In this document: one piece after another, positions 1 to 64,000 of the stretch
Layout: every line of letters begins with the position of its first letter
Position numbering within the stretch: position 1 is the stretch's first letter
Source of the DNA: Falsiroseomonas tokyonensis
GTDB lineage: Bacteria; Pseudomonadota; Alphaproteobacteria; Acetobacterales; Acetobacteraceae
Length of the DNA: 64,000 nt
Reading direction: 5' to 3'
NCBI RefSeq assembly: GCF_019024325.1
Contig: NZ_JAFNJS010000002.1
Span: 124,118 to 188,117 of the forward strand
The notes under the pieces: generated by a model
What the model was told of the DNA's origin: nothing
Databases searched by the model: none
Seen by the model: the letters and a program-made list of their open reading frames with translations, nothing else
Translations under genes and position numbers: made by a program

Positions 1-1
1 C

Positions 2-235
2 TCCGCCTCCACCGGCACGGCGGCGGCGGTGCGGGACGACCATCCGCCGATCACCGCGGGCGAGGATTTTTCCGAGTTCCTGGCGCGCATCCCCGGCGCC
101 TATGCCTGGCTCGGCACCGGCGACCCCGCCCATCCCGAGGGGTTCCACCACAATCCGCATTTCGACTTCCCGGACGCCGCCCTGCCGCATGGCGTGGCCT
201 TCTGGTGCAGCCTGGTGGAGCGCGAACTGGCATGA
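2..235 (+). CDS. M20-family amidohydrolase (hippurate hydrolase-like), 3' end only
   Basis: This is the C-terminal 77 residues of a gene that begins before the window. The stretch ITAGEDFSEF followed by GAYAWLGTG and an HNPHFDFPD segment matches the end of the M20D amidohydrolase family (hippurate, N-acyl-amino-acid and indole-acetyl-amide hydrolases), where the GEDF segment and the last His belong to the metal site. Family knowledge says these cytoplasmic enzymes hydrolyse N-acyl amino acids using two metal ions; the substrate cannot be told from this fragment. Its TGA stop overlaps the ATG of the next gene (ATGA), so the two are translationally coupled. Confidence 0.85.
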   Translation, partial: SASTGTAAAVRDDHPPITAGEDFSEFLARIPGAYAWLGTGDPAHPEGFHHNPHFDFPDAALPHGVAFWCSLVERELA

Positions 236-1158
236 GCCGCACGACCATCATCGATTGCGACCCGGGCACGGACGACGCCATCGCGCTCTGGCTGGCACTC
301 GCCTCGCCGGAGCTGGATGTGCGGCTGGTGACGGTGGCGGGCGGCAATGTCGGCCTCGCCTCCACCACCGCCAATGCGCGCGCCATCGTGGGGCTGACGG
401 GGCGGGACATTCCCGTGGTGGCCGGCGCCGAACGCTCCCTCATGGCGCCCTTCCGCTTCGAGACGGCAGTGCATGGGCAGGATGGGCTGGGCGGCGTGCA
501 ACTGCCAGCGGGTCCGCCGCTGGCGCCGGGCATCGCCGCGGATGCGATCCGCGACCTGCTGCGCGGCGCGCCGCCCGCCTCCGTCACCGTCATCGGCCTC
601 GGCCCCGTCACCAACCTGGCGCTGGCCTTCGCGACGGAGCCGGCGCTGGTCGATCGGGTGGCGGAGATCGTGCTGATGTCCGGCGCCTGGTCCGAGGGCA
701 ACATCACCCCCGCCGCCGAATTCAACGCCTGGAACGACCCGGAGGCCCTGGCCATCCTGCTCGGACTCGGCTGCCGGCTGACCATGGCGACGCTGGACCT
801 GACGGCCCAGGCCTTCGTGACGCCGGATGTGGTGACGGCGCTGGAGGCGCGGCCGGGCGGCGCCTGCTGGCGCGCCGCCACCGCCATCCTGCGCGCCTTG
901 CCGCCCTCCCGCCGCATGGGGTTTCGGGGGTTCCCGCTGCACGACCCGACCGCCGTGGCCTGGCTGCTGGCGCCCGGCCTGTTCGGCGCGAAGGAGGCGC
1001 AGGCGGAGGTGGATTGCGGCCCGGGCCCCGGCCGCGGTCGCACGGTGATTGACCGCTGGCAGCGCCTCGGCCGGCCGCCCAACCTGACCCTGCTGGAAAG
1101 CCTGGAGGCGCCGGGCTTTTTCGATCTGCTGGCGGCGCGGATTTCCGCGCTGCCCTGA
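232..1158 (+). CDS. Nucleoside hydrolase (inosine-uridine preferring family)
   Basis: A 308-residue protein with the family-defining calcium-binding motif DCDPGTDDAIAL near the N-terminus (about residues 8-19) and the later segments VIGLGPVTNLALA and FNAWNDPEA that line the ribose site. Such enzymes cleave the N-glycosidic bond of ribonucleosides to ribose and free base in salvage or catabolism. I chose the ATG at 232 because it overlaps the stop of the upstream amidohydrolase; an in-frame GTG at 205 would lie inside that gene. No signal peptide, so cytoplasmic. Base specificity (purine, pyrimidine or a hydantoin-like analogue) is not evident. Confidence 0.9.
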   Translation: MSRTTIIDCDPGTDDAIALWLALASPELDVRLVTVAGGNVGLASTTANARAIVGLTGRDIPVVAGAERSLMAPFRFETAVHGQDGLGGVQLPAGPPLAPGIAADAIRDLLRGAPPASVTVIGLGPVTNLALAFATEPALVDRVAEIVLMSGAWSEGNITPAAEFNAWNDPEALAILLGLGCRLTMATLDLTAQAFVTPDVVTALEARPGGACWRAATAILRALPPSRRMGFRGFPLHDPTAVAWLLAPGLFGAKEAQAEVDCGPGPGRGRTVIDRWQRLGRPPNLTLLESLEAPGFFDLLAARISALP

Positions 1159-1168
1159 GGCGCCCTGG

Positions 1169-4093
1169 CTAGTCGCCCACGCTCTGCGCCAGCCGCACCG
1201 GGGGCCGCTGCGGGCCAGCCTGGTTCGGCGGGTTCCGGTCCAGCGGCGCCTCGATCAGCGGCAGGGTGGAAGCGGCGCTTTCCAGCACCAGGCGCAGGCT
1301 TTCGCTCGGGCTGCGCCCCGCATGCAGATCCTTCTGCAGCGCCTCCGTCACCGCGCCCAGCCGGCGGGCGCCGAGGGTGCGGGCGGCGCCCAGCATGCGG
1401 TGGGCGGCGTGGCGCAGGCGGGGGAGATCCTCGGCGATGCCGGGGGCGGAGAGGGTCTCGTAGCCGAACCGCACCTCGGAGACGAATTCCGAGATCACGA
1501 CATCCGCCGTCGGGCCGAGATCCGCCGCCAGATTTCGCAGCGCCGCCTCATCCAGCAGCGGCTGCTGCGCATCGGCGGACGGGGACGTGGCGGCGCCGGG
1601 CAGCGAATCGCCGGCGGCGAGGCGGGCGACGGCGGCCAGCAGCGATTCGCGGTCGATCGGCTTGGCCAGGTGTCCATCCATGCCGGCGGCACGGCAGGCG
1701 GCCACCTGTTCGGGCAGGGCGGAGGCGGTGACGGCCAGCACCGGCACGCGGCGCCGCGCGGTATCCAGGGCACGGATGCGTCGGGTGGCCTCAAGCCCGT
1801 CCATCACCGGCATCTGGACATCCATCAGCACCACGTCATAGGCATCGCGTTCCACGGCGGCCAGGGCCTCGGCGCCATCGGCGGCGCTGTCCACCCGATG
1901 CCCGGCGCCCACCAGCATGGCACGCGCCACCATGCGGTTCGCCGCGACGTCGTCGGCCACCAGGATGCGCAGGCTGCGGCCCGGCGCGGCCAGGGTGACC
2001 TCGGTCGGCGCCGCAGTGGCCGCAGCCGCGACGGCCGGCAGCGGCACTTCCTTCAGCGGCAGTTCCACCCAGAAGCGGGCGCCCTGGCCCGTTTCGCTGT
2101 CGCAGCCGATGCGCCCGCCCATGGCGGCGGCCAGCCGGGCCGAAATCGCCAGGCCCAGCCCGGTGCCGGCGCCTTCCTGGCCGGCGACGGGGAAGAGCTG
2201 GGAGAAATCCTCGAACAGCAGGTGCCGCTTTTCCGGCGGCACGCCCGGGCCGGTGTCCTGCACCTCGATCCGCAGGCCGGCGCGGCCCTCCGCCAGGCGC
2301 ATGGCGCGCAGATGCACCTGCCCGCCGGGCGGGGTGAACTTCACCGCATTGGACAGCAGGTTCAGCAGCATCTGCCGCACCCGCGTGGCATCGGCCTCCA
2401 CCGCCTCCGGCGTGCCGGGGGCGATGTCCAGCGTCAGGGTCATGCCCTTGCGGTCCACCTCCGGCGCCAGCAGCCCGGCGCAGGCCTCCAGCAGCGGGCG
2501 GACGGCGACGTCGCGCAGATGCAGGTCGAGCTTGCCGGCCTCGATCTTGGACAGGTCGAGCAGGCTGTTCACCAGTTCCAGCAGGTGGCGCCCGGCCTCG
2601 TGCAGGGTCAGCACCTGGTCGCGCTGTTCCTCGGTCAGCGCCGGGTCGCGCAGCAGCACCTGGGCGAATCCGAGCACGCCGTTCAGCGGCGTGCGCAGCT
2701 CATGCGACATGCGGGCCAGGAACTGGCTCTTCGCCTCGCCGGCGGCGCGGGCATTGTCGCGCGCCTGGGCCAGGTCCTCCATGGCGCGCTTCAGCGGCGT
2801 GATATCCGTGCGGATGCCCACCGTGCCGCCATCCGGCGTGCTGCGTTCCGTGATCAGCACCCAGCGGCCATCCGGCAGCAGGCGCTCGATCGGCGGGTTG
2901 TTGGCGTGGCGCCACTGGTCCATCTCGTCGACGAAAGCTTCGATATCCCCCACCGCCTGGGGATACTGCCCGCGCTTCGCGCCCTCGCGCATGATGTCGC
3001 GGAAATGCGCGCCCGCTTTGATGAAAGGCGCGGAGATCGCGTAGAATTCCTTGTAGCGCTGGTTGCAGGCGATCAGCCGGTCGTCCGGGCCGAACATGAC
3101 GAAGCCGTCCGACATGCTCTCCAGCGCATTCTCCAGCGTGGAGCGCCAGCGGGCGCGTTCCGCCTCCACCCTCTCCCGCTGCCGCAGGCCCAGCAGCAGG
3201 GCGGCGGCCAGGGCCAGCACCAGGGCCGCGAAAGCGGCGGAGACCAGCAGGCCGCGCTCGCGATCCGTGCTCCAGCCCTGCAGCGCCGCCTGCAGCTCCA
3301 CCGTGGTGACGATGGACAGCGAGGGGTAGAGACTCGGCCGCACCGCAACCAGCACCGCCTGGTCGTTGAAGCGGCTGCGGGTCTGGCCCGCGGTGCTGAG
3401 CGCGGAGGAGGGCGGCGACAGGCGGCGGCCGATGCGCGTCTCGTCATGCGGCAGGGAGGCGAGGAGCGTGCCGTTATCCCGCTCCAGCGTGATGCGCAGC
3501 TCCGGCGCACTGCCGCCAACGCCCAGCAGGCTGCTGACCACCGGCACCGGAACCTCCGCGACCGCGGTCACCAGGCCCAGCACGGGCATCACCACGGGGC
3601 GGGCGAAGAACAGCGCCCATTCGCCGGTGGCCGGATTCTGTACCGGCCCGCCGATCATCAGCGTGCCGGTATTCGGCGTGGCATCGGTGAAGGCGGCGCC
3701 GAGCGGCAGCGGCAGCGGGCGGCGGCGGGAAACGGCGAGCGAGGTGGCGATGGGAATGCCATCCTCGCGCACCAGCAGGATGTCCCGGAAGGTGAAGTTC
3801 TGGTTGTTCAGCTCCCGCATCACCCGGCCGGCGGCATTGGCATCGAAGCGGCCGTCGCGGGCATAGGGGCTGAGGATGGCCGGCAGGCCCGCCAGCATCG
3901 CATCCACCTGCACGAAGCTGCGGTTGATGGAGCTTTCCACCGCGCGGCTGATGCGGTCCGCGGTATCCGCCGCGGCGCGCAGCGCCGCCTCTCGCGACCT
4001 TTCGAGCAGCATGGCCGTGGCCACCGCCTGCGCCAGCAGCAGCAGGACGACAGCGGCAAGGACGGCGAGGCGGAGGCGGCGGGCGGTCTGCAT
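1169..4093 (-). CDS. Hybrid sensor histidine kinase with PAS, receiver and Hpt domains
   Basis: A 974-residue membrane phosphorelay sensor. Order: transmembrane helix about 8-30; periplasmic Cache-like sensor about 31-280; second helix about 281-303; PAS about 315-435; HisKA with phospho-acceptor His464 in the SHELRTPLNG motif; HATPase with SNAVKFTPPG (N-box), DTGPGVPP and GTGLGLAI boxes; receiver about 707-825 with acidic Asp714/715, phospho-acceptor Asp758 and Lys811; C-terminal Hpt with likely His898 (AAHRMLGAA). All catalytic residues are present, so it should pass phosphate His-Asp-His to a separate regulator, which is not encoded nearby. Its ATG follows directly on the stop of the upstream solute receptor (no gap), implying one operon and a shared signal. 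Confidence 0.95.
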   Translation of the reverse strand: MQTARRLRLAVLAAVVLLLLAQAVATAMLLERSREAALRAAADTADRISRAVESSINRSFVQVDAMLAGLPAILSPYARDGRFDANAAGRVMRELNNQNFTFRDILLVREDGIPIATSLAVSRRRPLPLPLGAAFTDATPNTGTLMIGGPVQNPATGEWALFFARPVVMPVLGLVTAVAEVPVPVVSSLLGVGGSAPELRITLERDNGTLLASLPHDETRIGRRLSPPSSALSTAGQTRSRFNDQAVLVAVRPSLYPSLSIVTTVELQAALQGWSTDRERGLLVSAAFAALVLALAAALLLGLRQRERVEAERARWRSTLENALESMSDGFVMFGPDDRLIACNQRYKEFYAISAPFIKAGAHFRDIMREGAKRGQYPQAVGDIEAFVDEMDQWRHANNPPIERLLPDGRWVLITERSTPDGGTVGIRTDITPLKRAMEDLAQARDNARAAGEAKSQFLARMSHELRTPLNGVLGFAQVLLRDPALTEEQRDQVLTLHEAGRHLLELVNSLLDLSKIEAGKLDLHLRDVAVRPLLEACAGLLAPEVDRKGMTLTLDIAPGTPEAVEADATRVRQMLLNLLSNAVKFTPPGGQVHLRAMRLAEGRAGLRIEVQDTGPGVPPEKRHLLFEDFSQLFPVAGQEGAGTGLGLAISARLAAAMGGRIGCDSETGQGARFWVELPLKEVPLPAVAAAATAAPTEVTLAAPGRSLRILVADDVAANRMVARAMLVGAGHRVDSAADGAEALAAVERDAYDVVLMDVQMPVMDGLEATRRIRALDTARRRVPVLAVTASALPEQVAACRAAGMDGHLAKPIDRESLLAAVARLAAGDSLPGAATSPSADAQQPLLDEAALRNLAADLGPTADVVISEFVSEVRFGYETLSAPGIAEDLPRLRHAAHRMLGAARTLGARRLGAVTEALQKDLHAGRSPSESLRLVLESAASTLPLIEAPLDRNPPNQAGPQRPPVRLAQSVGD

Positions 4094-5158
4094 CTAATCG
4101 GGCCGGGCCCTGATGCCCAGGACCGGTGCGAGGTAGTCGTTCCAGGCATCCACGCAATCGGGCCCGCAGCGATTGACCCAGCGCGGCAGCACCACATCGG
4201 TCAGCAGGCGGCGGCGGCGTTCATTGTCGGCCTCGCTGACCGGCACCACCGTCATGTTGCCGCGGCGGCCGGCGGTGCAGCTGGGCAGGCCGGCATTGCA
4301 GGCCAGGCCTTCCCCGGTCTCGCGGTCCGCCGCATTCCAGATCTGCTGCTCCAGGTCATGGACGCCGGAGCGGATGATCGCCTGCAGGTCGGTGGGGATG
4401 GCGGCCCAGGCGGTGGCATTGGCGCCGAAGATGGAAATGCCCCAGGCCAGCGCCATGGCATGCACATGGGTGGTGATCTCGTGCAGCCCGATGGCATTGC
4501 CCGAAAGCGTGCCGGTGATGGCGCATTCCACCACGCCGCCGCGGATCGCCTGCACCACCTCGGCGAAGGGGATCACCACGGGGGTGGCGCCCAGCGCCTG
4601 CAGCATTTCCGACTGCCCGACGGAGGAGGAGCGGATGCGGCGCCCGGCGAGATCGGCGAGGCCGGAGAAGGGACGGTTGCAGAAGACGACCTGGGCGGGA
4701 TAGGTGTAAATACCCAACAACTCGATCTGGTACCGCTCCCGCAGCACCTGCTCGATATGCGGGCGGAAGGCGCTGACGGTCTGGCGCAGGCTGGCCATGT
4801 CCGGCGCCAGGGCCGGCAGGTCGACCGCGTTAAATTCCGGCTCCTCAGTCGCGACGATCGCCAGCAGTGCCGTGCCGAAGGGCACGACGCCGAGCCGCAT
4901 CAGCTGCAGCATTTCCTGCCCGCGGATCCCGCTGCGGTCGAAGGGCGCGATTTCCGCCTGCACGCGCCCGCTGGTCAGTTCCATGATCCGGCTGCGCCAG
5001 AAGGGCTCCTCATACCGCACGTACTGGCTGACATCGGCCAGGCCGCCGACAATCTTCAGGCGGATCGCGTGGGAATCGGCTCGCGCGGCCGAAGCGAGGG
5101 CGAGGCCGGCCAGCAGCAGGGCGAAAAGGATGGGAAAGCGGCGAAGCGCCGGCAGCAT
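4094..5158 (-). CDS. TRAP-type (DctP family) periplasmic solute-binding protein, probable sensor partner
   Basis: A 354-residue protein with a clean signal peptide (FPILFALLLAGLALASAARA, cut near residue 27). Segments such as GVVPFGTALLAIVATEEPEFNAVD, AGRRIRSSS and GGVVECAITG fit the DctP fold, in which a conserved Arg (here in RRIRSS) binds a carboxylate. The start is the ATG at 5158, preceded by AGGGAG at a good distance; upstream in-frame starts would leave a long basic extension before the signal peptide. No TRAP permease (DctQ/DctM) is adjacent; instead the gene abuts a Cache-domain hybrid kinase. I infer that it presents a ligand to that kinase rather than feeding a transporter. The C-terminal part has several Cys (likely disulfides in the periplasm). 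Confidence 0.85.
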   Translation of the reverse strand: MLPALRRFPILFALLLAGLALASAARADSHAIRLKIVGGLADVSQYVRYEEPFWRSRIMELTSGRVQAEIAPFDRSGIRGQEMLQLMRLGVVPFGTALLAIVATEEPEFNAVDLPALAPDMASLRQTVSAFRPHIEQVLRERYQIELLGIYTYPAQVVFCNRPFSGLADLAGRRIRSSSVGQSEMLQALGATPVVIPFAEVVQAIRGGVVECAITGTLSGNAIGLHEITTHVHAMALAWGISIFGANATAWAAIPTDLQAIIRSGVHDLEQQIWNAADRETGEGLACNAGLPSCTAGRRGNMTVVPVSEADNERRRRLLTDVVLPRWVNRCGPDCVDAWNDYLAPVLGIRARPD

Positions 5159-5232
5159 GCGTGGCTCCCTGTTGACGAGGGGCCCGGGGGATGGAAACGG
5201 GCCGCGGCGGTGCCGAGACATCGCGCGCAAGT

Positions 5233-5263
5233 ATTATAGCAGTGACATTAACGTTCACAGCAA
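5233..5263 (-). promoter_or_regulatory. Predicted extended -10 promoter for the solute receptor/kinase operon
   Basis: Reading the minus strand there is TGCTATAAT, a full consensus -10 hexamer (5233-5238) with the extended -10 TGn in front. A weak -35 TTGCTG lies at 5258-5263, 19 bp upstream. The surrounding 60 bp are clearly AT-richer than the rest of the window. Start of transcription would fall near 5226, giving a leader of about 70 nt before the ATG at 5158. A partial dyad GTGA(N9)TCAC at 5242-5258 lies within the spacer and could be an operator. Confidence 0.6.
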
Positions 5264-5380
5264 CCCTAACGCGAGTGCGGTCGAAGGCAATCGCGTATTT
5301 TCATTCCGCACCCAGTTTCTGGGCGCTGGGCCCTGACTAAGGCCCCAAATTCAAGGCCTTGTCTCTCGCCGAGGGCGCGC

Positions 5381-5701
5381 TTACGCCAGCACATCCCGCA
5401 GCCAGCCCTCGGCCTCCTGCGGCAGGTCGGACCAGGCCACCCTGGGGCCGACGCTGGTCACCAGAAGCAGCCCGGTCTGGTCGAAGCCGCGCCGGGCCAG
5501 GGCGCGGCGGAAGTGGCTCAGCATATAGTCCGGCGAAAGGTCGGTGGAGACCAGGATGGCGTCACTGCCCATGGTCCAATGCGCATCAGCAATTTCCCAG
5601 ACCGCATCGCGAACCGCAAGCCGCATGGCCTCGGCCTCGGCCGGTGCGGGGTCGGCGGCGGAGCTGTTTTCCGGCCGGTGGATTACGATGGACAGGGTCA
5701 T
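5381..5701 (-). CDS. Small protein of unknown function (106 residues)
   Basis: I do not recognise the family. The 106-residue product is acidic to neutral, has no signal peptide or membrane helix, and reads like a small alpha/beta domain: a first strand LSIVIHRP, an Ala/Glu-rich helix, SDAILVSTDLSPDYMLSHFRRAL, then TGLLLVTSVGPRVAW and a C-terminal helix. It is supported as a real gene by a strong GGAGGG ribosome-binding site just before ATG 5701 and by two tandem promoter-like sequences upstream (5748-5806). It stands alone between the kinase operon and a divergent phosphodiesterase gene. Confidence 0.65.
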   Translation of the reverse strand: MTLSIVIHRPENSSAADPAPAEAEAMRLAVRDAVWEIADAHWTMGSDAILVSTDLSPDYMLSHFRRALARRGFDQTGLLLVTSVGPRVAWSDLPQEAEGWLRDVLA

Positions 5702-5747
5702 GAAGCCCTCCGCACGGCAACTGCTGACCACGATATCGGCCAGCGCC

Positions 5748-5806
5748 TTTATGCGCTGAAGGCACGCCTGCATGCAATTATGCGCCGAAGGCAGGCCTGC
5801 ATGCAA
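5748..5806 (-). promoter_or_regulatory. Tandem 29-bp duplication carrying two promoter copies
   Basis: Two adjacent 29-bp units (5749-5777 and 5778-5806) differ at only two positions. Read on the minus strand each holds TTGCAT as a -35 and CATAA(T/A) as a -10 with an 18-bp spacer: upstream copy -35 5801-5806 and -10 5777-5782; downstream copy -35 5772-5777 and -10 5748-5753. Both point at the small gene starting at 5701. The GCATGC palindromes within could also be regulator half-sites. Confidence 0.6.
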
Positions 5807-5899
5807 TCTGGCGGCAGGCGGCCGCGGGGGGGAGGAGGCGGCCGGAGGAGGGGCGAAGGGGCTGGATTTGCCTGCGCCGCGCGGCGAGACTGCCGGGCC

Positions 5900-6643
5900 A
5901 TGCAGCCCAAGACCCTGATCGCCAGCCACCGCGGCGGCCTGTTCCTCTGGCCCGAGAACAGCGCCACCGCCTTCCGCCACTCCGCCCGCCTGGCACTGGA
6001 ACAGGCGGAATGCGACGTGCACATGACCGCGGATGCGGAGGTGGTCGTGATTCACGACGCCACGCTCGACCGCACCACCGATGCGCGCGGGCCGGTGGTG
6101 GCGCGGACCGCCGCGGAACTCGCTGCCGTGCGGGTGCGCGGCACGGCCGGGGAGGCGCCGCCGACCCTGGCCGGCTACCTGGAGATCCTGGCCGGCACGC
6201 CGGTGGCGCCGCGCATCGAGATCAAGTCCGATGCCGGCGGCCGGCCCTATCCCGGCATCGTTCCCGCCACACTGGCGCGGCTGGATGCGGCCGGGCAGCG
6301 GGGGCGCAGCTGGATCATCGGCTTCCATGCAGGCACCATGGCGGAAGTGCAGCAGGCCGGCGGCCTGGCGGGCGTCGCCTGGCTGCTGGAGCTTTCGACG
6401 CTGCGCGACATCGGTCTGCCCGGCCTGCTGGCCACCGCCAAGGCCTATGGCTTCCCCGAGGTCGGCATGCATGAAAGCGCGATCGATGCCGAGCTGGTGG
6501 GCGCCCTGCGCGGGGCCGGCATCGGCATCGGCACCTGGGGCGCCAACCACGCCCCCAGCATCCGGCGCATGCTGGGCCTCGGCGTGGACATCTTCGCCAC
6601 CGACGATCCGCCACTCGCGATCGCGCTGCGCGACGCCGGCTGA
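5900..6643 (+). CDS. Glycerophosphodiester phosphodiesterase
   Basis: A 247-residue TIM-barrel enzyme. N-terminal ASHRGG (first catalytic His-Arg), WPENSATAF (metal Glu), ECDVHMTADAEVVVIHDATLDRTTD (metal Asp and second catalytic His) and PRIEIKSD (metal Glu) are the complete GDPD active-site set. It hydrolyses glycerophosphodiesters to glycerol 3-phosphate and an alcohol. There is no signal peptide, so it is probably the cytoplasmic type, and no glycerol 3-phosphate transporter is adjacent. The ATG at 5900 starts just before the first beta strand; no strong Shine-Dalgarno is visible. Confidence 0.92.
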   Translation: MQPKTLIASHRGGLFLWPENSATAFRHSARLALEQAECDVHMTADAEVVVIHDATLDRTTDARGPVVARTAAELAAVRVRGTAGEAPPTLAGYLEILAGTPVAPRIEIKSDAGGRPYPGIVPATLARLDAAGQRGRSWIIGFHAGTMAEVQQAGGLAGVAWLLELSTLRDIGLPGLLATAKAYGFPEVGMHESAIDAELVGALRGAGIGIGTWGANHAPSIRRMLGLGVDIFATDDPPLAIALRDAG

Positions 6644-6662
6644 GGCTTCCCAAAACACGGCG

Positions 6663-6692
6663 TTGCGGCGCGCCGCAAAGCCGTCCTAGGCT
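6663..6692 (+). promoter_or_regulatory. Predicted promoter and perfect palindrome before the Liv operon
   Basis: A perfect 16-bp palindrome TTGCGGCGCGCCGCAA (6663-6678) begins with a plausible -35 (TTGCGG) and is followed after an 18-bp spacer by TAGGCT (6687-6692) as a -10. The first gene of the operon starts at 6731. The palindrome may be an operator covering the -35, or a terminator stem for the preceding phosphodiesterase gene; it lacks a T-run. Confidence 0.4.
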
Positions 6693-6730
6693 CCCCTCAA
6701 CAAGACCGGCGTTCAGGGGAGCGCGTCCAT

Positions 6731-7546
6731 TTGAGTGAAGAAACGCCGGATCTGGCGCCGATCCTGGCTGCGGAGGGTATCAGCCTGCGCTTCGGCGGCG
6801 TGCGGGCGCTGACCGATGTCTCTTTCGCCGTGCGCCGCGGCGAGATCTTTTCCATCATCGGCCCGAACGGCGCTGGCAAGACCTCCATGGTCAACTGCAT
6901 CTCCGGCCGCTACCGGCCGACGCAGGGGCAGATCCGCTTCGACGGGCAGGACATCACCCGCCTCGGCCCCAATCGCCGCGCCGCGCTCGGCATCGGCCGC
7001 ACCTTCCAGAACCTGGCGCTGTTCGGCCATATGACGGTGCTCGACAATATCATGGTCGGCCGGCACCACCTGCTGAAGTCCGGCTTCCTGCGCGGCATGC
7101 TCTATTGGGTGGGCGGTGCGCAGAAGGAGGAACTCGCGCATCGCCGCGAGGTCGAGGAGATCATCGACTTCCTGGAGATCCAGCCGGTGCGCAAGGCGGT
7201 GGCCGGCACGCTGCCCTATGGGCTGCGCAAGCGCGTGGAACTGGCCCGCGCGGTCGCCTTGAAGCCGAAGCTCATTCTCCTCGACGAACCCATGGCGGGC
7301 ATGAACCTCGAGGAGAAGGAGGACATGGCCCGCTTCATCACCGACCTGAACGCCGAATGGGGCATGACCGTGCTGATGATCGAGCACGATATGGGCGTGG
7401 TGATGGACATCTCCCACCGCGTCATGGTGCTGGATTTCGGCCGCAAGATCGCGGAGGGCGAGCCGGATGCGGTGCTCGCCCATCCCGAGGTGCGCCGCGC
7501 CTATCTCGGCGAGGACGCGCTGGAAGCGGAGCCCGTGGAGGCATGA
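6731..7546 (+). CDS. livG: Branched-chain amino acid-type ABC transporter ATP-binding protein LivG
   Basis: A 271-residue ABC ATPase with Walker A GPNGAGKTS (44-52), a LivG-style signature LPYGLRKRVELARA, Walker B LILLDEP and the H-loop in LMIEHDMG. It is one of two ATPases powering the inner-membrane LivH/LivM permease. The start is a TTG with an upstream AGGGGAG; no ATG or GTG is better placed. It opens a run of eight tightly spaced genes reaching 16343, several overlapping by ATGA/GTGA, and its own stop overlaps the start of an acyl-CoA ligase. That linkage argues that the substrate is an organic acid to be activated with CoA rather than leucine. Confidence 0.93.
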   Translation: MSEETPDLAPILAAEGISLRFGGVRALTDVSFAVRRGEIFSIIGPNGAGKTSMVNCISGRYRPTQGQIRFDGQDITRLGPNRRAALGIGRTFQNLALFGHMTVLDNIMVGRHHLLKSGFLRGMLYWVGGAQKEELAHRREVEEIIDFLEIQPVRKAVAGTLPYGLRKRVELARAVALKPKLILLDEPMAGMNLEEKEDMARFITDLNAEWGMTVLMIEHDMGVVMDISHRVMVLDFGRKIAEGEPDAVLAHPEVRRAYLGEDALEAEPVEA

Positions 7547-9426
7547 GGGCGCCGACGCTGGACACGCTGCCCAAGCTGCTGGCGCAGAATGCCCGCGAGC
7601 ATGGCGCGGAGGTGGCGCTGCGGGAGAAGCAGTTCGGCATCTGGCGGTCCTTCACCTGGGCCGAATATCACGACCGCACCGGCGCCATGGCGCTCGGCCT
7701 GCGCGGCCTCGGCATCGGCGCGGGCGATGTGGTGGGGCTGATCGGCGACAACCGGCCGGACTGGGTGATGGGCGAGATCGCCGCCCATGCGGTGGGCGCG
7801 CGCAGCCTCGGCCTGTATCGCGACGCGCTGGATGAGGAGGTGGCGTATCTGCTGGCGCATGCCGGCGCGAAGCTGGTCTTTGCCGAGGATGAGGAGCAGG
7901 TCGACAAGCTGCTCAACATTTTCGACAGCGTCCCGACGCTGCGGCATGTGATCTATGCGGAGCCGCGCGGGATGCGGAAGCATGACGATCCGCGGTTGAT
8001 GTCGCTGGAGGCGCTGCTCGCGGCGGGTCGTGCCTTGGAAGCCGAGCAGCCGGGGCTTTACGAGGCGCTTGTGGCGGCAACGGACGGCGAGAATATCGCG
8101 GTGCTCTGCACCACCTCCGGTACCACGGCGAGGCCGAAGCTGGCGATGCTGACCGCTGGCGCGCTGATCCGCCATTGCCGCGCCTATCTCAAGGCCGATC
8201 CGAAGGGGCCGCAGGACGAATATGTCTCCGTCCTGCCGCTGCCCTGGATCATGGAGCAGATCTACGTCCTCGGCTGGGGCTTGATCGCCCGGATGAAGGT
8301 GAACTTCGTCGAGGAGCCGGAGACGATGATGGCCGATTTCCGCGAGATCGGCCCGACCTTCGTGCTGTTTGCGCCGCGCGTCTGGGAACAGCTGGCGGCC
8401 GAGGTGCGGGCGCGGGTGATGGATGCCTCGCCGCTCAAGCGCCGCATGTTCGACCTCGGCCTGCAGATCGCGGATGGCAAGCGCTCCGCCATGGCGGACC
8501 TGCTGCTGTTCCGCGCGCTGCGCGACCGGCTGGGCTTTTCCAGGCTGCGCTCCGCCGCCACGGGTGGTGCCGCGCTGGGGCCCGAAACTTTTCGCTTCTT
8601 CCAGGCGATGGGCGTGCCGATGCGCCAGCTCTATGGCCAGACCGAGCTGCTCGGCGCCTATACCCTGCATCGGGCGGGGGAGGTGGACTTCGAAACCGTC
8701 GGCGTCGGCTTCGACGAATCCATCGAGATCCGCATCGACGCGCCCGATTCCAGCGGCGTCGGCGAAATCGTCACGCGGCACCCCAACATGTTCTCCGGCT
8801 ACCTGGGCACGGAGGCACCGGCGGATATGCGCGACGGCTGGCTGCACACCGGCGATGCGGGCTACTTCGACAAGTCCGGCCACCTCGTCGTCATCGACCG
8901 CATCAAGGACATCGCCGAGACCCAGGGCGGCGATCGCTTCAGCCCGCAATACATCGAGAACAAGCTGAAATTCTCCCCCTTCGTGGCGGAGGCGGTGGTG
9001 CTGGGGGCGGGGCGGTCGCACCTGGCCGCCATGATCTGCATCCGCTTCCCCATCGTCAGCAAATGGGCGGAGCGCAACCGCATCGCCTTCACCACCTATT
9101 CGGACCTGGCGGCGCGGCCGCAGGTGCTGGACCTGCTGCGGGAGGAAGTGGCGAAGGTCAATGCACGCCTGCCGCCGGCGCAGCAGCTGCGGGAATTCGT
9201 GCTGCTCTACAAGGAGCTGGACGCGGATGACGGGGAGCTGACCCGCACCCGCAAGGTCCGCCGCGGCGTGATCGCGGAGAAATACGGCGAGATCATCGAT
9301 GCGATCTACTCGGGTGCGGAGAGCATCCCGGTGGACACCACCATCGCCTTCCAGGACGGCACGACGCAGCGCATCCGCACCACGCTCGCCGTGATCCGCA
9401 CCGAAGCCGCGCTGGCAGCGGCCTAG
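7543..9426 (+). CDS. Long-chain-type acyl-CoA synthetase (AMP-forming)
   Basis: A 627-residue ANL-superfamily ligase starting at an ATG that overlaps the livG stop. It has the adenylate-binding YGQTE, the hinge Asp in LHTGDAGYFD, and a C-terminal lid ending in RTRKVRRG. The phosphate loop is altered: TSGTTARPKLAML in place of the usual TSGTTGxPKG, so two glycines are lost while Ser, Thr and Lys remain. The length and layout match FadD15-like ligases that are often inserted between livG and livH in proteobacterial Liv operons. The reaction would be acid + ATP + CoA to acyl-CoA + AMP + PPi in the cytoplasm; the acid is unknown. Confidence 0.9.
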   Translation: MRAPTLDTLPKLLAQNAREHGAEVALREKQFGIWRSFTWAEYHDRTGAMALGLRGLGIGAGDVVGLIGDNRPDWVMGEIAAHAVGARSLGLYRDALDEEVAYLLAHAGAKLVFAEDEEQVDKLLNIFDSVPTLRHVIYAEPRGMRKHDDPRLMSLEALLAAGRALEAEQPGLYEALVAATDGENIAVLCTTSGTTARPKLAMLTAGALIRHCRAYLKADPKGPQDEYVSVLPLPWIMEQIYVLGWGLIARMKVNFVEEPETMMADFREIGPTFVLFAPRVWEQLAAEVRARVMDASPLKRRMFDLGLQIADGKRSAMADLLLFRALRDRLGFSRLRSAATGGAALGPETFRFFQAMGVPMRQLYGQTELLGAYTLHRAGEVDFETVGVGFDESIEIRIDAPDSSGVGEIVTRHPNMFSGYLGTEAPADMRDGWLHTGDAGYFDKSGHLVVIDRIKDIAETQGGDRFSPQYIENKLKFSPFVAEAVVLGAGRSHLAAMICIRFPIVSKWAERNRIAFTTYSDLAARPQVLDLLREEVAKVNARLPPAQQLREFVLLYKELDADDGELTRTRKVRRGVIAEKYGEIIDAIYSGAESIPVDTTIAFQDGTTQRIRTTLAVIRTEAALAAA

Positions 9427-9437
9427 AGGACCCCCGC

Positions 9438-10331
9438 ATGGACACGTCGCTGCTGCTGCAACTGACGCTGAACGGGCTGATCGTCGGCATGCTCTATGGC
9501 GTGGTCGCGATGAGCTTCGTGCTGATCTACAAGGCGTCCCAGGTGGTGAACTTCGCGCAGGGCGAGTTCCTGCTGGTGGGCGCCTGGGTCTGCTGGTGGT
9601 TCCTGACGGAATGGCAGCTGCCCTTCTATGCGGGATTCGCCTTCACCCTGGTCTTCATGATGCTGTTCGGCCTGGTGCTGCAGGTGGTGGTGCTGCGGCC
9701 GCTGATCGGGGAGCCGGTGATCAGCGTCATCATGGCGACCATCGGCCTCGGCATCTTCTTCCAGGCGCTGATGAAGTGGATCTTTGGCGTCTTCGCCAAA
9801 CCCTTCCCGCCGATCTTCGCGATGGAGCAGGTGCGGGTGCTGGGGCTGGAGGTGCAGACGGTGTACCTGGCAAGCCTCGGCGTCTCGCTGCTGATCATGG
9901 CGGGGTTCGGATGGTTCTTCAAAGCCTCCAAGCACGGGCTGGCGATGCGGGCGACGGCCTTCGACCAGCAGGTGGCGCAATCGCTCGGCGTTTCGGTGCC
10001 CAAGGTGTTTGCGATGTCCTGGGCGATCTCGGCGGTGGTCTCTGCGGTCGCCGGCGTGGTGGTGGGCGTGGTGAACGGCGTGTCCAGCGCGCTGTCTTTC
10101 TACGGCATCAAGGTTTTTCCGGCGGTGATCCTGGGCGGCTTGGATTCCATCCTTGGCGCGGTGCTCGGCGGTGTCATCGTCGGGCTGCTGGAGAACTGGG
10201 CGCATTACATCGACAGCCAATGGCTCAACTGGGGCAACATGTTCCAGATCGCGCCCTTCTACGGGCTGGTGCTGATCCTGCTGATCAAGCCCTACGGGCT
10301 GTTCGGCACCAAGAATATCGAGCGCGTGTAG
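9438..10331 (+). CDS. livH: Liv-type ABC transporter permease LivH
   Basis: A 297-residue integral membrane protein with about eight hydrophobic helices and the family hallmarks NGLIVGMLYGVVAMSFVLIYKASQ near the N-terminus and, in the cytoplasmic loop, MRATAFDQQVAQSLGVSV contacting the ATPase. It forms the translocation channel with LivM. The ATG at 9438 follows a GAGGA motif 12 bp after the ligase stop; livM starts 1 bp after its own stop, so expression is coupled. Confidence 0.94.
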   Translation: MDTSLLLQLTLNGLIVGMLYGVVAMSFVLIYKASQVVNFAQGEFLLVGAWVCWWFLTEWQLPFYAGFAFTLVFMMLFGLVLQVVVLRPLIGEPVISVIMATIGLGIFFQALMKWIFGVFAKPFPPIFAMEQVRVLGLEVQTVYLASLGVSLLIMAGFGWFFKASKHGLAMRATAFDQQVAQSLGVSVPKVFAMSWAISAVVSAVAGVVVGVVNGVSSALSFYGIKVFPAVILGGLDSILGAVLGGVIVGLLENWAHYIDSQWLNWGNMFQIAPFYGLVLILLIKPYGLFGTKNIERV

Positions 10332-10332
10332 C

Positions 10333-11400
10333 ATGACCGCGCTCACCCCCTGCGGCGATTGGCGCGCCAGCTACCGTGCCGACACCACCATCTTTCCCAC
10401 GCGCAACAGCCGCATCGCGCTGCTGCTGGGCATCCTGCTTCTCTGCTGCGCGCCCCTTGTGTTCGGGCGGTTCGAGCTGTCGCTGCTGATCAATATCGGC
10501 TTCCTCGGCATCGCCGCACTCGGCCTGAACATCCTGGTGGGCTTCACCGGGCAGATCAGCATCGGGCACGCGGCCTTCTTCGGCCTCGGCGCCTTCGTCT
10601 CCGCCTATCTGCATGAGCGCTACCATGTGCCGGTGCTGCTCTGCATCCCGCTGGCCGGCATCTTCACGGCCTTCATCGGGCTGATCTTCGGCGCCCCTGC
10701 GGCGCGGCTGAAGGGGCTGTACCTGGCCATCGCGACGCTCGCCGCGCAGTTCATCCTGGAGGACTTTTTCGCCCGCGCGCAGTGGTTCACCGGCGGCGTG
10801 GCGGGGCGGATGACGGAGAGCCCCGTGCTCTTCGGCTTCGCCTTCGATCGGGACGAGAGCTACTTCTACCTGACGCTCGCCTGGGTCATCATCATGTTCA
10901 CGGCGGCCGCGAACCTGATGCGGTCCCGCGACGGGCGGGCGCTGGTGGCGGTGCGGGACCACTACCTGTCCGCCGAGATGATGGGCATCAACCTGGCCTA
11001 TTACCGCACGCTGAGCTTCGGCATTGCGAGCCTCTATGCCGGCATCGGCGGCGCGCTCTATGCGCACTACCTGCTGTTCGCCTCGGTCGAGGCCTTCAAT
11101 ATCCTGTTCTCCATCCAGTTCCTCGGCATGGTCATCATCGGCGGGCTGGGCAGCGTGATGGGCAGCCTGATGGGCGCGGCCTTCATGGTGATGCTGCCGG
11201 AAGTCACGCAGATGGGCGCGGACCTGCTGGCCGGCAGCAGCATCGACCGCGCGCTGAAGCTCGGCGCCAGCATCTCCTTCCTGCGGGAGATGGTGGTGGG
11301 GGCCGCGATCATCCTGTTCCTGATCTTCGAGCCCGACGGGCTCGCAAGGCGTTGGCGCCTGATCAAGGCGTATTGGAAGCTCTACCCGTATTCGCATTGA
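10333..11400 (+). CDS. livM: Liv-type ABC transporter permease LivM
   Basis: A 355-residue multi-spanning permease. Typical LivM sequences are seen: LGLNILVGFTGQISIGHAAFFGLGAF, then the ATPase-contact loop ALVAVRDHYLSAEMMGINLAYYRTL and the GGLGSVMGSLMGA segment. The first 35 residues precede helix 1 and are cytoplasmic. It pairs with LivH. The start ATG lies 1 bp beyond the livH stop, and the gene is followed by the receptor gene after 23 bp holding a strong GGGGAGGA site. Confidence 0.94.
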   Translation: MTALTPCGDWRASYRADTTIFPTRNSRIALLLGILLLCCAPLVFGRFELSLLINIGFLGIAALGLNILVGFTGQISIGHAAFFGLGAFVSAYLHERYHVPVLLCIPLAGIFTAFIGLIFGAPAARLKGLYLAIATLAAQFILEDFFARAQWFTGGVAGRMTESPVLFGFAFDRDESYFYLTLAWVIIMFTAAANLMRSRDGRALVAVRDHYLSAEMMGINLAYYRTLSFGIASLYAGIGGALYAHYLLFASVEAFNILFSIQFLGMVIIGGLGSVMGSLMGAAFMVMLPEVTQMGADLLAGSSIDRALKLGASISFLREMVVGAAIILFLIFEPDGLARRWRLIKAYWKLYPYSH

Positions 11401-11423
11401 ACCAAAGGGGAGGAACGAAGACA

Positions 11424-12707
11424 ATGAAGATGCAGATCCTGGCTGGCGCCGCGACGATCGCTCTTACGCTGCCGGTCGCGGCGCAGCCGATTCCCATCGG
11501 CCATCTGATGGACAATTCCGGCGCCACCAGCGATGTGGGCCAGCCCTATGGCCAGGGCGTCGCGGATGCGTTGGCCTGGGTGAACAGCCGGCGCAATGGC
11601 GTGGCGGGGCGGCCCATCAATGTCTCCGGCTTCGATTACGGCTATGCCGCGCCACGCGCCGTCAGCCAGTACCAGTCCTGGACCGGGCGCACGCGCGTCG
11701 TCGCCATCCAGGGCTGGGGCACCGCGGATACGGAGGCGCTGGTGCGCTTCGTCACCCGCGACCGCATCCCCTATATCAGCGGCTCCTATTCCGCCGCGCT
11801 GACCGATGCGGCCGGGCAATCCGGGCGCCAGGGGGTGGAGGCCGCGCCCTACAACTTCTTCTACGGCCCGTCCTACTCCGACGCGCTGCGCGGCATGCTG
11901 CAATGGGCGGCACAGGATTGGCGGGCGCGCGGCCAGCAGGGGCGGCCGAAATACGTCCATATGGGCGCCAACCACCCCTATCCGAATTCGCCCAAGGCGG
12001 CCGGAGAGGCGCTGGCCGCGGAGCTCGGCTTCGAGGTGCTGCCCGCGATCCAGTTCGCGTTGACGCCGGGCGATTACACGGCGCAATGCCTGACGCTGAA
12101 GAATGCCGGCGCCAACTACGCCTATCTCGGCAATACCGCGGGCTCCAACATCTCCGTGCTGCGCGCCTGCCAGACCGCCGGCGTGCAGGTCCAGTTCATG
12201 GGCAATGTCTGGGGCATGGATGAGAATGCGATGAAGGCCGCCGGCACGGCGGCGAATGGCGTGGTCTTCCCGGTCCGCACCGGCGCCGTCTGGGGCGGCG
12301 ACGCACCGGGCATGGCGCAGGTGCGGGAGATCAGCCGCGTGTCCGACAGCGCCGGCACCGCCTACCGCCCAGTGCACTACATCTCCGGCATCTGCTCCGC
12401 CATGCTGATGGTGGAGGCCATGGAGACGGCCGCGGAAGGCGGCGGCCAGGTGACGGGCGAGCGCATCCGCGATGGCTTCTACGCGCGCCAGAACTGGGTG
12501 CCGCGCGGCTTCGAGGGCGTGTGCAATCCCTCCACCTATACGCCGCAGGATCATCGCGGCACGCTGCGCGTGGCCCTCTACCGCGCCAGCGTCAGCGGCG
12601 ACACGACCCAGGGCAGCGTGGCGGAGCTGATGCAGGCGGGCACGATGAAGATCGAGAATATCGCGACCATCGACCTCGAGCGCCGCCGCGACTGGCTCGG
12701 CTGGTGA
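11424..12707 (+). CDS. Liv-type ABC transporter periplasmic substrate-binding protein
   Basis: A 427-residue receptor with a short signal peptide (ILAGAATIALTLPVAAQ, cut after about residue 21) and a type I periplasmic-binding fold. It begins the mature part with PIPIGHLMDNSGATSDVGQPYGQGV. At about 380-430 residues it belongs to the longer LivJ/HbaE-like receptors for organic acids and aromatic compounds rather than classic leucine receptors; this is inferred. ATG 11424 has a very strong GGGGAGGA upstream, consistent with high receptor synthesis inside the operon. Its stop overlaps the GTG of livF. Confidence 0.9.
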   Translation: MKMQILAGAATIALTLPVAAQPIPIGHLMDNSGATSDVGQPYGQGVADALAWVNSRRNGVAGRPINVSGFDYGYAAPRAVSQYQSWTGRTRVVAIQGWGTADTEALVRFVTRDRIPYISGSYSAALTDAAGQSGRQGVEAAPYNFFYGPSYSDALRGMLQWAAQDWRARGQQGRPKYVHMGANHPYPNSPKAAGEALAAELGFEVLPAIQFALTPGDYTAQCLTLKNAGANYAYLGNTAGSNISVLRACQTAGVQVQFMGNVWGMDENAMKAAGTAANGVVFPVRTGAVWGGDAPGMAQVREISRVSDSAGTAYRPVHYISGICSAMLMVEAMETAAEGGGQVTGERIRDGFYARQNWVPRGFEGVCNPSTYTPQDHRGTLRVALYRASVSGDTTQGSVAELMQAGTMKIENIATIDLERRRDWLGW

Positions 12708-13543
12708 GCCAGGCGCTCGCCACCCCTCCGCCGGCGGCAAGGCCGGCGGAGGACCTTCTGCTGGAGGTGAACAATATCGAGGTCGTCTATAGCGACGTCA
12801 TCCTGGTGCTGCGCGGTCTGTCGCTGGCCGTGCCGCGCGGGAAGATCGTGGCGCTGCTGGGGGCGAATGGCGCGGGCAAGTCCACCACGCTGAAGGCCAT
12901 CTCCGGCCTGCTGAAATCCGAGGATGGCGAGATCACGCGGGGCGATATCCGCTTCGCCGGCGAGCGTTTGAACGGCGTGGAGGCGCATCAGATCGTCCGC
13001 CGCGGCATCTTCCAGGTGATGGAGGGCCGGCGCATCGTCAGCGACATGACCTGCCTGGAGAATTTGCGCCTCGGCGCCTTCACGCGCAGCGACAGCGCGG
13101 AGATCCGGCGCGATATCGAGATGGTCTATGGCTACTTCCCGCGGCTGAAGGAGCGCACGGGGCTGGCCGGCTATCTCTCGGGCGGGGAGCAGCAGATGCT
13201 GGCGATCGGCCGCGCGCTGATGGCGCGGCCGAAGCTGATCCTGATGGACGAACCCTCCATGGGCCTCTCGCCGCTGCTGGTGAAGGAGGTCTTCGGCATC
13301 ATCCGCCAGCTCAACGCCGATCTCGGCATCACCATCCTGCTGGTGGAGCAGAATGCGCGCATGGCGCTGTCCGTCGCCAGCCATGGCTATGTGATGGAGC
13401 AGGGCAAGGTCGTGCTGGATGGCAGCGCGGAGGATCTGGCGAACAACGAGGACGTGAAGGAATTCTACCTCGGCGGCCACGGCGCCGAACGCAAATCCTT
13501 CCGCAACCTGAAATCCTACAAGCGACGGAAGCGGTGGCTGTGA
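12704..13543 (+). CDS. livF: Liv-type ABC transporter ATP-binding protein LivF
   Basis: A 279-residue ABC ATPase: Walker A GANGAGKST (53-61), signature YLSGGEQQML, Walker B LILMDEPSMGLSP and H-loop region LLVEQNARMAL. The start is a GTG overlapping the receptor stop (GTGA). It is about 40 residues longer than classic LivF: about 20 at the N-terminus before the first strand, and a basic tail ending KSYKRRKRWL. It completes a full Liv importer with livG, livH and livM. The stop overlaps the beginning of the next ligase-like gene. Confidence 0.93.
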   Translation: MSQALATPPPAARPAEDLLLEVNNIEVVYSDVILVLRGLSLAVPRGKIVALLGANGAGKSTTLKAISGLLKSEDGEITRGDIRFAGERLNGVEAHQIVRRGIFQVMEGRRIVSDMTCLENLRLGAFTRSDSAEIRRDIEMVYGYFPRLKERTGLAGYLSGGEQQMLAIGRALMARPKLILMDEPSMGLSPLLVKEVFGIIRQLNADLGITILLVEQNARMALSVASHGYVMEQGKVVLDGSAEDLANNEDVKEFYLGGHGAERKSFRNLKSYKRRKRWL

Positions 13544-14760
13544 CCGGGTTCTTCGACGATCGCGAAACCCGCAGCGCCGACCAGCGCGCGGCCGAAAATG
13601 CGCAGCGCCTGGTGCGGCAGGTGGCGCATGCGAAGCGCCAGGCGCCGGCCTATGCGGCGATGCTGGCGGATCTCGACCCGCAGGAGGTGACGCTGGCGGC
13701 GCTGCCCGTCACGCGCAAATCGGATCTCATCGCCGCGCAGGCGGAAGCCCCACCCTTCGGCGGCTTCACCGCGCTGCCTCTGGCCGATGTGCCGCGCGTC
13801 TTCGCCTCCCCGGGCCCGATCCATGAACCGCAGGGCGCGGGCGCCGATCCCTGGCGCTATGCCCGCGCCCTGCATGCCACGGGGCTGCGGCGCGGCATGC
13901 TGCTGCACAACTGCTTCGCCTATCACTTCACGCCCGCGGGCATGATGCTGGAGGAAGGCGCGCGGGCGCTCGGCTGCCCGGTCTTTCCCGCGGGGCCGGG
14001 CAACACGGAAAGCCAGGCCCGCGCGGCGGCGCATCTCAAGCCCGCCTGCTACAGCGGCACGCCGGATTTTCTCAAATCCATCCTGGAGGCCGGCGATGCG
14101 CTGGGCCTCGACCTTTCCTCGCTCAGGCTCGGCCATGTCACGGGTGGCGCCTATCTGCCGGCGCTGCGCCAGTTCTACGCCGCGCGCGGCCTCACCGTCC
14201 GGCAGAGTTACGGCACCGCGGATCTCGGCCTGATCGCCTATGAGTCCGAGGCCGGGGAGGGGCTGATCTGCGACGAGGATGTGCTGGTGGAAATCGTCCG
14301 CCCCGGCACCGGCGACCCACTGCCGGAAGGCGAGGTGGGAGAGGTGCTGGTCACCACCTTCTGCGCCACCTATCCGCTGCTGCGCTTCGCCACCGGCGAT
14401 CTTTCCGCCGTGCTGCCCGGCGCCTCGCCCTGCGGGCGCACCAATATGCGCATCAAGGGCTGGATGGGCCGCGCCGACCAGGCGGCGAAGGTGCGCGGCA
14501 TGTTCGTCCGCCCGGAACAGGTGGCGGAGGTGTTGCGCGCGCATCCGGGCCTGGGCCGCGCGCGGCTGGTCATCGGGTTGGACGAAACGCGCGACACCAT
14601 GCTGCTGCGCGTGGAGACACCGGTGCGCGATGCGTCCCTGGTCCAGAATCTTTCCGCCACGCTGCAATCTGTCACGCGCCTGCGCGGCACAGTCGAACTG
14701 CTGGAACCCGGCGCCCTGCCGAATGATGGCAAGGTGATCGACGACACGCGCCCGGCATGA
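13540..14760 (+). CDS. Phenylacetate-CoA ligase-like protein with altered ATP loop
   Basis: A 406-residue PaaK-like ANL protein. The C-terminal half is recognisable (RQSYGTADLGLIAYE, TTFCATYPLLRFATGDLS, RIKGWMGRADQAAKVRGMFV), but the P-loop SSGTTGKPT expected after residue 80 is replaced by RVFASPGPIHEPQ. It may therefore adenylate poorly, use a different nucleotide contact, or act as a non-catalytic partner. I chose the GTG at 13540, which overlaps the livF stop and sits well from GGAAG; a GTG at 13534 is the alternative. It lies between livF and another ligase whose ATG overlaps its stop, so it is part of the uptake-activation operon. Confidence 0.8.
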   Translation: MTGFFDDRETRSADQRAAENAQRLVRQVAHAKRQAPAYAAMLADLDPQEVTLAALPVTRKSDLIAAQAEAPPFGGFTALPLADVPRVFASPGPIHEPQGAGADPWRYARALHATGLRRGMLLHNCFAYHFTPAGMMLEEGARALGCPVFPAGPGNTESQARAAAHLKPACYSGTPDFLKSILEAGDALGLDLSSLRLGHVTGGAYLPALRQFYAARGLTVRQSYGTADLGLIAYESEAGEGLICDEDVLVEIVRPGTGDPLPEGEVGEVLVTTFCATYPLLRFATGDLSAVLPGASPCGRTNMRIKGWMGRADQAAKVRGMFVRPEQVAEVLRAHPGLGRARLVIGLDETRDTMLLRVETPVRDASLVQNLSATLQSVTRLRGTVELLEPGALPNDGKVIDDTRPA

Positions 14761-16343
14761 GCTTCGCCTGGAACATCCCCGCCCGCTGCAATATCGCGGA
14801 GGAAGCCTGCGACCGCTGGGCCGATGGCAGCGGCCGCCTGGCGCTACTGCATCTCGATGGCGACCGTGTCGAACGCATCAGCTTCGACGAGCTGCACCGC
14901 CGCTGCTGCCGCCTGGCCAACGCTTTCCTTGCCCATGGCATCACGCGCGGCGACCGCATCGGCGTGCTGCTTCCGCAGGGGCCGGAGGCGGCGGTGGCGC
15001 ATCTCGCCGCCTATCGCATCGGCGCCATCGCCGTGCCGCTTTTTCTTCTGTTTGGCGAGGAGGCGCTGCGCTTTCGTCTCGCGGATTGCGGCGCCACTGC
15101 GCTGGTCACGGACCAGGACGGCCAGGCCAAGCTCGATAGCCTACGCGCCACGCTGCCCGCATTGTCAAAGGTCTTTGCCATCGGTGGCGGCACCGGCGCG
15201 CTGGATCTCGCAGCCGAGATGGCGCGAGCGCGCGACAGCCATGCCTGCCTCGCCACCGGCCCCGACGACCCCGCCCTCATCATCTACACCAGCGGCACCA
15301 CCGGCAGCCCGAAGGGCGCGCTGCATGCGCATCGTGTGCTGCGCGGCCATCTGCCCGGCGTGGAATGGCCGCATGACGGCTTCCCGCAGCCCGGCGACCT
15401 GTTCTGGACGCCCGCCGACTGGGCCTGGATCGGCGGGCTGCTCGACGTGCTGCTGCCCAGCCTGTTCCACGGCGTGCCGGTGCTGGCGCATCGCATGCAG
15501 AAATTCGATCCGGAATTCTGCTTCGACCTTATGGCGCGGCATGGCGTGCGCAACGCCTTCCTGCCGCCCACCGCGCTGCGCATGCTGCGCGGCGTGGCGA
15601 ACCCCGGCCGCTTCGGCCATCGCCTGCGCAGCGTGGGCTCGGGCGGGGAGACGCTGGGGGCGGAGATGCTGGATTGGGGCCGCAGCGCCTTCGACCTGAC
15701 GATCAACGAATTCTACGGCCAGACCGAATGCAACCTGATCGTCGCCAATTCGGCGCAGCTGTTTCCCGTGCGCCCCGGCGCCATGGGCCGCGCGGTGCCG
15801 GGCCATGAGCTGGCGATCCTGGATGCCGAGGGCCAGCCCCGGCCCGATGGCCAGCAGGGCGTGCTGGCCGTGCGCGCACCCGACCCGGTGATGTTCCTGC
15901 GCTACTGGAACAACCCCGCGGCAACCGCGGCGAAATTCCACGGCGACTGGCTGCTGACCGGCGACCAGGCGGTGCGGGATGGCGAGGGCCTCTTCACCTT
16001 CATCGGCCGCGACGATGATGTCATCACCTCCGCCGGCTACCGCATCGGCCCCGGGGAGGTGGAGGACTTCCTGCTCACCCATCCCGCCATCGCCCAGGCC
16101 GCCGTCATCGGCCTGCCCGATGCGCTGCGCACGGAACGTGTCACCGCCGTGCTGGTGCTGCGGCCAGGCTTCGCCCCCAGCCCGGCGCTGGTGGCGGAGA
16201 TCCAGGCGCAGGTGCGCGCGCGCCTGGCCGCGCATCTCTATCCGCGGCAGATCGAATTCGTCGATGCGCTGCCGCAGACCGCCACCGGCAAGATCATGCG
16301 CGGCGCGCTGCGGGCGCGCTTCGCCGTAACGGCGGCATCGTGA
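14757..16343 (+). CDS. Acyl-CoA synthetase (AMP-forming, AcsM/acetyl-CoA synthetase-like)
   Basis: A 528-residue ANL ligase with an intact P-loop YTSGTTGSPKGAL, the motif WTPADWAWIGGL typical of acetyl/medium-chain acyl-CoA synthetases, adenylate motif FYGQTE, hinge Asp in LLTGDQAV and the catalytic C-terminal Lys in TATGKIMRG. It should activate a short or medium acid, or an aryl acid, with CoA. It is the last gene of the Liv operon, starting on an ATGA overlap. With two other ligases in the same operon it is the one with a fully conventional active site. Confidence 0.92.
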   Translation: MSFAWNIPARCNIAEEACDRWADGSGRLALLHLDGDRVERISFDELHRRCCRLANAFLAHGITRGDRIGVLLPQGPEAAVAHLAAYRIGAIAVPLFLLFGEEALRFRLADCGATALVTDQDGQAKLDSLRATLPALSKVFAIGGGTGALDLAAEMARARDSHACLATGPDDPALIIYTSGTTGSPKGALHAHRVLRGHLPGVEWPHDGFPQPGDLFWTPADWAWIGGLLDVLLPSLFHGVPVLAHRMQKFDPEFCFDLMARHGVRNAFLPPTALRMLRGVANPGRFGHRLRSVGSGGETLGAEMLDWGRSAFDLTINEFYGQTECNLIVANSAQLFPVRPGAMGRAVPGHELAILDAEGQPRPDGQQGVLAVRAPDPVMFLRYWNNPAATAAKFHGDWLLTGDQAVRDGEGLFTFIGRDDDVITSAGYRIGPGEVEDFLLTHPAIAQAAVIGLPDALRTERVTAVLVLRPGFAPSPALVAEIQAQVRARLAAHLYPRQIEFVDALPQTATGKIMRGALRARFAVTAAS

Positions 16344-16403
16344 GCGGCAGGCGCGATTCCCCCATGGCAGACTCCCGGCTCCCGCAACAGCCGGAGCCCT
16401 CTG

Positions 16404-17618
16404 ATGCGTCGCCTTCTCCTCGCCGCCCTGCTGCTTCCGCCGGCCGCCCTGGCCGAGACCCTCGACGGCATCTCCTTCGAGGCGCCGGCAGGCTGGCAGC
16501 GGCAGGAGCAGCGCGGCGGGCTGGTCTTCACACGGCCGCTGCCGGCCGAGCCCGGGCGCCGCGCCGCGCGGCCCGGCAATGCGATGATCGTGCTCCGCCG
16601 CCCAGGCCCCGCCACTGGGGATTTCGAGGCGGCGATGAATGGCTGGGCGCGCGCGCCGGAACAGCTGGCGGAGGCGCGCCCCCGCCGCCGCGATGGGGAG
16701 ACGTTGGAAGGCGGAAGGTTCCGCATCGAGGAACGCAGCGGCAGCCGCCCGACGCTCCGCGCCGTGCATATCGGGCTGGAACAGCAGGGCCGGCGCGTGC
16801 TGCTCGCGCTGCTGCTGGTGAACCCGCCGCGAGAGGCCGGGCGGGCGGCGCGCCAGGACTTCGCCGCCATGGTGCGATCGCTGCGCCTGAATGGCGATGG
16901 CCGCGGCTTCGTGCTGGATCCGCCACGTGGCGGCGGCGCGAAGCTGGAGGGGCATTTCACGCGCATGCAGACCGGCGTGGTGCCCAATGCCTTCGGCGGG
17001 ATGGATTTCCGCGCCGATATGCGCAGCCTGACCTTCTCGCCCGACGGGCTGTTCCGCAGCGACCCGCCCGCCGCCCAAAGCCTGGCGGAGGCCTGCGCCG
17101 CCGAACCGCGTGGCTGCGGCACCTATACGCTCTCGGGCGGCACCATCACGCTGCGCGAGGTGGAGGACGAATTCGGCCGCGTCAGCCGCCGCACCCTGCC
17201 CATCGCGCGGCAATCCAACGGCATCACGCTGGATGGCGCCAATTGGCGCCGCGTGGAGCCCTTCGCGCCCGGCACGCGGCTGGACGGGCTCTGGCGCCAT
17301 ACCTTCGCCAGCAGCGGCAGCACCGCCTTCTCCAGCGGCTCCGTCGCGGTGGAGCGCAGCCTGGCCCTGTCGCGCGACGGCAGCTATCGCCGCACCGGCT
17401 GGTCCGGTGCCAGCAGCACCTCCGAGGTCGGGGGCGGCCGCAGCGGCGTCACCACCAGCGCGCCGCGGCGCGACAGCAGCGGCCGCTACGAGCTTTCCGG
17501 CCATGTGCTGCTGCTGCGCGACGAGGCGGGGCGCGAGGAGCGGCTTTCGATCTTCCGCGGCGACCCCGATTCGGAAAACCTGCTGGTGATCAACGGTCAG
17601 AACTACCTTCGACGATGA
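16404..17618 (+). CDS. Exported protein of unknown function
   Basis: A 404-residue protein that I cannot place in a family. It begins with a clear signal peptide ([19 protein letters not shown], cut after the AlaLeuAla near residue 17), so it is periplasmic or surface-bound. The first 150 residues have the look of a PsbP/Mog1-like lipid or membrane-associated sandwich ([15 protein letters not shown], then a domain with MNGWARAPE). The second half contains two repeats built round LxGxW/TFSPDG beta segments, ending in [24 protein letters not shown]. It is separated by 60 bp from the ligase gene and 13 bp from the dehydrogenase gene that follows. Confidence 0.7.
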
Positions 17619-17631
17619 GAGGAGAAGCGCG

Positions 17632-18804
17632 ATGATCTCCAACCGCATGCCCATGCTGGACTTCGACCTGGGCGAGGAGATCGACGCGCTGCGCCACAGC
17701 GTGCGCGGCTTCGCCGAGGACCGCGTCGCCCCCATCGCCGCCGAGATCGACCGCACGGATGAATTTCCGCGCTACCTCTGGCCGGAGATGGGCGCGCTCG
17801 GCCTGCACGGAATCACGGTGGAGGAGGAGCATGGCGGCGCCGGCATGGGCTATCTCGCCCATTGCGTCGCGATGGAGGAGATCTCGCGCGCCAGCGCCAG
17901 CGTCGGCTTGAGCTACGGCGCGCATTCGAATCTCTGCGTCAACCAGATCCGCCGCAACGGGACGGAGGACCAGAAGCGGCGCTACCTGCCGAAGCTGATC
18001 AGCGGCGAGCATCTCGGCGCGCTGGCGATGAGCGAACCCTCCGCCGGGTCCGACGTGGTCTCGATGAAGCTGCGCGCGCAGAAACGCGGCGACCGCTGGG
18101 TGCTGAACGGCACCAAGCTCTGGATTACCAATGCGCATTACGCCGAGACGCTGGTGGTCTATGCCAAGACGGACCCCGAGGCCGGGCCGAAGGGCATCAC
18201 TGCCTTCCTGATCGAGCGCGATTTCGCGGGTTTCCGCCCCGCCCAGAAGCTGGACAAGCTCGGCATGCGCGGCAGCCCGACCAGCGAGCTGGTCTTCGAG
18301 GATTGCGAGGTGCCGGAGGAGAATGTGCTGGGCACGGTCGGTGGCGGCGTGCGCGTGCTGATGTCCGGCCTGGATTACGAACGCGCCGTGCTGGCCGCCG
18401 GCCCCATCGGCATCCTGCAGGCCTGCCTCGACCTGGTGGTGCCCTATATCCATGACCGCAAGCAGTTCGGCCAGGCGATCGGGGAATTCCAGTTCATCCA
18501 GGGCAAGGTGGCGGACATGTACACGGCGCTGAATGCCAGCCGCGCCTATGTCTATGCCGTGGCGCGCGCCTGCGACCGGGGACACGCCAGCCGCAAGGAT
18601 GCCGCCGGCGCCATCCTGTTTGCCGCGGAGGCCGCCACCAAGGCGGCGCTGGATGCCATCCAGATCCTCGGCGGCAATGGCTATATCAACGAATACCCGG
18701 CCGGGCGCCTGCTGCGCGACGCCAAGCTGTATGAGATCGGCGCCGGCACCAGCGAGATCCGCCGCCTGCTGATCGGCCGCGAGATCTTTCGCGAGACGGC
18801 GTAG
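17632..18804 (+). CDS. ivd: Isovaleryl-CoA dehydrogenase
   Basis: A 390-residue acyl-CoA dehydrogenase. The catalytic base sits in [16 protein letters not shown] (Glu250), the position used by isovaleryl-CoA dehydrogenases rather than the C-terminal Glu of short-chain enzymes. FAD-contact segments [15 protein letters not shown] and [17 protein letters not shown] and the C-terminal [35 protein letters not shown] are all present. It oxidises isovaleryl-CoA to 3-methylcrotonyl-CoA in leucine breakdown and passes electrons to ETF. Its usual partners (methylcrotonyl-CoA carboxylase) are not in the window. GAGAGGAG precedes the ATG. Confidence 0.93.
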
Positions 18805-18810
18805 CGCGCC

Positions 18811-18963
18811 TTACAGGCGGAAGTAGCCGGCCAGCGCCATGATGGTGAAGACGGTCAGGCCGGCGGTCGCGATGATCCAGGGCAGGTCCTGCTTGAAGGC
18901 CTCGCTCTTCGAATCGACGATCTTCCGACCCATGTGGTCGTGCGTCTCTTGCGTCTCGGACAT
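18811..18963 (-). CDS. Small single-helix membrane protein (50 residues)
   Basis: A 50-residue peptide on the minus strand: a polar, acidic then basic N-terminus (MSETQETHDHMGRK...), then one hydrophobic helix (WIIATAGLTVFTIMALAGYF, residues 29-48) and a two-residue tail. A GGGGAAG ribosome-binding site stands about 9 nt before ATG 18963. The helix near the C-terminus with a cytoplasmic N-terminal domain suggests a small bitopic subunit or tail-anchored regulator; the size is similar to tiny respiratory subunits, but I see no family-specific motif. It runs convergent to ivd and divergent from the rhodanese gene. Confidence 0.7.
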   Translation of the reverse strand: MSETQETHDHMGRKIVDSKSEAFKQDLPWIIATAGLTVFTIMALAGYFRL

Positions 18964-19077
18964 GATGTGATCTTCCCCTTGCTCAGTCCGCGCATGGCAG
19001 GGCGCGGTGCCTCATGGTTGTCCCGCAGCCGGCCAGACCCCATCCTCCCAAAATATCAAACTGACGGAGAGGAAGCC

Positions 19078-19494
19078 ATGCCCGGTGTTCCCGATGTAAC
19101 CCCCCGCGCCGCCTACCAGGCCCTGGCCGAGGATCCCGACGCCATGCTGGTGGACGTGCGCACCGACGCCGAATGGAACTTCGTCGGACTACCGGACCTG
19201 AACGAGATCGGCAAGCAGGTCACGCTGATCCCCTGGCAGGTCTATCCCAGCATGCAGGTCAACGGATCCTTCGTGGAGCAGCTGCACCGCGCCGGCGCCT
19301 CGCCCCTGTCCAAACTCTATTTCATCTGCCGTTCAGGCGCCCGCAGCCTGGCCGCCGGGCAGGCGGCGCAGCAGGGCGGTTTCCCGCATGCCTTCAACGT
19401 GGCCGATGGCTTCGAAGGCCCGGTGGATGCGGAAGGGCATCGCGGCGGCATGGCCGGCTGGAAGGCCGACGGCCTGCCCTGGCGGCAGCGCTGA
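19078..19494 (+). CDS. Rhodanese-like sulfurtransferase domain protein
   Basis: A 138-residue single-domain rhodanese: MLVDVRTDAEW is the CH2A-like motif, and the active-site loop CRSGARS carries the persulfide-forming Cys. An insertion after the first motif (VGLPDLNEIGKQVTLIPWQVYPSMQVNGSF) is typical of cytoplasmic bacterial rhodaneses. It would move sulfane sulfur to cyanide, thioredoxin or another acceptor. ATG 19078 is preceded by GGAGAGG. The DUF3237 gene follows 3 bp after the stop, so the two are probably co-transcribed. Confidence 0.9.
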   Translation: MPGVPDVTPRAAYQALAEDPDAMLVDVRTDAEWNFVGLPDLNEIGKQVTLIPWQVYPSMQVNGSFVEQLHRAGASPLSKLYFICRSGARSLAAGQAAQQGGFPHAFNVADGFEGPVDAEGHRGGMAGWKADGLPWRQR

Positions 19495-19497
19495 GCC

Positions 19498-19968
19498 ATG
19501 CCCATCGAACGGATGCCGTTGAACTCGGATTTCCTCTTCCGCCTGGAGCTGACGGTGGATGTCCCGCAGGTGATCGGCGCTGGTCCGATCGGCGAAAGGC
19601 GGGTGGCGCAGATCACCGGCGGGCGCTTCTCCGGCCCCGGCCTGGCCGGCAAGGTACTGCCGGGCGGGCAGGACTGGCTGGTGACGCAATCGGATGGCGG
19701 CACGCGGCTCGATGTCCGGGTGGTGCTGCAGGCCGATGACGGGCAGATGATCGGCGCCACCTACCAGGGCATCCGCCACGCCCCGCCCGAGATCGCCGCA
19801 CGCCTGGCCGCCGGGGAGGAATTGCAGCCCGGCAGCTACTACATGCGCGTCGCCATGCGCTTCGAGACCGGGCCAGGGCCGAATGAGTGGCTGAACCGGG
19901 TGCTGGCCGTGGGCGTCGGGCATCGCCCGGCCAGCGGTCCGGTCTATGACGTCTACGCCATCCTCTAA
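19498..19968 (+). CDS. DUF3237 family protein
   Basis: A 156-residue protein whose segments LFRLELTVDVPQVIGAGPIGERRVAQITGGRFSG and YYMRVAMRFETGPGPNEWLNRVL match the DUF3237 beta-barrel family. The family has no established biochemical role; members occur beside aromatic and organic acid catabolic genes. No signal peptide. It starts 3 bp after the rhodanese gene and its last 4 bp overlap the end of the convergent dioxygenase alpha-subunit gene. Confidence 0.85.
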   Translation: MPIERMPLNSDFLFRLELTVDVPQVIGAGPIGERRVAQITGGRFSGPGLAGKVLPGGQDWLVTQSDGGTRLDVRVVLQADDGQMIGATYQGIRHAPPEIAARLAAGEELQPGSYYMRVAMRFETGPGPNEWLNRVLAVGVGHRPASGPVYDVYAIL

Positions 19969-20582
19969 TCCTCGAAGAAGGGCGTTTCCGTCGCGGCGTC
20001 GCCGCGCAGCAGCAGGTCCAGGCTGAAGCGCGGCGCGCCATCCTCCGCCAGCCCATCGGGCTGGGCCACCAGCAGCGGGCGCAGCGCCTCCGGCAGGCTG
20101 GCCAGCACCGGGTCCGCCGCATTGGCCTCGGCGAAGGCGGGCAGGAAGATGGTGGTGGCGAGCCGCCCCATGATGCCGCTGCCGATGATCGCCAGGTTGA
20201 TGTGTGGCGCGCGCGGGCCGGTCGCATCCCGATAGGCGCCGGGGATGATGGTGCGGAAGGCGAAGCGGCCCTCCGCATCCGTCCAGGCGCGGCCCCAGCC
20301 ATGGAAGCCGGGATCCGCCTGCTGCCAGTCCGGGTCCCGCGGATGGCGGAAGCGGCCCGCCGCATCGGCCTGCCAGGCCTCCAGCACCGCATTCACGCAA
20401 GGCCCGCCGCCTTCCTGCAGCACGCGGCCGGTGAGCCACATGGGCGCGCCCTGCGCCGTGGGCGGTGCATCGGGCGCCATGCGCGTCAGGTCGTTGTCGC
20501 CCTCCCGGAAGAAGGTGTTGGGGAAGAAGGGGCCGATGGTGGCCCAGGCGGTGGGCACCAGCGGGGCGTTGGGGCGGCTCAC
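19965..20582 (-). CDS. pcaG: Protocatechuate 3,4-dioxygenase alpha subunit
   Basis: A 205-residue intradiol dioxygenase subunit: WATIGPFFPNTFF at the start, GRVLQEGGGPCVNAVLEAWQADAAGRF, GWGRAWTDAEGRFAFRTIIPGAY and PHINLAIIGSGIM. As in other alpha subunits the metal ligands of the beta subunit are not all present (only one His in the PHINL segment, and Phe where the first ligand Tyr would be). It pairs with the beta subunit to cleave protocatechuate to 3-carboxy-cis,cis-muconate with O2. The start overlaps the end of the beta-subunit gene by 4 bp. No other pca pathway gene is present nearby. Confidence 0.9.
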   Translation of the reverse strand: MSRPNAPLVPTAWATIGPFFPNTFFREGDNDLTRMAPDAPPTAQGAPMWLTGRVLQEGGGPCVNAVLEAWQADAAGRFRHPRDPDWQQADPGFHGWGRAWTDAEGRFAFRTIIPGAYRDATGPRAPHINLAIIGSGIMGRLATTIFLPAFAEANAADPVLASLPEALRPLLVAQPDGLAEDGAPRFSLDLLLRGDAATETPFFED

Positions 20583-21283
20583 AGCGGCGGAGTCGCGTGG
20601 CGGCCACGCAGCACCAGGTCATGCGTGTAGCCGAGCCAGTCACCCGCGATCTCCGTGGGCAGCACGCTGGCGGCGATGCAGCGCGCGCGCGCCGCCAGGT
20701 CCGGCACGGAGTTCAGGATGCGGTCCAGCCCGTTCAGCGGATCGCCCGGGAAATACATCTGCGTCACCAGCCGCATCAGCGAACCCGGGCCGAGGACCGA
20801 GATATGGATATGCGGCGGCCGCCACCAGCGGCCGCTATCCGGCACCGGATAGGCGCCTGGCTTGATGGTGAAGAAGCCGTAGCGCCCTTGCGCGTCGCTG
20901 CGCGTGCGGCCATTGCCGATGAAATTTGGATCGAGCGGCGCGTCGCGCTGGTCGATCGGGTGGAAGTAGCGGCCCCCCGCATTGGCCTGCCACAGCTCCA
21001 CGATGGCGCCCGCCACCGGCCGCCCATCCTCGTCCAGCACCCGCCCGCCGACATGGATCAGCTGCCCCTGCGCCGCCCGCCCGGGCGCCAGCATCGCCAG
21101 GTTGTCATCCCCCGGCCGCAGTTTTTGCGAGAGGTCCAGCGGACCGGTCAGCTCCGTCCGCGTCAGCACCCGCCGGAACGGCGCGCGGGCCGGGTTGCGG
21201 CGCTGCGTGTTCGGGTAGCCCGGGATCGGCACCACCGGCTGCGTCGCCGGGTCCAGCGGGTCGAAGCGGTCCGGATGCTGCAT
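20579..21283 (-). CDS. pcaH: Protocatechuate 3,4-dioxygenase beta subunit
   Basis: A 234-residue catalytic subunit. Counting from ATG 21283, the non-haem Fe(III) ligands are visible as Tyr106 (GGRYFHP), Tyr145 (KPGAYPVPD), His158 and His160 (RPPHIHISVLG). The sequence GGRYFHPIDQRDAPLDPNF and the WWRPPHIH block are strongly protocatechuate-type. I preferred the ATG at 21283 over a GTG one codon upstream because GGGAGGA is then 7 nt away; that ATG shares its A with the TGA stop of the ATP-grasp gene, so beta, alpha and the CoA-ligase subunit form one operon. The product is cytoplasmic. Confidence 0.92.
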   Translation of the reverse strand: MQHPDRFDPLDPATQPVVPIPGYPNTQRRNPARAPFRRVLTRTELTGPLDLSQKLRPGDDNLAMLAPGRAAQGQLIHVGGRVLDEDGRPVAGAIVELWQANAGGRYFHPIDQRDAPLDPNFIGNGRTRSDAQGRYGFFTIKPGAYPVPDSGRWWRPPHIHISVLGPGSLMRLVTQMYFPGDPLNGLDRILNSVPDLAARARCIAASVLPTEIAGDWLGYTHDLVLRGRHATPPL

Positions 21284-22422
21284 CACGCTGTCCTCCCGGG
21301 GCGGATTGCTGCCGCCAATTGTCGCACCAGCGCATGCGGATCGGCCTCCAGCGCTGTCACGCCCACCGCGGCCAGCTCCGCCGCCGCCTGCGCCATGGAA
21401 TAGCCCGCCAACGCCGCATGTCCCGCCGCCAGCCCGACGAACAGCGGCTTCGGCGAGGGCCGTTCGCGCAGTGAGGCCGCCAGCGCCTCCACCCGCCCGC
21501 GCAAGGGGCGGGAGGCGAGGGTGGTGTAGAACAGCACCGCCTCGATCTCCGGCCGCTGCGCCATCTCGAAGGCGATGGCGAAGCGCTGCGGCGCGGTCTC
21601 CGCCGGGCCGCCCTGGGCATTGTCCATGAAGCAGGCCGCGGGGCAGCCGGCATCGCCCAGAAGGTCCAGCATCATCATGCCGAGACCCGCCCCGGCGGTG
21701 ACCATCGCCACGCGCCCGCCAGGGATCTCCACCATCTGGAAGCCCTCATCCCGCGCCCGGCGCTCCAGCGGCGTCATCGCCGCGGCCTCCAGCCCCGCCG
21801 AGAGCGCCGTCGCCTCCGCATCGTGCCGGAACCCTGCCGCCTCATCCCGCACCGCTTTGCAGTCGCAGGCCACCAGTCTGCCATCAGCGAGCCGCGCCAG
21901 CGGGTTGATCTCCAGGCTTTCGAGATCCTCCGCCACCATCACCCGCGCCAGCCGCACCACCATCCGCGCCAGCCGTGCCGCCAGATCCGGCGCGAAGGCG
22001 CCGCGCAGCATCCGCAGGCTGTCCGCCAGCGCCGCCGCGGCTTCCGGTGCCACATGCCAGCGCAGCGGCGGCGCGCCCGCCTCCACCTCCACGCCACCCT
22101 CCGGCGCACAGAGCACCTCGATGGCCTGCGCCGTGCCATCGACCCGCAGCGCCAGGAAGATCTCCTGCGCGATCGGCACCGGACGCTCCAGCAGCAGCGG
22201 CGCCGCGGCATCGCCCAGCCGCGCGCGAATGTCCTGCGCCAAGGCCGCGGGCGCTCCCCGCTGCACCAGGCCGCGCTTGCCGCGCCCGCCCTCCAGCACC
22301 TGCGCCTTCACCACGGCGTCGTCCCAGCCGGGCCGCAGCGCCTCCCGCAGCAGCACCCCCTCCGGCACCGCCAGGCCATGACGCCGGAGCGCCGTCTTGC
22401 CGTCCCACTCCGTCAGCCGCAT
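21283..22422 (-). CDS. Succinyl-CoA synthetase beta-like ATP-grasp subunit of an acyl-CoA ligase
   Basis: A 379-residue ATP-grasp protein. MRLTEWDGKTALRRHGLAVPEG is the usual start of SucC-type subunits, VVKAQVLEGGRGKRG is the Lys/Gly-rich ATP loop and VAEDLESLEINPLARLADGRLVACDCK carries the metal-binding Glu/Asn. The C-terminal CoA-ligase domain has AGAGLGMMMLDLLGDAGCPAACFMDNAQGGP. The sequence diverges from true SucC, so the acid may not be succinate; malate, citrate-type or other diacids are possible. It is the first gene of the pcaHG operon and is divergent from its probable alpha partner. I used the ATG at 22422; a GTG at 22491 would run into the divergent gene. Confidence 0.82.
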   Translation of the reverse strand: MRLTEWDGKTALRRHGLAVPEGVLLREALRPGWDDAVVKAQVLEGGRGKRGLVQRGAPAALAQDIRARLGDAAAPLLLERPVPIAQEIFLALRVDGTAQAIEVLCAPEGGVEVEAGAPPLRWHVAPEAAAALADSLRMLRGAFAPDLAARLARMVVRLARVMVAEDLESLEINPLARLADGRLVACDCKAVRDEAAGFRHDAEATALSAGLEAAAMTPLERRARDEGFQMVEIPGGRVAMVTAGAGLGMMMLDLLGDAGCPAACFMDNAQGGPAETAPQRFAIAFEMAQRPEIEAVLFYTTLASRPLRGRVEALAASLRERPSPKPLFVGLAAGHAALAGYSMAQAAAELAAVGVTALEADPHALVRQLAAAIRPGRTA

Positions 22423-22466
22423 CGTGACGCCCAACCGCCCGTCGCCAAAAAACCCGTCCGAGACGA

Positions 22467-23327
22467 ATGAACCCAAGCTTCCTGCACGCACCGCCGCGGC
22501 GCGTCGTCATCATCAACCCGACGGGACGCTACGCAAGTGCCCAGGTCGCCGCCATGCGCGCCGCCGGCACCGCCCTTATCGCCGGCATCGCCCCCGGCCG
22601 CGGCGGCACCACGCTGGACGGGCTGCCGCTGCTCGACGACCTCTCCCAACTCGATGCCCCCGCCGACGCCGCCGTGCTCTACACCCCACCCGAGGGCGTG
22701 CTCGACGCCGTCCGCGCCTGCATCGCCGGACGCATCCCTCTCATCGTCGCCGCCGCCGAATACGTGCCGGTGCACGACAGCCTGAAAGCCGCCCAGGAAG
22801 CCCGCGCCGCCGGAAGCTGGCTCATCGGGCCCAACACCCTCGGCCTCTGCATCCCCGGCCAGACCCTGCTCGGCTCCATCGCCCCGGAATTCTGCACCCC
22901 GGGCCACATCGCCCTGCTCTGCCGCAGCGGCACCCTGACCCTGGCGCTCGCCCGCCTCCTCACCGAAGCCGGCCTCGGCCAGTCCGCCGTCATCCATATG
23001 GGCGGCGACCTCGTCATCGGCCGCAACCCGCACGAATACCTGGCTCCCCTGGCCGCGGACCCGAACACCCGCGCCATCCTCCTCTGCGGCGAACTCGGCG
23101 GCGACAAGGAATACGCCCTGGCCGAGGCACTCCCCACCCTCAACAAGCCCCTCATCGCCCTCATCATGGGCCGCCACGCCCCCGCCGGCACCCGCATGGG
23201 CCACGCCGGCGCCCTTGCCGGCGCCGACCGCGAAACCGCGCACGCCAAGCTGGACGCCCTGCGCCAGGCCGGCGCCATCGCGGTCGAGAGGCCGGAGCAG
23301 GCGGTCGCGGCCCTGGCGGAGTTGTAG
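22467..23327 (+). CDS. Succinyl-CoA synthetase alpha-like (CoA-binding, phospho-His) subunit
   Basis: A 286-residue protein with the SucD order: CoA-binding Rossmann part (VVIINPTGRYASAQVAAMRAAGTALIAGIAPGRGG), the linker AAEYVPVHDS, SWLIGPNTLGLCIPG, and the phosphohistidine loop RMGHAGALAG with His246. It should combine with the ATP-grasp subunit starting only 44 bp away on the other strand to make acyl-CoA from an acid, ATP and CoA (or the reverse). Alpha and beta subunits are normally co-directional; divergent arrangement is unusual. It may supply or consume CoA esters made downstream of protocatechuate cleavage; that is inference. Confidence 0.85.
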   Translation: MNPSFLHAPPRRVVIINPTGRYASAQVAAMRAAGTALIAGIAPGRGGTTLDGLPLLDDLSQLDAPADAAVLYTPPEGVLDAVRACIAGRIPLIVAAAEYVPVHDSLKAAQEARAAGSWLIGPNTLGLCIPGQTLLGSIAPEFCTPGHIALLCRSGTLTLALARLLTEAGLGQSAVIHMGGDLVIGRNPHEYLAPLAADPNTRAILLCGELGGDKEYALAEALPTLNKPLIALIMGRHAPAGTRMGHAGALAGADRETAHAKLDALRQAGAIAVERPEQAVAALAEL

Positions 23328-23347
23328 GGCGCGCGGGTGGTGCGAGA

Positions 23348-23550
23348 GGGGCTTTGCCCCCCTCGCGCTCCCCCCACGAAGGGTCAGTGGACCCTTCGAA
23401 CCCCGGTATGGAGGAGCAGGGGGGAGGAGGGGCATCGCGGGCGTGCCGGGACAGGCGGTTGCGCCGCGCCCCTCCTCCCCCCTGCTCCTGAATGGGATTC
23501 CAAAGGGACCACTGTCCCTTTGGTGGGGGGCGCCGGGGGGCAAAGCCCCC
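23348..23550. repeat. 203-bp nested palindrome (REP-like intergenic element)
   Basis: Three nested inverted repeats share one centre. Outer arms: GGGGCTTTGCCCC at 23348 against GGGGCAAAGCCCC ending near 23549. Inner arms: AGGAGCAGGGGGGAGGAGGG(GC) at 23412-23433 against its perfect 22-bp reverse complement at 23468-23489. Between them each side has its own small hairpin: GAAGGGTC-ACTG-like/GACCCTTC around 23378-23398 and CAAAGGGAC...GTCCCTTTG around 23503-23522. No coding frame is convincing. It lies between the convergent ends of the CoA-ligase and Bug genes, where it could act as a bidirectional terminator or be a mobile repeat. Confidence 0.75.
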
Positions 23551-23572
23551 TGGCAACCACCCGCGCCGACCC

Positions 23573-24568
23573 TCACTCCGTCCGGATCCCCGCCCGCTGC
23601 ACCACCTCTCGCCACTGTGGCACTTCCTTGCGCAGGCGGTCGGCCAGGCGGGTGGGGCCGTCGAGCAGCAGTTGTGCGCCGCTTTCTTCCATGCGGGTGG
23701 CGAGGGGGGTGCCGCGGGCGAGGGGGGCGACTTCGCGGGCCAGGCGGTCGACCACTTCGGGTGGTGTGTTGCGGGGGCCGAACATCGCGTACCAGATGCT
23801 CATGTCGTAGCCGGGCACGGCTTCGGCGATGGCCGGGGTATCGGGCAAAGCGGGGCTGCGGGTGCCGCTGGTGACGGCGATCGCTTTCAGGCGGCCGTCG
23901 CGGACGTGGATCAGGGCTTCGATGGTGCCGATCACCAGCAGGTCGGTATCGCCGGCGTAGAGGGCGTTGATGGCCTGGCCGGCGCCGCGATAGGGCACGT
24001 GCAGCAGGTCGATGCCGGCGCGCACGCCGAGCAGGGCGCCGCCGAGATGGGTGGTCGCGCCGACGCCGGAGGATGCGTAGCTGATGGCGCCGGGCCGGGC
24101 TTTGGCGCGGGCGATCAGGTCCGCCAGGTCCTTGATCGGGTGGTCGGGTTTCGCCAGCAGCACCATGGGCGCTTCGCTGACCATGGTGATCGGCACCAGG
24201 TCGCGGAACGGGTCGTAGCCGGGGTTGGACATCAGCGCCGGCACGATGGCGACGGAGGAGGTGGTGAAGAGCAGCGTGTGCGGGTCGTTGGCCTGCACCA
24301 CGGCCTGCACGCCCAGCGCCCCGCCGGCGCCGGGCCGGGTTTCCACCACCACGGGCTGGCCGAGTGTGTGGCCGAGCGAATCCGCGATGAATCGGGCCGG
24401 CACTTCCACCGGGCCGCCGGCGGCGAAGGGCACGATGAAGCGGACCGGCCGGCTGGGCCAGGCGGCCTGGGCGCGCGCGGGCCTGGTGAGGAAGGGCAGC
24501 CCGAGCGTGGCGAGGCCAAGCCCGGCCAGGCTGTCCCGGCGGGTGATGCGCATGGTTTTCGTCTCCAT
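23573..24568 (-). CDS. Bug/TctC-family periplasmic solute receptor
   Basis: A 331-residue tripartite-tricarboxylate-transporter receptor. N-terminus ITRRDSLAGLGLATLGLPFL is a twin-arginine-like signal ending ARAQA; the mature part shows WPSRPVRFIVPFAAGGPVEVPARF, SYASSGVGATTHLGGALL and HVPYRGAGQAINAL, the two lobes that clamp a carboxylate. No TctA/TctB permease is adjacent, as usual for Bug orphans. ATG 24568 is used; ATG 24553 is a shorter alternative. It is divergent from a CoA-transferase gene and the shared 61-bp gap has two dyads, suggesting joint control by the acid. Confidence 0.92.
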   Translation of the reverse strand: METKTMRITRRDSLAGLGLATLGLPFLTRPARAQAAWPSRPVRFIVPFAAGGPVEVPARFIADSLGHTLGQPVVVETRPGAGGALGVQAVVQANDPHTLLFTTSSVAIVPALMSNPGYDPFRDLVPITMVSEAPMVLLAKPDHPIKDLADLIARAKARPGAISYASSGVGATTHLGGALLGVRAGIDLLHVPYRGAGQAINALYAGDTDLLVIGTIEALIHVRDGRLKAIAVTSGTRSPALPDTPAIAEAVPGYDMSIWYAMFGPRNTPPEVVDRLAREVAPLARGTPLATRMEESGAQLLLDGPTRLADRLRKEVPQWREVVQRAGIRTE

Positions 24569-24576
24569 CCCTTACC

Positions 24577-24613
24577 GTTGACAGCATCAACCACTTGCGC
24601 CCAGAAGCGCAAG
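24577..24613. promoter_or_regulatory. Two dyad operators between divergent Bug and CoA-transferase genes
   Basis: The 61-bp gap between start codons holds two inverted repeats: GTTGA-CAGCA-TCAAC (24577-24591) and CTTGCGC-CCAGAA-GCGCAAG (24594-24613). Their sizes suit a dimeric regulator (GntR, IclR or LysR class) acting on both promoters. No regulator gene is adjacent, so the protein is unknown. Confidence 0.45.
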
Positions 24614-24629
24614 CGTTGAGGAGGCGGCC

Positions 24630-25820
24630 ATGGACGGGTTGAACGGCAGGAAGCCGCTGGAGGGGCTGCGGATCCTGGATCTGTCGCGGGTGCTGGCCTG
24701 CCCTTTCGCCACCATGCTGCTGTCGGAGCTGGGCGCCACCGTCATCAAGGTGGAGCAGCCGGGCGCGGGGGATGAGACGCGGAGCTTCGAGCCCTTCTTC
24801 GATTTCGGCGTCAGCGGTTATTTTCTCGCCTGCAACCGCGGCAAGCGCAGCATCACGGTGGATATGCGCAAGCCCGGCGGGCGGCAGCTGATCCGCGACC
24901 TGGCGGCGCAGGCGGATGCGCTGGTGGAGAATTTCCCGACCGGTGCGCTGGCGCGGCGGAAGCTCGACTATGCCGCGTTGCGCGAGGTGAATCCGCAGCT
25001 GGTCTATCTGTCCTGCACCGGCTTCGGCCAGACCGGGCCCTATGCGCATCGCAAGGGCTACGACACGGTCTTCCAGGCGATGGGCGGGCTGATGGGCCTG
25101 ACCGGGGAGAAGGGCGGCGGGCCGGTGAAGCCGGGGCTGCCTGTGGCGGATCTCACCAGCGGGCTCTGGGTGGCGATCGCGCTGCTGGCGGCGCTGCGCG
25201 GGCGCGATGCAAGTGGGCAGGGCGCGCATGTCGATTTCAGCATGCTGGACGGGCAGGTGGCGCTGCTGACCATCGCGGCCGCGCGGTTGTTCGCGCTGGG
25301 CGAGGTGCCGCCGCGGCTGGGCACGGAGCATCCTGGCCGCGTGCCGACGGCGAGCTTTCGCTGCAAGGACGACCGCTTCCTGCATATCACGGCGAGCGAC
25401 CAGCATTGGGCGCCGCTGTGTTCGGCGCTTGGCCTGTCCGAACTGGCCGGCCTCACGACCAATGCCGAAAGGCTGGAGCAGCGGGAGCGCATCATGGCGG
25501 CGATGTCCGCCGCGCTGGGCGCGATGACGCGGGCGGAAGCGGTGGCGGCGCTGGATGCCGCCAATGTGCCGAACGGCCCTGTGCTGGCGCTGGATGAGGT
25601 GGTGGCGGACCCGCATGTGCAGGCGCGCGGCAGCGTGGCGCAGGTGGCGCATGGCGCGGCGACCCATCCCGCGCTGCGCCTGCCGTTTCGCTTCGACGGC
25701 TTTGCGGACCCGGCGCCGCTGCCCGCGCCGGCGCTGGGCGCGGATACGGACGCGGTCCTGGCCGAGCTCGGCTATGACTCGAGAAGGATCGCCGCATTGC
25801 GGGAGGAAGGCGCGATATGA
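24630..25820 (+). CDS. Class III (CaiB/BaiF family) CoA-transferase
   Basis: A 396-residue family III CoA-transferase. LEGLRILDLSRVLACPFATMLLSELGATVIKVEQPGAGDETR is the CoA-binding N-terminus; the catalytic Asp that forms the acyl-anhydride is in LPVADLTSGLW (about residue 174). HPGRVPTASFRCKDDRFLHITASDQHW and NVPNGPVLALDEVVADP are typical later blocks. It moves CoA between carboxylates, without ATP, in the cytoplasm. GAGGAGG precedes the ATG. The stop overlaps the enoyl-CoA hydratase start, and a Bug receptor diverges upstream, consistent with uptake and activation of an acid. Confidence 0.93.
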   Translation: MDGLNGRKPLEGLRILDLSRVLACPFATMLLSELGATVIKVEQPGAGDETRSFEPFFDFGVSGYFLACNRGKRSITVDMRKPGGRQLIRDLAAQADALVENFPTGALARRKLDYAALREVNPQLVYLSCTGFGQTGPYAHRKGYDTVFQAMGGLMGLTGEKGGGPVKPGLPVADLTSGLWVAIALLAALRGRDASGQGAHVDFSMLDGQVALLTIAAARLFALGEVPPRLGTEHPGRVPTASFRCKDDRFLHITASDQHWAPLCSALGLSELAGLTTNAERLEQRERIMAAMSAALGAMTRAEAVAALDAANVPNGPVLALDEVVADPHVQARGSVAQVAHGAATHPALRLPFRFDGFADPAPLPAPALGADTDAVLAELGYDSRRIAALREEGAI

Positions 25821-26554
25821 CGGAGCCGCTGCTCTATGCCGAGGCCGACGGCTTGGTGACGCTGACGCTGAACCGGCCGGAGGCGCGCAATGCGCTGAAC
25901 CTAGCGCTGGCCGAGGCACTCGCCGCCGCCTGCCGTCGCGCGACGGACGCTCAGGCGAAATGCGTGCTGATCCGCGCCAAGGGCCCCGTCTTCTGCGCCG
26001 GCGCGGATCTGAAGGAACGCCAGGGCATGGACGACAACACCGTGCGCGCCCGCCGCGTGAAGGGTTTCTGGGCCTATGAATCCATCGAGCGGCTGCCGAT
26101 GCCGAGCATCGCGGTGGTCGAAGGCCCCGCGGTCGGATCCGGCGTGGAGATCGCCGCCGCCTGCGACATGATCGTCGCGACGCCTCGGGCCAGCTTCAAG
26201 ACGCCGGAGGCGCTCTGGGGCACGGTGGGCGCGACCCAGCGCCTGCCGCGCATCCTCGGCAAGCGGCTGGCCAAGGACATGATGTTCACCGGCCGCGTGC
26301 TGGGGGCGGAGGAGGCGCTGGCCGCCGGTCTCGTCGCGCGGCTCGTGGAACCGGAGGCCTTGCAGCCGACGCTCGATGCCATCACCGCCACCATCCTGAA
26401 GGCGCCGGCCTCCGCCATGGCGCTGGCAAAGCGCTGCATCGACGAAGGGCTGGAACGCGATCCGCGCGGCGCCCTGGCGACCGAACTGATGGCGATCGAG
26501 GACAGCCTGGCCGCCGCCGAATGGCGCAAGACCATGTCGGGTTTCGGCCGATGA
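25817..26554 (+). CDS. Enoyl-CoA hydratase/isomerase family protein
   Basis: A 245-residue crotonase-fold enzyme. The first oxyanion-hole strand is FCAGADLKERQGMDD and the second is VEGPAVGSGVEIAAACDMIVAT. Where mitochondrial enoyl-CoA hydratase has its two catalytic Glu, this protein has Glu and Gly/Ser in GSGVEIAAACD and FKTPEALWGTVGATQRLPRILGKRLA, so at least one Glu (Glu in TPEAL) is retained. It probably hydrates or isomerises an unsaturated acyl-CoA made by the CoA-transferase or by the ligase encoded next. Both junctions are ATGA overlaps. Confidence 0.9.
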   Translation: MTEPLLYAEADGLVTLTLNRPEARNALNLALAEALAAACRRATDAQAKCVLIRAKGPVFCAGADLKERQGMDDNTVRARRVKGFWAYESIERLPMPSIAVVEGPAVGSGVEIAAACDMIVATPRASFKTPEALWGTVGATQRLPRILGKRLAKDMMFTGRVLGAEEALAAGLVARLVEPEALQPTLDAITATILKAPASAMALAKRCIDEGLERDPRGALATELMAIEDSLAAAEWRKTMSGFGR

Positions 26555-28110
26555 GCTGGACCACCCGCCTGTCGGACCTGCTCGACGCCAATGCGCGCGA
26601 TCGCGGCGCGGCGGAAGCCCTGGTGGCGGAGGGTATGCGGCTAACCCATGCGGAGTTGCGCGCGGAAGCCCGTGCCGTCGCCCGCAGCCTGCTTGCGCTG
26701 GGCATCGGCCGCGGCGATTTCGTCGGGCTGCTGATGGGCAATGACGCGAAGTGGGTCGCCAGCTTCTATGGCGCGGCGCTGATCGGCGCGGTGACGGTGC
26801 CGATCAACACCCGCTTCAAGCCGCCCGAGATCGCCTTCGCTTTGTCCCGCGCGCGCTGCAAGGCGGTGCTGCTGGCCGACCGCTTTCTCAATATCGACTT
26901 CGCCGCAGCGGTGGATGAGGTGCGCGGCGACCTGCCCGACCTGCACCATGTCGTGGTGGCCGGCACGCCGTCCTGGGACGCCTTCCTGGCCCGCGCGCTG
27001 AACGACACCACGCTGGACGCCGCCATCGCCCGGGTCTCGGCGGAGGATGTGCTGCTGGTACAATACACCTCCGGCACCACCGCGCATCCCAAGGGCGTGC
27101 TGCTCACGCACCACAGCATGCTGCGCAACGCGACGGCCTGCGCGGCGAAGCTGGGCGTGCGGCCGGAGGATCGCTACCTGAACTGCCGGCCCTTCTTCCA
27201 TGTCGCGGGATCCACCCTCTCGCTGCTCGTCTGCCTCGTCACCGGCGCCGTGATGGTGACGCCGAAAACCTTCGAAGCCGGCGCGGCACTGGATCTGCTG
27301 GAGCGCGAGCGCTGCACGCTGACCTCCGGCAATGACGCGATCTTCCAGCTGATGATGTCGCATCCGCGCTTCGATCCCGCGCGGCTGCATCTGCGCGGCG
27401 GTTGGGCCGCGGCGGGGCCGGAGACGATGCGCCGCATCGTGGAGGAGATGGGCGTGTCCGACCTGTGCTGGGCCTATGGCCTCAGCGAGGCTTCGCCCAA
27501 TGTCGCGCTTTCCGATCACCGGGAGCCGGTGGAAGCCCGCATCGCCGGCGGCGCCGTGCCGCATGCGGGGCTGGAGGTCCGCATCGCCGACCCCGCCACC
27601 AACGCCGCCCTGCCGCATGGCCAGTCCGGCGAGATCCAGGTGAAGGGCTGGTCCGTCATGCGCGGCTACCTGAACGACCCGGACAATACCCAAAAGGCTT
27701 TCACGCCGGATGGCTTCCTGCGCACCGGCGACCTCGGCACGCAGGATGCAGAGGGCCGGCTGCGCCTGGTCGGGCGCATCAAGGACGTCATCCGCGTGGG
27801 CGGGGAGAATGTCGCGCCGGCCGAGGTGGAGGAGGTGCTTTCCGCCCACCCCGCCATCGCGCTGGCCCAGGTGGTTGGCGTGCCGGATGCGCGGCTGGGG
27901 GAGGTGGTGGCCGCCTTCGTGCAGCTGCGGGACGGGGCGGCGGCGACCGAGGCCGAGCTGCTGGCCTGGCTGAAGCCGCGCCTCGCCAATTTCCGCCTGC
28001 CGCGGCACCTGCGAATCGTGGAGGGCTTCGAGCAGATCGGCATGACGGCCAGCGGCAAGGTGCAGAAGGTGAAGCTGCGTGCGCACGCCCTGGCGCTGCT
28101 GGACCTGTGA
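26551..28110 (+). CDS. Acyl-CoA synthetase (AMP-forming)
   Basis: A 519-residue ANL ligase with intact P-loop YTSGTTAHPKGVLLTH, adenylate motif AYGLSEASPN, hinge Asp in LRTGDLGTQD, and the catalytic Lys in MTASGKVQKVKL. The overall pattern is that of medium/long-chain fatty-acid or aryl-CoA ligases. ATG 26551 overlaps the hydratase stop. As the last gene of CoA-transferase, hydratase and ligase, it gives the pathway two independent ways to make a CoA thioester. Substrate unknown. Confidence 0.92.
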   Translation: MSWTTRLSDLLDANARDRGAAEALVAEGMRLTHAELRAEARAVARSLLALGIGRGDFVGLLMGNDAKWVASFYGAALIGAVTVPINTRFKPPEIAFALSRARCKAVLLADRFLNIDFAAAVDEVRGDLPDLHHVVVAGTPSWDAFLARALNDTTLDAAIARVSAEDVLLVQYTSGTTAHPKGVLLTHHSMLRNATACAAKLGVRPEDRYLNCRPFFHVAGSTLSLLVCLVTGAVMVTPKTFEAGAALDLLERERCTLTSGNDAIFQLMMSHPRFDPARLHLRGGWAAAGPETMRRIVEEMGVSDLCWAYGLSEASPNVALSDHREPVEARIAGGAVPHAGLEVRIADPATNAALPHGQSGEIQVKGWSVMRGYLNDPDNTQKAFTPDGFLRTGDLGTQDAEGRLRLVGRIKDVIRVGGENVAPAEVEEVLSAHPAIALAQVVGVPDARLGEVVAAFVQLRDGAAATEAELLAWLKPRLANFRLPRHLRIVEGFEQIGMTASGKVQKVKLRAHALALLDL

Positions 28111-28202
28111 CAGATCAATGACAGAGCAAGTCGTCTAGGTGAAATCACCCGCATGACTAATAGGGACTTCACAGTTGGTGCCGGATTCTTCATCTGAACC
28201 CG

Positions 28203-28706
28203 ATGGGATTTCGCAAGCGGTTCGGCCGCTTCACCATACCGGGAAGGATCAGGCGTCCGATGCTGGAAGGCGATGTGGTGGGTCTTGCGCGCAGGCCGGG
28301 CGATCTGCGCCGGCAATGCGCCGCCCTGCCGCTGACCGGCACGGGCCCGGCGCTACGCGTGGTGCTGGTGACCAGCCGAGAGACGCGGCGCTGGGTGATC
28401 CCCAAGGGCTGGATCGAGCCCGGCGAGCAGCCGCATCGCAGCGCGGCCCGCGAAGCCTTCGAGGAAGCCGGCATCCTGGGTGAGGCCGATCCCGACCCGA
28501 TCGGCCAGTTCGCCTATGCCAAGCGCAAGGCCGGCGGCGTGCTGCTGCCCTGCGAGGTGCTGGTCTTCCGCCTGCGCGTCGCCCGCCTGCTGCATGACTG
28601 GCCTGAGCGGCGAGAGAGGGAGCGCCGGCTGGTCACCCCGGCCGCCGCCGCCGGGCTGGTGGCGGAGCCGGAGCTGGCCGCGCTGCTGCGCGGCATCGCC
28701 GGCTGA
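28203..28706 (+). CDS. Nudix hydrolase
   Basis: A 167-residue protein with a complete Nudix box from Gly69: G(x5)E(x7)REAFEEAGI, with the REAFEE metal-binding Glu residues. WVIPKGWIEPGE before the box is characteristic of diphosphoinositol-polyphosphate/diadenosine-polyphosphate hydrolases and their bacterial relatives. It removes a nucleoside diphosphate-X linkage in the cytoplasm; the true substrate is not evident. ATG 28203 is chosen; an ATG at 28260 (MLEGDV) would trim a basic N-terminus of 19 residues. It stands alone, convergent to the ABC permease gene. Confidence 0.88.
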   Translation: MGFRKRFGRFTIPGRIRRPMLEGDVVGLARRPGDLRRQCAALPLTGTGPALRVVLVTSRETRRWVIPKGWIEPGEQPHRSAAREAFEEAGILGEADPDPIGQFAYAKRKAGGVLLPCEVLVFRLRVARLLHDWPERRERERRLVTPAAAAGLVAEPELAALLRGIAG

Positions 28707-28709
28707 CCT

Positions 28710-29399
28710 TCAGCGGCGGTCGGCCGCCGTAAGGTCGTAGGCGCGGCCGTAGCGCTTCTCCAGCTGGCGCTGCACCAGGTCCCAGACCGTTGTCATCACC
28801 AAGTACCAGAAGGCGGCGGCGAGGAACAATTCCAGCACCAGGAACTTCTCCTGGATCAGGATCTGCGTGCGCCGCAGCAGCTCCTCCATGGAAATCACAC
28901 TGGCCACGCTGGTGGTCTTCAGCAGCCCGTTCACCGAATTGCCCAGCGGCGGGATGATGATGCGAAAGGCCTGCGGCCAGGTGATGGTGCGAAACACCTG
29001 GATCTTCTTCAGCCCCAGCGCCAGCCCGGCCTCCCGCTGCCCAGGGCCGACGGCGGAGATGCCGGAGCGCACGATCTCGCTGAGATAGGCGGCCTCGTTC
29101 AGCGCCAGGCCCAGCAGCGCGGCCTGGGTCACGCTGAAGCGCAGGCCGAACAGCGGCAGGCCGGTATAGATGATCAGCAACTGCACCAGCAGCGGCGTGC
29201 CGCGGAAGATCCAGCAATAGAAGGCGGCGAGCCCCGCCAGCCAGCGGTTGCCCGACAGCCGCAGCAGCGCCACCGCCACGCCCAGGATCAGGCCGAAGAA
29301 CAGGGACGCCGCGGTCAGCCACAGCGTGGTGACCGCGCCCTGCAGCAGGAAGGGGTTGAACAGGTAGTCGAAGAACCCCTGCCAGGACCAGATATGCAT
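28710..29399 (-). CDS. Polar amino acid ABC transporter permease (HisM/GlnP type)
   Basis: A 229-residue membrane protein with about five helices and the HEAT-like permease region AAYLSEIVRSGISAVGPGQREAGLALGLKKIQVFRTITWPQAFRIIIPPLGN, which includes the ATPase-contacting EAA loop. It would work as a homodimer, because no second permease is present. No ABC ATPase is encoded in the neighbourhood, so it must borrow one. It is the last gene of a minus-strand group with a solute receptor and a DHDPS-family enzyme. Confidence 0.92.
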   Translation of the reverse strand: MHIWSWQGFFDYLFNPFLLQGAVTTLWLTAASLFFGLILGVAVALLRLSGNRWLAGLAAFYCWIFRGTPLLVQLLIIYTGLPLFGLRFSVTQAALLGLALNEAAYLSEIVRSGISAVGPGQREAGLALGLKKIQVFRTITWPQAFRIIIPPLGNSVNGLLKTTSVASVISMEELLRRTQILIQEKFLVLELFLAAAFWYLVMTTVWDLVQRQLEKRYGRAYDLTAADRR

Positions 29400-29431
29400 G
29401 TTTCAGGCTTTCAAGCGCAGGGCGCCGCCTG

Positions 29432-29455
29432 GGCCCGCGCCAGGGGGCGCGGGCC
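29432..29455 (-). other. Perfect intercistronic hairpin between receptor and permease genes
   Basis: GGCCCGCGCC (29432-29441), a 4-nt loop, then its perfect 10-bp complement GGCGCGGGCC (29446-29455). It lies in the 74-bp gap after the receptor stop, before the permease start. There is no T-run, so a role in protecting the receptor mRNA 3' end, giving more receptor than permease, is likelier than full termination. Confidence 0.5.
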
Positions 29456-29473
29456 GGCGGAGCGTCCTGGCGA

Positions 29474-30313
29474 TTATTGCGGGCCGACGACCTCGAAGCC
29501 CGCCTCGTACTTGCTCACGCCGTAGCGGTCGAACAGGCGGTCGTAGCTGCCATCCGCCTTCATCTCCGTCAGCACCTTGGCGATTTCCTGCGCCAGGGGG
29601 CGGGACCGCATGGCGAGGCTGGCGGGGGTGGGGAACAGCCCGTGCAGCACGCGCGGGAAATCGCCGCGCTGGTCGTATTCGGCGGCCACCGCATCCACGC
29701 TCGTCACCGCCTGCACCTGGCCGGCGCGCAGCGCCTGGAAGGCGATGGCGAAGTTGTCGAAGGTGCGGATGGTGATGGCGGGCTTGCCGCGCGCCACCAG
29801 GTCGGCGCTCAGCGCCCGGGTGCGGGCTTCCTCGAAGCCGCCGAGCTCCACGCCCACCACCTTGCCCGCCAGGTCATCGACGCTGCGGATGTTCAGCGGA
29901 TTGCCCCGCGCGGCGGAGAAAGCGACGGCCGCATTCTCGTAGCGCAGCATCTGCATGATCTCGGCGCGCGCCGGGGTGAAGAAGGTGCCGCTGTTGATCA
30001 CGTCCCAGCGCCGCGCCGCCAGGCCCGGGATCATGGCGCTGAATTCGATGCGCACCCATTCCGGCGTCAGGCAGAGACGCTTGGCGATCTCCTCGCCCAG
30101 CTCGAAGCGCAGGCCCTGCAGCTGGCCCTGCGCATTGACGAATTGCAGCGGCGGCAGGGTCGGGTTGATCGACATGATCAGCGTGCCCGGCTTCACCAGC
30201 TCGGAATTCGCCACGCGCGGCGTGCAGCCGGCGGGGGCCTGGGCTGAAGCGTGGGGCGCGAAGGCGGGCGAGGCGAAGGCCGCGAGCGCGGCAGCGAGAA
30301 GAAGACGACGCAT
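29474..30313 (-). CDS. Amino acid ABC transporter periplasmic receptor
   Basis: A 279-residue SBP_bac_3 protein. The start at ATG 30313 gives a proper signal peptide ([26 protein letters not shown]) and follows AGGGAG; a longer frame upstream has no such features. The mature part has SINPTLPPLQFVNAQGQLQGLRFELGEEIAKRL and the ligand-binding Arg/Asp pattern of polar amino-acid receptors (RSVDDLAGKVVGVELGGFEEA). Two Cys near the N-terminus (GCTPR, RLCLT) may form a disulfide. Linked to the DHDPS-family gene 34 bp upstream. I infer an imino or D-amino acid ligand from the neighbours. Confidence 0.9.
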   Translation of the reverse strand: MRRLLLAAALAAFASPAFAPHASAQAPAGCTPRVANSELVKPGTLIMSINPTLPPLQFVNAQGQLQGLRFELGEEIAKRLCLTPEWVRIEFSAMIPGLAARRWDVINSGTFFTPARAEIMQMLRYENAAVAFSAARGNPLNIRSVDDLAGKVVGVELGGFEEARTRALSADLVARGKPAITIRTFDNFAIAFQALRAGQVQAVTSVDAVAAEYDQRGDFPRVLHGLFPTPASLAMRSRPLAQEIAKVLTEMKADGSYDRLFDRYGVSKYEAGFEVVGPQ

Positions 30314-30347
30314 GTTGTGAAACTCCCTGTTGTTTGGAAGAAGGTTT

Positions 30348-31259
30348 TCAGGCCGCCTGGCGCGCACCCTCGGCGAGCAGGCCCATGCCCTGCAGCACGC
30401 CACTGAGCTGCGCCATGTCGGCGCCGGGCAAAGGCAGGCGCGGCGGCCGCGGATCGCCCATCGGCATGCCCATCAGCCGGAAGCCGGCCTTGGTGCCCGA
30501 GACATAGCGCGGGCCGCCGACGAAGGGCAGCAACGGCATCAGCTTGCGATACAGCGGCAGGGCCTTGTCCATGTCCTTGTCGAAGGCCGCCGCGTGGAAC
30601 ATTTCTGTCGAGAGCTTCGGCGCCAGGTTGGAACACACGGCCACCCAGCCGATGGCGCCCAGCCAGGCGCTTTCATAGCCGAGCACGCCGGCGAAGACTT
30701 CCATGCGGTCGCCGCAGAGATCGACGATGTCGCGCACGCGCGTCACCTCCAGCGTGCTTTCCTTCACGTAGAGGCAGCTCTCGATGGTCGCGAGACGCGC
30801 GAGGATCTTGGGCGTCAGGTCGACATTCGCCGTGGCGGGATTGTTGTAGACCATGATGGGGATGCCGATCGCATCCGCCACTTTCTTGTAGTGGACATAG
30901 AGCTCGTCCTCGGTCGGCACCGAATAGAAGGGCGGGATGATCATCACGCCATCGGCGCCAAGCGCCTCCGCCTCCTTCGAGGTGCGGACCACCTCGCGCG
31001 TGTCTTCCGCGCCGGTGCCGATCAGCACGGGCACGCGGCCGCGCGCGGTCTTCACCACCGTCTCGACGATGGCGGTGCGTTCCTCGGGCGAGACCGACAA
31101 GAATTCGCCGGTGGAGCCAAGCGGGATCAGGCCGCGTATACCTTCGCGGATCTGGAATTCCACGAGGCGCTCCAGCGCCTTCAGATCCACCGCCTCGCCG
31201 CCCTCGGTGAAGGGCGTGATCAGGACCGTGTAGCAGCCGCGGAATTTCTTGACGGCCAT
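30348..31259 (-). CDS. DHDPS/NAL-family lyase or deaminase (possible hydroxyproline-pathway enzyme)
   Basis: A 303-residue class I aldolase-type TIM barrel. The Schiff-base Lys166 is in LYVKEST, Tyr138 in MVYNNPATA, and the substrate carboxylate loop LGSTGE at 48-52. Among this superfamily, delta1-pyrroline-4-hydroxy-2-carboxylate deaminase (LhpC) acts after D-hydroxyproline dehydrogenase; the divergent gene here encodes a fused version of that dehydrogenase class, so LhpC is a reasonable guess. Dihydrodipicolinate synthase, N-acetylneuraminate lyase or a sugar-acid dehydratase are alternatives; only activity or a close homologue would decide. ATG 31259 follows GGGAG; a GC-rich upstream extension was rejected. 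Confidence 0.8.
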   Translation of the reverse strand: MAVKKFRGCYTVLITPFTEGGEAVDLKALERLVEFQIREGIRGLIPLGSTGEFLSVSPEERTAIVETVVKTARGRVPVLIGTGAEDTREVVRTSKEAEALGADGVMIIPPFYSVPTEDELYVHYKKVADAIGIPIMVYNNPATANVDLTPKILARLATIESCLYVKESTLEVTRVRDIVDLCGDRMEVFAGVLGYESAWLGAIGWVAVCSNLAPKLSTEMFHAAAFDKDMDKALPLYRKLMPLLPFVGGPRYVSGTKAGFRLMGMPMGDPRPPRLPLPGADMAQLSGVLQGMGLLAEGARQAA

Positions 31260-31327
31260 TGGGTTGCTCCCACTTCGCGAAAGGGCGACATCCATGCGCC
31301 TTTCCGTGAAAGCATCAAGCCCATCCC

Positions 31328-34195
31328 ATGCGACTCACTCATGCCGCCATCACGCCGTCTGCCGAAGCGGTGGGCATCACCTTCGATGGCCGCTCGATTC
31401 CGGCGCTTTATGGAGAGACGGTGGCGGCGGCGCTTTCGGCGGCCGGTGAGCTGACGCTGCGGTATACGCAGTCCGGCGCGCCGCGCGGCCTGCATTGCGG
31501 CATGGGCGCCTGCTTCGATTGCCTCGTCACCATCGATGGCCGTGCCAACCAGCGCGCCTGCCTGGCCAAGGTGGCGCCCGGCATGGTGGTGGAACGCGCG
31601 CCCCCCGCGCAGCCCGCGCCGCTCGCGCCGCCGCCGCAGCCGCAGGCGGAGGAGGTGGCATGCGACCTGCTGGTGGTGGGCGCCGGTCCCGCCGGCCTGT
31701 CCGCCGCCATCGCCGCGGCGGAGGCCGGTTGCCGCGTGGTGGCGCTGGATGAGCGCGATGCGCCGGGCGGGCAATACCTGAAGCCGCTGGCCGCCAGCCA
31801 TGCCCATGCGGCGCCGGACCGCCAGTTCCGCCAGGGTGCGGAGCTGCGGTCGCGGGCCGTCGCCGCCGGTGTCGACTTTCGGTTCGGCGCCACCGTCTGG
31901 GGCGGTTTTGGCGCGGACGAGATCGCGGCGCTGGTCGAGGGGCGCAATGTCCTGTTCCGGCCGCGGCGGCTGGTGATCGCGGCGGGCTCGCATGAACGCC
32001 CGGTGCCGATTCCCGGCTGGACCCTGCCGGGCGTGATGACCACGGGCTGCCTGCAGACCCTGGCGCGGGCGAATCGCGTCTCGCCCGGGGATCGGGTGGT
32101 GATCGCCGGCAATGGCCCGCTGAACCTGCAGCTCGCCTGCGAATTGGTCGAGGGCGGGGTGCAGGTGGCCGCGGTGCTGGAAGCCGCGCCCTTTCCAGGC
32201 TTTCGCGGGGTACGCCAGGCGCTGCGCCTGGCCGCCGGTGCGCCGGACCTGGCCTGGGACGGCGCGCGCTACCTGGCGGTGCTGAAGCGCGCCGGCGTGC
32301 CGGTGATCTGGGGCGCGCGGCCCCTTGCGGCGGAAGGCGAGGGCCGCTTCACCGCGCTGCGCGCCAGCACGCCGAAGGGCGAGATCCGTATCGCCGCGGA
32401 TGCGCTGGCGCTGAACCTCGGCTTCCAGCCGGAGACGGGCCTGGCCCGTGCGCTCGGCTGCACCCATCGCTTCGTCGATAGCGGCCTCGGCCGGCTGGAG
32501 ACGGTTACCGACACGGACGGTCGCACCAGCCTTCCCACGGTTTTCGCGGTGGGGGACGGCGCGCAGGTCGGCGGCGCGCGCATCGCCTTCGCGCGCGGAC
32601 GCCTGGCGGGGCTCGCCGCGGCGCGGGATCTGCGGCCGGGCCTGCCGGACGACACCGCCAGCCGCCGCGCCCTGGCGCGGGCCATCGGCTTCCAGGACGC
32701 GCTGTGGCGCTTCTTCGCCGTGCCGGAATTCGATGCACGCAGCCTGGCGGACAGCACCACGGTCTGCCGCTGCGAGGAGGTCTCGGCCGGCACGCTGCGC
32801 GCCGCCATGGCGGCGGGGGCGGAATCGCTCGGCGCGGTGAAGAAGGCGACGCGCGCCGGCATGGGCCGCTGCCAGGGCCGCATGTGCGGCGCGACGGTGG
32901 CCCGCATCGTCGGCGCCTCGGAGGAAGCGGGCTTCGCCGCCCCCCGCGCGCCGCTGAAGCCGGTGCCGGCCATCGCGCTCGCCATGGAGAAGCCGGAATG
33001 GGTTGAGGGCCCCAGCGCCATCCCGCGCCCCATTCTGCCCACGCACCACACCCCCGCCACCGGGCCGGCGGAGGCCTGCGACGTGCTGGTGGTGGGCGGC
33101 GGCGCGCTCGGCCTCTCCACCGCGCTCTACTGCGCCCGCGAAGGCCTGTCGGTGATGGTCGCGGAGCGTGGCGAGCCGGGGCAGGGCGCCACCACCGGCA
33201 ATGCCGGAAGCCTGCATATCCAGCTGCATGCCTATGACAGCGCCGGCGCCGAGGAAGGCCCGGACAGCGCCGCCGCCCAGGTGCTGACCATCGGCCCGGC
33301 CTCGGTCGCGCTATGGCGGGAGATCGCGGCGGAGGCCGGCGAATCCCTCGGCATCCGTACCGAGGGCGGCATCATGCTGGTCGAAACCCCGGAGCAGCTG
33401 CGGCGGCTGGAAGCCAAGGTGGCCATGGAGCGCCAATTCGGCGTGGACAGCCGCCTGCTGGGCGCGAATGAGCTGATGTCCGTCGCCCCCTACCTGGCCC
33501 CCGGCTTCGCCGGTGCCGCCTTCTGCGCGCCGGAGGGCCAGATGGACCCGCTGCGCGGCCTCTCGGCCCTGCTGGCCCTGGTGCAGCGGGCCGGCGCACT
33601 GGTGCGCGGCGGCACCACCATCGCCGCCATCGCGCGGGACGGCACCGGCTTCCGGGCGGAGACGGCGGGGGGCGGCGTGATCCGCGCCGGCCAGGTGGTG
33701 AACGCTGCCGGCCCCTGGGCCGGGGAGCTGTCCCGGATGCTGGGCGCGCCGATCCCGGTGGGGGCGGCGGTGCAGCAGGTGATGGTGACGGAGGCGGCAG
33801 GCGGCGAGATCATGCGCCACCTCGTGCTGCATGGCAGCCGGCACCTCTCCGCCAAGCAGGGCGATGCCGGGCACCTGGTGCTGGGCGGCGCCTGGCCCGG
33901 CGTGCTGGATGGGGCGGGCCGCCCGCGCAACCTGCGGCAGTCGATCGAGGGCAACCTCTTCGTCGCGGGCTCTGTCCTGCCGGCCCTGGCGGGGCTGCAT
34001 GTGATCCGCGCCTGGACCGGGCTGAATGTGCAAGTGCCGGGGCCGATCCTGGGGGCGGACAGCCGGGTGCCGGGGCTGCACCATGCGGTGACGTTCAACG
34101 GTTGGACGCTGGGGCCCATCGCCGGGCGGCTGGTGGCGGAGGGAATCCGGGGCGGCGCCGGGGTCGGGCAGGCCTTTTCCCCCAACCGCTTCTGA
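31328..34195 (+). CDS. Three-module fusion: [2Fe-2S] + FAD-oxidoreductase + BFD + DAO (HcnABC / D-hydroxyproline dehydrogenase type)
   Basis: A 955-residue fusion. Residues 10-90: HcnA-like 2Fe-2S domain with Cys57, Cys62, Cys65 and Cys78 (HCGMGACFDC...C). Residues 112-440: Rossmann FAD domain (DLLVVGAGPAGLSAA) like HcnB/OoxA. Residues 475-530: BFD-type cluster with C480xC482 and C515xxxxC520. Residues 583-950: D-amino-acid-oxidase-like FAD domain (CDVLVVGGGALGLSTAL) like HcnC/OoxB/LhpB. In known systems these are separate subunits of hydrogen cyanide synthase, opine oxidase or D-hydroxyproline dehydrogenase. A Pro/Gln-rich linker (91-108) and another at 536-582 join the parts. Neighbouring LhpC-like enzyme and amino-acid importer favour an imino-acid substrate. 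All flavin and cluster motifs look intact. Confidence 0.9.
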   Translation: MRLTHAAITPSAEAVGITFDGRSIPALYGETVAAALSAAGELTLRYTQSGAPRGLHCGMGACFDCLVTIDGRANQRACLAKVAPGMVVERAPPAQPAPLAPPPQPQAEEVACDLLVVGAGPAGLSAAIAAAEAGCRVVALDERDAPGGQYLKPLAASHAHAAPDRQFRQGAELRSRAVAAGVDFRFGATVWGGFGADEIAALVEGRNVLFRPRRLVIAAGSHERPVPIPGWTLPGVMTTGCLQTLARANRVSPGDRVVIAGNGPLNLQLACELVEGGVQVAAVLEAAPFPGFRGVRQALRLAAGAPDLAWDGARYLAVLKRAGVPVIWGARPLAAEGEGRFTALRASTPKGEIRIAADALALNLGFQPETGLARALGCTHRFVDSGLGRLETVTDTDGRTSLPTVFAVGDGAQVGGARIAFARGRLAGLAAARDLRPGLPDDTASRRALARAIGFQDALWRFFAVPEFDARSLADSTTVCRCEEVSAGTLRAAMAAGAESLGAVKKATRAGMGRCQGRMCGATVARIVGASEEAGFAAPRAPLKPVPAIALAMEKPEWVEGPSAIPRPILPTHHTPATGPAEACDVLVVGGGALGLSTALYCAREGLSVMVAERGEPGQGATTGNAGSLHIQLHAYDSAGAEEGPDSAAAQVLTIGPASVALWREIAAEAGESLGIRTEGGIMLVETPEQLRRLEAKVAMERQFGVDSRLLGANELMSVAPYLAPGFAGAAFCAPEGQMDPLRGLSALLALVQRAGALVRGGTTIAAIARDGTGFRAETAGGGVIRAGQVVNAAGPWAGELSRMLGAPIPVGAAVQQVMVTEAAGGEIMRHLVLHGSRHLSAKQGDAGHLVLGGAWPGVLDGAGRPRNLRQSIEGNLFVAGSVLPALAGLHVIRAWTGLNVQVPGPILGADSRVPGLHHAVTFNGWTLGPIAGRLVAEGIRGGAGVGQAFSPNRF

Positions 34196-34210
34196 GCGCG
34201 CTGCCGCCGC

Positions 34211-35203
34211 TCAATGCAACCTCGGCGCCTTCAAGAACTTGCTCCGATCCGCGCTGACCACCGGCAGCACCAGCCGCCGCCCGTCCCGCTCCGCCGCCAC
34301 ATTCACCGAAACCCCCGCCGCGCCGCGCGACCACAGGCTGCGCCATAGCGCCGCCAAGTCCGGCGCCTCGCTGTCATCCAGGCCGAGGATGCGGTCGCCC
34401 GGGCGAATGCCCGCGCGCTCCGCCGGCCCCTTGGCGGCGACGGAGGCCACGACCACCCCCTCCTCCTGGTCCGCGCAATAGACGCCGAGCCAGGGCCGCG
34501 GCGGCTTGTTGACGCGGCCATAGGCCAGCAGGTCGTCCAGGATCGGGTGCAGCAGGCCGATCGGCACCACCAGGTTCAGGTCCAGCTTGCGGCCCTTCTG
34601 GTCGCGATGCTGCAGCACCAGCGACCCGATGCCGAGCAGCGATCCCTCTGGCCCGATCAGCCCCGCCCCGCCCCAGGAAGGATGCGCCGGGGCGGTGAAC
34701 AGCGCCTCCTCCAGCAGGTATTCCCAGTAGCCGGCGAAAGGCTCCTTCGCCACCACGGAGCAGGCCAGCGCACCGCCGCCGGCGGCGGTGCGGCCGGGCT
34801 GCGGCGCGGCGGCCAGCACGGTCTGCACCCCGGCCTCCGGCAGGGCGGCGGGGCCGAGCGGCATGGCCGGCGCCTCCAGCCGCCCCAGCGCCTGCACCAG
34901 GCCGAAGCCGCTTTCGAAGTCATAGGCCAGCGCATGGCCGGGCACGACGCGCCCCGCGGCGGTCTTGATCCAGATGCTGTCGGCTTCCCCGATCAGGTAG
35001 CCGATGGTCAGCACCAGCCCATCCTCCCGGATCACCACGCCGCTGCCCTCCCGCTCCGTCCCCAGGGTGCGGGCGGAGAAGGCATCGGCGGGCACGCGGG
35101 TCTTCAGGCTGACCACGGAGGACAGCGCGCGCGCCAGGTCGAAGCTGTAGTCGGCCGGATCGGGCCGCAGATCCTCGGGGATGTTCCAGTCCTCGTCCGC
35201 CAT
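34211..35203 (-). CDS. HtrA-like protein with degenerate protease domain and PDZ domain
   Basis: A 330-residue protein: trypsin-like (S1C) fold about residues 25-225, PDZ about 236-318 (RPWLGVYCADQEEGVVVASVAAKGPAERAGIRPGDRILGLDD). The catalytic triad looks lost: the His loop reads LTIGYLIGEA where active enzymes have LTNNHV, the Asp strand reads YDFESGFGLVQ, and the Ser loop reads HPSWGGAGLIG in place of GNSGGPL. No signal peptide. So it is probably a non-proteolytic peptide-binding scaffold acting in the cytoplasm. The start is ATG 35203; the ORF could be extended upstream but without any signal for translation. It converges on the flavoenzyme gene. Confidence 0.8.
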   Translation of the reverse strand: MADEDWNIPEDLRPDPADYSFDLARALSSVVSLKTRVPADAFSARTLGTEREGSGVVIREDGLVLTIGYLIGEADSIWIKTAAGRVVPGHALAYDFESGFGLVQALGRLEAPAMPLGPAALPEAGVQTVLAAAPQPGRTAAGGGALACSVVAKEPFAGYWEYLLEEALFTAPAHPSWGGAGLIGPEGSLLGIGSLVLQHRDQKGRKLDLNLVVPIGLLHPILDDLLAYGRVNKPPRPWLGVYCADQEEGVVVASVAAKGPAERAGIRPGDRILGLDDSEAPDLAALWRSLWSRGAAGVSVNVAAERDGRRLVLPVVSADRSKFLKAPRLH

Positions 35204-35304
35204 CAATCCACCCGTGCCTGGTCGCAGGATTCTAGTGCAAATGCGCCACGAGCCAAACCTCGGCGCCGGTGGTCGGGTTTCCGAAGATGTCGCGACAGCG
35301 CGGT

Positions 35305-35688
35305 TCAGTAGAGTCCGGCGCTGACAGCCGATGGGGCAGCCGATGGGGCAGCCGGTGCGACAGCCTGCTGGGCCGGTTCCGGCGGCGGCACGGGCGTGCC
35401 CGCCAGCAGCGGCTCCTCGCCCGTCTCTGCCGCATTGGTCCGGGGGCAGCGGAAGGCGATGGTATAGTCGCGGTCGCCGATCTGCGTGCGGGTCGGCGCG
35501 AAGCCGCGCCCCAGCCCGGTGCAATGGCGGCGCGCCCGGTCCACGCCCAGCCGCGCCGCCGTGGCGGCCGTGCTGGCATGGCTGGTCAGGCCATAGACCT
35601 CCGGCGCCAGCTCGGCGACCGGGCTGGCGGAGCTGCAGGCGCCAAGGGCCAGCAGCAGAAACAGGGCAGCGGGGCGTGGCAGGGTCAT
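35305..35688 (-). CDS. Small lipoprotein of unknown function
   Basis: A 127-residue lipoprotein. MTLPRPAALFLLLALGACSS contains a lipobox with the acylated Cys at residue 18, so the mature protein is membrane-anchored. The middle has two Cys (RHCTGLG, AFRCPRT) that may pair, and the C-terminal third is Ala/Pro-rich and disordered. ATG 35688 follows GTGGAG. I do not recognise the family. Stretches of Pro and Ala at the C-terminus could reach across the periplasm. Confidence 0.75.
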   Translation of the reverse strand: MTLPRPAALFLLLALGACSSASPVAELAPEVYGLTSHASTAATAARLGVDRARRHCTGLGRGFAPTRTQIGDRDYTIAFRCPRTNAAETGEEPLLAGTPVPPPEPAQQAVAPAAPSAAPSAVSAGLY

Positions 35689-35741
35689 GGGCTCCACGGA
35701 TCGTTCCGCCACCCTAAGCCCCCCGCCGCCCCGATGCCAAC

Positions 35742-37919
35742 TCAGCCGGCCGCCTTGGCTTCCCGGCGCCGCCGGTGCAGCACGAATTCGGTGTAGCCGT
35801 TCGGCTGCGCCGCGCCCTCGAACACCAGGTCGCAGGCCGCCTTGAAGGCGGGGCCGTCGAAGCCCGGCGCCATCGGGCGGTACAGCGGGTCGCCGGCATT
35901 CTGGCCATCCACCACCCCGGCCATGCGCCGCATCGTCTCCTCCACCTGAGCGCGGGAGACGACGCCATGGCGCAGCCAGTTGGCTATGTGCTGGGCGGAA
36001 ATGCGCAGCGTGGCGCGGTCCTCCATCAGCCCGACATCGTTGATGTCCGGCACCTTGGAGCAGCCGACCCCCTGGTCCACCCAGCGCACGACATAGCCCA
36101 GGATGCCCTGGGCGTTGTTGTCGAGCTCCGCCTGCACGTCCTTCGGCTCCCAGTTCGTGTCCTGGGCCAGCGGGATGGTCAGGATATCGTCCAGCTTGCC
36201 GCGGCGGCCGCCGCCCGCGATTTCCGCCTGGCGCGCGGCCACGTCCACCTGGTGGTAGTGCAGCGCATGCAGCGTGGCCGCGGTGGGGGAGGGGACCCAG
36301 GCGGTGTTGGCGCCGGCCTTGGGGTGGCCGACCTTCTGCTCCAGCATCGCCGCCATCATGTCCGGCATGGCCCACATGCCCTTGCCGATCTGAGCCCGGC
36401 CGCGCAGGCCGCACAGCAGGCCCACATCGACATTCCAGGCCTCATAGGCCGCGATCCAGGGCAGCGCCTTCATGTCGTTCTTGCGGACCACGGCGCCGGC
36501 TTCCATGGCGGTGTGGATCTCATCGCCCGTGCGGTCCAGGAAGCCGGTATTGATGAAGACCACGCGGTCCCGCGCCGCCTTGATGCAGGCCTTGAGGTTC
36601 ACCGTGGTGCGGCGTTCCTCGTCCATGATGCCCATCTTGATGGTGGCGCGCGGCAGGCCCAGCACATCCTCGACGCGGGCGAACAGGCTGTCGGCCAGCG
36701 CCACTTCCTCGGGCCCGTGCATCTTGGGCTTCACCACATAGACGCTGCCGGTGCGGGAATTCATCCGCTTGCCGCGGCCGGGCGGCTGGATGTCGTGCAG
36801 CGCGATGGCCACCGTCACCATGGCGTCCAGCGCCGTCTCCGGAATCTCGGCCCCGTCCAGGGTCACCACATCCGTCATCATGTGGTGGCCGACATTGCGC
36901 ACCAGCATGACGGAGCGGCCATGCAGGGTGACGGCGGACCCCGCCGGGGTCTTCCAGACGCGGTCTGGGTTCAGGCGGCGGGTGATGGTCTTCCCGCCCT
37001 TCTCCAGCTCCGCCGTCAGGTCGCCCTTCATCAGGCCGAGCCAGTTGCGATAGACGTCGATCTTGTCCGCCGCATCCACCGCCGCGACGCTGTCCTCGCA
37101 ATCCATGATGGTGGTCAGCGCCGCCTCCATCACCAGGTCGGAGACGCCGGCGGGGTCGGTGCGGCCGATGGCGCTGGTGCGGTCGATATGCAGCTCCAGG
37201 TGCAGGCCGTTGTTCACCAGCAGGATGGCGGTGGGCGCCCAGGGCTCGCCCTGGAAGCCGACGCATTGGCCGGGGCGGGCCAGGCCCACCTTCCGGTCAC
37301 CCTCCAGCGTCACCACCAGGGCGCCACCCTCGATGGCATAGGACCGGGCGCCGACATGGCTTTCGCCGCCGGCCAGCGGCGCGGCCTGGTCCAGCACGCG
37401 GCGCGCGAAGGCGATGACCTTCTCGCCCCGCTTCGGATTGTAGCCGCGGCCCTTCTCGGCCCCATCGGCCTCCGGGATCGCATCGGTGCCGTAGAGCGCA
37501 TCGTACAGGCTGCCCCAGCGGGCATTGGCGGCGTTCAGCGCGTAGCGGGCATTGGAGACGGGGACCACCAGCTGGGGCCCGGCCATCTGGCCGATCTCGG
37601 CATCCACATCGGTGGTGCCGACGCTGAAATCCTCCGGCTCCGGCAGCAGGTAGCCGATCTCGGCCAGATGCGCCTTGTAGGCGGCCTGGTCGATCGGGCG
37701 GGCGGGGTTGGCGCGGTGCCAGGCATCGATCTGCGCCTGCAGGGCATCCCGCTTCGCCAGCAGCGCGGCATTGCGGGGCGCGAAGTCGCGCAGCAGCGCC
37801 TCGAAGCCGGACCAGAAGCGGGCCGGCTCCACCCCGGTGCCGGGCAGGGCCTCGGCCTCGATGAACTGCCGGAAGGCCGAGTCCACGCCGAGGCCGCCGA
37901 TTCGGACCGATGCTGCCAC
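35742..37919 (-). CDS. glcB: Malate synthase G
   Basis: A 725-residue protein, the expected length for malate synthase G. Landmarks: [15 protein letters not shown], the catalytic-domain TIM barrel with [55 protein letters not shown] and [22 protein letters not shown]. It condenses glyoxylate and acetyl-CoA to malate in the cytoplasm (glyoxylate bypass or glycolate use). The start is a GTG at 37919 with GGGAGAG 5 nt before it; no closer ATG exists in frame. Isocitrate lyase and glycolate oxidase genes are not in the window. A GntR-family regulator diverges upstream and is a candidate controller. Confidence 0.96.
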
Positions 37920-38180
37920 AATTTCTCTCCCATGCTGCGCGGCGACCGGCCCCAGCCAGGGCCCTCGCCTGCCCCGGAAAGGGCCAATTCGCGCGTCATT
38001 AGGCGCAATCGGCCGGCCATCCAAGGGGCCTCGCCACCCCGGCCGCGGCTGCCGACCGGCGGGGCTCGGTCATGAACAGAGCGCAACTTGTGTCCAAGCC
38101 CCCCACGGGGCGAGACAGGTGACCAGGTGATGTGGTGAAATGACCTCACATTACACAAGACCCGTCCAAGGCCGCCGCCC
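37920..38180. promoter_or_regulatory. Divergent promoter region between glcB and a GntR gene
   Basis: 261 bp with no gene. It contains widely spaced inverted arms CTTGTGT (38085-38091) and ACACAAG (38152-38158), and a central stretch GACAGGTGACCAGGTGATGT followed by GTGAAATGACCTCAC, a locally AT-richer block with GTGA/TCAC half-sites. These fit GntR-type operators in general form; no exact match is claimed. Confidence 0.35.
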
Positions 38181-38930
38181 GTGAATGCCACCTCCGCCGA
38201 GGCTTTCGAGCCACCCGCTCCCGAGGATGCCAGCCCTGGCGACCAGCGCCGGCTGGCGCCCGTGCATCCGCGCACGATGGTCGAACAGGCGGCGGAGGCC
38301 GTGGTGGCCGCCGCCGCGCGCGGCGTCTTCCTGCCCGGCGACCGGCTGGTGGAAGCCGAGATCGCCCGCGAACTGGGCATCAGCCGCGTCCCGGTGCGGG
38401 AAGCGCTGCGCCTGCTGGAGAGCCAGGGCATCGTCGTCTCCACGCCCTACAAGGGCATGCGGCTGATGCAGGTGACGAACCGGGCGGTGGCCGAGCTGAT
38501 GCGGGTGCGCACGGCCCTCGAATCCCTCGCCTTGCGCGAAATCCTGGCCAGCGGCCTCGCGACGCCCGACCGCCTGGCCCCGGCGCGGCGCGCGGCGGAG
38601 CGCTACCATGCCGCGGCGGAGGGGCCGGATACGGCCGCGATCGTCGCGGCCGACGAGGCCTATCACGGCGAGCTCTGCCGGCTGTCCGGCAATGGCGTGC
38701 TGCACGGCATCTGGCTGAGCGTGGCGCGGCAGCTTTCCGTGGTCTGGGGCCTGGGCCATGACGTGCGCCCCAAGCCGCGGATTTCCGCCGAGCATGTCGA
38801 GATCCTGGACCTTCTGGAGCGCGGCGACCTGGCGGCGGCGCAGGCGGCGCTCGATCGCCATCTGAGCTGGCACGAGGACCTGGACTTCGAGAAGGCCGTG
38901 GACCGGCGCCGTGCGGCGAAGCCGCGCTGA
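38181..38930 (+). CDS. GntR-family transcriptional regulator (FCD domain)
   Basis: A 249-residue regulator: winged helix about 34-100 with the recognition helix in ARELGISRVPVREALRLLESQGIVVSTPYKGMRL, then a helical FCD ligand-binding domain with metal-type residues (Asp/His in IVAADEAYHGEL and the AEHVEILDLLERGD tail). FadR-subfamily FCD proteins sense organic acids or sugar acids. GTG 38181 is the start; the N-terminal 30 residues are low-complexity. Divergent from malate synthase G, it may control that gene and itself, and possibly the glutamyltransferase operon downstream. Confidence 0.9.
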   Translation: MNATSAEAFEPPAPEDASPGDQRRLAPVHPRTMVEQAAEAVVAAAARGVFLPGDRLVEAEIARELGISRVPVREALRLLESQGIVVSTPYKGMRLMQVTNRAVAELMRVRTALESLALREILASGLATPDRLAPARRAAERYHAAAEGPDTAAIVAADEAYHGELCRLSGNGVLHGIWLSVARQLSVVWGLGHDVRPKPRISAEHVEILDLLERGDLAAAQAALDRHLSWHEDLDFEKAVDRRRAAKPR

Positions 38931-38960
38931 GGCGCGGGGCCGCGAAGCCGCGCTGAGGCG
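38916..38960. repeat. 19-bp direct repeat at the end of the GntR gene
   Basis: GCGAAGCCGCGCTGAGGCG occurs at 38916-38934 and again at 38942-38960, a 26-bp tandem period. The first copy holds the last codons and the stop of the GntR gene; the second lies outside. It is a recent-looking slippage duplication, without an obvious function. Confidence 0.7.
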
Positions 38961-39029
38961 GCGGGTCTCGGGCCCGGCTTGCGGCGCCGCGCCCCCGGGT
39001 CGATCCTTCGCTTATTCGGAGGATCCCGC

Positions 39030-40604
39030 ATGTACCAGCCGCCCGACCACACCACCCAGCACTGGCAGGTCACCAAGCCCGCTGCCCGCGGCCGCCGGGG
39101 CATGGTCGCCAGCCAGTCCCGCGCCGCGGCCGAGGCCGGCATCGCCATCCTGGAAGCCGGCGGCAATGCCGCGGATGCGGCGGTGGGCATGGCCTTCGCC
39201 CTGGCCAGCACGGAGCCCTGGAACAGCGGCCTCGGCGGCATCGGCTTCGCCCAGGTGGCGGCCCCGGGCGGCCCGGCCGAGACCTTCGACTTCGGCCCCG
39301 TCTCCCCCGCCGGCCTCGATGCGAAGGACTTCCCGACCACCGGGCGGATGAAGCAGGACCTCTTCGCCTGGCCGGAGGTGGAGGGCGATCGCAACATCCA
39401 CGGGCCGATGAGCTTCTGCATCCCCTCCTCGGTCGCCGGCTATGCGCTGCTGCATCAGCGCCGCGGCCGGCTGCCGGTGGCGGAGGTGCTGGCGCCGGCC
39501 GTGGCCCTGGCGAAGCGTGGCCTGGCGCAGGACTGGTTCACCACGCTGAAGATCGCCAATGCGGCCTCCACCCTGAAGCTCTATCCGGAATCGGCGCGCA
39601 TCTACCTGCCGAACGGCCTGCCCCCCGTCGCCCCCTACCAGGGCAAGCCCGGCTTCTTCCGCCAGGGCAATCTGCCGGCGACGCTGGAGCGGCTGCAGCA
39701 GGCGGGCTTCCGCGACTTCTACGAGGGCGAGGTGGCGGCGGCGATCGCGGCCGATGTGCGGGAGGCGGGCGGCATCCTCTCCGCCGCCGATCTCGCCGGC
39801 TGCCAGGCGCGGGTGCTGCCGGCGGTCTCCGTCCCCTGGCGCGGCCGCACCCTGCACCTGTCCAATGGCCTGACCGCCGCCCCCACCTTCCGCCGCGTCA
39901 TGGCGCTGATGGAGGGGGCGGACTGGTCCGGGCAGGCGCCGGGCACCGCCTGGCACCTGGCCTTCGCGAAGGCGATGCAGGAAGCCTATGCCGAGCGCCT
40001 GGCCGGGCTGGGCGATGCCGAGCCCAAGGGCGCCGATAGCTGCACCACCCATCTGAACGTGGTGGATGCGGATGGCATGATGGTCTCCATGACCACCACG
40101 CTGCTTTCCTCCATGGGGTCCCGCGTCGTGCTGCCGCGCTCCGGCGTGCTGATGAACAACGGCGTCATGTGGTTCGACCCGCGGCCGGGCAGCGCGAATG
40201 CGATCGGGCCCAGGAAGCGCCCGCTGACCAATATGTCGCCGGTCATCGTGGCCGATGCGGCGGGCCGGCCGGAAATGGCGCTCGGTGCCTCCGGCGGGCG
40301 GCGCATCCTGGCGGCCGTCTTCCAGATGCTGTCGCTGGTCAGCGGCTTCGGCATGGACCCGCAGGCGGCGGCGCATTTCCCGCGCCTCGATGTCAGCGGG
40401 CCGGAGGGTGCGACGGCGGACCGCACCCTGCCGCAGGCGACGCTGGACGGGCTGGCGGCGATGGGGCCGCTGGAGCTGGTGGAGCATGCGGTGCTGCCGG
40501 TGAATTTCGCCTGTCCCAACCTGATCCTGGTGCAGCCCGGCGGCGAACGCATCGGCGTGACCGATGTGATGTCCCCCTGGTCCGCGGCGCTCGCCCAGCC
40601 GTGA
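39030..40604 (+). CDS. Gamma-glutamyltransferase family protein
   Basis: A 524-residue Ntn-hydrolase of the GGT family. The self-cleavage Thr339 is in SCTTHLNVVDADGMMVSMTTTLLSSMGS, and GGIGFAQV, GNAADAAVGMAFALA and GASGGRRIL are conserved substrate-site pieces; the last normally reads GSPGG. It would self-process into two chains. There is no signal peptide, unlike periplasmic GGTs, so it may act in the cytoplasm. ATG 39030 follows GGAGG. The stop overlaps the next gene (GOLPH3 family), an unexpected but clear coupling. Confidence 0.88.
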   Translation: MYQPPDHTTQHWQVTKPAARGRRGMVASQSRAAAEAGIAILEAGGNAADAAVGMAFALASTEPWNSGLGGIGFAQVAAPGGPAETFDFGPVSPAGLDAKDFPTTGRMKQDLFAWPEVEGDRNIHGPMSFCIPSSVAGYALLHQRRGRLPVAEVLAPAVALAKRGLAQDWFTTLKIANAASTLKLYPESARIYLPNGLPPVAPYQGKPGFFRQGNLPATLERLQQAGFRDFYEGEVAAAIAADVREAGGILSAADLAGCQARVLPAVSVPWRGRTLHLSNGLTAAPTFRRVMALMEGADWSGQAPGTAWHLAFAKAMQEAYAERLAGLGDAEPKGADSCTTHLNVVDADGMMVSMTTTLLSSMGSRVVLPRSGVLMNNGVMWFDPRPGSANAIGPRKRPLTNMSPVIVADAAGRPEMALGASGGRRILAAVFQMLSLVSGFGMDPQAAAHFPRLDVSGPEGATADRTLPQATLDGLAAMGPLELVEHAVLPVNFACPNLILVQPGGERIGVTDVMSPWSAALAQP

Positions 40605-41266
40605 GCGAGGGCGGCCTCACCCTGGCGGAGGAGATCGTCCTCCTCGCGCTGGATGACGAGACGGGCCGCCCGGTCGGCCGCAGCGGCATGGCGCCCGACC
40701 GGGCGCTGGCCGGCGCCCTGCTGATGCAGCTGGCGCTGGCCGGTCGCGTCGATACCGACCGGGACCGGCTGATCCTGGTGGATGCGACGCCAACGGGCGA
40801 TGCGGCGCTGGATGCCGCCCTGGCCCGGCTGGCCGCGCCCGGCGCGCCGGCCGATGCGCGCGGCGCCATCCCGCTGTTGGCGCGCGATGCGCCGGCGGCC
40901 CGCGCCGCGATCCTCGACCGGCTGGTGGCGCGCGGCATCCTGCGGCGGGAGGAGGGAAGGGTGCTCTGGATCCTGCCCGACCGCCGCTACCCCAAGACCC
41001 CCGGCCGGCCGGAGGTGACGGAGGCCCGCACCCGGCTGCGCACCCTGCTGCTGATGGAAGAAATCCCCGCGCCGCAGGACGCGCTGCTGCTCGGCCTGGC
41101 CCGCGCCGCCGGGCTGCTGCCGCTGCTGTTCTCGGAGGCGGAGCTGGAGGCGGTGCAGCCCTGGCTCGGCGTGGTGACGCGGATCGAGAGCCTGAACCGG
41201 TCGCTGGCGGTCGCGGTGTCCGACGTCCGGGGCGTCGGCCTCGGCACCGCCCAGCGGGAGGGCTGA
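40601..41266 (+). CDS. GOLPH3/VPS74 (GPP34)-family protein, copy 1
   Basis: A 221-residue protein starting at a GTG overlapping the glutamyltransferase stop. TLAEEIVLLALDDETGRPVG is the hallmark N-terminus of GPP34 proteins, followed by ALAGALLMQLALAGRVDTD and LVARGILRREEGRVLWILPDRRYPK, and a hydrophobic hairpin that in GOLPH3 inserts into membranes. Eukaryotic members bind PI4P on the Golgi; bacterial ones have no agreed function. The nearly same-length paralogue at 44652 shares EEI(V/L)LLxLDDETG(R/K)PVG and the RRYPK(T/A)xGR segment. The basic residues that contact PI4P cannot be verified by eye. Confidence 0.85.
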   Translation: MSEGGLTLAEEIVLLALDDETGRPVGRSGMAPDRALAGALLMQLALAGRVDTDRDRLILVDATPTGDAALDAALARLAAPGAPADARGAIPLLARDAPAARAAILDRLVARGILRREEGRVLWILPDRRYPKTPGRPEVTEARTRLRTLLLMEEIPAPQDALLLGLARAAGLLPLLFSEAELEAVQPWLGVVTRIESLNRSLAVAVSDVRGVGLGTAQREG

Positions 41267-41282
41267 GCGCGGCATACGATTT

Positions 41283-41310
41283 GCCTTGCCCCCTGTCAGA
41301 GGGGCAAGGC
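41283..41310 (+). terminator. Candidate terminator hairpin after GOLPH3 copy 1
   Basis: GCCTTGCCCC (41283-41292), an 8-nt loop, then GGGGCAAGGC (41301-41310): a perfect 10-bp stem 17 bp after the stop. No T-run follows, so it may be a weak terminator or a leader element for the Bug gene starting at 41383. Confidence 0.4.
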
Positions 41311-41382
41311 GTGAGACCAGTCAGGGCGGATGCCCAAGGCTTGTGCGCCATCCCTCGGTTTCTGATCGCTGGGAGCGCAACA

Positions 41383-42366
41383 ATGCAGACGCGTCGCAAT
41401 CTCCTCGGCCTGGCCGCCGCCGGCCTGGCTGCCCCCTTGGCAACACCGGCCTTGGCGCAGGCCGCCTGGCCCAACCGCTCGATCCGCCTGGTCGCCCAGT
41501 TCCCCCCGGGCGGGCTGGTGGATACGGTGGCCCGCCTGCTGGCGCCGGCCATGGCACAGGCGCTGGGCCAGAATGTGGTGGTGGAAAACCGCCCGGGCGC
41601 CGGCGGCATCATCGGCACCGACGCGGTCGCCAAGGCGCCGGCGGATGGCTACACGCTGCTGGTCAGCCATGCCTCCGTGCATGTCTTCTCCACCGCCACG
41701 CGCCCGACGCTGCCCTTCGACCCGATCAACGACTTCACCCATATGATGCATATGGTGGAGGCGCCGAACATCATCCTGGTGCGCGCGGCCTCCCCCTTCC
41801 AGACGCTGGAGCAGCTGCTGGCCATGGCGCGGACACGGCCGGTGCGCTTCGGCTCCTCCGGCATCGGCTCCGCCCCGCATCTGCTGGGGGCCATGCTGTC
41901 GTCGGAGGCGCGGGCGCCCAACCTCGACCACATCCCCTATGCCGGCAGCGCGCCGGCCATGCAGGATGTGCTGGCGGGCAATATCGAATGCATGGTGGAC
42001 CCCATCACCACCAATACGGCGCAGATGCGGGACGGGTCGCTGCGGGCGCTCGCCGTCTCCACGCCGCAGCGGCTGGCGATGTTCCCCAATGTGCCGACCT
42101 TCGCCGAGCTGGGCTTCCCAAAGCTGACCTCGGCGCAATGGCTCGGCATCTCGGGGCCCAAGGGCCTGCCGGCGCCGATCGTGGAGCGGCTGACCGCCAT
42201 CATCCCGCCGATCCTGCAGCGGCCGGAGCTTTCGGCCCGCTTCGTCGACCTGCAGACCATGCCGCGCAACCCGCCGCCGGCGGGCGAGGCCTTCGTCGGG
42301 CTGATGCGGCAGGAGATCGCGGAATGGACCGCCGTGGCGCGGCAGTTCAACATCGTGGTGGGCTGA
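41383..42366 (+). CDS. Bug/TctC-family periplasmic solute receptor
   Basis: A 327-residue receptor. Signal: MQTRRNLLGLAAAGLAAPLATPALAQ. Mature: AAWPNRSIRLVAQFPPGGLVDTVARLLAPAM, RPGAGGIIGTDAVAKAPADGYTLL and PYAGSAPAMQDVLAGNIECMVDP, the normal Bug fold. The C-terminal half is shorter on charged residues than the neighbours. ATG 41383 follows GGGAG. No TctA/TctB genes. A strong intrinsic terminator follows directly, so it is a single-gene unit. Confidence 0.92.
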   Translation: MQTRRNLLGLAAAGLAAPLATPALAQAAWPNRSIRLVAQFPPGGLVDTVARLLAPAMAQALGQNVVVENRPGAGGIIGTDAVAKAPADGYTLLVSHASVHVFSTATRPTLPFDPINDFTHMMHMVEAPNIILVRAASPFQTLEQLLAMARTRPVRFGSSGIGSAPHLLGAMLSSEARAPNLDHIPYAGSAPAMQDVLAGNIECMVDPITTNTAQMRDGSLRALAVSTPQRLAMFPNVPTFAELGFPKLTSAQWLGISGPKGLPAPIVERLTAIIPPILQRPELSARFVDLQTMPRNPPPAGEAFVGLMRQEIAEWTAVARQFNIVVG

Positions 42367-42373
42367 GACCGAG

Positions 42374-42401
42374 TGGGCCCGGCCGATGCCGGGCCCATTT
42401 T
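42374..42401 (+). terminator. Rho-independent terminator
   Basis: TGGGCCCGGC (42374-42383), loop CGAT, GCCGGGCCCA (42388-42397), then TTTT. A perfect 10-bp GC-rich stem with a 4-nt loop and a T-run, 8 bp after the receptor stop, the best-formed terminator in the window. Confidence 0.85.
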
Positions 42402-42479
42402 CCTGTGCGGGTACTGCCGGCCGGGAACCGCGGCGAGGCGGCTGCGTCAGAGTGACGTCGCAGCGTCGCCGAGGATCAC

Positions 42480-44573
42480 ATGTCCAATACGAAGACGTCC
42501 ATGTCCGACCAGGCCGCCAGCCTCGGCCATGGCGGGGAGCTGCACCAGACCGCAAGCCGCCCCGATGCCCGGATCACCACCAATCATGGCGTGCCGATCA
42601 GCGACAATCAGAACTCGCTGAAGGCCGGCCGGCGTGGCCCCTCGCTGCTGGAAGACTTCGTGCTGCGGGAGAAGATCCAGCATTTCGACCATGAGCGCAT
42701 TCCCGAGCGCATCGTCCATGCCCGCGGCTCCGCCGCGCATGGCTTCTTCGAGCTGACGGACTCGCTCGCCGAATTCACCACCGCGAAGATCCTGACCGAG
42801 GTCGGCAAGAAGACCGAGGTCTTCACCCGCTTCTCCACCGTTGCCGGCGGCGCCGGCTCCGTCGATACGCCGCGCGACGTGCGCGGCTTCGCCGTGAAGA
42901 TGTACACGGTGGAGGGCAACTGGGACCTGGTCGGCAACAACATCCCGGTCTTCTTCATCCAGGATGCGATCAAGTTCCCCGACCTGGTCCATGCCGCGAA
43001 GATGGAAGCCGACCGCGGCTACCCGCAGGCCGCCACCGCGCATGACACCTTCTGGGACTTCATCGGGCTGATGCCCGAATCCATGCACATGATCATGTGG
43101 GCCATGTCGGACCGCACCATCCCGCGCTCGCTGCGCATGATGGAAGGCTTCGGCGTCAACACCTTCCGCCTCGTCGATGCGAACGGGAAGGGGACATTGG
43201 TAAAGTTCCACTGGCGGCCGAAGCTCGGCACGCAGTCCACCTGCTGGGACGAGGCGCTGAAGATCGCCGGCGCCGATCCGGATTTCCACCGCCGCGACCT
43301 GCACGACGCCATCGCCGCCGGCGACTTCCCGGAATGGGAATTCGGCGTGCAGCTCTTCACCGATGAGGAGGCGGAGGCGCTGCCCTTCGACATCCTGGAC
43401 GCCACCAAGCTGGTGCCGGAGGAGGTGAAGCCGATCCGCGTCGTCGGGCGGATGGTGCTGGACCGCAACCCCACGAACTTCTTCGCCGAGACCGAGCAGG
43501 TGGCCTATCTGCCGACCAACATGCCGCCCGGCATCGATGTCTCGGAAGACCCGCTGCTGCAGGGGCGGCTGTTCTCCTACCAGGACACGCAGCTCTCCCG
43601 CCTCGGCTCCACCAATTTCCATCAATTGCCGATCAACCAGGCGAAGGGCTGCCCCTTCCAGAACTTCCAGCGCGACGGGCATATGCAGACCCAGGTCATC
43701 CCGGGCCGCGCCAATTACGAGCCGAACAGCCTGGGCGAGGCGGGGGAAGTGGCCGGCCCCCGGGCGGATCCGAAGGGCGGCTTCCGCAGCGTGGCGGTGC
43801 CGGTGGGCGAGACCAAGGTGCGGCTGCGCGCCGAGAGCTTCGCCGACCATTTCAGCCAGGCGCGGCTGTTCTTCCGCTCGCAGACCGAGATCGAGCAGTC
43901 GCATATGGCCTCCGCCCTGGTCTTCGAGCTGTCCAAGGTGACGCTGCCGCATGTCCGCCTGCGGGTTCTGTCGCTGCTGCGCAATGTGGATGAGACGCTG
44001 GCCCAGCGGGTCGCCAATGGCATGAACCTCGACCTGCCGGAGGCGGCGACCCCGGCGGTCGCGCCGCAGGACCTGCCGCCATCCCCCGCGCTGCGCATCG
44101 TCGGCAAGTATCCGGAGACGCTGAAGGGCCGCGCCGTCGGCATCCTGGTCTCCGACGGCGCCGATGGCGCGATGGTGGAGGCGGTGCGCAAGGCGGCGAT
44201 GGCGGAGGGTGCCAAGGTGATGATCGTGGCGCCCAAGGTCGGCGGCGTCACGCTGAAGGACGGCCGCAAGCTGCCGGCCGATGGCCAGCTCGCGGGCACG
44301 CCCTCCGTCATCTTCGACGCGGTGGCGGTGGTGCTGTCCGAGGCCGGCTGCACGCAAATGATGCAGGACAGCGCGGCGCAGGACTTCGCCAGCTTCGCCT
44401 TCGTCCATCTGAAGGCGATCGGCCATTCGCCGGAGGCCATGCCGCTGCTGAAGAAGGCGGGCGTCATGCCGGATGAGGGCATCCTGGACCTGGCCAAGGG
44501 CGTGGATGGCTTCACCGCGATGGCCGCGACGCGGCGATGGGCGCGGGAGCCGAAGGTGCGCATGCTGGCCTGA
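42480..44573 (+). CDS. katE: Large-subunit (clade II) monofunctional catalase
   Basis: A 697-residue haem catalase. Catalytic His in [14 protein letters not shown], Asn in [15 protein letters not shown], proximal haem Tyr in [14 protein letters not shown]. Length and a C-terminal flavodoxin/DJ-1-like domain ([33 protein letters not shown]) assign it to the HPII/KatE class rather than small-subunit catalases. It disproportionates hydrogen peroxide in the cytoplasm. ATG 42480 sits 79 bp after the terminator, so it has its own promoter, though no clear consensus is seen. A GOLPH3-family gene follows. Confidence 0.97.
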
Positions 44574-44651
44574 GATCGGCGGGAGGCACCGCCATGGATG
44601 GCTCCGCGGGGGCCTTTCATGGCATCCTGTCCTGCAAAGACGGGGGCCCCG

Positions 44652-45317
44652 ATGTCGCTGACCATGCCGGAGGAGATCCTGCTCCTCCTCCTCGATGACG
44701 AGACCGGCAAGCCGGTGGGGCTGCCAGGCCCGGCCGGCGACCTGGCACTGGCCGGCGCCATCCTGATGGAGCTGGCGCTGGCCGGGCGCATCGACACCGA
44801 CCTCGACCAGCTGGTTCTGGTGCAGTCGCGGCCCACCGGCGACGCGCTGCTGGATGAGGTGCTGGCCCGCCTGGCCAGTGCCGCTTCGGCGGGTGGCGCG
44901 GAACGGACCAGCCGCTGGTGGATCCAGGATATCGCCAAGACCGGCCCCGCGCTGCGCGCCCAGGTGCTGGAACGCCTGGTGGCGGGCGGCGTGCTGCGGC
45001 GGATCGAGGACCGCTTCCTCTGGGTCTTCCCGGAACGCCGCTACCCCAAGGCGACCGGCCGGGCCGAAACCGCGGAAGTGCGGCGCCGCCTGCGCGGCGT
45101 GCTGCTGGAGGACGAGATCCCCGACCCGCGCGACGCGCTGCTGATCGGCCTGGCGAAATCCACCGGCCTGGTGCCGCTGGTGCTGTCCGAGGCCGAGCGC
45201 GCCGGGGCCGCGGCGCGGCTGGACCATGTGGCGGGGCTGGAGGAGCTTTCCCGCTCGCTCTCCGCCGCGACGCGGGATGTCTATGCGACGCTGCTGCGCC
45301 AGGGCGCGGTGCATTAA
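44652..45317 (+). CDS. GOLPH3/VPS74 (GPP34)-family protein, copy 2
   Basis: Again 221 residues, starting at ATG 44652 (an upstream ATG at 44619 is possible but less like the paralogue). MSLTMPEEILLLLLDDETGKPVGLPGPAGDLALAGAILMELALAGRIDTD parallels copy 1. The core WIQDIAKTGPALRAQVLERLVAGGVLRRIEDRFLWVFPERRYPKATGRAE and DEIPDPRDALLIGLAKSTGLVPLVLSEAER is more conserved than the rest. Two paralogues within 4 kb, one behind gamma-glutamyltransferase and one behind catalase, suggest duplication and separate recruitment. Confidence 0.85.
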   Translation: MSLTMPEEILLLLLDDETGKPVGLPGPAGDLALAGAILMELALAGRIDTDLDQLVLVQSRPTGDALLDEVLARLASAASAGGAERTSRWWIQDIAKTGPALRAQVLERLVAGGVLRRIEDRFLWVFPERRYPKATGRAETAEVRRRLRGVLLEDEIPDPRDALLIGLAKSTGLVPLVLSEAERAGAAARLDHVAGLEELSRSLSAATRDVYATLLRQGAVH

Positions 45318-45328
45318 AACCCGGGCCG

Positions 45329-46864
45329 TCAGCCCAGGCGCGGCGGCCGCCAGTCGAGGGCCAGCGCCGCGATGCGGGTCAGCACCGCGCCGATGACGGC
45401 CGCCACCACCACCACGATCACCTCATCCAGCTCGATCTCCGCCTTGCGCGCCATGAGGTAGGCGGACAGCGCCAGCGCCCAGATCAGCGCCACCTCGCCA
45501 TAGAAGCCGGTCTTCAGATTGGGGATATTGCCGCCGCCGCGCAGCACGTCGCGCAGGATGCCGCCACCCGCGCCGGTGATGGTGCCCAGCATGGGGCCCC
45601 AGAGCCAGAAGGGCTCCGCCCGCATGCCGAAGGCGACCGCCACGCCCAGCACGGTGCTGGCGGCCAGCCCCAGCGCATCCGCGGCATCGAACAGCCAGCG
45701 GTCGATCCGCCGCCGCCGCATCGCCACCGCCAGCTGCGCCACCCAGAAGGCCAGGATCAGCCTTCCGCGCAACAACCCCCAGAGATGGGTGACCGCCCAG
45801 CAGAAGATCACCGTGCCGAAGATCAGCTTCAGGAACAGCGGGTCCTGGGCGATGCCGATGGGAAAGCGCCCCACCAGAAGGTCGCGCAGCACGCCGCCGG
45901 CGGCCGCCGTGACGCCGGCCAGGACGAAGGCGCCGAACAGGCTCCAGCCGCTCAGCCGGGCTGCGAGCGTGCCGGCCAGCGCGGCGGCCAGCGTGCCCAG
46001 CACCTGCAGCGTGCGGAACCAGTCGCTGTCGAGCGTCTTGGACAGCAGCAGCGGAAAGCGGAAGCGCGCGGCGATCTGGTCCAGCGTGCCATCCGCCCGC
46101 AGCGCCAGGATCGCCTCGTCGAAGGCCGCCACCGTCGCCGCGGGCGTCGTGGCGCGGCTGAAGGCCAGGTGCAGGGGGATGCGGTGGCGCATCGCCTGCT
46201 CCTCCACCGCCTGGCCCAGGCGCAGCTCGGTGATGGCAAGGGCGACGGACAGCCGCTCCGCCAGGAAGCCGTCGATCTCACCGGCCAGCAGGCGGCGCAG
46301 ATTGGTGGCATCGTCATCCGCCGCGCGGACCTGGCCCGGGTCAGGTGGCTGGGCGATGACTTGGTCCAGCGCCGCGTCGAAATAGCTGTAGCCGGCGCGC
46401 ACGCCCAGGCGGAAGCGGCCATTGGCCTGCAGATGCGCGGCCAGGCCCGCGGCATCGGTGAAGCGCAGCGCGGCGGCCTCGCCGCGCCGCATGATCAGCA
46501 CATTGGTATCGAAGCGATAGGGGCGAGACAGCGCATAGGTCTGCTGCCGCGCCTCGGTTGTGGCGATGCCGGTGAAGAGGTCCATGCGCCCGGCAGCCAC
46601 ATCCTCCAGCAGCGGCAGGTAGCCGTGCTGCGTCCAGCGCAGCGCATGGCCGGCATGGCGGGCCAGGGCCTGGACCATCTCGATATCGAGGCCGGTCAGC
46701 GCCCCGTTGCGCTGATACTGCTGCGGTTCGGAGGCATACCATCCGGCGCGCAGCACCGGACCCGGCTGGGCCAGCGCCGGCCCGGCAAGGAAAAGCGGCG
46801 CGCCGGCCAGCAGGATCAGCCAGAGCCGGCGCGCGAAGGCCCGAAGCGGTTCAGCCCGAGGCAT
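45329..46864 (-). CDS. Periplasmic ligand-binding domain fused to a TRIC-type (UPF0126) cation channel
   Basis: A 511-residue two-part membrane protein. Signal or first helix about 12-32 (LWLILLAGAPLFLAGPALAQ); periplasmic SBP_bac_3 domain about 36-275 (RAGWYASEPQQYQRNGALTGLDIEMVQAL, FTGIATTEARQQTYALSRPY, LRRLLAGEIDGFLAERLSVAL); then about seven helices 283-505 forming a TRIC/YicG unit, with its two pseudo-symmetric pore motifs AAAGGVLRDLL (320-330) and GAGGGILRDVL (431-441). TRIC homotrimers are K+-permeable channels. The fusion implies that an amino-acid-like ligand gates an ion or solute pore, as in bacterial glutamate receptor channels. It overlaps the deacetylase gene upstream by 14 bp. 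Both parts look complete. Confidence 0.88.
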   Translation of the reverse strand: MPRAEPLRAFARRLWLILLAGAPLFLAGPALAQPGPVLRAGWYASEPQQYQRNGALTGLDIEMVQALARHAGHALRWTQHGYLPLLEDVAAGRMDLFTGIATTEARQQTYALSRPYRFDTNVLIMRRGEAAALRFTDAAGLAAHLQANGRFRLGVRAGYSYFDAALDQVIAQPPDPGQVRAADDDATNLRRLLAGEIDGFLAERLSVALAITELRLGQAVEEQAMRHRIPLHLAFSRATTPAATVAAFDEAILALRADGTLDQIAARFRFPLLLSKTLDSDWFRTLQVLGTLAAALAGTLAARLSGWSLFGAFVLAGVTAAAGGVLRDLLVGRFPIGIAQDPLFLKLIFGTVIFCWAVTHLWGLLRGRLILAFWVAQLAVAMRRRRIDRWLFDAADALGLAASTVLGVAVAFGMRAEPFWLWGPMLGTITGAGGGILRDVLRGGGNIPNLKTGFYGEVALIWALALSAYLMARKAEIELDEVIVVVVAAVIGAVLTRIAALALDWRPPRLG

Positions 46865-47744
46865 GGTCCTTGCACCATTGCGCAACCTGGGCATGGGTGG
46901 CGAACCACACCCCCTCATGCTTCTTGATCCGCGTCACCAGCCGGTCCAGCAGGGTGATGCGGCTGCGATGGCCGATGACATGCGGATGCATGGTCAGCAG
47001 GAACATGCCGCCCTCCGCATAGGCGCCGTCGAATTCGGCGGCGAAGATTTCCTCCACGGCCGAGGGCGGGGTGTAGGGGCGGAGCCCCGAGAAGCGCAGC
47101 ATATTGAAATAGACCGCATCGTCCCGGATCCACTCCGGCGGCAACTCGACGATGCCGGTCGGCTCGCCCTGGTCCAGCAGCTCATAGGCATCGTCATCCG
47201 CCATCAGGGAGCTGTCATAGAGCAGCCCCATCTCCTTGATGATGGACAGCGTATCCACCGAGAAGTCCCAGGACGCCGTCCGCATGCCGACCGGCCGCTG
47301 GCCGCTGACCTTCTCCAGCGTATCCCGTGCCCGCAGCGTCAGTTCGCGCTCCACTCCGGGGGGCAGCTTGGTGTTCGCCTCATGGATCCAGCTATGGACG
47401 CCGATCTCGTGGCCTTCCTGCGCCACGGCACGGACCTCGTCCGGGTGCAGCAGGGCGGAGACGGCCGGGTAGAAGAAGGTGGCCGGGATGCCGTGCTTCG
47501 CCAGCAGGGCGCGGATGCGCGGGACACCCTGGCGGTTGCCGTATTGCCCCTGGCTGATGCGCATCGGGCTTTCGTCATTGTCGCGCAGCGGAATCGTCTC
47601 GTGATCCGCATCGAAGCTCAGCGTCACGCAGCAGCGCGCGCCGTCCGGCCAATGCGTCGGCCGCAGGCTGCGCCCGGCCCGCGCCCGGCCGACGATCTCG
47701 CGCCATTCCGGCTCGCTCCATTCCCACGGATTTGCGCTGGTCAT
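46851..47744 (-). CDS. Polysaccharide deacetylase (NodB)-family protein
   Basis: A 297-residue NodB-fold metal hydrolase: SFDADHET carries the first Asp, HSWIHEANTKL the two-His metal motif, and GMRTASWDFSVDTL the catalytic Arg/Asp region. ATFFYPAVSALLHPDEVRAVAQEGHEIGVHSW is typical. No signal peptide, so a cytoplasmic amidase-like member (PuuE/allantoinase-like) is as likely as an exported sugar deacetylase. It starts at ATG 47744, and its end overlaps the start of the channel-fusion gene by 14 bp. The overlap suggests that its product or substrate is the ligand sensed by the channel; this is speculative. Confidence 0.88.
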   Translation of the reverse strand: MTSANPWEWSEPEWREIVGRARAGRSLRPTHWPDGARCCVTLSFDADHETIPLRDNDESPMRISQGQYGNRQGVPRIRALLAKHGIPATFFYPAVSALLHPDEVRAVAQEGHEIGVHSWIHEANTKLPPGVERELTLRARDTLEKVSGQRPVGMRTASWDFSVDTLSIIKEMGLLYDSSLMADDDAYELLDQGEPTGIVELPPEWIRDDAVYFNMLRFSGLRPYTPPSAVEEIFAAEFDGAYAEGGMFLLTMHPHVIGHRSRITLLDRLVTRIKKHEGVWFATHAQVAQWCKDHASG

Positions 47745-47813
47745 GCTGCGGGGTTTCCCTGGCCCTGGTGAGCGGCCATGCTGCGCGTCCTCGCCCCGAT
47801 CCGGAAGCCCCGC

Positions 47814-49241
47814 ATGACCACGCCGACCGATCCCGCCCAGATGACGGCCGAACAGCTACTGGCGCTCTATGCCACGCGCCGCCTGTCGCCGGTGGAGGCG
47901 CTGAAGGCGGTGATGGAGCGGGTGGCGCGCTACAACCCCTGGGTGAACGCCTTCGCCACCATGAACCCCCAGGCGCTGCGCCAGGCCGGCGAGTCGGAGG
48001 CCCGCTGGGCCGCCGGCCGGCCGATCGGCATGCTGGACGGCGTCCCCTGCACCGTGAAAGATTTGCTCAACATTGCCGGCTTTCCCACCCGCCGCGGCAG
48101 CCTGACGACTGACCCAACCCCGGCGACGGAGAATGCCCCCGCCGTGGTCGGCCTGCTGGCCGAGGGCGCGGTCATCATCGGCAAGACGACCACCACCGAA
48201 TTCGGCTGGAAGACGCCGAGCGACTGCCCGCTGCATGGCGTGACCCGAAACCCCTGGAACCCGCAGCGCTCCGCCGGCGGCAGTTCCTCCGGCGCTGGCG
48301 CCGCGGGGGCGGCCTGCTTCGGGCCGCTGCATATCGGCACCGATGCCGGCGGCTCCATCCGCATTCCGGCCGCCTATTGCGGGCTGGTGGGGGTGAAGCC
48401 GTCCTACGGCCGCATCCCGCAATGGCCGCATGGCGCCTTTTCCGGCGTGGCCTGCGCCGGGCCGATGACGCGCAGCGTCGGCGATGCGGCGCTGATGATG
48501 TCCGCCCTGGCCCGCCACGACCTGCGCGACCCGGTCAGCCTGCCGGATGACCCGCGCGACTGGCGGGCCGGCATGGACCAGGGGGTGGCCGGGTTGCGGG
48601 TGGCCGTGGTGCGTCGCCTGGGGTTCGAGCCGCCGCTGGACGAGGAGGGGGAGGCCGCGCTGCAGGTGGCCGCCAAGCTGCTGGCCGAGCAGGGCGCCAT
48701 CGTCGAGGAGGCGGACCCCGAGCTGCCCGATACCCGCGCCATCTTCTCCCGCGTCTGGGGCGTGGCCATCGCCCGCATCTGGAACGGTGCGACGGAGGAA
48801 AAGCGCGCCCAGCTGGATGCCGGGATCGAGGAGGTGGCGCGCAGGATGGGCGATATGTCGGCGGCCGATTTCCTCGGTGCTGATATGATGCGGGTGGAGT
48901 GCGGCCACGCCATGGCGCGCTTCCACCAGCGCTACGACCTGATCCTGACCGCCGCCACGCCGACCGCCGCCTTCGATGCGGATGCCCCCACCATCAAGCC
49001 GGTGGAGGCGCTGTGGCGCGACTGGGCGCCCTGGACCTTCGCCTTCAACCTGACCCGCCAGCCCGCCATCGCCGTGCCGATCGGCCTGGACGAGGCCGGC
49101 ATGCCGCGCGCGGTGCAGGTGGCGGCCGCGCTCTATCGCGACGACCTGGCCTTCCGCGCCGCCCGCGCACTGGAACGTGCGGCCAGCCTCCCCCTGGCCA
49201 ATCCGGCGGAAACCGGGCAGATGCGGGCGAAGCTCAACTGA
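47814..49241 (+). CDS. Amidase (amidase-signature family)
   Basis: A 475-residue amidase-signature enzyme with Lys82 (CTVKDLLNIAG), cis-Ser157/158 (AGGSSSGAGAAGA) and nucleophile Ser181 (GTDAGGSIRIPAAYCG). It hydrolyses a carboxamide to acid and ammonia in the cytoplasm. ATG 47814 is preferred because GGAAG lies 7 nt upstream; an ATG at 47778 adds a short basic extension. Divergent from the deacetylase gene and followed after 14 bp by an FAH-family gene, so amide breakdown probably continues there. Confidence 0.92.
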   Translation: MTTPTDPAQMTAEQLLALYATRRLSPVEALKAVMERVARYNPWVNAFATMNPQALRQAGESEARWAAGRPIGMLDGVPCTVKDLLNIAGFPTRRGSLTTDPTPATENAPAVVGLLAEGAVIIGKTTTTEFGWKTPSDCPLHGVTRNPWNPQRSAGGSSSGAGAAGAACFGPLHIGTDAGGSIRIPAAYCGLVGVKPSYGRIPQWPHGAFSGVACAGPMTRSVGDAALMMSALARHDLRDPVSLPDDPRDWRAGMDQGVAGLRVAVVRRLGFEPPLDEEGEAALQVAAKLLAEQGAIVEEADPELPDTRAIFSRVWGVAIARIWNGATEEKRAQLDAGIEEVARRMGDMSAADFLGADMMRVECGHAMARFHQRYDLILTAATPTAAFDADAPTIKPVEALWRDWAPWTFAFNLTRQPAIAVPIGLDEAGMPRAVQVAAALYRDDLAFRAARALERAASLPLANPAETGQMRAKLN

Positions 49242-49255
49242 GGGATTACCGCGCC

Positions 49256-50140
49256 ATGCGCCTTGTCACCTTCACGCGCCCGGGAAAGCTGCAGCAGGAA
49301 GTCGGCGCGCTGGGGGAGGGCGACCAGGTTCTCGACCTGGCGGCCGCCGAGCCGCTGCTGCGCGGCCAGAGCATGCTGGACCTGGCCGCCGCCGAGCCCG
49401 CCCTGCTGGACAAGGCGCGCGCCGCCATGGCCAAGGCGCCGAAGGTGGAGGGCGCCAAGCTCTGCGCGCCGATCCCCCGCCCGCCGAAGAACGTCTTCTG
49501 CGTCGGCAAGAACTACCACGAGCACGCCAAGGAATTCGCCGGATCCGGCTTCGATGGCGGGGCCAAGGACGTGGTGCCGCCCTTTCCCGTCGTCTTCTCC
49601 AAGCCCCACACCAGCATCATCGCCACTGGCGAGAAGATTCTGGGGCATCTCGATACGACCGGCGGGCTGGACTATGAGGGCGAGCTGGGTGTCGTGATCG
49701 GGCAGGGCGGGCGCGGCATCTCCAAGGCCGAGGCGCTCAAGCATGTCTTCGGCTACACCATCATCAACGACGTCACCGCGCGCCACCTGCAGAAGCGCCA
49801 CAGCCAGTGGATCCTCGGCAAGGGCCTCGACACCTTCTGCCCGATGGGCCCCGCCGTGCTGACGGCGGATGAGGTGCCGGACCCGACGAAGCTGGTGCTG
49901 ACCACCTGGGTGAATGGCGAGCAGCGCCAGCACGCGCCGGTGGCCGACCTCATTTTCGACATCCCGACCCTGATCGAGGCGATCAGCGCCGTCATCACGC
50001 TGGAGCCGGGCGATGTGATCGCCACCGGCACGCCGGCCGGCGTCGGCATCGGCTTCAACCCGCCGGTCTTCCTGAAGTCCGGCGATGTGGTGAAGATCGC
50101 GATCACCGGCATCGGCGAGCTGGAGAATGCGGTGGCCTGA
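49256..50140 (+). CDS. Fumarylacetoacetate hydrolase-family protein
   Basis: A 294-residue FAH-fold enzyme. The C-terminal catalytic domain has KNVFCVGKNYHEHAKE (His-Glu dyad region), YEGELGVVIG (metal Glu), FTI-type GYTIINDVTARHLQ, and GDVIATGTPAGVGIG. The metal-binding acidic residues (Glu and Asp) are present. Members include 2-keto-4-pentenoate hydratases, 5-oxopent-3-ene-1,2,5-tricarboxylate decarboxylases and acylpyruvases, so the substrate is unclear. It lies between the amidase and a Bug receptor, which starts 32 bp downstream. Confidence 0.9.
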   Translation: MRLVTFTRPGKLQQEVGALGEGDQVLDLAAAEPLLRGQSMLDLAAAEPALLDKARAAMAKAPKVEGAKLCAPIPRPPKNVFCVGKNYHEHAKEFAGSGFDGGAKDVVPPFPVVFSKPHTSIIATGEKILGHLDTTGGLDYEGELGVVIGQGGRGISKAEALKHVFGYTIINDVTARHLQKRHSQWILGKGLDTFCPMGPAVLTADEVPDPTKLVLTTWVNGEQRQHAPVADLIFDIPTLIEAISAVITLEPGDVIATGTPAGVGIGFNPPVFLKSGDVVKIAITGIGELENAVA

Positions 50141-50172
50141 CGAGGCCACTGGAAACGGGAGGAACCAAGAAA

Positions 50173-51144
50173 ATGAACCGTCGCACCCTGCTGGGCGCCG
50201 CCGCCGCGCTGCCCTTCGCTGGCAGCGCCCTGGCGCAGACCGACTTCCCCTCGCGCCCGCTGAACATGGTGGTGGCCTTCCCACCCGGCGGGCAGGCCGA
50301 CCTCGCCGCGCGGCCGACCGCGGCGGCCATGGAGAAGATCCTCGGCCAGGCGGTGGTGGTGCAGAATCGCGGCGGCGCGGCTGGGGCCATCGGCAATGCC
50401 TTCGTCGCCCGCAGCGTGCCGGATGGCTATACGACGCTGATGGCGCTGTCCTCGCTGGCGGTGATTCCCGAAGCCGAAAAGCTCTTCGGCCGCACGCCGC
50501 CCTATACGGTGGACCAGTTCGCGCCCATCGCCCTGGTGAATGCAGACCCCACCATGCTGGCGGTGCCGGCGAGCGCCCCCTGGCAGACGATGGAGGAGTT
50601 CATCGCCGCCGCGAAGGCGCGGCCGGGGGACATTCCCTACGGCTCCTCCGGCACCTACGGCACGTTGCATGTGGCGATGGAAATGCTCGCCGCCGCGGCG
50701 GGCTTTCGCGCGCTGCATGTGCCCTTCAGCGGCGCCGGTCCCGCCATCACCGCGCTGCTGGGCGGCCAGGTGCAGGCGCTGGCCTCCGCGCCCGGCACGC
50801 TGACGCAGCATGTGCAGTCCGGCCGCGTGCGCGTGCTGGGCTGCTGGGGCAAGGACCGCGTGGCCGCCTTCCCCGATGTCCCCACCTTTATGGAAAAGGG
50901 ATTTTCGGAGGTCGAGTTCTACATCTGGGCCGGGCTCTTCGCCCCGGCGGCGACGCCCGCGCCGGTGCAGCAGAAGCTGCGGGATGCGGTGCGGCAGGCG
51001 GTGCGGGACCCGCAGCTGGTCGCGGCCTTCACTGCAGCCGGCGCGCCGGTGGCGTACCTCGACGCGCCGGAATTCGCCACGTTCTTCGCCGAGGACAGCG
51101 CGCGGCTGCTGCGTGCCGTCCAGCGCATCGGCAAGGTGGAGTAG
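50173..51144 (+). CDS. Bug/TctC-family periplasmic solute receptor
   Basis: A 323-residue receptor with signal MNRRTLLGAAAALPFAGSALAQ and the mature sequence TDFPSRPLNMVVAFPPGGQADLAARPTAAAMEKILGQ. The substrate-lobe segment reads YGSSGTYGTLHVAMEMLAAAAGFRALHVPFSGAGPAI. Lacks permease partners. Co-oriented with amidase and FAH-family genes, so it may present the amide or acid consumed by them. ATG preceded by GGGAGGA. Confidence 0.92.
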   Translation: MNRRTLLGAAAALPFAGSALAQTDFPSRPLNMVVAFPPGGQADLAARPTAAAMEKILGQAVVVQNRGGAAGAIGNAFVARSVPDGYTTLMALSSLAVIPEAEKLFGRTPPYTVDQFAPIALVNADPTMLAVPASAPWQTMEEFIAAAKARPGDIPYGSSGTYGTLHVAMEMLAAAAGFRALHVPFSGAGPAITALLGGQVQALASAPGTLTQHVQSGRVRVLGCWGKDRVAAFPDVPTFMEKGFSEVEFYIWAGLFAPAATPAPVQQKLRDAVRQAVRDPQLVAAFTAAGAPVAYLDAPEFATFFAEDSARLLRAVQRIGKVE

Positions 51145-51152
51145 GCTCGCGC

Positions 51153-51959
51153 ATGCCGGGCGTCGCCTCCGGCCGCGCCGTCCTGGCCACGCAGGCGGCC
51201 GGGCAGGGGGACCCGCTCGTCTTCCTGCACGCCAATGTCTGCGACAGCCGCATGTGGTCCGCGCAGATGGCGGCGCTGGCCGCCACGCATCGCGTCATCG
51301 CCTATGACCGGCGCGGCTTCGGCGGCACGCGGGCGGAGGCCGAGGATTTCTCGCCGGTCGCCGACCTGATGGCGGTGATCGAGGCGCTGGGCGAGGGGCG
51401 TCCGTTGGTCCTGGTCGGCTGCTCCCAGGGCGGCAGGATCGCGATCGACGCGGCCCTGCGCCATCCCGCCCGCATCCGCGGCCTGGTTCTCATCGCCCCC
51501 AGCCTCGGCGGCGCGCCGGAGCCGGCCTATCCACCGGCGATCCGCGCGATGCTGGACCGGCAGAGGGCGGCGGAGGCGGTGGGCGACCTCGATGCGGTGA
51601 ATGCGCTGAAGGCGCGCCTCTGGCTGGACGGGCCCTTGGCGGCGGAGGGACGGGTCGCGGGGCCGATGCGGGACCTGTTCCTGGAGATGAACGGCATCGC
51701 GCTCCGATCCCCGTCACTGGGCCAAAGCCTCGACACGGCGCCCGCCTTCGGCCGCCTGCACGAACTCCGCATGCCGGCGCTGGTGGCCTGGGGTGAGCTC
51801 GACTTCCCGCATATCCAGGATCGCTGCCGCCAGATGGCGGCAGCGATGCCCGCGGCCACCGCCCAGGCCTTGCCCGGCGCCGCGCATCTGCCGAGCCTGG
51901 AGCAGCCGGCGATCATCACCGACCTGCTCCAGACTTTTGTGCAGCGCCTGGACGGTTAG
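51153..51959 (+). CDS. Alpha/beta-hydrolase
   Basis: A 268-residue alpha/beta-hydrolase. The nucleophile elbow is GCSQGG (Ser near residue 91), the oxyanion-hole segment HANVCDSRMW is of the HG-like type, and the acid/His follow in AWGELDFPHIQDRC and GAAHLPSLEQP. The family covers esterases, beta-ketoadipate enol-lactone hydrolases (PcaD) and haloperoxidases. PcaD would fit the protocatechuate theme, but these genes are 30 kb from pcaGH, so I do not assign it. Its end overlaps the end of the convergent solute receptor gene by 4 bp. Confidence 0.9.
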   Translation: MPGVASGRAVLATQAAGQGDPLVFLHANVCDSRMWSAQMAALAATHRVIAYDRRGFGGTRAEAEDFSPVADLMAVIEALGEGRPLVLVGCSQGGRIAIDAALRHPARIRGLVLIAPSLGGAPEPAYPPAIRAMLDRQRAAEAVGDLDAVNALKARLWLDGPLAAEGRVAGPMRDLFLEMNGIALRSPSLGQSLDTAPAFGRLHELRMPALVAWGELDFPHIQDRCRQMAAAMPAATAQALPGAAHLPSLEQPAIITDLLQTFVQRLDG

Positions 51960-53578
51960 GCCGCCCCGCCCCAGTTGCGGGCCGAGAAATCCATGACGAA
52001 GGATTTCGAGGCCTGCCAGGGCAGGTCCTTGCGCTTGCCGGTGAAATTCGCCGTCTGGAACAGCACGGTATAGGCGGGGTCCTCGCGCTCCGTCAGGGTC
52101 AGCAGGCGGCGGAAGGTGTCGCGGCGTTTTGCCAGGTCACTCTCCGTCTGCAAGGCGTCCATCAGCCGCGGCGCTTCCTCGTTCTGCCACTGACCGCTGG
52201 CCCAGGTCTGGCCGCCCGGCGCATAGACGGACATCGGCGCGACGGGGTCGTTGAAGACCGCGGTGTTGGAATTGTCGCAGAGGCCACGGCCCTCGAAGCG
52301 GCCGATGATCTGGCCCCAATTCTCCTTCATCTCGATCTGCACGTTCAGCCCCGCCTGGCGCCAGCCCTCGACCAGGATCTGCGAGGAGGCCACCTGCAGC
52401 GTGTAGTAGTTGTTCAGCAGCTGGTACGGGATCGGCTGGCCCTGGTAGTTCGCCTCCCGCAGCAGGCGGCGCGCCTCGGCCAGGTCGAAGCGCGGCGCTT
52501 CCCAGTCGGCCAGGTACATGTCGCCATAGACCTCCCATTGCAGGCCGCGCGGCACCGCGGTGCGGCCGCCCCAGAGGCTGTCGACGATCGCCTGGCGGTC
52601 GATGCTGTGCGACATGGCGCGGCGCACCAGCGGGTTCGCCAGCACGGGATGCGTCTTGTCCCAGACGATCAGCCGGTTGTTGTTGATCGGCCCGCCGACG
52701 ACGTGGTGGCGCGCGCTGCGTTCGATGCCCGGGATCTGGTCCGGCGGCAGGTCGCAGATGAAGTCGTAGTCGCCGGCCTGCAGCCCCGCGACGCGCGACG
52801 CCACATCCGGCACCTCGACGAAGCGGATGCGCTTCAGGGGCGGGCGGCCGCCCCAGTAGTCGTCATGCGCCTCCAGCACCAGGTCCTGGCCCGGCCGGAA
52901 GGAGGCGACGCGATAGGGCCCCGTGCCCACCGGCTTGCGCGCCCAGTCCAGCCAGCTTGCGGCCTCCGCAAAAGCGGCGCGGGAGAAGATGGCGCCCGTG
53001 GTGCGCGTCAGCCGGCCTTCCAGCGTCACATCGGGCACGGAATTCACGAAGCGCACGGTGCGGCGGTCCACCACCTCCATGCGTTCGAAATTCGGGAAAT
53101 GCGCGCGGCTAATCGCGGCAGCCTCGGGCGGCGGCGTTTTGCCCGCGGCGCCGGCGGTGGTGGACACAAACAGGCCGCGGGTGTCGGCGGGCAGGCCGGT
53201 CCACATGCGCTCGTTGCTGAAGGTGAAGGCGACGTCCTCCGCCTCCATGATGCGGCCGTCATGCATGCGCACATCGTCGCGCAGCGTCAGCTCCAGCGTC
53301 TTTGCATCGATGCGGCGCCAGGATGTCGCCAGCACCGGCTCGGCGCGCTGCGTGCGCGTCCAGTCGATGCCGATCAGCGGCTCGGAAAAGCTGGGCATGA
53401 TGCGGAAGCCGACATTGGACTGTTCGCGCATCGGCTCCAGCGTGCCGGAGATGCTGACGATCTGCACGGCGACCGTGATGGAGGGGCGCGTATCCGGCCC
53501 CGCATTCTGCGCGATGGCGAAGCGCGGCAGCAGTGCCGCGCCGGCGGTGGCGCCCAAAATATGTCTGCGCTGGATCAT
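51956..53578 (-). CDS. ABC transporter periplasmic receptor, family 5 (peptide/nickel/opine type)
   Basis: A 540-residue SBP_bac_5 protein: MIQRRHILGATAGAALLPRFAIAQ is a Tat-like signal; the mature body has the long two-domain layout with LVLEAHDDYWGGRPPLKRIRFVEVPDVASRVAGLQAGDYDFICDLP, HPVLANPLVRRAMSHSIDRQAIVDSLWGGRTAVPRGLQWEV and LLREANYQGQPIPYQLLNNYYTLQVASSQILVEGWRQAGLNVQIEMKENWGQ. Peptides, glutathione or opines are usual ligands. No permease or ATPase genes adjoin it, so it is an orphan receptor. Divergent from an M20 carboxypeptidase gene, which would use a peptide or N-acyl-amino-acid it delivers. Confidence 0.92.
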   Translation of the reverse strand: MIQRRHILGATAGAALLPRFAIAQNAGPDTRPSITVAVQIVSISGTLEPMREQSNVGFRIMPSFSEPLIGIDWTRTQRAEPVLATSWRRIDAKTLELTLRDDVRMHDGRIMEAEDVAFTFSNERMWTGLPADTRGLFVSTTAGAAGKTPPPEAAAISRAHFPNFERMEVVDRRTVRFVNSVPDVTLEGRLTRTTGAIFSRAAFAEAASWLDWARKPVGTGPYRVASFRPGQDLVLEAHDDYWGGRPPLKRIRFVEVPDVASRVAGLQAGDYDFICDLPPDQIPGIERSARHHVVGGPINNNRLIVWDKTHPVLANPLVRRAMSHSIDRQAIVDSLWGGRTAVPRGLQWEVYGDMYLADWEAPRFDLAEARRLLREANYQGQPIPYQLLNNYYTLQVASSQILVEGWRQAGLNVQIEMKENWGQIIGRFEGRGLCDNSNTAVFNDPVAPMSVYAPGGQTWASGQWQNEEAPRLMDALQTESDLAKRRDTFRRLLTLTEREDPAYTVLFQTANFTGKRKDLPWQASKSFVMDFSARNWGGAA

Positions 53579-53722
53579 GATGGCGGCTCCCGTTCCGATC
53601 GGCGGCGGAAGCTAGGCGCGGCCGGTGACGGTGCGATGACCCGGCGGTGAAGCCTTGACGATGACGGGCCTTCCCAGGCCCCGGCGCGGATGCGAGGCTG
53701 CCACTGTTGCAGCGGAGAACGG

Positions 53723-54901
53723 ATGATCATGGCGGCTGAGACGGACATCATCGAGTGGCTGTCCACACAACGCGAGTCGATGATCCAGGTGCTGCGCGAG
53801 ATGGTGGACACCGATGGCGGCAGCTACGACAAGGAAGGCGTGGATCGCGTCGGCGCCCAGGTCGCGCGCTTCATGGCGGCGCAGGGCATTCCTGTCGAAA
53901 CCCTGCCGCAGCAGAAGCACGGCGACTGCATCAGGGCCGTGCTGGATGACGGCAGCGGGATCAGCGGGGGCAATACTCGGAAAAACATCCTGCTGATGGG
54001 CCATCGCGACACCGTCTTCCCGAAGGGCGAGCCCACGCGCCGCCCCTTCACCATCGAGGGCGACCGCGCCTTCGGCCCCGGCGTCGCCGATATGAAGGCG
54101 GGGCTGGTGATGAACATGTTCGTCCTCGCCGCCTTCCGGAAATTCGGCGGCGCGCCGGGACCGCTGGTGGCGCTGTTCACCGGTGATGAGGAGATCGGCT
54201 CGCCGGAGGGCCGCCCGGTGATCGAGGCGGAGGCGAAGGCGGCGCGCGTGGTGTTCAATTCCGAACCCGGCCGGCCGAATGGCGGCATCGTCACCGGCCG
54301 CAAGGGTGGCGTCTTCTCGGTCTTCGACATCGAGGGCAAGGCCGCGCATTCCGGCGGCAATTTCGAGGCCGGCATCAGCGCCATCGGCGAGCTGGCGGCG
54401 AAGATCACCGCGATCCATGCGCTGACCGATCTGAAGCGCGGCATCACGCTGAATGTCGGACTGGTGACCGGCGGGCAGAGCGTGAACACGGTGGCACCGC
54501 ATGCCCAGGGCCAGATCGACCTGCGCTATGTGGAACCGGCGGACCGTGAGGAGGTGATGGCGAAGATCCAGGCCATCATCGACAAGTCCTTCGTCCCCGG
54601 CACGCGCGCGAAGCTGACCATCAAGGGCGAGTTCCTGCCGCTGACGCAGTCGCCGGAGGCGGCGAAGCTGTTCGCCACCTATCGCGTGGCGGCCAGCGAA
54701 TCCGGATTCGACCCGAGCGGCGAATTCAGCGGCGGCTGCGCCGATAGCGGCTTCACCGCGGCGATGGGCGCGCCGACGCTCTGTGCGGTGGGGCCGGTGG
54801 GCGGCAAGGCGCATACGCCGGAGGAGTATCTGGAACTGTCGAGCCTGGTGCCGCGGGCGCAGGCGGTGGCGCGGGCGATCTTGAAACTCGGCCCGGGTTG
54901 A
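53723..54901 (+). CDS. M20-family metallopeptidase (glutamate carboxypeptidase-like)
   Basis: A 392-residue M20A enzyme. Metal/catalytic residues: LLMGHRDTVFP (His, Asp), PGVADMKAGLV (Asp), TGDEEIGSP (Glu base and metal Glu), FNSEPGRPNGGIVTGRKG, and His in GGKAHTPEEYLEL. The SEPGRPNGGIVTGRKG segment resembles carboxypeptidase G2. It removes a C-terminal amino acid such as Glu from N-acyl substrates, cytoplasmic (no signal). ATG 53723 follows GGAG. The divergent peptide receptor gene 145 bp away suggests linked transport and hydrolysis. Confidence 0.9.
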   Translation: MIMAAETDIIEWLSTQRESMIQVLREMVDTDGGSYDKEGVDRVGAQVARFMAAQGIPVETLPQQKHGDCIRAVLDDGSGISGGNTRKNILLMGHRDTVFPKGEPTRRPFTIEGDRAFGPGVADMKAGLVMNMFVLAAFRKFGGAPGPLVALFTGDEEIGSPEGRPVIEAEAKAARVVFNSEPGRPNGGIVTGRKGGVFSVFDIEGKAAHSGGNFEAGISAIGELAAKITAIHALTDLKRGITLNVGLVTGGQSVNTVAPHAQGQIDLRYVEPADREEVMAKIQAIIDKSFVPGTRAKLTIKGEFLPLTQSPEAAKLFATYRVAASESGFDPSGEFSGGCADSGFTAAMGAPTLCAVGPVGGKAHTPEEYLELSSLVPRAQAVARAILKLGPG

Positions 54902-54911
54902 GGGGCGGCGC

Positions 54912-55037
54912 TGCCCCCACCCCGACACAGCCTGTGGCGTTGCGGCAGCGCCGCAACCCCCCGCAGGCGGGGGAGGGAGGGGCCCGCGCGGAGCGCGGGG
55001 TTGCGGCGCTGCCGCAACGCCGCAGGCTGGTGGGGGC
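54912..55037. repeat. Nested inverted repeat (REP-like) between peptidase and phosphatase genes
   Basis: Arms of 32 bp with one mismatch: 54929-54960 (contains GTTGCGGCAGCGCCGCAACC, itself a near-palindrome) and 54997-55028. Short GC arms GCCCCCACC and GGTGGGGGC extend the structure outwards to about 54912 and 55037. A small hairpin CCCCGCAGGCGGGG sits inside. It lies between convergent genes and may be a bidirectional terminator. Confidence 0.65.
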
Positions 55038-55040
55038 CTG

Positions 55041-55616
55041 CTACCCCTCCACGCGCCGCCACCCCTCCAGCAACCGCCAATCCTCCCGCGCAAACCGGAA
55101 CCCATTCCCACCGCCGCGCCCCGGCTGGTCCTCCGCCCGGCTGATCTTCACGCCCTTGATGTGGCACAGCAGCAGCGCACCGACGCCGCCATGCGCCACG
55201 ATCGCCACATCTCCCGGCGGCGCCTGCGCCAGCACCTGGCGCACCGCGCCGACGATCCGCGCCTGGGCATCCGCCGCGCGTTCCCAGCCCCGCACGCTGC
55301 GTGCCGGTTCGGCGAAGAATTCATCCGCCACCGCCTCGAACTCCGCCGGCGGCAGGTAGCCGGTGGCGCTGCGGTCATTCTCCCCCAGCGCCGCCAGCTG
55401 GGTGACGGGCAGGCCCCGATGCGCGGCCAGGATCTCCGCCATGTCGCGCGCCTTGCGCTCCTCGCTGCTGAACACCGAACGGATGGCCGGCACCCAGGGC
55501 TGCGCCAGCATGGCCCGCGCGCGTTCCAGCCCGCGCGGCGAGAGTGGCCAGTCGGGCACCGGCACGGCGGGGTCGATGGCGACCTCCGGATGTGTCAGGA
55601 AGTGGACTTGCGCCAT
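55041..55616 (-). CDS. Histidine phosphatase-superfamily protein with altered RHG motif
   Basis: A 191-residue phosphoglycerate-mutase-like protein. The N-terminal motif that is RHGE in active enzymes reads THPE (residues 8-11): the His that would be phosphorylated (His9) stays but the phosphate-binding Arg and the Gly are lost. The second His (His142) is in AIVAHGGVGAL; the Arg in SEERKARDMAEIL is present. So it may be a weakened phosphatase or bind a different group. Its gene converges on the M20 peptidase gene and diverges from a thioesterase gene. Confidence 0.8.
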   Translation of the reverse strand: MAQVHFLTHPEVAIDPAVPVPDWPLSPRGLERARAMLAQPWVPAIRSVFSSEERKARDMAEILAAHRGLPVTQLAALGENDRSATGYLPPAEFEAVADEFFAEPARSVRGWERAADAQARIVGAVRQVLAQAPPGDVAIVAHGGVGALLLCHIKGVKISRAEDQPGRGGGNGFRFAREDWRLLEGWRRVEG

Positions 55617-55663
55617 GGCTGCCGTAAGGATGGTTGCGCTGCCACCCTACCACGGAGACAGGC

Positions 55664-56059
55664 TTGCCCAACCCACCCACCCGCACCCCGCCCGATACCG
55701 CGCCGAAGCTGCGCACCATTGCCATGCCGGCCGATGCCAATCCCTCCGGCGACATTTTTGGTGGCTGGCTGATGGGGCTGATGGACCTGGCCGCCGGCAA
55801 TGCCGCCGGGCGCCGCGGCCGCGGCCGCTTTGCGACCATCGCGGTGGAGGGGATGAAATTCCACATGCCGGTGCTGGTGGGTGACGAGGTCAGCATCTTC
55901 GCGGAAGTCGTCTCGGTCGGCCGCACCTCCATGCGCATCGAGGTCGAGGCCTGGCGGCGCGAGCGCTCGGAGGAGGAGATGTGCCTGGTGACGGAGGGCG
56001 TCTTCACCTTTGTGGCCATCGACGAGAACCGCAAGCCGCGGCCGGTTCCCCCGCTGTGA
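55664..56059 (+). CDS. Acyl-CoA thioesterase (YciA/BACH-type hotdog)
   Basis: A 131-residue hotdog-fold protein. MPADANPSGDIFGGWLMGLMDLAAGNAA is the YciA/BACH-type active-site helix, with the catalytic Asp in GLMDLAAG; VEGMKFHMPVLVGDEVSIFAEVVSVGRTSM follows. It hydrolyses acyl-CoA to free acid and CoA in the cytoplasm. The start is a TTG at 55664 with GGAG 7 nt upstream; no ATG or GTG lies near. Its stop overlaps the GTG of a second thioesterase gene. Confidence 0.88.
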   Translation: MPNPPTRTPPDTAPKLRTIAMPADANPSGDIFGGWLMGLMDLAAGNAAGRRGRGRFATIAVEGMKFHMPVLVGDEVSIFAEVVSVGRTSMRIEVEAWRRERSEEEMCLVTEGVFTFVAIDENRKPRPVPPL

Positions 56060-56457
56060 TCCGCGACCACGTCATCCGCTGGTCCGAATGCGACCCCTAT
56101 GGCCACGTCAACCACGCGGCCTACCTGACGCTGTTCGAGGATCTGCGCGTCGCGCATTGGCAGGCACTGACCGGCGCGGCGCTGTCGCCGGACCGGCCCG
56201 GGCCGGTCGTGACGCAGCTGGAGGTGCGCTACCTGCGCGGCGTGCGCTTCAATGACGCGGTGACGCTGACCTGCCGCACCACCTCCTTCCGCCGCAGCTC
56301 CTATGTGCAGGATTATGCGCTGCTGGTGGATGGCGAGCCCTGCTGTACCGCGCGTGCCGTCTGCGTGGTGACGCGCCAGGATAGCGGGGAGAAAGTGGCG
56401 CTGACGCCGGAATGGCGCGCCGCCCTGCAGGCGCAGGGCGCCGAACCGTCCGGCTGA
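56056..56457 (+). CDS. Acyl-CoA thioesterase (4HBT/YbgC-type hotdog)
   Basis: A 133-residue hotdog protein with the 4HBT signature RWSECDPYGHVNHAAYLTLFEDLRVAHW, where the Asp in DPYGHVNH is the catalytic residue. RYLRGVRFNDAVTLTCRT is the second strand region. It starts at a GTG overlapping the upstream stop, so the two thioesterases of different subfamilies are coupled. The pair may recycle CoA from acyl-CoA accumulating in the catabolic pathways encoded around. Confidence 0.88.
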   Translation: MIRDHVIRWSECDPYGHVNHAAYLTLFEDLRVAHWQALTGAALSPDRPGPVVTQLEVRYLRGVRFNDAVTLTCRTTSFRRSSYVQDYALLVDGEPCCTARAVCVVTRQDSGEKVALTPEWRAALQAQGAEPSG

Positions 56458-56464
56458 GGCGGCG

Positions 56465-57436
56465 CTACTGCCGCCAGGGCCGCCGCTGCCAAAGCCCCTG
56501 CAGCACCGCATGGTCGGCGCGCATCATCTCGCGATAGTCCTGTCCCACCAGCGGCCGCAGCGGCAGGCCCGTGCGCTCGGCATCGGCGATCAGCGCCGGG
56601 TCGGCCAGCGCCTCGCGGAAGGCGGTCTCCAGCTTCACGCGGATCTCCTCCGGCAGGCCGGGCGGCGCGCCGATGCCGCGGGCGGAGCCGCCGAGCACGT
56701 CGTAGCCCTGTTCCCGGAAGGTCGGCACCTGGCCGGTCGGCGCCCAGCGCGCCGGGCCCCCCTGCGCCAGGCAGCGGATGCGGCCCTCCCGCAGCAGGGT
56801 CACGCCCTCGCTCATGTTGAAGCTGCCGACTGGCAGGCTGCCGCCGAGCACGTCCCGCTGCACCGGCGCGGTGCCGTTATAGGGGATGTGCAGCAGCCGC
56901 ACGCCGGCCGCTTCCTCGAAGCTCAACTGCAGCATGTGGTCGTCCGAGCCGATGCCGGCGGTGCCGACGCCGATCGATTCCGGGTCCTTCTTCGCCGCTT
57001 CCTTCAGGTCGTCCAGCGTGCGCCAGGGGCTGTCGGCGCGCACCCAGAAGCCGCCCGGATCATCCACCACATTGGCGATATAGGTGAAGTCCGCCGGCCG
57101 GTAGCGGGGCGTGCGCTCCACCGCGATGGCGTGCATGGCGGTATTGGTCAGGGCGCCCAGCGTGTAGCCATCCGGCGCCGCGTTGAACAAGGCCTCGAAG
57201 CCCAGCTGTCCGGCGGCGCCGGGGCGGTTGACGATGGCAAACCGCGCGCCGGGCAGGCGCGGCGTCACGAAATGCACGATGGGGCGGACCATATTGTCCA
57301 CGCCGCCGCCGGGCGGAAAGGGGACGATCACCTCGATGGCGCGATCGCCCGGCCAGGCGGCCTGCGCCAGGCGCGGCGCGGCGAGGGTGGCCGCGGAGGC
57401 GGCGGCAGCCCCCAGAAGGGTGCGGCGGGTGGTCAT
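56465..57436 (-). CDS. Bug/TctC-family periplasmic solute receptor
   Basis: A 323-residue receptor: MTTRRTLLGAAAASAATLAAPRLAQ signal (twin Arg), mature WPGDRAIEVIVPFPPGGGVDNMVRPIVHFVTPRLPGARFAI and a long lobe loop (FEEAAGVRLLHIPYNGTAPVQRDVLGGSLPVGS). The residues HFVT and VDNMVRP differ from other Bugs in the window, so the ligand differs. ATG 57436 follows GGGAGGA. No permease. It converges with the thioesterase pair and diverges from an exported unknown. Confidence 0.92.
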   Translation of the reverse strand: MTTRRTLLGAAAASAATLAAPRLAQAAWPGDRAIEVIVPFPPGGGVDNMVRPIVHFVTPRLPGARFAIVNRPGAAGQLGFEALFNAAPDGYTLGALTNTAMHAIAVERTPRYRPADFTYIANVVDDPGGFWVRADSPWRTLDDLKEAAKKDPESIGVGTAGIGSDDHMLQLSFEEAAGVRLLHIPYNGTAPVQRDVLGGSLPVGSFNMSEGVTLLREGRIRCLAQGGPARWAPTGQVPTFREQGYDVLGGSARGIGAPPGLPEEIRVKLETAFREALADPALIADAERTGLPLRPLVGQDYREMMRADHAVLQGLWQRRPWRQ

Positions 57437-57635
57437 GGACGGGTCCTCCCGGGGACGAGTTTGCGCGAGCATGCCGCCGGACGCAGCCGCAGGCAACTGC
57501 TTGAAGTGGCGGCAAATTTCGTTCTACACGCCGGAACGGTCGCCCAAGGCGCAGCCGATGGCGGCCAGAGCCAGCGCGTCCTGGGCACCGCCCGCCGCGC
57601 CAGCGCATGCTGGGGGGAAAGCAGGAGAGACCCAT

Positions 57636-58169
57636 ATGGCCCGCCGCCCCGCCTTGGCCGCCATCCTCGCCGCGATCTTCGCTGCCAGCCCGGCCCTGGC
57701 GCAGACGCCCTTTGCCTGCCGCCTGGTGGCGGAGGCGAAGGAGAGCCACCTGGTGGCGGAACGCTTCGAGATGGTGGTGCAGGCCGAGCCCCGCGAAGCG
57801 GCGCGCACCGAATACTGGATGATGGTGCGCAACCCGCATCCCTTTCCCGCCAGCCTGCAGGTCCGAATCAGCCTGCCCGGCGTGGTCGAGGCCTCGGCCG
57901 AGCCGGTGAAGGTGCCGCCGCGGCGCAGGGCGGAGGTGCTGATCGGCTGGTTCCCGCTCGACATGTCCCGCGGCCGCCGCGCGCCCCCGCTGATCGAGGA
58001 GGTGCAGGCCGCCCTGACCATCCCCTTCTGCGAGGTGCTGCGGCCCGAGGCCCTGGCCGGCCCTGTCGCCGCTGCCTCAGCCTCGGGCTCAGCCGGCGGC
58101 GCGGTCCCGGCGGGTCGCCTCCAGGTCGTCCGCGATGAAGGCGCGGATGATCTCGGGCAGCGTCTCTGA
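57636..58169 (+). CDS. Exported protein of unknown function
   Basis: A 177-residue protein with signal MARRPALAAILAAIFAASPALAQ. The mature part contains two Cys (FACRLVAE, PFCEVLRP) that could pair, and a beta-sandwich-like core (MMVRNPHPFPASLQVRISLPGVVEASAEPVKVPPRRRAEVLIGWF). I do not recognise the family. ATG 57636 follows GGAGAG. The last 81 bp overlap, in the opposite direction, the end of an epimerase-like gene, so the true C-terminus might be shorter if a frameshift is present. Confidence 0.65.
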   Translation: MARRPALAAILAAIFAASPALAQTPFACRLVAEAKESHLVAERFEMVVQAEPREAARTEYWMMVRNPHPFPASLQVRISLPGVVEASAEPVKVPPRRRAEVLIGWFPLDMSRGRRAPPLIEEVQAALTIPFCEVLRPEALAGPVAAASASGSAGGAVPAGRLQVVRDEGADDLGQRL

Positions 58170-59075
58170 CGGCTTGAAGCCCAGGCCCGGGGCGCGGGTG
58201 GCGGCGAAGGCGGCAGGCCAACCGGCGACGATCGCCTCCACCTCGGCATCCGGTACGCGCTTCGCCAGGGCGCGGGCCTCGGGGCCGGCCACCTCCTCCA
58301 GCGCTGCCAGCATCTCCGCAATGCTGGCGGACAGGCCGGGCGGGTTGATGCCGCGGTCGCGGCCCAGCGCGGCGCTGTCCATGCCCGCCGCATGCGCCAG
58401 CCACTCCACGGCCCGGCGCGGCGAGCACACCCAGACCCGGAAATCCTCCGCCACCGGATAGTTGGCGGGCAGCCCCAGCAAGGGCTCCCGCAGCACGGCG
58501 GAGACGAAGGAGGAGGCCGCGCGGTTCGGCCGGCCGGGGCGGACCATCACGGTCGGCAGTCGGATCGAGACCACGTCCAGGAAGCCGCGCCGCGTCGCAT
58601 CCGCCAGCAGCAGCTCCCCGATCGCCTTCTGGGCGCCGTAGCTGTTGGTGGGCAGTTGCCGCGCCTCATCCGGCACCATCGCGCCTTGGCCGCCATCGAA
58701 GGAGGCGACGGAGGAGGTGAAGACCACCCGCGGCGGGTGGGGAAGTTTGCGGCAGACATCGATCAGCGCCTGGGTGCCGGCGATATTCACCCGTATGCCG
58801 AGGTCGTAATCGGCCTCGGCCGCCGCGCTGACCACGGCCGCCAGATGCACCACCAGGCCGGTGCCGGGCGGGATGGCGCGGGCCAGGTCCGCCGCATCGG
58901 CCACGTCGCCGGCGAGGCAGGTCACGGGGAAGGGGGCCTCCAGCGGGGCCGGCTGGTGCAGGTCGAACAGGGTCAGGGCGGAGATGGGCTTGCCGCCCAC
59001 CGCCCCATCCGCCGCCAGCCGCGCCGCCAGCCTGCGGCCCAGAAAGCCGCCGCCGCCCAGGATGGTCACCTGCAT
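58089..59075 (-). CDS. NAD-dependent epimerase/dehydratase family protein (D-erythronate dehydrogenase-like)
   Basis: A 328-residue extended SDR. Nucleotide motif GGGGFLG (7-13), catalytic Ser121/122, Tyr146 and Lys150 (NSYGAQK). The overall pattern (LLEDA-like start, HLAAVVSAAAEADYDLGIRVN, VSIRLPTVMVRPGRPNRAASSF) resembles DenD, D-erythronate dehydrogenase, and related sugar-acid dehydrogenases rather than UDP-sugar epimerases. It would oxidise a four-carbon sugar acid with NAD+. Partners (kinase, isomerase) are absent. Its 3' end overlaps the convergent exported gene. Confidence 0.82.
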   Translation of the reverse strand: MQVTILGGGGFLGRRLAARLAADGAVGGKPISALTLFDLHQPAPLEAPFPVTCLAGDVADAADLARAIPPGTGLVVHLAAVVSAAAEADYDLGIRVNIAGTQALIDVCRKLPHPPRVVFTSSVASFDGGQGAMVPDEARQLPTNSYGAQKAIGELLLADATRRGFLDVVSIRLPTVMVRPGRPNRAASSFVSAVLREPLLGLPANYPVAEDFRVWVCSPRRAVEWLAHAAGMDSAALGRDRGINPPGLSASIAEMLAALEEVAGPEARALAKRVPDAEVEAIVAGWPAAFAATRAPGLGFKPSETLPEIIRAFIADDLEATRRDRAAG

Positions 59076-59188
59076 GGCCTTTTCCCCTTTCCCGATTCCT
59101 GGCGGCCAAGTTGCCGGGGCGCGGGTCTGCCGCCAAGCGTCCCCGGCCGGCGTTGCCCCGGCCGGCCGGGCGGGCCACTCTCCGCCGC

Positions 59189-60358
59189 ATGATCCCGGAT
59201 CGCCCCGCCCGCCTCCTGCTCAACCGCCGCCACGGCACGCCCGGCGTGGTGGTGCTGCCCGAATCCGGCTTCCGCCGCGCCCGCGCGGAAATCGCCTCCT
59301 GGCCCGGCTATGCGCCCACGCCCCTGTTGCCGCTGGAGGATGTGGCGGCCGCGGCGCGGGTCGCCGCGGTGCATTGGAAGGATGAGGGCGGGCGCTTCGG
59401 CCTCGGCAGCTTCAAGGCGCTGGGCGGGGCCTATGCGGTGGCGCGGCTGCTGGTGGCGGAACTCGCCCGGCGCGGCGTGGCCAATGCCGCGACCACGGCG
59501 GAACTCGCCGGCGGGGCGCATCGCGACGCGGTGCGGGAGATCACGGTGACCTGCGCCACGGATGGCAACCACGGCCGCTCCGTCGCCTGGGGCGCGGAGC
59601 GCTTCGGCTGCCGCTGCGTCATCTTCGTGCATGAGACGGTGAGCCAGGGCCGCCGCGACGCCATCGCCCGCTATGGCGCGGAAATCCGGGTGGTACCCGG
59701 CAATTACGACGATGCGGTGCGCGCGGCGGCGAAAACCGCGGAGGCCGAGGGCTGGTTCGTCGTCTCCGACACCTCCTATGAGGGCTATACCGAGATCCCG
59801 CGCGACGTGATGCAGGGCTATCGCGTCATGGTGGACGAAGCCGCCGACCAGCTTCAGGGGGCCGCGCCAACCCATGCCTTCATCCAGGGGGGCGTCGGCG
59901 GCGTGGCCGCGGCCGTCGCCATCCACCTCCGCGCGCGGTTCGGCGCCGAGGTGAAGATCATCGTCGTCGAGCCCGAGCGCGCCGCCTGCCTGCTGGCCAG
60001 CGCCGAGGCCGGGGAGGCGGTGGCGGTGCCGGGCGATCTGGACACGCTGATGGCGGGCCTGGCCTGCGGCGAGCCCAGCCTGCTCGCCTGGCAGGAGTTG
60101 GAGCGCGGCGCCTTCGCCTTCATGGCGGTGTCCGACGACAGCGCGGTGGATTGTATGCGCCTGCTCGCCCGCCGCCGCCCCGCCATCACCGCCGGGGAAA
60201 GCGCCGTGGCCGGGCTGGCCGCGCTGCTGCTGGCGGCGCGGGAGCCGATGAGCCGCGCCATGCTCGGCCTCGATCCCGAAAGCCGGGTGCTGCTGTTCGG
60301 GACGGAGGGCGCGACGGATCCCGACCTGTACGCAAGGTTGATAGACCCGTCGGATTGA
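59189..60358 (+). CDS. dpaL: Diaminopropionate ammonia-lyase-like PLP enzyme
   Basis: A 389-residue fold-type II PLP enzyme. The Schiff-base Lys76 is in RFGLGSFKALGGAYAV, the phosphate-binding glycines in IQGGVGGVAAAVA, and TCATDGNHGRSVAWGA holds the substrate carboxylate loop. These match diaminopropionate ammonia-lyase (YgeX), which turns 2,3-diaminopropionate into pyruvate and ammonia; threonine dehydratase-like activity on D-serine is an alternative. ATG 59189; no strong Shine-Dalgarno. Followed after 83 bp by a tandem pair of Bug genes. Confidence 0.88.
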   Translation: MIPDRPARLLLNRRHGTPGVVVLPESGFRRARAEIASWPGYAPTPLLPLEDVAAAARVAAVHWKDEGGRFGLGSFKALGGAYAVARLLVAELARRGVANAATTAELAGGAHRDAVREITVTCATDGNHGRSVAWGAERFGCRCVIFVHETVSQGRRDAIARYGAEIRVVPGNYDDAVRAAAKTAEAEGWFVVSDTSYEGYTEIPRDVMQGYRVMVDEAADQLQGAAPTHAFIQGGVGGVAAAVAIHLRARFGAEVKIIVVEPERAACLLASAEAGEAVAVPGDLDTLMAGLACGEPSLLAWQELERGAFAFMAVSDDSAVDCMRLLARRRPAITAGESAVAGLAALLLAAREPMSRAMLGLDPESRVLLFGTEGATDPDLYARLIDPSD

Positions 60359-60441
60359 CGTCGCTTTGCTGCATTGCGACATGCCGGGAACCTCGGGCGT
60401 GCTGCGGCGCTGCCCGAACGTTCCTATTGGAGAAACGCCCC

Positions 60442-61431
60442 ATGAACCGCCGCACTCTTCTCGGCGCCGGCGTGGCCGCCATCGCCACCCCCCTGGCCAG
60501 CCCCGCTTTGATCTCCCCGGCCCGCGCCCAGGGCAATTGGCCGAACCAGCCGATCCGCTTCGTGGTGCCCTTCGCCGCCGGCGGCCCCACCGACATTCCC
60601 GCCCGCCTCTTCGCCGAGCGCATGGGCGCCGTCCTGCCGCAGCGCATCATCGTGGAGAATCGCACCGGCGCCGGCGTGCTGGTGGGCACGGAGGTGGTCG
60701 CCAAGGCGAATGACGGCCACACCTTCCTCTATACCACCGTGGCGCATGCCGTGCTCCGCGCCCTGTTCCAGCGCCTGCCCTTCGACCCCGATGCCGATTT
60801 CATGCCGGTGGCGCTGGTTGGCGTGATCCCCATGCTGATCACCGTGGGCAAGGATTCGCGCATCACCGACCTGCGCGGCCTGCAGGCGGCGCTGAAGGCG
60901 GATCCGGGCGGGATGACCTATGCCTCCTCCGGCAATGGCGGCGCGCTGCACCTGGCGACGGAGTTGATGCTGCGCGCCATGCAGGCCCGCGCCCTGCACG
61001 TGCCCTATCGCGGTACGGCGGCGGCCATGCCGGATGTGCTGAACGGCACCATCCCGCTGATCGTCGATGTCGCCACCAGCGCCGTGCCCTATGCCCAGCG
61101 CGGCGAGACCCGCGCGCTGGCGGTGATGGACACCGCCCGCCTGCCGCAGCTTCCCGATGTACCGACCACGGCCGAGGCCGGCTTCCCGGGGCTCGAGGCC
61201 TATACCTGGCACATGGTGCTCGCGCCCAAGGGCACGCCCGCCGCGGTGGTGCAGACCATGAACCGCGCCCTGATGCAGGTGGCGGCCGAGGCCGCGGTGC
61301 AGCAGCGCCTGTCCGACCTCGCGATGCGCCTGGTCACCGACAGCACCCCCGATTCCGCCGCCGCCTGGCTGCGGGACGAGACGCAGAAGTGGTCCGCGGT
61401 GGTGCGCGAGGCGAATATCACCATCAACTAG
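60442..61431 (+). CDS. Bug/TctC-family periplasmic solute receptor, tandem copy A
   Basis: A 329-residue receptor: MNRRTLLGAGVAAIATPLASPALISPARAQ signal; mature WPNQPIRFVVPFAAGGPTDIPARLFAERMG, VAHAVLRALFQRLPFDPD, TYASSGNGGALHLATELM, LPDVPTTAEAGFPGLEAYTWHMVLAPKGTP. It resembles the gene directly downstream closely throughout, so the pair arose by duplication. Probably presents the carboxylate used by the neighbouring PLP enzyme. ATG 60442 follows TTGGAG. Confidence 0.92.
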   Translation: MNRRTLLGAGVAAIATPLASPALISPARAQGNWPNQPIRFVVPFAAGGPTDIPARLFAERMGAVLPQRIIVENRTGAGVLVGTEVVAKANDGHTFLYTTVAHAVLRALFQRLPFDPDADFMPVALVGVIPMLITVGKDSRITDLRGLQAALKADPGGMTYASSGNGGALHLATELMLRAMQARALHVPYRGTAAAMPDVLNGTIPLIVDVATSAVPYAQRGETRALAVMDTARLPQLPDVPTTAEAGFPGLEAYTWHMVLAPKGTPAAVVQTMNRALMQVAAEAAVQQRLSDLAMRLVTDSTPDSAAAWLRDETQKWSAVVREANITIN

Positions 61432-61449
61432 GACCTCCCCAGTCCCATA

Positions 61450-61478
61450 GGCCCGGCGATCCTTGTTGACGCCGGGCC
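61450..61478 (+). terminator. Hairpin between tandem Bug genes
   Basis: GGCCCGGCG (61450-61458), 11-nt loop, CGCCGGGCC (61470-61478): perfect 9-bp stem 19 bp after the stop of copy A and 63 bp before copy B. No T-run, so partial termination or mRNA 3' protection is possible. Confidence 0.4.
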
Positions 61479-61540
61479 GCCCTCTCCCCGACTGTTCCAC
61501 CCAAGAATTCAATTGGGCGGCAGGATCGCCCGGGGAGAAC

Positions 61541-62548
61541 ATGTCCATGACCAATCCGACCTTCGGCCGCCGTCCCATCCTGGCGCTGGGCGCCGCGGGG
61601 CTGGCCGCGCCGGGGCTGCTGCTGCGCCCCGCCGCCGCCCAGCCTGCCTGGCCCAGCCAGCCGGTGCGCATGGTTGTACCCTTCGCCGCCGGCGGGCCCA
61701 CCGATGTGCCGGCCCGGCTGCTGGCCGATGAGATGTCGAAGGTGCTGCCCAACCGCATCGTGGTGGAGAACCGCACCGGCTCCGGCGTGGTGATCGGCAC
61801 GGACATGGTCGCCAAGGGGCCGCAGGACGGGTCCATGCTGCTGTACTCCACCGTCGCCCATGCGGTGACGCGGGCCATGTTCCCGACCCTGCCCTTCGAC
61901 CCGATCGCCGATTTCACCCCCATCGCCCTGGTCGGCCAGGTGCCGGTCATCCTGCTGGTGAACAACGATTTCCCGGCCCGGACGCTCGCCGAATTCATCG
62001 CCCAGCTGCGCGAGAATCCGGGCAAGTACGACTATGCCTCCTCCGGCAATGGCGGCGCGGTGCATCTGGCGACGGAGCTCTTCCTGCATGCTGCCGGCGG
62101 GCTGAAGGTGAACCATGTGCCCTATCGCGGCAGCTCGGCCGCGCTGCCGGACGTGCTGTCCGGCCGGGTGCCGATGATCTTCGACATCGCCGCCTCCGCG
62201 CTGCCCTATGCCCGGTCCGGCCAGCTGCGGGCGCTGGGCATCAGCACCAAGGAACGCTCCCCGCTGGCGCCCGAGATCCCGACCATGATCGAGCAGGGCG
62301 TGGCGGGCTACGAGGCCTATACCTGGCACATGGTCTTCGCCCGCAGCGGCACGCCGCCGGCGGTGATCCAGCAGGTGAACCGTGCGGTGAATGCGGCGGT
62401 GAATATCCCCGCCGTGAAGGAACGTCTGCTGAGCTTCGCCATGCAGGTGGTCTCCGACAGCACGCCCGAAAGCGCCGCCGCCTATCTGCGCAGCGAGATC
62501 GCGGTGTGGGAGCCGTTGGTGCGCGCAGCGGGCATCCGGGCGAGCTGA
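61541..62548 (+). CDS. Bug/TctC-family periplasmic solute receptor, tandem copy B
   Basis: A 335-residue paralogue of copy A: WPSQPVRMVVPFAAGGPTDVPARLLADEMSKVLPNRIVVENRTGSG, VAHAVTRAMFPTLPFDP, DYASSGNGGAVHLATELF and VAGYEAYTWHMVFARSGTPPAV line up without gaps. Signal ends LLLRPAAAQ. ATG 61541 is the likely start although a second ATG at 61547 is better spaced from GGGGAG. Converges on the acyl-CoA dehydrogenase gene with 4 bp between. Confidence 0.92.
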   Translation: MSMTNPTFGRRPILALGAAGLAAPGLLLRPAAAQPAWPSQPVRMVVPFAAGGPTDVPARLLADEMSKVLPNRIVVENRTGSGVVIGTDMVAKGPQDGSMLLYSTVAHAVTRAMFPTLPFDPIADFTPIALVGQVPVILLVNNDFPARTLAEFIAQLRENPGKYDYASSGNGGAVHLATELFLHAAGGLKVNHVPYRGSSAALPDVLSGRVPMIFDIAASALPYARSGQLRALGISTKERSPLAPEIPTMIEQGVAGYEAYTWHMVFARSGTPPAVIQQVNRAVNAAVNIPAVKERLLSFAMQVVSDSTPESAAAYLRSEIAVWEPLVRAAGIRAS

Positions 62549-62552
62549 GCCG

Positions 62553-64000
62553 TCAGGCGCCGGGGTCGGGCAGCAGCGCCTCCGGCACCGGCGCCGCCTC
62601 TGCCGCCAGCGGGTCGCGCGGCATCACGCGGTGGCGCAGCACCAGGCGGGCCAGTTCCAGCCGGCCCGCATCCTCCAGCCGCGTCGCCTCCCAGGCCATC
62701 GCGGCGGCGGAGGTCAGGTGATAGAGGGCGGAGGCCGCCTGGCGGGCCAGGGCCGGATCCGCCTGCGCACGCTCGGCCAGGGCCAGGGCGCGGTCCAAAG
62801 CTTCGGGGGCCTCGGGCAGGGCGGCGCCATTGCCCAGCAGGCCCAGAACATGCCGGCGCAGCACCGGCAGCGCCGCCTCCCGCTTCGCGGCGCGCAGCAC
62901 GTCGAGCGCCACGATATTGCTGGTGCCCTCCCAGATGCTGCCGAGATGCGCGTCGCGCAGCAGCCGGGCATCCGGCCATTCCTCGATATAGCCGCAGCCG
63001 CCGCGCACCTCCATCGCATCGCCCGTCACGCGCCGGGCGTCGCGGCAGGCGCGGAATTTCAGCAGCGGCGTCAGGATGCGGAGCAGGGGATAGGCGCCCT
63101 CCTCGCCCAGATCGGCGCGGCGCAGCGCCTCCGCCGCCTGGAACATCAGGCTGCGCGCCTGCTCCATCGGCAGCAGCATTTTTGTCAGCTGCCGGCGCAT
63201 CAGGGGCATGTCCACCAGGCGCTGGCCGAAGGCGCGGCGGCGATGCGCCACATACAGCGCCTCCGTCATCGCGCGGCGCATCAGCCCGGCGGCGCGCATG
63301 CCGTTGGACAGGCGGGAGTTGTTGACCATGTCGGCCATCTGCCGGAAGCCGGCCTCGGGGTCGCCCACCAGATAGGCCGTCGCCCCCTCCAGCCGGATCT
63401 CGCCGCTGGCCATGGACCGCGTGCCGAGCTTCGGCTTCAGCCGCAGGATGCGATAGGCGTTGTCGCTGCCATCCGGCAGCACCCTGGGCAGCAGGAACAG
63501 GGAAACGCCGGCCAGCCCCGGCCCCGTGCCCTCGCGCCGCGCCAGCACCATGGCGAGGCCCGCATCGGGGTTGGAGCAGAACCACTTGTCGCCGGTCAGC
63601 GCCCAGCTGCCATCCGCCCTCGGCGCGGCCATCACGGCGGTGGCGGCGATGTCGCTGCCGGCGCCCTGTTCCGTCATGAACATCGCGCCCTGGTGCAGCG
63701 CATCCAGGTCCTGGCTGGTCAGTGCCGGCAGGTAGCGCGCGACCAGCACCGGGTCGCCGAAGCGGCGCAGCGTGCGCGTCAGGCTGTCGGTCATGGAGAC
63801 CGGGCAGCAGAGGCCGAATTCCGCCTGCACCAGCAGATAGGTGACCAGGTATTTGGCCGATGGCGGCATCGGCGCGGGCCAGCCCAGCACGCCGGCGCGA
63901 TGCGACAGCGCGGCCAGGCCGTAATCGCCGAAGGCCAGCCGCTCCATTTCCCGATAGGCGGGGTGATATTCGATCTGCTGCCGGTCCGCGCCGCGCCGGT
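62553..64000 (-). CDS. Acyl-CoA dehydrogenase, AidB-like (5' end outside the window)
   Basis: 482 residues of a minus-strand gene whose start lies beyond position 64000; the first visible codons read RRGADRQQIEYHPAYREMERLAF, the IE(Y/F)HPAY motif of AidB-type flavoproteins. Further on: MFMTEQGAGSDIAATAV, DKWFCSNPDAGLAMVLAR, KLGTRSMASGEIRLEGA, NNSRLSNGMRAAGLMRRAMTEAL, RGGCGYIEEWPDARLLRDAHLGSIWEGTSNIVALDVLRA. AidB-class enzymes (about 540 residues) bind FAD and are linked to alkylation-damage protection or to unusual acyl-CoA oxidation. The usual C-terminal catalytic base is replaced by the Glu in WEGTSNI, as in this class. Confidence 0.88.
   Translation of the reverse strand, partial: RRGADRQQIEYHPAYREMERLAFGDYGLAALSHRAGVLGWPAPMPPSAKYLVTYLLVQAEFGLCCPVSMTDSLTRTLRRFGDPVLVARYLPALTSQDLDALHQGAMFMTEQGAGSDIAATAVMAAPRADGSWALTGDKWFCSNPDAGLAMVLARREGTGPGLAGVSLFLLPRVLPDGSDNAYRILRLKPKLGTRSMASGEIRLEGATAYLVGDPEAGFRQMADMVNNSRLSNGMRAAGLMRRAMTEALYVAHRRRAFGQRLVDMPLMRRQLTKMLLPMEQARSLMFQAAEALRRADLGEEGAYPLLRILTPLLKFRACRDARRVTGDAMEVRGGCGYIEEWPDARLLRDAHLGSIWEGTSNIVALDVLRAAKREAALPVLRRHVLGLLGNGAALPEAPEALDRALALAERAQADPALARQAASALYHLTSAAAMAWEATRLEDAGRLELARLVLRHRVMPRDPLAAEAAPVPEALLPDPGA

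Follow-up and report, generated by a model that had tools for sequence, protein, structure and literature searches.

The gene at 45329-46864 on the minus strand of the window, the 64,000-nucleotide stretch of DNA analysed here, joins a solute-binding domain of the SBP_bac_3 type to a seven-helix TRIC pore. We tentatively read the product as a binding-protein-coupled amino acid permease. The periplasmic SBP_bac_3 domain would bind an alpha-amino acid, or a compound much like one, and then close, and closure would pull TM1 of the same TRIC subunit via a short helical junction. Release of the outer lock of the pore would then let the solute in. We infer that three subunits form a trimer and that the bound amino acid is itself the permeant, moving inward.

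Two complete domains in one reading frame

The fusion gene is a single open reading frame of 511 codons with zero internal stops, which contains the following elements:

45329-46864, minus strand: open reading frame of the SBP_bac_3-TRIC fusion, 511 aa
46766-46864, minus strand: hydrophobic N-terminal signal sequence, about residues 1-33 (modelled as a helix at 5-20)
46040-46759, minus strand: SBP_bac_3 domain, residues 36-275 (Pfam match and fold)
45350-46018, minus strand: seven-helix TRIC domain, residues 283-505 (Pfam match and model)
45791-46009, minus strand: first PF03458 repeat (C12:169908-170126)
45470-45682, minus strand: second PF03458 repeat (C12:169587-169799)

Pfam places SBP_bac_3 (PF00497) at residues 44-268 with 66.1 bits against a curated cut-off of 26.4, while PF03458, the TRIC/UPF0126 family that Pfam names Gly_transporter, matches two stretches of the C-terminal half with 70.7 bits against a cut-off of 23.5. 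In the structural model this half comprises seven helices, and it matched the solved TRIC fold. Judged by the tested features of sequence and fold, the fusion is a member of both families, and the unbroken frame, the Pfam matches and the model bear out the preliminary description of one 511-residue protein made of the two domains. A hydrophobic N-terminal 12-mer is also present in 74 of 76 relatives tested, and the signal sequence is probably cleaved.

The same description had considered that two separate genes might have been misjoined by sequence error. The only observations in line with such an artefact are in-frame stops in two of 80 fusion relatives (L059 and L103) and a contig end that cuts the gene in a third (L109). 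The other 77 are uninterrupted single frames from independent assemblies, which excludes a misjoin. Moreover, GC at third codon positions is high before and after the SBP/TRIC junction, and codon bias runs continuously across the window fusion. An artefactual fusion is thus practically out of the question. The stops (four in L103:6001-7386, one in L059:6001-7386) lie in draft genomes and may reflect pseudogenes or assembly errors.

Ligand-binding residues, junction and pore

Conservation was assessed in an alignment of 78 rows, comprising the window protein and 77 intact relatives, with one relative (L102) aligned only from residue 108. Two residues of the binding cleft stand out:

46547-46549, minus strand: R106, counterpart of the Arg that contacts the ligand alpha-carboxylate
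46256-46258, minus strand: E203, counterpart of the alpha-amino-binding Asp

Searched against the PDB, the profile of the 78 fusions retrieved amino acid SBPs, best GlnPQ, followed by ancestral arginine/glutamine-binding proteins. R106 aligns with the Arg of these proteins, which we take from LAO-type structures to hold the alpha-carboxylate, and is Arg in 77 of 78 rows, the remaining row (L102) having a gap. Position 203, presumably equivalent to the alpha-amino-binding D161 of LAO, is Asp or Glu in 75 rows; L102, L112 (Asn), and L113 (Ala) carry neither. At positions 42, 45, and 82, which we assume to map onto the LAO side-chain pocket, Trp occupies 70, 48, and 67 of the 78 rows, respectively (W42, S45, and Y82 in the window protein). 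As judged from these aligned residues, the side-chain pocket seems more aromatic than that of LAO. The best NCBIfam model for the SBP half is a cystine-binding protein, at 53 bits against a cut-off of 312.

The preliminary description had also raised a degraded binding cleft in homologues. Given the conserved Arg and Asp/Glu, this is not seen, and family-wide degradation was rejected. The contrary cases are L112 and L113 together with two divergent third paralogues (L033 and L034), in which the binding Arg is absent and the two motif Arg are replaced by Lys and Ala.

The two halves meet in a junction of constant length:

46016-46054, minus strand: junction from P271 to W282-F283, leading into TM1

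The junction comprises 12 residues in 78 of 78 rows, and W282 and F283 occur in 75 and 74 of them. In 25 ordinary TRICs W282 is absent, and two of the 25 have Phe at position 283. The longest length-invariant stretch of the alignment, residues 241-318, extends from the last SBP helices through the junction and TM1 to the start of TM2. Length invariance is shared by 161 of the 440 twelve-residue windows in the alignment and by the TM1-TM2 loop, so that the constancy of the junction alone is modest evidence of rigidity. In the model of the window protein, helices 260-278 and 281-304 are nearly continuous, and the model of an Aquimarina member shows the corresponding helices 242-260 and 263-286. 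The two modelled proteins share 25% identity and reached pTM values of 0.84 and 0.85, the latter for the Aquimarina member. Junction and predicted structures together favour a mechanical coupling over a loose tether, and the length-invariant helical junction could couple cleft closure to TM1. Further, Su et al place the helix that lies between TM2 and TM3 on the extracellular side, which puts the TRIC N-terminus outside and is consistent with an SBP in the periplasm. The TM3-TM4 loop of the window protein is Arg-rich, with six Lys/Arg and one Asp/Glu.

The pore half carries both glycine motifs and the residues around them:

45983-45985, minus strand: A294, counterpart of SaTRIC F20
45881-45901, minus strand: TM2 motif A322-G-G-V-L-R-D328
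45677-45679, minus strand: D396 in TM4, counterpart of SaTRIC D99 (cytoplasmic lock)
45656-45658, minus strand: S403, counterpart of SaTRIC F106
45548-45568, minus strand: TM5 motif G433-G-G-I-L-R-D439

In the TM2 motif G323 and R327 are invariant (78/78 each) and D328 is kept in 77 rows, while G434, R438, and D439 of the TM5 motif are kept in 78, 76, and 73 rows. The preliminary description had thus correctly recognised both pore motifs (AGGVLRD and GGGILRD), and all four Arg/Asp positions are kept together in 72 of 78 rows. D396 is Asp in 75 rows and Glu in three; its SaTRIC counterpart D99 affects ion selectivity. The outer lock consists of D/E287-R327-D328-Y344 in most members, with Q287 and F344 in the window protein. 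The constriction is altered in the window's genus. The counterparts of SaTRIC F20 and F106 are Phe in 63 and 62 of 78 rows, the former also in the solo TRIC of the window genome, but in this genus both are replaced by Ala or Ser, which suggests a wider pore.

Spread and descent of the fusion

The preliminary description had proposed a search for the SBP_bac_3-TRIC architecture across genomes. Scanning genome_contigs with two short peptide patterns and keeping 80 of 97 relatives, which must undercount the spread, we found the fusion in eight named phyla, many of them represented by draft metagenome assemblies only. Going by record titles, 54 relatives belong to Pseudomonadota, nine to Verrucomicrobiota, five to Cyanobacteriota, three to Planctomycetota, two to Thermodesulfobacteriota, and one each to Acidobacteriota, Vulcanimicrobiota, and Bacteroidota, with four lacking an assigned phylum. 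Closer to the window, matches at E <= 1e-20 occur in three of 249 genomes of the family sample, the window's own included, all of the same genus, and matches at E <= 1e-15 in 19 of 385 genomes of the class. Full-length fusions are present in 14 of these 385 (table read by eye, own genome included), several with two or three copies, and the nearest relatives of the window fusion carry the names Roseomonas or Falsiroseomonas. A viral or plasmid gene was considered and rejected. None of six stretches returned from viral_contigs is a relative, and none of 22 matching plasmid records covers 80% of the query, the 20 plasmid matches listed corresponding to the SBP part only.

Several genomes of 1.3-1.6 Mb (G358, G461, G529, and G596) hold two or three fusion copies, although in G358 and G461 the third copy looks degraded. 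At four loci (L065, L069, L071, and L106) a second copy or fragment adjoins the first on the same strand. The window genome encodes its ordinary 215-aa TRIC on another contig; in 13 of 16 hand-picked genomes, some of them incomplete drafts, the fusion is the only TRIC-family protein found.

A quick tree was built from 68 TRIC domains, namely 40 of the 78 fusions (hand-picked for spread), 24 solo TRICs and the genome's own, two SBP-less proteins (L021 and L022), and a fusion with an NMT1 domain (L024); eight fusion rows, five second-repeat duplicates, and one fragment were left out. A branch with SH-aLRT 99 splits the 25 ordinary TRICs from the fusion group, in a tree where 28 of 65 inner branches fall below 80 and some end branches are long. 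On this sequence basis, the pore halves of the fusions form a TRIC subfamily separate from ordinary bacterial TRICs. They share with SaTRIC, SsTRIC, RsTRIC, and CpTRIC the seven-helix fold, the glycine motifs of TM2 and TM5, the R-D pairs, and the TM4 Asp, but differ in the N-terminal SBP, the marks W282, F283, and W422, and their separate clade.

L021 and L022 are placed within the fusions, as if they had lost their SBP. Both keep W282-F283 and have Met in place of the TM2 motif Arg; no separate SBP gene was found among the ten neighbouring ORFs scanned, four of which lack a Pfam match. Pairwise identities of the SBP and TRIC halves correlate with r = 0.81 over 3003 row pairs, and with r = 0.42 over the 2749 pairs below 50% in both halves, as expected if the halves travel together. 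L024:1420-3303 (genome G445) combines a different SBP type (NMT1/THI5) with a TRIC of a related branch and shares the W-F junction, as expected if the SBP sets specificity. A full-length NMT1-TRIC was found in one of 289 genomes searched, and its neighbours, read by eye, gave no hint of function.

Genomic context and candidate functions

Upstream of the fusion lies a hydrolase gene:

46851-47744, minus strand: polysaccharide-deacetylase/PuuE-like hydrolase, overlapping the fusion start by 14 nt

Owing to this overlap, the two genes probably form one operon. Six relatives of the lineage (L035-L039 and L044) have a homologue of the hydrolase gene immediately upstream of the fusion, with Pfam confirmation in L035 and L039. 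Promoters or terminators were not found around the fusion gene, nor were permease or ATPase partners of an ABC importer among the nearest window genes scanned. Across the 80 loci, whose neighbours were scanned in part with Pfam and NCBIfam, no partner gene common to many phyla was recognised, which counts against the permease reading. The largest neighbour cluster (14 of 80 loci) contains TctC receptors in the one member scanned and the second (nine loci) amidases, again in the one member scanned. The remaining clusters are lineage-bound and include housekeeping genes, and ABC-transporter-like genes occur in six loci at varying positions.

Two loci of different phyla pair the fusion with a PanP-like amino acid decarboxylase gene. 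A PLP decarboxylase gene follows on the same strand 1 nt after the fusion stop in Marinomonas (L108) and overlaps the stop by 4 nt in Aquimarina (L114). Both enzymes come nearest to the aspartate decarboxylase model PanP, with 512 and 523 bits, below its cut-off of 606. Fusions and decarboxylases of the two loci are 48% and 47% identical, as if they had travelled together; searches of 199 and 293 kin genomes found this fusion version in no other. A decarboxylase gene coupled to a transporter is typical of decarboxylase-antiporter pairs. On this reading, the SBP would sense an amino acid outside the cell and the pore would release a product such as the decarboxylated compound, and metabolite efflux by prokaryotic TRICs was proposed by Silverio and Saier (as given in PMC5401562). 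We consider such an exporter or exchanger improbable, as the neighbours scanned at the remaining loci included no recognised decarboxylase, and a review (PMC12173739) links UPF0126 genes to glycine utilisation, which points to uptake.

According to this review, 11 bacteria depend to an important degree on UPF0126 genes for glycine utilisation, and the genes were predicted to encode a glycine transporter. Together with the decarboxylase gene in two phyla, this favours the amino acid permease. The conserved Arg and Asp/Glu of the SBP, the invariant junction with nearly continuous helices in two models, the several copies in genomes of 1.3-1.6 Mb, and the role of the fusion as the sole TRIC found in most genomes checked all count for it as well, as do the different SBP of L024 and the probably wider pore of the window's genus. 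The decarboxylase pair, recognised at two of 80 loci and possibly owed to one transfer event, weakens the case. In addition, the open SaTRIC pore of about 4 Å (PMC5477506) would be tight for solutes larger than glycine.

The preliminary description had proposed a ligand-gated ion channel, in which binding of an amino acid would close the SBP and thereby make the TRIC pore passable to K+ or other cations, as in GluR0. This view is supported in part, by the fusion, the ligand-binding residues, the pore motifs, the junction, and the topology. The ion as permeant is not supported, as the glycine link and the coupled decarboxylase gene fit solute transport better. For K+, purified SaTRIC has a conductance of about 159 pS (PMC5477506), and RsTRIC and SsTRIC are reported to take part in K+ uptake in E. 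coli (PMC5401562); both observations count against a permease. The residues of the ion path are also kept, including D396. On the other hand, intracellular bacteria with small genomes have kept the fusion, although they would seem to have less need of a sensory channel. Altogether, we regard an ion channel as possible but rather unlikely. The same guarded estimate applies to an uncharacterised class of bacterial ligand-gated pores, of an origin independent of ionotropic glutamate and Cys-loop receptors, in which an amino acid SBP would be rigidly coupled to a TRIC pore and SBP closure would open one ion pore per trimer subunit.

Like GluR0 and the ionotropic glutamate receptors, the fusion couples an amino acid SBP directly to a pore in one chain. 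Its pore, however, is an unrelated TRIC, and its SBP is uninterrupted and placed in tandem rather than split. TRICs are trimers, whereas ionotropic glutamate receptors are tetramers. The K+-channel-like pore inserted into the SBP that characterises GluR0 is absent, and the fusion is therefore no ionotropic glutamate receptor by descent, even if its way of working may be similar. A glutamate-binding domain is able to operate an unrelated K+ pore (PMC6385376). Among bacterial Cys-loop channels there is likewise a precedent for a PBP joined to a ligand-gated channel, either fused to it or encoded in the same operon (PMC549065), but there the pore is a Cys-loop pentamer that has a ligand domain of its own.

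On the transporter side, the SBP shares fold and alpha-amino-acid contact residues with the SBP_bac_3 proteins of ABC importers (LAO, GlnBP, and ArtJ), but is covalently joined to a TRIC pore. In GlnPQ and OpuA the SBP is fused to a permease as well, and the GlnPQ SBDs are the top profile match among solved structures. These importers differ from the fusion in using ATP as energy source and in having an unrelated permease. From the flexibly tethered SBP of an ABC importer one would not expect a rigid junction, which counts against the permease reading. Prokaryotic TRICs with fused N- or C-terminal domains were reportedly noted by Silverio and Saier in 2011. A description of the SBP-TRIC fusion was not found in the literature covered, and it goes unmentioned in the passages covered of PMC3924187, PMC2950845, PMC7016017, PMC3964967, and PMC5898192; this absence is weak, as the 2011 TRIC survey lay outside the scope.

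A third reading makes the pore secondary. As a sensor or transceptor, the protein would have its ligand binding read out intracellularly via partner proteins or a cytoplasmic tail. In two Opitutales loci (L105:773-8079 and L113:5051-8064) the fusion has about 200 extra C-terminal residues and lies directly downstream of STAS and HATPase_c_2 genes, and L105 is near a Cache-HAMP-SpoIIE protein. A Cache-HAMP-adenylate cyclase gene overlaps the fusion stop by 4 nt in a Paracaedibacteraceae locus (L093:6001-9704), and the tail of an acidobacterial member (L072) may be related to the Opitutales tails (22% identity). This tight coupling to signalling genes in L105, L113, and L093 counts against a permease. 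A tail is missing, however, from the window protein, as it is from the remaining fusion frames of 493-552 aa, the pore residues are kept, and L113 has no alpha-amino Asp, making amino acid sensing doubtful there. We therefore judge the sensor unlikely. The tails of L105, L113, and L072 gave zero Pfam matches above cut-off. The L105 locus also holds an NMT1 SBP and forms a partner-switching cluster.

The cargo of bacterial TRIC/UPF0126 proteins is unsettled, with K+ in bilayers set against glycine by mutant fitness. With an amino acid receptor joined to the pore, the question can be put to a direct test, since the receptor shows which ligand to use and mutants that no longer bind it provide an internal control. 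Should ions pass, the fusion would add another kind to the bacterial ligand-gated channels, next to GluR0 and the Cys-loop proteins; passage of the amino acid would make it a binding-protein-dependent permease without an ATPase of its own.

Elsewhere in the window, two GPP34 (Golgi phosphoprotein 3) ORFs at 40169-41266 and 44598-45317, both on the plus strand, lie about 4 kb apart, with a TctC receptor and a long catalase between them.
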